The notes beneath the pieces were generated by a model. The model ran no database searches. It saw nothing but the letters and a program-made list of their open reading frames with translations, and had not been told where the DNA came from. This document shows positions 1 through 12,065 of a stretch of 12,065 nt of DNA, one piece after another (the stretch's first letter is position 1; each line of letters opens with the position of its first letter). The stretch is from Solirubrobacterales bacterium 70-9 (GTDB lineage Bacteria > Actinomycetota > Thermoleophilia > Solirubrobacterales > 70-9): contig MKSH01000034.1 of NCBI GenBank assembly GCA_001898095.1, positions 38,264 to 50,328 of the forward strand, given 5' to 3'. The translations under genes and the position numbers were made by a program.

Positions 1-269
1 AGCCTTTAGGGGGAAGTGCGCAGGGTTCGTGCGCTTGCAGAGAGGATCGTCACGAAGACGTCACCTTCGAGGGGTCGGACCGGGCCCCGGGACCCGCTGT
101 GGAGCTTTTCTCTCGCATAGAGAGAGTTTCTCTCCACAGCAAAGCGCTGACTAATGGGACAGGTGTGACGTCTCATGAAGAGACGTGGAGTTCCGCGCCG
201 ATCCCGCGCACTCCGTCACGGATCTCCGCCGTGACCCGCACGGGACGCGCGCCCTCACCCTCTCCCCGT
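1..269. other. Non-coding leader-like stretch with several small stem-loops
   Basis: I see no gene here: the only open frame of note (99-287) has no family resemblance. The stretch holds perfect inverted repeats: GCTGTGGAG 96-104 with 132-140, enclosing a nested CTCTC/GAGAG pair at 110-114/120-124; ACGTCTC 168-174 with 180-186 (5-nt loop); and GTCACGG 215-221 with 229-235 (7-nt loop). They could belong to an untranslated RNA, to a terminator region of a gene left of the window, or to the 3' region of the FmdB gene on the minus strand. No known RNA family motif (tmRNA, RNase P, SRP, riboswitch) was recognised. Confidence 0.4.
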
Positions 270-328
270 GACCCGGCCCTCTCGTAGGCGGTCACAGCCT
301 GCCCGGACCGCCTACAGAGGGCCGGGTC
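270..328. terminator. Strong 24-bp stem-loop downstream of fmdB-like gene
   Basis: Positions 270-282 pair perfectly with 316-328 (13 bp, GACCCGGCCCTCT type) and 284-293 pair perfectly with 306-315 (10 bp, GTAGGCGGTC type). A single unpaired C at 283 and a 12-nt loop (294-305) complete the hairpin. It lies 58 bp past the stop of the minus-strand fmdB-like gene, so a transcription terminator for that gene is the simplest reading. Neither side has a T-tract, so it would be the U-less type often predicted in GC-rich actinobacteria; a structural RNA element is the alternative. Confidence 0.5.
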
Positions 329-385
329 CCTTGCCACGTCCCTCAGGCCGCGCCCAGGACCGTGATCCGCGCCGGCGCTCGGGGG

Positions 386-721
386 CTAATCGCTGGAGGA
401 CGAGCTGGAGCCCGAGGAGCTCGAGCTCGACGAGGCGGCGGTCTTCGAGTCGGAGCTCGAACTGCTCGAGGAGCTCGAGGACGAATCGGAGGAGCTGGAA
501 CTGGAGGAGCTGTCGCCGCTGCTCCCGTTCGAGCCTTTGCCCTTACGTTTGCCGTAGTCGGTGTTGTAGAAGCCGGAGCCCTTGAAGTGGACCGCGGGGG
601 CCGTCAGGACGCGGACCGCGGGGGCGCCGCACTCGACGCACTCGGTCAGCGGATCCTCGGACATCTTCTGCATCACGTCGAAGACGTGGCCGTTGTCGCA
701 TTTGTACTCGTAGATCGGCAC
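386..721 (-). CDS. FmdB-family zinc ribbon protein with long poly-serine tail
   Basis: The 111-residue product starts MPIYEYKCDNGHVFDV, the hallmark N-terminus of the FmdB/regulatory zinc-ribbon family. Likely zinc ligands are C8, H12, C28 and C31; the first knuckle is CxxGH rather than the usual CxxC. The conserved core ends near HFKGSGFYNTDYG (about residues 45-57). The last 50 or so residues are almost only serine with a few Asp and Gly, with no family counterpart for function. Start is GTG at 721, with GGGAG just upstream and a GATAAT -10-like box at 731-736. It is divergent from glycyl-tRNA synthetase. The exact role of the family is unsettled (FmdB was named as a putative regulator of formamidase/amidase genes); family assignment is secure, function is not. 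Confidence 0.88.
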   Translation of the reverse strand: MPIYEYKCDNGHVFDVMQKMSEDPLTECVECGAPAVRVLTAPAVHFKGSGFYNTDYGKRKGKGSNGSSGDSSSSSSSSDSSSSSSSSSSSDSKTAASSSSSSSGSSSSSSD

Positions 722-730
722 GGACTCCCG

Positions 731-750
731 ATTATCGCAGCCGCTACGGT
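731..750. promoter_or_regulatory. Divergent promoter region fmdB-like / glyQS
   Basis: The intergenic gap is only 35 bp (722-756). On the minus strand GATAAT at 736-731 (5 of 6 to TATAAT) sits 9 nt before the GTG start of the FmdB gene. On the plus strand TACGGT at 745-750 (TAnnnT) ends exactly 6 nt before the ATG of glyQS, the geometry of a leaderless promoter; there is no Shine-Dalgarno in front of that ATG. No convincing -35 box is seen for either. This is an inference from motif position only. Confidence 0.4.
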
Positions 751-756
751 TCGGGC

Positions 757-2148
757 ATGGCGACGACCCCGCAGGAGGAGCCTTTGACCGAGGTGACGAT
801 GGAGGAGATCGTGGCGCTGTGCAAACGGCGCGGCTTCGTCTTTCCCTCTTCTGAGATCTACGGCGGGCTCGGCTCGACCTACGACTACGGCCACTACGGG
901 GTCCTGCTGAAGACCAACGTGAAGAACGAGTGGTGGCGCTCGATGCTGCAGGAACGCGAGGACATCGTCGCCCTCGACTCGGCGATCCTGCAGAGCCCGA
1001 AGGTCTGGGAGGCCTCCGGTCACCTGGCCGGGTTCACCGACCCGCTGGTCCAGTGCCTCGGCAAGTGCAAGCGGCGCTGGCGCGAGGACCACCTGCGCGA
1101 GGCCGTGGCCGAGGAAGGCGGCGACCCCGACGCCGAGCTGAAGTGCCCCGAGTGCGGCGGCGACCTCTCCGAGCCGCGCAACTTCAACCTGATGTTCGAG
1201 ACGCACGTCGGCCCGGTGGCGGGCGAGGGCTCCGAGGTCTACCTCCGCCCGGAGACGGCGCAGGGCATCTTCATCAACTTCAAGAACGTGCTCGGCTTCG
1301 CCCGCAAGAAACCGCCGTTCGGGATCGCCCAGGTCGGCAAGTCCTTCCGCAACGAGATCACCCCCGGCAACTTCATCTTCCGCACCCGCGAGTTCGAGCA
1401 GATGGAGATGGAGTTCTTCGTCCCGCCCGACCAGGCCGAGCAGTGGTACCGCGAGTGGATCGAGATCCGCGAGCGCTGGTACACCGACCTCGGCATCCGT
1501 CCCGACCACCTGCGGGTCCGCCCGCACGAGCAGGACGAGCTTTCCCACTACTCCTCCGGCACGAGCGACGTCGAGTACCTCTTCCCGATCGGCTGGTCGG
1601 AGCTCGAGGGGATCGCCAACCGCGGCAACTTCGACCTCACCCAGCACGCCAAGTTCAGCGGCGAGAAGCTCGAGTACTTCGACCAGGCGACGAAAGAGCG
1701 CTACGTCCCGCACGTGATCGAGCCCGCCGCGGGCGCCGACCGCGCCACCCTCGCCTTCCTCGTCGACTCTTACGAGGTGGAGGAAGTGGAGGGGCGCCGG
1801 CGGACCGTGCTGCGCCTGCACCCGCGCCTCGCTCCCATGAAGGTCGCCGTCTTGCCGCTGGTCTCCAAGGAGGGGCTGCCGGAGAAGGCGCGCGAGATCT
1901 ACCAGGACCTGCGCAAGCGCCTCCCCGCCGAGTTCGACGAGGGCGGCTCGATCGGCAAGCGATACCGCCGCCAGGACGAGATCGGCACCCCCTGGGGCAT
2001 CACCGTCGACTTCGACACGATGCAGGACGACACCGTCACCCTGCGCGACCGCGACTCGCTGGAGCAGATCCGCGTGCCGATCGAGGGTCTCGGCGACGAG
2101 CTCGTGCGGCGTCTCGAAGCCCCGTGGACGAGCCCGAAGCTCGCCTAG
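757..2148 (+). CDS. glyQS: Glycyl-tRNA synthetase (single-chain, class II)
   Basis: Charges tRNA-Gly with glycine in the cytosol, using ATP. The 463-residue length matches the homodimeric alpha2-type enzyme. The N-terminus has the signature MEEIVALCKRRGFVFPSSEIYGGLGSTYDYG. A zinc-knuckle-like insertion has C100, C104, C130 and C133. Motif 2 runs FRNEITPGNFIFRTREFEQMEMEFF (about 197-221). Motif 3 is IEPAAGADRATLAFLVD (about 321-337), with the GADR arginine. The C-terminal anticodon-binding domain (about 355-463) carries GSIGKRYRRQDEIGTPWG. The ATG at 757 is the only ATG before the conserved core apart from M15; no Shine-Dalgarno precedes it, and a TACGGT box 6 nt upstream suggests leaderless translation. 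An in-frame GTG at 793 lies 12 nt after a GGAGGAG stretch and is a weaker alternative. Complete, no broken motif. Confidence 0.97.
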   Translation: MATTPQEEPLTEVTMEEIVALCKRRGFVFPSSEIYGGLGSTYDYGHYGVLLKTNVKNEWWRSMLQEREDIVALDSAILQSPKVWEASGHLAGFTDPLVQCLGKCKRRWREDHLREAVAEEGGDPDAELKCPECGGDLSEPRNFNLMFETHVGPVAGEGSEVYLRPETAQGIFINFKNVLGFARKKPPFGIAQVGKSFRNEITPGNFIFRTREFEQMEMEFFVPPDQAEQWYREWIEIRERWYTDLGIRPDHLRVRPHEQDELSHYSSGTSDVEYLFPIGWSELEGIANRGNFDLTQHAKFSGEKLEYFDQATKERYVPHVIEPAAGADRATLAFLVDSYEVEEVEGRRRTVLRLHPRLAPMKVAVLPLVSKEGLPEKAREIYQDLRKRLPAEFDEGGSIGKRYRRQDEIGTPWGITVDFDTMQDDTVTLRDRDSLEQIRVPIEGLGDELVRRLEAPWTSPKLA

Positions 2149-2247
2149 ATAGCGAAATTTCAGGCGCAGGAGGTCAAGTTCGACCCTCGAATGGTCGACA
2201 ACGTCTCGATTCGTTAATCCCGCTCGTCTGATTGATAGGAGCCCGCG

Positions 2248-2715
2248 GTGGCATATGAGATGGACATCCCGAACAGCGACCAGCAGGTCAAGGTCCGCAA
2301 CCCGTGGTTGGTGGTCCTGTGGTCGCTCATCACGATCGGCATCTACCACATCGTCTGGTGGTACAAGATCAACAAGGAGCTGAAGGCTTTCGGTGAGTCG
2401 AAGGGCTACGACCTCGGCCGCAACCCGACCAACTCGCTGCTGGCGCTGTTCCCGGGCTTCATCATCATCATCCCGCCGCTGGTCTCCTACTGGCGCGGCA
2501 CGAAGCGCGTGCAGGGCGCCGCGGCGCTGGTCGGCCGCGAGCCGGTCAACGGCTGGATCGCGCTGGTCCTCTACCTGTTCATCGGGATCGCCTTCCCGGC
2601 CTACCTGCAGGTGGGGCTGAACGGCGTCTGGCGGCAGGAGCTGCAGCCGGCCCCGGGCCAGGACATGCCGCCGCACAGCGACAGCCCGGTGCCACCGAAA
2701 CTCGACAACGCCTGA
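2248..2715 (+). CDS. DUF4234-type small integral membrane protein
   Basis: The 155-residue product has three probable membrane segments: about residues 18-38 (NPWLVVLWSLITIGIYHIVWWY), 63-81 (LALFPGFIIIIPPLVSYW) and 100-124 (NGWIALVLYLFIGIAFPAYLQVG). The first, with 'TIGIYHIVWWYKINKEL', is the typical signature of the DUF4234 family, whose function is unknown. A short Pro-rich tail follows. The GTG start at 2248 is supported by ATAGGAG at 2235-2241 with a 6-nt spacer; the in-frame ATG at 2260 is too far from that site. The 99-bp gap after glyQS contains an imperfect inverted repeat TCGACC/GGTCGA (2180-2185/2193-2198) of doubtful meaning. Convergent with the winged-helix gene. Confidence 0.85.
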   Translation: MAYEMDIPNSDQQVKVRNPWLVVLWSLITIGIYHIVWWYKINKELKAFGESKGYDLGRNPTNSLLALFPGFIIIIPPLVSYWRGTKRVQGAAALVGREPVNGWIALVLYLFIGIAFPAYLQVGLNGVWRQELQPAPGQDMPPHSDSPVPPKLDNA

Positions 2716-2727
2716 GGCGAGTCAGTT

Positions 2728-2758
2728 CGACTTCTGGGTGCTGAGCATCCGAAGGTCG
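2728..2758. terminator. Possible terminator between convergent genes
   Basis: In the 47-bp gap between the convergent stops, CGACTTC (2728-2734) pairs with GAAGGTCG (2751-2758, one bulge). The inner GGGTGCT/AGCATCC parts extend the stem with one G-T wobble. There is no T-tract. The same gap also has a 10-bp direct repeat TCAGTTCGAC (2722-2731 and 2763-2772), the second copy overlapping the stop of the minus-strand gene. A terminator is plausible from position; the fold is imperfect. Confidence 0.35.
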
Positions 2759-2762
2759 GAGT

Positions 2763-3845
2763 TCAGTTCGACAGGAATGCTTCGACAGCGGCCGCGTCGG
2801 CTTTCAGCCGGCCGGCCGCTTTTTTCGTCACCTTCTCCAGGTCTTCGATCTCCACCCTCCCCTTGGGGAGGCGCCAGGTGGCGACGGCTCGCCCTTTGAC
2901 CAGGGCGAAGGGGCGGAAGATCCCGTTGTTCGTCACCAGTCCTTTGTGCGGGCCGATCACGGCCTCGCGCGAGGCCCAGCCGAGGAGCAGCGGGTCGAAG
3001 GCGCCCAGGAGCATCGGCTCTGGGAGGGGCGCGGGCTCCTCGCGGTTGCGCAGGTCGAGGAGGCCGTCGCCGCGGTCGACGGTGCGGCGGGAGATCGCGG
3101 ACAGGCCGGCGCGGGCGTCGCGGAGCGGCAGGCCTGCCCAGCGGGCGAGGTCGGCGTCGGTGGCGGGACCGTGGGCGATCAGGTAGCGGTGGGCGAGCTC
3201 TTTCAGGGATGCCTCGCGGGAGGGGCCGGGGTGGACCCCTTCGCTCACGAACTGCGGGGAGGTTCGTTCAGGGGTCCACCCCGGCCCCATCACAGGGGCC
3301 AACCAATCGCGGGCTGAGACGAAGGCGTGCTCTTTCCCCTTCATCGGACCGCGGATGCAGATGCCTTGCAGCGAGGCGTAGAAGAGGATGTGGACCAGGG
3401 CTTGGCCTGCGGTGGGGACGTCGGCGGAGTCGAGGGCGTCGCGGAGTTCGGCGCGGGTTCGGGGGCCGTCCTCGAGGGCACGGGCGACGACCTCGACGCC
3501 GCGGTCGGCGCGGTCCCCCACCCCGGTCTGCCGCAGGCGCGTGCGGCAGGAGGTCCACAGCTGGGGCGTCGTCAGCGACTGGAGCAGCGGGTAGTCCTCA
3601 CTGCGGATCAAGTGCAAAGTTCCGCGGTTGACCCAGGTGATGATCAGCCGCCGCTCGTCCAGCGCCCGGTCCACATCGGAGGCAACCAGCCCCTCGCTCC
3701 GCGCCCGCACCGCCAACCACGCCCCTCTCGGGTCCTGCCCCTGAATCGCCAGCAAGCGCTCAGCTACCTCAGCTGGATCCCGAGCCGGCCTCGTCGCCAA
3801 CCCCTGCGCAGTGATCCGCGCCGCGTGCAGTTCGGTTGCCCGCAC
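2763..3845 (-). CDS. AlkZ-like winged-helix DNA-binding protein (HTH_42 family) with in-frame palindrome insertion
   Basis: The 360-residue protein matches the winged-helix family that includes AlkZ and YcaQ/AlkX DNA glycosylases. The N-terminal part has LLAIQGQDPRGAW with Q35-G-Q37, equivalent to the catalytic QxQ motif. WVNRGTLHLIRSEDYPLL (about 70-87) and the later GAFDPLLLGWASREAVIGP and TWRLPKGRVEIE blocks follow the family order. Many actinobacterial members have no proven activity, so glycosylase function is an inference. Residues 187-208 (containing WTPERTSPQFVSEGVHP) are encoded by a perfect palindromic repeat and look like an insertion in a linker before LKELAHRYLIAHGPA. The start is GTG at 3845; upstream the frame stays open but holds no other start codon and no Shine-Dalgarno, because a second copy of the palindrome sits 10 nt before it. 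It probably shares a transcript with the PRC-barrel gene. Confidence 0.85.
   Translation of the reverse strand: MRATELHAARITAQGLATRPARDPAEVAERLLAIQGQDPRGAWLAVRARSEGLVASDVDRALDERRLIITWVNRGTLHLIRSEDYPLLQSLTTPQLWTSCRTRLRQTGVGDRADRGVEVVARALEDGPRTRAELRDALDSADVPTAGQALVHILFYASLQGICIRGPMKGKEHAFVSARDWLAPVMGPGWTPERTSPQFVSEGVHPGPSREASLKELAHRYLIAHGPATDADLARWAGLPLRDARAGLSAISRRTVDRGDGLLDLRNREEPAPLPEPMLLGAFDPLLLGWASREAVIGPHKGLVTNNGIFRPFALVKGRAVATWRLPKGRVEIEDLEKVTKKAAGRLKADAAAVEAFLSN
3222..3288 (-). repeat. Palindromic element copy 1, inside the winged-helix CDS
   Basis: Arms 3222-3240 and 3270-3288 are perfect 19-bp inverted repeats around a 29-nt loop (3241-3269). Read on the minus strand, the loop begins GAACGAACCTCCCCGC, the same 16 bases as in copy 2, and both copies share the inner arm TGGACCCCT/AGGGGTCCA. 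Within the loop a smaller CGAAC/GTTCG pair is possible. The element adds 22 codons without breaking the frame of the host gene. It resembles the small palindromic repeats that insert into genes in other bacteria, but I do not recognise this family. Confidence 0.85.
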
Positions 3846-3855
3846 GCGCGTGCTC

Positions 3856-3923
3856 AGGAGGTCGGATGGACCCCTGAACGAACCTCCCCGCTGTTGCGAA
3901 AGAAGGGGTCCATCCGACCTCCT
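3856..3923 (+). repeat. Palindromic element copy 2, between PRC-barrel and winged-helix genes
   Basis: Arms 3856-3875 and 3904-3923 are perfect 20-bp inverted repeats around a 28-nt loop (3876-3903) that begins GAACGAACCTCCCCGC on the plus strand. The loop orientation is therefore opposite to copy 1. The outer arms differ from copy 1 (GGTCGGA against GGCCGGGG next to TGGACCCCT), yet in each copy the two arms still match each other perfectly. It fills 68 of the 89 bp between the two minus-strand genes and could act as a terminator or processing site between them. Confidence 0.85.
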
Positions 3924-3934
3924 CCCCGCAAGCC

Positions 3935-4303
3935 TCAGCCCTTACCGGAGAGCAAGTTCCAAGCTCGTCGCCAAAAGCTCGGCTCCGGCTCGCCCGCCAC
4001 GTCGTCCGGCGAGACCTCGATCGTGCCCGGATTCTTGCCCGGCTTCGCCAGTTTGGCCGCCGTGGCCGCGTCGATCGAGAGTACGACGCCGTTCTCGTAG
4101 ATCCCCTCGACCTCGGGCGCGTCGACGAATTTGTGACCGCCGGGCCGGTCGTGGGGGGTGTCGAAGATGATCCCGTCGAAGAGGTCGGCCTCGGGCGCGT
4201 CGAGCACCTCGACCACCGTCCCCAGCTTCACCTCGTCGCTGGAGTAGACGGGGATGCCGCGCCGGGCGACGAGGTAGGAGACCTTGGAGCCGAGATCGTC
4301 CAC
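3935..4303 (-). CDS. PRC-barrel domain protein
   Basis: The 122-residue product is a short cytosolic protein whose N-terminal half (about 14-80) reads GIPVYSSDEVKLGTVVEVLDAPEADLFDGIIFDT. This is the beta-barrel pattern shared with the photosynthetic reaction centre H subunit and RimM (PRC-barrel). The remainder, with a conserved 'YENGVVLSIDAATAAKLAKPG' block and a Trp-containing tail, is typical of actinobacterial members. PRC-barrel domains commonly mediate protein-protein or RNA-related contacts; no specific role is visible here. The GTG start at 4303 has no Shine-Dalgarno but lies exactly 6 nt after a TAGGCT box, suggesting a leaderless message. It is followed by the winged-helix gene on the same strand and is divergent from the acyl-CoA ligase. 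Confidence 0.78.
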   Translation of the reverse strand: MDDLGSKVSYLVARRGIPVYSSDEVKLGTVVEVLDAPEADLFDGIIFDTPHDRPGGHKFVDAPEVEGIYENGVVLSIDAATAAKLAKPGKNPGTIEVSPDDVAGEPEPSFWRRAWNLLSGKG

Positions 4304-4315
4304 GCCGCGAGCCTA
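4304..4315 (-). promoter_or_regulatory. Leaderless-type -10 box of PRC-barrel gene
   Basis: TAGGCT at 4315-4310 (minus strand, TAnnnT) is followed by six bases and then the GTG start codon. This matches the spacing expected when transcription begins at the start codon, and there is no ribosome-binding site to argue otherwise. No -35 box was recognised. Confidence 0.4.
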
Positions 4316-4371
4316 GCGGAGCAGCGCCGCGACGCCCAGTCCGGTCCGCGTGGACGGGCGCAGCGCGGCAC

Positions 4372-4377
4372 TACACT
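4372..4377 (+). promoter_or_regulatory. -10 box TACACT of acyl-CoA ligase gene
   Basis: TACACT lies 32 nt upstream of the ATG at 4410, leaving a short 5' leader that contains GGGAAGGGA (4397-4405) as ribosome-binding site. A weak -35 candidate TGGACG is at 4351-4356 with a short 15-bp spacer. The box also argues that the upstream in-frame GTG at 4350 is not the start. Confidence 0.45.
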
Positions 4378-4409
4378 CGGGCTGGGAAACCCCGACGGGA
4401 AGGGAACGC

Positions 4410-5927
4410 ATGGGAACGAACTTGGCCTCCATCGTCACCGAGAGCGCCTCGCGCGACGGCGCCGCGCCGGCGGTGCGACTGGGCGCACGGACGCTCACCT
4501 ACGGCGAGCTTGCCGACGGAACCGCGCGGGTCGTGACGTTGCTGCGCGAGCGCGGCCTGCAGCCCGGCGACCGGGTCGGGGTGATGGTGCCGAACGTGCC
4601 CGAGTTCCCCCTCGCCTATTACGGGATCCTGCGCGCCGGGGGCATCGTCGTGCCGATGAACGTGCTGCTGAAACGGCGCGAGATCTCCTTCTACCTGGAG
4701 GATTCGGGGGCGAAGCTGTTGCTCGCCTGGCACGGGTTCGTCGAGGAGGCGCGGGCCGGCGCCGAGGAGGCGGGCACCGAGTTGATCGAGGTCGAGCCGG
4801 AGTCGTTCGCCGAGACCCTCGGCGCGCTCGAGCCGACGCCGGGGATCGCCGAGGTCGACGTCGAGGACACGGCGGTGATCCTCTACACCTCGGGCACCAC
4901 CGGCAAACCGAAGGGCGCCGCGCTCGCCCACCGCAACCTCGACGAAAACTCGGAGATCATCTCCCGCACGACCCTCCTGATCGGGCCCGGCGACGTCGTC
5001 CTCGGCGCTCTGCCGCTCTTCCACACCTTCGGCCAGACGGTGGCGATGAACGCCTCGATACGGGTCGGCGCCTGCCTCACCCTGATGCCGAAATTCGATC
5101 CCGGCGAGGCGCTGGCGACGATCGACCGCGACGGCGTCACCCATTTCTACGGCGTGCCGACGATGTACGGGGCGCTGCTCCACCACCCCGAACGGGAGAA
5201 GTTCGACACCTCGACCCTGCGGCTCTGCAAGACCGGCGGCGCCTCGATGCCGGTCGAGGTCCTGTACGGGTTCGAAGAGGCGTTCGGCACCGAGCTGATC
5301 GAGGGCTACGGGCTCTCGGAGACCTCGCCGGTCGCCTCCTCCGGGCATCCGAATCAGACCCGCAAGCCGGGCTCGATCGGAACCCCGATCGAAAAGGTCG
5401 AGATGCGGATCGTCGACGAGAACGACCAAGAGGTGCAGCAGGGCGAGGTCGGCGAGATCGTGATCCGCGGCCACAACATCATGAAGGGCTACTGGGACCG
5501 CCCCGACGCGACCGCCGAGGCGATCCGCGACGGCTGGTTCCACAGCGGCGACCTCGGCCGCGAAGACGAGGACGGCTTCTTCTTCGTCGTCGACCGCAAG
5601 AAGGACATGATCATCCGCGGCGGCTACAACGTCTATCCCCGCGAGGTCGAGGAGCTCCTCTACGAGCACCCAGGGGTCCGTGAAGCGGCCGTGCTCGGCG
5701 TCCCCCACCCCGAGTGGGGCGAGGAGGTGGGAGCCGCCGTCGTCCTCGAGCCGGGCGCCGACGACATCGCCCCGGAGGAGATCAGCGCCTGGGTGCGCGA
5801 GCGGATCGCCGCCTACAAGTACCCGCGCGTGGTCTGGTTCCTCGACGAGCTGCCGAAAGGCCCGACCGGCAAGATCGTGAAGCGCGAGATCGAGGTCCCG
5901 GCGGCAGCCGACGCGTCCGCCTCCTAG
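4410..5927 (+). CDS. Long-chain fatty-acid--CoA ligase (FadD-like, AMP-forming)
   Basis: Activates a carboxylic acid, probably a fatty acid, to its acyl-adenylate and then its CoA thioester in the cytosol. The 505-residue protein carries the full ANL superfamily set: YTSGTTGKPKG (159-169, phosphate-binding loop), GYGLSETSP (A5), GWFHSGDLG (A7), DRKKDMIIRGGYNVYPREVEE (A8 hinge) and PKGPTGKIVKRE near the C-terminus with catalytic lysine K488. The length is typical of short FadD-type ligases; the chain length preferred cannot be read from sequence. I chose ATG 4410 over the upstream in-frame GTG at 4350 because GGGAAGGGA precedes it, a TACACT box lies between the two, and family N-termini begin close to 'NLASIVTESASRDGAAPAV'. 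The R2lox-SCP2 gene follows after 63 bp on the same strand. Confidence 0.92.
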   Translation: MGTNLASIVTESASRDGAAPAVRLGARTLTYGELADGTARVVTLLRERGLQPGDRVGVMVPNVPEFPLAYYGILRAGGIVVPMNVLLKRREISFYLEDSGAKLLLAWHGFVEEARAGAEEAGTELIEVEPESFAETLGALEPTPGIAEVDVEDTAVILYTSGTTGKPKGAALAHRNLDENSEIISRTTLLIGPGDVVLGALPLFHTFGQTVAMNASIRVGACLTLMPKFDPGEALATIDRDGVTHFYGVPTMYGALLHHPEREKFDTSTLRLCKTGGASMPVEVLYGFEEAFGTELIEGYGLSETSPVASSGHPNQTRKPGSIGTPIEKVEMRIVDENDQEVQQGEVGEIVIRGHNIMKGYWDRPDATAEAIRDGWFHSGDLGREDEDGFFFVVDRKKDMIIRGGYNVYPREVEELLYEHPGVREAAVLGVPHPEWGEEVGAAVVLEPGADDIAPEEISAWVRERIAAYKYPRVVWFLDELPKGPTGKIVKREIEVPAAADASAS

Positions 5928-5940
5928 CCGGCGGCCCGAG

Positions 5941-5964
5941 GCTGCGGTACTCTCAAGTACCAGC
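5941..5964 (+). promoter_or_regulatory. TACTCT -10 box overlapped by inverted repeat, before R2lox-SCP2 gene
   Basis: TACTCT at 5948-5953 is a good -10 box 38 nt before the ATG at 5991. It lies inside the perfect inverted repeat GTACT-CTCA-AGTAC (5947-5960), and flanking GCTG (5941-5944) pairs with CAGC (5961-5964) after a two-base bulge. A regulator site or a hairpin covering the promoter are both possible. No -35 box was recognised. It suggests the oxidase gene can be transcribed separately from the ligase gene. Confidence 0.35.
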
Positions 5965-5990
5965 GGGCCAACCAGCGAAACGGGGAAGAG

Positions 5991-7280
5991 ATGAGCGTCG
6001 CCTCTCAGCGTCTGATGGAGAACGTCACCTACGAGGATCTCTACCGACGATGGGAGCAGGGCAACTGGAGTGCCTACGACATCGACTTCTCCGCCGACGT
6101 GGGCGGCTGGGCGGGCCTCAGTGACATCCAGCGCCGCTCGGCGATGTGGATCTACTCGATGTTCTTCTACGGCGAGGACCGGGTCGCCGACACCCTCGCC
6201 CCTTACATCACCGCGGCGCCGACCGAGGAGCAGTCCTACTTCCTCGCCACCCAGCAGGTCGACGAGGTGCGCCACTCGCTCTTCTTCCACCGCTTCTTCA
6301 AGGAGGTGATCGGGGTCGGCGGCGAGAGCCTCGAGGAGACGCTCGCCTCCACCCTGCCGCAGCTGAACTGGGGGTACCGCGGCGTCTTCGATCGCCTCGA
6401 CCGGATGGCGGCGGAGCTGCGCAAGGACACCTCGTTGCCGAAGTACGCGCAGGCGATCACGCTCTACCACTTGATCGTCGAGGGCAGCCTCGCCCAGCCG
6501 GGCCAGCACTTCATCGAGGACTTCTTCGCCAAGGAGGAGGTGATGCCCGGGTTCAGCGCCGGGATGGCGAACGTCTCCCGCGACGAGCAGCGCCACATCG
6601 GCTTCGGCGTGAAAGTGCTCTCCGAACTGCTCGCCCCCTCCCACCCCGCCTCGACGGAGTGCCGCGCCGCGGTGGTCGAGCTGCTGAAGGAAGTCGTCGC
6701 CTTCACCCCCGCCGTCTTCCGGCCGCCGAACCTCGATCGCTCCTACACCGAGTGCTACGGCTTCACGATGGAGGACATCTACACCTTCGGGCTGAAACTG
6801 GTCCGCCAGCGCTGGCGCACGATCGGCTTCCCGACCGAGGAGATGCCGCCCGGCGTCTTCCCCTTCGACCCGGCCGAGCCGGAGGAGTCGATCGCCGCCA
6901 ACCAGGTGAAGATGATGCTCGGCGGGATCCTCGGCCCGGTCGACGGCGCCGTCACGCCGAGCACCGACCCGGAACTGATGCGCCTCTACTTCGACATGAC
7001 CGCGCGGGCCGCCGACCCGGCGGCGGCGAACGGCACGCCGCTCGTATACCAGTGGCGCTTCAGCGACGCCGAGCCCTGGACGCTGACGATCGACAACGGC
7101 TCCACCCGCGCCGAACCCGGCGTGGCGGCCAACCCGGCGGTGACGATCGAGAGCACCTGGGCCGACTGGCTCGCCTCGACCAAACCCGACGCCAACCCGC
7201 TGAAGATGCTCCTCAGCCGCAAGATCCGCCCCCACGGCAGCCCCCGTGAGCTGCTCCGCCTGCGCAAGGTCTTCGGCTAA
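5991..7280 (+). CDS. R2lox-like di-metal oxidase fused to C-terminal SCP2 domain
   Basis: The 429-residue protein has an N-terminal ferritin-fold domain of the ribonucleotide-reductase R2-like type (about 1-300). The full carboxylate/histidine set is visible: E62, E92-x-x-H95, E164, E199-x-x-H202. Spacing and two further residues point to R2lox rather than a true R2: V65 (E62+3) and Y159 (E164-5) occupy the places of the Val and Tyr that form the ether cross-link in R2lox. R2lox proteins assemble a Mn/Fe centre and bind a long-chain fatty acid; their substrate is unknown. The C-terminal part (about 325-429; WRFSDAEPWTLTIDNG, NPAVTIESTWADWLAS, NPLKMLLSRKIRPHG, RLRKVFG) matches an SCP2 sterol/lipid-carrier domain. 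The ATG at 5991 follows GGGGAAGAG. The gene is downstream of an acyl-CoA ligase, fitting lipid chemistry. Domain calls are firm; R2lox subtype is by residue spacing. Confidence 0.85.
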   Translation: MSVASQRLMENVTYEDLYRRWEQGNWSAYDIDFSADVGGWAGLSDIQRRSAMWIYSMFFYGEDRVADTLAPYITAAPTEEQSYFLATQQVDEVRHSLFFHRFFKEVIGVGGESLEETLASTLPQLNWGYRGVFDRLDRMAAELRKDTSLPKYAQAITLYHLIVEGSLAQPGQHFIEDFFAKEEVMPGFSAGMANVSRDEQRHIGFGVKVLSELLAPSHPASTECRAAVVELLKEVVAFTPAVFRPPNLDRSYTECYGFTMEDIYTFGLKLVRQRWRTIGFPTEEMPPGVFPFDPAEPEESIAANQVKMMLGGILGPVDGAVTPSTDPELMRLYFDMTARAADPAAANGTPLVYQWRFSDAEPWTLTIDNGSTRAEPGVAANPAVTIESTWADWLASTKPDANPLKMLLSRKIRPHGSPRELLRLRKVFG

Positions 7281-7282
7281 GT

Positions 7283-7331
7283 GTTGATGGGCCGAAAAGC
7301 GCTCTATATCAGCGCTTTTCGGCCCATCAAC
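7283..7331. terminator. Bidirectional intrinsic terminator (21-bp perfect stem)
   Basis: Positions 7283-7303 pair perfectly with 7311-7331 around a 7-nt loop CTATATC. The inner part AAAAGCGCT/AGCGCTTTT gives a T-run on each strand at the foot of a shorter GC hairpin, so it can end transcripts from both convergent genes (R2lox-SCP2 on plus, amidase on minus). It sits 2 bp after one stop and 8 bp from the other. Confidence 0.85.
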
Positions 7332-7339
7332 GTGAGGAC

Positions 7340-8755
7340 CTAGGAGATCGGGGGGCGCTGGTCGGCCCAGGGGCGCTCGGCCTCGATCTGGGCGGCGAGG
7401 GAGAGCAGGAGCGGCTCGCTCTCGCGGCGGCCGATGATCTGGATCGCCAGCGGCATGCCGTCGGCGCCGAGGCCGAAGGGGATCGACATCGCCGGGTTGC
7501 CGGTGTGGTTCCAGGGCACGCAGTAGGGATAGAAGCGGCTCATCCCGAGCACCGTGTAGAGGGCGCTGCGGCCCTGCCATTTGCGGATCGGCACCGCCGT
7601 GCCGCCCATCACCGGCATCACCAGGACGTCGAAGTCGTCGAAGATCGCGTTGAGGCGGGCGATCTCCTCCGGGCGTTTGGCCATCGCTTTTTCGTAGAGC
7701 GACTCGGGGAGCAGGCCGCCGAGCGTGCCGAAGCCGCGGGTTCGCCGTTCGAGGCGCTCCGGCAGCGGCACTTCCTCGACGGTTTCCGCGACTCCCTTGA
7801 GGAAGCGCGCGGTGATCGTGTCGCCGACCCGGCCCCAGTCGGGATCGCGCGGGGAGACGTCGTGGCCGAGGCCGGCGAGGAAGGCGGCGGCGTCGGCGGT
7901 CGCCCCCTTCACCTCGTCGGAGACGTTCGGCGGGGCGAGCGCCCGCGGCGCCAGGGTCGACCAGGCGACCTTCAGCTTGCCCGGCGAGTCCTTGACCGAC
8001 TCGACGAAGGGCTTCGCCGGAGGTGCCGGCGCTTCGTCCTCCTTCGAGCCGCCGGAGACGACGTCGAGCCAGAGCGCGGTGTCGAGCACCGAGCGGCTGA
8101 GGCAGCCTTCGACCGCCATGCCGCGCCAGCCCTCGAGCTTCGGCGCCAGCGAGACGCGCCCGCGGCTCGGCTTCAGGCCGAAGAGACCGTTGCAGGCGGC
8201 CGGGATGCGGATCGAGCCGGCGCCGTCGCCGGCCGAGGCGATCGGCACCATGCCGGCGGCGACCGCCGCGCCGGAGCCGCCGCTGGAGCCCCCCGGCGTG
8301 CGCTGCGGGTTCCACGGGTTGCGGGTCACCCCGTAGGTGGCGGACTCGGTGAAGCCGCAGATCGCCAGCTCCGGCAGCAGGGTGAGGCCGACGATGATCG
8401 CCCCCGCCGCGCGCAGCCGGCGGACCACCTCGGAATCGGCCTTGGCGGGCACCTCGAAGGCGTCGGTGCCGTGCGTGTTGATCTCGCCGGCGACGTCGAT
8501 TTCGTCCTTGATCGCGATCGGCACGCCGAGCAGCGGCCGGGTGTCGCCGGCGCTCCGCCGCGCCTCCGCCTGCTCCGCCTCGAGCATCGCTTTGTCCGCG
8601 AAGACCTTGCGAAAAGCGTTCAGCTCGGGGTCGAGCCGATCGATCCGTTCCAGCGACTGGCCGACCAGCTCGGTCGGGCTGACGTCCCCGGCGCGGACCA
8701 TCTCCGCCTGCCGGGCCAACCCCGCGAACGCGATGTCATCTCCCCCCTGCGGCAA
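7340..8755 (-). CDS. Amidase-signature family hydrolase
   Basis: Hydrolyses an amide bond by the Ser-cisSer-Lys mechanism; the substrate is unknown. With a start at 8755 the protein has 471 residues, a normal length. Catalytic residues are visible: Lys83 in GVPIAIKDEIDVAG, cis-Ser157 in PGGSSGGSGAAVA, and nucleophile Ser181 in GDGAGSIRIPAACNG. The block 'FGLKPSRGRVS' after it is also typical. It could be annotated as a GatA-like amidase, but no gatB or gatC is adjacent, so a stand-alone hydrolase is more likely. No ATG or GTG lies before the conserved DIAFAGLARQAEMV. I chose the TTG at 8755, preceded by AAGGTAGG 9 nt upstream; a longer TTG start at 8815 would run through a hairpin. It follows a TetR regulator gene on the same strand. 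Confidence 0.87.
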   Translation of the reverse strand: MPQGGDDIAFAGLARQAEMVRAGDVSPTELVGQSLERIDRLDPELNAFRKVFADKAMLEAEQAEARRSAGDTRPLLGVPIAIKDEIDVAGEINTHGTDAFEVPAKADSEVVRRLRAAGAIIVGLTLLPELAICGFTESATYGVTRNPWNPQRTPGGSSGGSGAAVAAGMVPIASAGDGAGSIRIPAACNGLFGLKPSRGRVSLAPKLEGWRGMAVEGCLSRSVLDTALWLDVVSGGSKEDEAPAPPAKPFVESVKDSPGKLKVAWSTLAPRALAPPNVSDEVKGATADAAAFLAGLGHDVSPRDPDWGRVGDTITARFLKGVAETVEEVPLPERLERRTRGFGTLGGLLPESLYEKAMAKRPEEIARLNAIFDDFDVLVMPVMGGTAVPIRKWQGRSALYTVLGMSRFYPYCVPWNHTGNPAMSIPFGLGADGMPLAIQIIGRRESEPLLLSLAAQIEAERPWADQRPPIS

Positions 8756-8773
8756 GGGGCAGATCCTACCTTC

Positions 8774-8812
8774 CGTGGTTCCTTTTGCTCCTATCCAGGC
8801 AAAGGAACCGCG
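8774..8812. other. Stem-loop between TetR gene and amidase gene
   Basis: CGTGGTTCCTTT (8774-8785) pairs with AAAGGAACCGCG (8801-8812), 12 bp with one T-G wobble and a 15-nt loop. It follows the TetR stop on the minus strand by 11 bp and precedes the amidase start. It may terminate or attenuate the TetR transcript before the amidase, or serve as an operator-like palindrome. No T-tract follows on the minus strand. Confidence 0.4.
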
Positions 8813-8823
8813 CAAGGGGCGGG

Positions 8824-9432
8824 TCAGTCGGAGACGAGGAGGTAGCGGGCGCTGGCGGCACCTGCGGTCAGGGCCGGCTTGATGTCGCGGCTGGGGTCGC
8901 TCAGGGCCTGGAGGGCGAAGCCGTCGGCGACGGCGAGGAGGTAGGCGACGACGGCCTCGGCGTCGAAGCGGAGGCTGAGGATCTTCTCGTCTTCCTTCGC
9001 CCGCAGGACGTCGGCGACGTGGGAGCGGGTCGCCTCGAAGAGCTGGCCGACCTCTTTCTGGATGTCGGGGTTGCGGCGGCCGGCGCTGAACAGCTCGTAG
9101 AGGAGGAGGAAGTAGCCGGGATCGTTGTCGATCATGTCGGTGAGGCTCTTGACCAGGACGTCGAGGACGGCGTCGGCGGTCTTCGCCTTCGCCAGCAGCT
9201 CGTCGAGGCGGGCGATCCGCAGTTCGGTGTCGCGCCTCACGACCTCGACCAGGAGCCGCTCCTTGGTGCCGAAGTAGTAGTGAAGGAGGCCGCGGCTGAC
9301 CCCGGCCTCGCGGGCGACGTGCTCGAAGGTCGAGCCCGCCGCGCCGCGCCTGGCGACGCTGTCGCGCATCGCGTCGACGATGCGCTGCGCCTTCTCGCCG
9401 CTGAGCTGACGCTCTTTGGTCGCCGCCTCCAC
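8824..9432 (-). CDS. TetR-family transcriptional regulator
   Basis: The 202-residue protein has a TetR_N helix-turn-helix at about 12-60 (RIVDAMRDSVARRGAAGSTFEHVAREAGVSRGLLHYYFGTKERLLVEVV), with the characteristic GLLHYYFGTKERLL recognition helix. A ligand-binding C-terminal domain follows. The ligand is unknown. The GTG start at 9432 has GGAAAGGG just upstream, with a short spacer, and sits 18 bp after the stop of the preceding membrane-protein gene, so the two are probably co-transcribed. The amidase gene follows 68 bp downstream on the same strand; regulation of the amidase is a reasonable guess from position only. Confidence 0.9.
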   Translation of the reverse strand: MEAATKERQLSGEKAQRIVDAMRDSVARRGAAGSTFEHVAREAGVSRGLLHYYFGTKERLLVEVVRRDTELRIARLDELLAKAKTADAVLDVLVKSLTDMIDNDPGYFLLLYELFSAGRRNPDIQKEVGQLFEATRSHVADVLRAKEDEKILSLRFDAEAVVAYLLAVADGFALQALSDPSRDIKPALTAGAASARYLLVSD

Positions 9433-9450
9433 AGGCCCTTTCCGTCTAGC

Positions 9451-9885
9451 TCAGGAGCCGTTGATGCTGGTGGAGCTCGTGTACTCGAACTCCTCTTCGG
9501 CGCCGAACAGGGCGTCGAGGACAGCCTTACGCGCACCCTCGCTGACCACCAGGGCGACGATGGCGCCGATGATCGCGAGCATGATCAGCTTGCCGAGCCG
9601 GTGCTTCTTCTTCGGCTTCTGCAGTCGCTCGCGCGCTTCCTGCAGCGCTTCCGCGGCCTGGCGCATTTCCTTCTGCACCTTCTTGTCGGAGGTGACGGCC
9701 TTGACCGTGCCCTTGCCGTTACCGGTGGCGCGGGTGTAGGCCTTCTTCGCCGAGCTGTAGGCGTCCTTGAGGTTGTCCCGCAGATCTTCGTCTTCGATCA
9801 GGCGCTGCACGTACGGGTTCTCGCGGGCGGCTTCGTACAGGTCGCCGGCCCGGTCCGCCGTGTGGGTGGTCTTGCTCTTGGACAT
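9451..9885 (-). CDS. Small single-pass membrane protein of unknown function
   Basis: I do not recognise a named family for this 144-residue protein. It has a charged, probably helical N-terminal half rich in Lys, Glu and Ala (DLYEAARENPYVQRLIEDEDLRDNLKDAYSSAKKAY, then KKVQKEMRQAAEALQEARERLQKPKKKHR). One membrane segment follows at about 97-116 (LGKLIMLAIIGAIVALVVSE), preceded by a basic patch, then an acidic C-terminal tail. The basic side should stay in the cytoplasm. It is loosely like YtxH-type or coiled-coil membrane anchors. The ATG at 9885 has a strong GGGAG site 5 nt upstream. First gene of a probable operon with the TetR gene. Confidence 0.75.
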   Translation of the reverse strand: MSKSKTTHTADRAGDLYEAARENPYVQRLIEDEDLRDNLKDAYSSAKKAYTRATGNGKGTVKAVTSDKKVQKEMRQAAEALQEARERLQKPKKKHRLGKLIMLAIIGAIVALVVSEGARKAVLDALFGAEEEFEYTSSTSINGS

Positions 9886-9920
9886 CCCTTCTCCCTCTCG
9901 CTGTTCTCGCGGTTTAGCCC

Positions 9921-9928
9921 AGGATATA
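9921..9928 (-). promoter_or_regulatory. -10 region upstream of small membrane-protein gene
   Basis: Minus-strand TATATCCT (9928-9921) contains TATCCT and TATATC, either a good -10 box, about 36 nt before the ATG at 9885. The place where a -35 box would lie falls in the outer end of the 165-bp inverted-repeat element, so that element may supply or have replaced upstream promoter sequence. Confidence 0.4.
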
Positions 9929-9937
9929 CCCGGGATT

Positions 9938-10102
9938 CAGAACCTGTCCCCAAACTCGCGTGTGCGACTGGCGAGTACCGGACCGAGCGGGGTAGGACGC
10001 AAGGAGGTCGAATGGCATAGCCATTTGGCCGATTGAGGACGCCGCCCCGCGAAGTGTGTCCGATGCCGCCAGGCGTGCGCGGGAGCTTGGGGACAGGTTC
10101 TG
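9938..10102. mobile_element. 165-bp non-coding element with perfect 16-bp terminal inverted repeats
   Basis: CAGAACCTGTCCCCAA at 9938-9953 is the exact reverse complement of 10087-10102. The inside is strongly structured: ACTCGC/GCGAGT (9954-9959/9971-9976) and AATGGC-ATA-GCCATT (10011-10016/10020-10025), the latter extendable by GGTCG/TGGCC with wobbles. No transposase is encoded and no clear target duplication is visible. From memory, GGGGACAGGTTC-like ends are common at IS200-like/REP-associated (RAYT) elements, so a MITE or a deleted remnant of such an element is my best guess. The rest of the 302-bp gap (10103-10187) shows nothing. Confidence 0.6.
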
Positions 10103-10187
10103 CGGCAGGGGGACGCTGTGCCGGGGGAAGAATGCGGACGTTCAGGCGCGGCGGCGAGGCCACACCGGGCGGCGCGGCAACCCCCGA

Positions 10188-11774
10188 TCACTCGGGCCCG
10201 ATGCCGTCGAGAAGCACGCCGTTGCTGCGGAAATCGAGCCGCGCCGCGCGCAGCGGGCGCAGCCGCAGCGGCGCCAGGCCGGGCCGTTGGAAGCGGTAGC
10301 GACGGATGTATAGGCGGCCGGTGTCTTCGTCGGCCACCTGGCGGAAACCGGGCCCGAGCAGGCGGTGCGGCGGCGCCGGCTCGACCCCGTCGGAGACGAA
10401 GTCGACTTCCTTCACCAGCCAGTCGTACGGTTCGCTGGCCCGCACCTGGATCGCCCCGGTCGAGAGGTAGTACCGCAGCGGCGCCTCGCCGAGGGTCCAG
10501 GTGACGGTAGCCCGCGGCCCGTGCGGGTGGCCCATGTGTTCGGCGACGGCGCTCCAGTTCGGCCGCTGGAATTGTTCGTCGGTCGAGGCGAGGACGCAGA
10601 AGCCGAGCGAGTAGGCGAAGAGCAGCGCCCCGACGACGGCGCCAAGCCGGCGCGAGACCGGCGAGCTCACCGCGATCCCGATCGCCGCCAGCAGCGGTAC
10701 CAGCGCCGGGATCAGGTTGCGGGCGAGGACGAAGTCCTTGCCCGCTGCGGCCAGGGCCAGCGCGGTCGGGATCCCGATCGCCGCCGCGACCAGGAGCAGC
10801 GGCCGGCCCGCGGCGCGGCGCTCCCGCCCCGCCCGCCGGCGCAGCAACAGCGCCAGCGCGCCGAGGCTCAGCGCCAGCGGCACGAAGGCGAGCCAGGGCC
10901 GCTCCGGCCGGGCGATGATGTCGCCGGTCTCCCCGGTGACGAAGGTCGCCGCGGTTTCGGCGAGCCGGTGGCCGAGGCTGAAGTTGCCGATCCAGTCGGC
11001 GTGCCCGAGGGACATCTGGTGGATCGCCACCGGCGCCACGGCAAGCGCGCAGCCGGCCAGGATCGCCATCCCGACGAAGCTCGTCCGCCAGCCGCGCCGG
11101 CGCAGCAGCATCACCGCCTCGGCGAGGATCGGGAAGGCGACGAAGTAATGGGTGGCGATCGCCAAGCCCGACCAGATCCCCCACCAGACGAAGTCCCGCC
11201 GCGCGCCGCGCCGTTCGGCCCGCAGCCAGTAGAGCGCCGAGAGCGCGCCGAAGAGGGCGACCAGCGCGTAGGCGCGCGCCTCCTGCGAGTACCAGAGCAT
11301 CATCGGGTTGACCGCGACCAGCGCCGCCGCCCAGAGGCCGGCCCGCCGTCCCCGCAGCTCCACCCCGATCAGGTAGGCGACCGGGACCGTCGCCACGCCG
11401 GCCGCCGCGGAGACCGCGCGCAGGCCGAATTCGTGGGTGCCCGCGAGCTGGGTCCAGGCCCAGGCGACGGCGTAGTAGACCGGCGGCGTCGACTCGCTGA
11501 ACCAGACCGCGTGCATCGCGTGGCCGAAGCCGTCGCGGAGGACGCGGCTGGCGGTGACGACCTCGTCGTGGTGGTAGCTCTGCACGCCGAGCGTGGCGAA
11601 GCGGAGCAGGGCCGCCAGCGCGGTGAGGCCGGCGACGATCCAGAAGGCGCGCGAGCGTTCCCGCGCCCAGTCGGATAGCGACCGTCTCCTGCCCCCGACC
11701 GATGCGTTCGCAGAAATGACCGCATAGCGACCATTAGTGCGAACGCCACCGTGGGTCGCCGGCCGACTGCTCAA
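10188..11774 (-). CDS. GT-C fold membrane glycosyltransferase (ArnT/PMT-like)
   Basis: An integral membrane protein of up to 528 residues with about ten to eleven hydrophobic segments, the first at 43-63. It likely transfers a sugar from a polyprenyl-phosphate donor on the outer face of the membrane; acceptor unknown. Family marks are the Asp-Glu pair D70-E71 in the first external loop (SYHHDEVVTAS), the STPPVYY block, and WYSQEARAYALVALFGALS. A soluble C-terminal part of about 140 residues follows the last membrane segment. The only canonical in-frame start before the first membrane segment is the TTG at 11774, which overlaps the lon stop as TTGA. However, the first 30 codons look non-coding, and a good AGGAGA site (11690-11685) stands 6 nt before CTA at 11678, where 'SDWARERSRAFW' would begin naturally. 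The true start is therefore uncertain; the rest is secure. Confidence 0.83.
   Translation of the reverse strand: MSSRPATHGGVRTNGRYAVISANASVGGRRRSLSDWARERSRAFWIVAGLTALAALLRFATLGVQSYHHDEVVTASRVLRDGFGHAMHAVWFSESTPPVYYAVAWAWTQLAGTHEFGLRAVSAAAGVATVPVAYLIGVELRGRRAGLWAAALVAVNPMMLWYSQEARAYALVALFGALSALYWLRAERRGARRDFVWWGIWSGLAIATHYFVAFPILAEAVMLLRRRGWRTSFVGMAILAGCALAVAPVAIHQMSLGHADWIGNFSLGHRLAETAATFVTGETGDIIARPERPWLAFVPLALSLGALALLLRRRAGRERRAAGRPLLLVAAAIGIPTALALAAAGKDFVLARNLIPALVPLLAAIGIAVSSPVSRRLGAVVGALLFAYSLGFCVLASTDEQFQRPNWSAVAEHMGHPHGPRATVTWTLGEAPLRYYLSTGAIQVRASEPYDWLVKEVDFVSDGVEPAPPHRLLGPGFRQVADEDTGRLYIRRYRFQRPGLAPLRLRPLRAARLDFRSNGVLLDGIGPE
11675..11746 (-). promoter_or_regulatory. Inverted and direct repeats at the 5' end of the glycosyltransferase gene
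   Basis: GCGTTCGCA at 11704-11712 is the exact reverse complement of 11738-11746, with an inner AATG/CATT pair (11715-11718/11732-11735). In addition, ATAGCGACC occurs at 11675-11683 and again at 11724-11732. These lie in the questionable first 33 codons of the glycosyltransferase frame, which would make better sense as an untranslated control region with a hairpin. Confidence 0.35.
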
Positions 11775-12065
11775 GAGAGGGCGGTGTCGATCGCTTTCGA
11801 GACCTCGTCGACGAACACGAATTTGAGACCGCCGAGCTCTTTGCTCGGGATCTCCGCAGCGTCTCCCTCGTTGCGCTCGGGCACGATGACCCGTTTGATA
11901 CCCGCCCGCTGTGCCGCCAACGACTTCTCCTTCAACCCGCCGATCGGCAGCACCTTGCCGGTCAGCGTCACCTCGCCGGTCATCGCGACGTCGTTGCGGA
12001 CCGGCCGGCCGCTGATCAGCGACGACAGCGCCACCGTCATCGCCACCCCGGCCGACGGCCCGTCC
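11771..12065 (-). CDS. lon: ATP-dependent protease Lon, C-terminal part (cut by window edge)
   Basis: Only the last 98 residues or so are inside the window; the gene continues past position 12065. The fragment is the end of the Lon proteolytic domain: DGPSAGVAMTVAL with the catalytic serine (codon 12055-12053) and GGLKEKSLAAQRAGIKRVIVP with the catalytic lysine. It ends VFVDEVSKAIDTALS, a usual Lon C-terminus. Lon is a cytosolic AAA+ protease that degrades damaged and regulatory proteins. A LonB- or Lon-like variant cannot be excluded without the N-terminal and ATPase parts. The stop codon TGA overlaps the TTG of the next gene in TTGA. Confidence 0.93.
   Translation of the reverse strand, partial: DGPSAGVAMTVALSSLISGRPVRNDVAMTGEVTLTGKVLPIGGLKEKSLAAQRAGIKRVIVPERNEGDAAEIPSKELGGLKFVFVDEVSKAIDTALS

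Follow-up and report, generated by a model that had tools for sequence, protein, structure and literature searches.

The 12,065-nucleotide stretch analysed here (the window), from Solirubrobacterales bacterium 70-9, an actinobacterium of the soil type, encodes a protein in which a domain resembling the R2-like ligand-binding oxidases (R2lox) is followed by an SCP2 lipid-carrier domain. This arrangement raises the question of whether the oxidase acts on a lipid supplied by its own carrier. The natural substrate of R2lox proteins is unsettled, and a covalently attached carrier offers a direct route to it via the carrier's ligand. The initial annotation described R2lox as having no known substrate, a statement that is now dated: according to the available portion of a report on GkR2loxI, alkane hydroxylation has been claimed using crude lysate, the lysate activity was only partly lost in a metal-ligand double mutant, and the gene sits in a beta-oxidation-type cluster (PMC10867098). 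The fatty acid seen in R2lox crystals is presumed, in the excerpts of another source, to be an artefact of heterologous production (PMC4118035).

The fusion gene occupies positions 5991..7280 (+) and encodes 429 amino acids from an ATG start, as judged from the open reading frame and its translation, Pfam and relatives. Analysis with Pfam revealed a match to PF00268 at residues 14-237 (E 1.6e-15, 57.6 bits, cut-off 33.6) and to the SCP2 family, PF02036, at residues 351-428 (E 4.5e-5, 24.2 bits, cut-off 21.3). The R2lox-like ferritin-type domain, whose range was aligned to R2lox structures, extends over residues about 11-281 (6021..6833, +), and the SCP2 domain, delimited using Pfam, the family alignment and fold comparison, over residues about 327-428 (6969..7274, +). 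Both matches exceeded their Pfam cut-offs. The initial two-domain reading was right, including its C-terminal SCP2 assignment. In a family alignment of 74 diverse relatives, PF00268 was detected in all 74 and SCP2 in 70 (E up to 0.001). The AlphaFold model of the window protein had a pLDDT of 92.8 and a pTM of 0.91, and its C-terminal domain had a predicted SCP2 fold; the predicted models were judged by scores rather than by coordinates or domain packing. The SCP2 domain of the fusion protein may bind lipid. A scan of public genome contigs using P0001-derived patterns returned 24 loci, across which the protein was conserved over its whole length at 56-88% identity. Twenty-one of these bear the title Actinomycetota or that of a subordinate group, three are titled only 'bacterium', and the nearest are mostly metagenome-assembled genomes titled Solirubrobacterales or Actinomycetota. 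The source contig of the window is 53.9 kb long, and the assembly is 84% complete.

Alignments to homologues located six metal ligands on the + strand: E62 (6174..6176), E92 and H95 (6264..6275), E164 (6480..6482), and E199 and H202 (6585..6596). They also located V65 (6183..6185, +) and Y159 (6465..6467, +), the counterparts of V72 and Y162, which are cross-link partners in GkR2loxI (PMC6399176 for V72, as far as the available text goes). All eight residues stand at the numbers first assigned to them, and they align with E69, V72, E102, H105, Y162, E167, E202 and H205 of the GkR2loxI chain, as named in the accessible text of PMC10867098. They were unchanged in 62/62 fusions of the window's order-level set and intact in 360/360 proteins listed from three protein homology searches (the best 120 of 4985, 1672 and 1786 hits, respectively, window protein included). 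Among fusions from other families, the eight positions were intact in 14 of 19; the other five (L095 and L097-L100) had lost E62 and Y159, three of them also H95 and three V65. For these fusion counts, a set of 119 ORFs was reduced to 92 by collapsing, with two partial hits excluded. The Val/Tyr pair highlighted by the initial annotation is indeed present and aligned to the R2lox cross-link positions, and a cross-link may form between its members. It is not diagnostic alone, because RNR-like outgroup rows had Val in 3/3 and Tyr in 2/3 cases, and its use as proof of R2lox was rejected.

Residues around the metal site showed both conservation and change. Aligned with A171 of the Gk protein is A168 (6492..6494, +), unchanged in 360/360 proteins listed (the best 120 of each search); in the portion of PMC6399176 available, A171 lines the fatty-acid tunnel and the A171F substitution bars fatty acid from the active site. 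Six R2lox-specific residues are named in a published list (PMC3824934, excerpt). The window protein retains the Gly, Pro, Ala and Arg of this list as G61, P71, A168 and R201, the last lying between E199 and H202. Its Lys and cavity Tyr are replaced: R94, between E92 and H95, and Q172 (6504..6506, +; from alignments) were found in 62/62 order-level fusions, and classical R2lox rows had Lys in 18/18 and Tyr in 17/18 at these positions, in a group comparison in which 10/79 rows were assigned to no group. The GkR2loxI counterpart of Q172 is Y175 (PMC3824934, in part), which lines the cavity and, in the accessible part of PMC4118035, is a proposed participant in substrate oxidation. In the deepest fusion subgroup, G61 is replaced by Ala (120/120 among the matches listed).

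Many proteins of this family carry ribonucleotide reductase (RNR) names in databases. Together with the PF00268 match, these source names would make the window protein an RNR small subunit, a reading to which we give almost no credence. It does share the PF00268 superfamily and the ferritin-type fold with RNR R2 subunits. However, the same genome encodes a separate and far better PF00268 protein (218.7 bits vs 57.7 for the window protein), and the window protein scored 20.2 bits against a cut-off of 237 with the RNR profile NF007186, R2lox models scoring higher. All five R2lox models matched 74/74 family members; RNR models matched 57 to 63. The closest fold among solved structures was R2lox (4hr0, 3ee4, 7qbp, 6qrz and 7qbk were compared), with fold scores exceeding those of RNR R2. 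Moreover, an SCP2 domain forms the C-terminus, the region in which the R1-docking tail of an RNR R2 subunit would be sought.

The R2lox label itself required qualification. The five best NCBIfam models for the window protein were all R2-like ligand-binding oxidases; the best reached 118.3 bits where the cut-off is 194, and the other four also fell below their cut-offs. In a 115-sequence tree, classical R2lox, including the four solved proteins used, formed one clade (82.8/87), and the fusions and standalone paralogues together formed its sister clade with moderate support (93.1/90). Within this tree, all 35 fusions with a C-terminal SCP2 domain formed one clade (99.8/100). The same sister placement was obtained in a 76-sequence tree, from which L105, L149 and L154 had been dropped. 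In an intermediate tree, from which L130, L132, L133, L151 and L152 were dropped in addition and the long branches L124-L126 kept, the joint groups were less supported, the common group of all fusions, L124-L126 included, reaching 65.6/53. For the 115-sequence tree, standalone copies were added and long branches dropped, namely these eight together with L124, L125, L126 and L135. Given its sister-clade position, the window protein is not placed inside the characterised R2lox clade. It thus combines an R2lox-like scaffold and site with a position outside that clade in our trees: the term R2lox-type suits its fold and metal site, whereas clade membership, the NCBIfam cut-offs, the Lys and the cavity Tyr speak against the term. 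The annotation had regarded an N-terminal domain outside the R2lox clade as refuting, and this was found in part.

A search by domain architecture, as the initial annotation had recommended, showed the fusion to be common. Counted by rows, full-length fusions occurred in 62 of 299 genomes of the class, with partial or split copies in four more (G041, G180, G192 and G260), and all class genomes with fusion copies belong to the window's order. Among 396 phylum genomes, at least 12 from two other families carried full-length fusions (11 in f13 and 1 in f18), some holding two or three. The class and phylum searches covered Actinomycetota. The architecture is already listed in databases, for example as 'Ribonucleotide reductase, small chain/SCP-2 sterol transfer family'; literature searches found no paper about an R2lox-like/SCP2 fusion. 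Standalone R2lox-like paralogues without SCP2 are numerous in the same genomes. One of them (G000:C112; L002 1504-2538, -) is encoded in the genome of the window and shows 36% identity over residues 12-283.

Four of the loci that had been taken for standalone paralogues encoded the modules in reversed order, SCP2-SCP2-R2lox-like, in 566-599 amino acids: L163 (7942-9717, -), L164 (7758-9557, -), L166 (7930-9672, -) and L194 (3207-4907, +). Of these, L163 and L194 were scanned with Pfam, which confirmed PF00268 and a pair of SCP2 stretches in each; the ligand and Val/Tyr positions were intact in 4/4. The tandem form was full length in 6 of the 299 class genomes, the query's own included, and incomplete in two cases (G169 and G214). 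Its best non-tandem matches in the class search were standalone paralogues rather than window-type fusions. In the 115-sequence tree, it formed its own clade, incomplete cases included, apart from the C-terminal fusions (100/100). The reversed order and the separate clades argue that the same modules were paired twice, the branch joining the tandem clade to the rest having a low support of 26.4/33. The presence of SCP2 at opposite ends of R2lox-like domains supports functional coupling. The reversed architecture, which is new here, makes the fusion more telling and strengthens the original argument that a built-in carrier points to a lipid. Indeed, the joining of SCP2 in both orders hints that this enzyme group acts on fatty or other oily molecules.

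Large ORFs of 666-798 amino acids with a C-terminal part similar to the tandem-SCP2 stretch (E 1e-18 to 1e-27) were observed at L230 (3491-5689, -), L231 (2278-4674, +), L232 (4371-6725, -) and L234 (3704-5704, -); when L230 and L231 were scanned whole, Pfam gave no match at 1e-5. A metallo-beta-lactamase-fold gene immediately precedes tandem-SCP2 R2lox-like genes (L194, 2530-3207, +; L236, 6241-6948, +), and a gene cluster related to it recurs in 19 standalone R2lox-like loci.

Neighbouring genes, called using a custom script rather than a standard caller, varied among lineages. In the window, an acyl-CoA ligase gene (4350..5927, +; possible ATG start at 4410) lies 63 bases upstream of the fusion gene on the same strand, and the two are likely co-transcribed. 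At 10 loci, each closely related to the window, an acyl-CoA ligase gene was found within two genes of the fusion; two further loci had one at a distance of three genes, and at L106, of another family, one lies two genes away on the opposite strand. The ligase operon was thus rejected as a general feature and treated as local. In other families, 17 loci had a gene call, and at 7 of them acyl-CoA dehydrogenase genes adjoined the fusion or lay two genes off; five of the seven carry degenerate-site fusions. At L089 and L096, which have intact sites, there was no gene call at the fusion; the same dehydrogenase cluster is present.

Two genes downstream of the fusion is a TetR-family regulator gene (8824..9432, -; Pfam, NCBIfam). 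In order-level loci, TetR genes filled 25/203 positions one or two genes from the fusion vs 10/374 farther away, as counted using a profile seeded with neighbour clusters. Similarly, Pfam found TetR in 13/101 immediate neighbours vs 3/96 background genes, the latter drawn from 246 genes lying four to six places away. No p-value is given for this enrichment because related loci are not independent. Divergent TetR neighbours at L015, L026 and L101 (other family) were nearest to FasR (92-113 bits, below the cut-off of 330), a regulator that responds to long acyl-CoA (PMC7382501, in its available part). At L118, a mycobacterial-type R2lox locus (ortholog of 3ee4), TetR and acyl-CoA dehydrogenase genes lie upstream. 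The ligase, dehydrogenase and TetR neighbours vary by lineage but fit an acyl role. A separate SCP2 gene beside standalone R2lox-like genes was also considered and rejected: one was found at 1/46 loci (L116), no enrichment, the set of 50 having been reduced by the four that proved to be tandem-SCP2 fusions.

We propose, at a probability of roughly 0.5, that the window protein is an O2-activating dimetal oxidase to which the SCP2 domain feeds a hydrophobic, probably acyl, substrate. It would be a cytosolic dimetal-carboxylate oxidase of the R2lox sister clade, activating O2 at a Mn/Fe or Fe/Fe site. The C-terminal SCP2 domain would bind a long-chain hydrophobic substrate and pass it into the oxidase-domain tunnel, the proposed site of a two-electron oxidation (for example hydroxylation or desaturation) that would draw on a putative electron donor. 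The likeliest substrate would be a fatty acyl chain, either free or as a CoA ester from the neighbouring acyl-CoA ligase. A broader and more tentative proposal is that an Actinomycetota sister clade of R2lox gained SCP2 twice, C-terminally and as an N-terminal tandem, and relies on it to bring acyl chains or acyl-CoA to a Mn/Fe or Fe/Fe site, where C-H bonds would be oxidised. If true, what the carrier domain binds could reveal the substrate class of R2lox-like enzymes. The main counterpoints are the other uses of SCP2-like folds, the lineage-specific context, the single SCP2 gene among the 46 standalone loci and the replaced cavity Tyr.

The SCP2-like domains of SpnK, Eis and MycE, recovered in the fold comparison, have non-carrier roles. 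The SCP2-fold domain could likewise be a dimerisation, lid or docking module, with the oxidase working like the standalone R2lox-like proteins that abound without SCP2 in these genomes, that of the window among them; we consider this unlikely. It is rather improbable that a carried substrate would be hydrophobic and non-acyl (an isoprenoid, a quinone or a secondary metabolite), as for the flavin hydroxylases served by UbiJ or AurF/VlmB-type oxygenases: the informative neighbours are acyl-CoA enzymes and FasR-like regulators, and R2lox proteins matched the window protein far better than did AurF or VlmB. Finally, the five other-family paralogues that keep the fold without metal ligands and Y159, next to acyl-CoA dehydrogenase genes (L095, L097, L098, L099 and L100), are possibly non-catalytic lipid-binding proteins. 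They lend some weight to the idea of a scaffold or sensor that binds lipid and whose main role has ceased to be oxidation; for the window protein this is very improbable, as every ligand is intact in window-type proteins (62/62, and 360/360 listed).

The preferred reading, a carrier-fed oxidase, has partial parallels in known systems. Relative to R2lox, the window protein shares the fold, six metal ligands, Val/Tyr pair, tunnel Ala, Gly, Pro and Arg; it differs in having Arg for Lys, Gln for the cavity Tyr, a sister-clade position, sub-cut-off NCBIfam scores and an added 120-residue linker plus SCP2 extension. R2lox-like enzymes thus show more variety than the solved structures, the sister clade having a changed cavity residue and SCP2 domains at one end or the other. 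The best fold match to the window SCP2 domain was the C-terminal SCP2-like domain of the alkylsulfatases SdsA1, Pisa1 and SdsAP, which are also metalloenzymes for long alkyl substrates; unlike the window protein, they have a metallo-beta-lactamase fold and catalyse hydrolysis without O2 chemistry. In MFE-2 (SCP-2L) and the SCPx-type thiolase/SCP2 (1ikt, 4uei), SCP2 is similarly fused to an enzyme of acyl-chain metabolism, but these enzymes are eukaryotic, belong to beta-oxidation and lack a redox dimetal site. The SCP2 domain of UbiJ is proposed, in the available text of PMC9499169, to hold a lipid intermediate near the hydroxylases of the Ubi metabolon. UbiJ differs in being a separate protein, in serving flavin hydroxylases and in having an isoprenoid substrate.

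Other features of the window include an AlkZ-like DNA glycosylase gene (2763-3845, -; PF06224, E 3e-54) and a convergent amidase gene (7340..8815, -; Pfam, NCBIfam), which we do not claim as part of the system. A promoter scan of 4200-7500 found none, a result that says little for an actinobacterium. Just past the fusion stop codon, between the convergent genes, is a perfect 49-base hairpin with a 20-bp stem (7283..7331). The 4.2-Mb assembly contains 77 near-identical copies (up to 3 mismatches) vs 0 for a reversed control pattern, and the hairpin may represent a palindromic repeat that is terminator-like or mobile.
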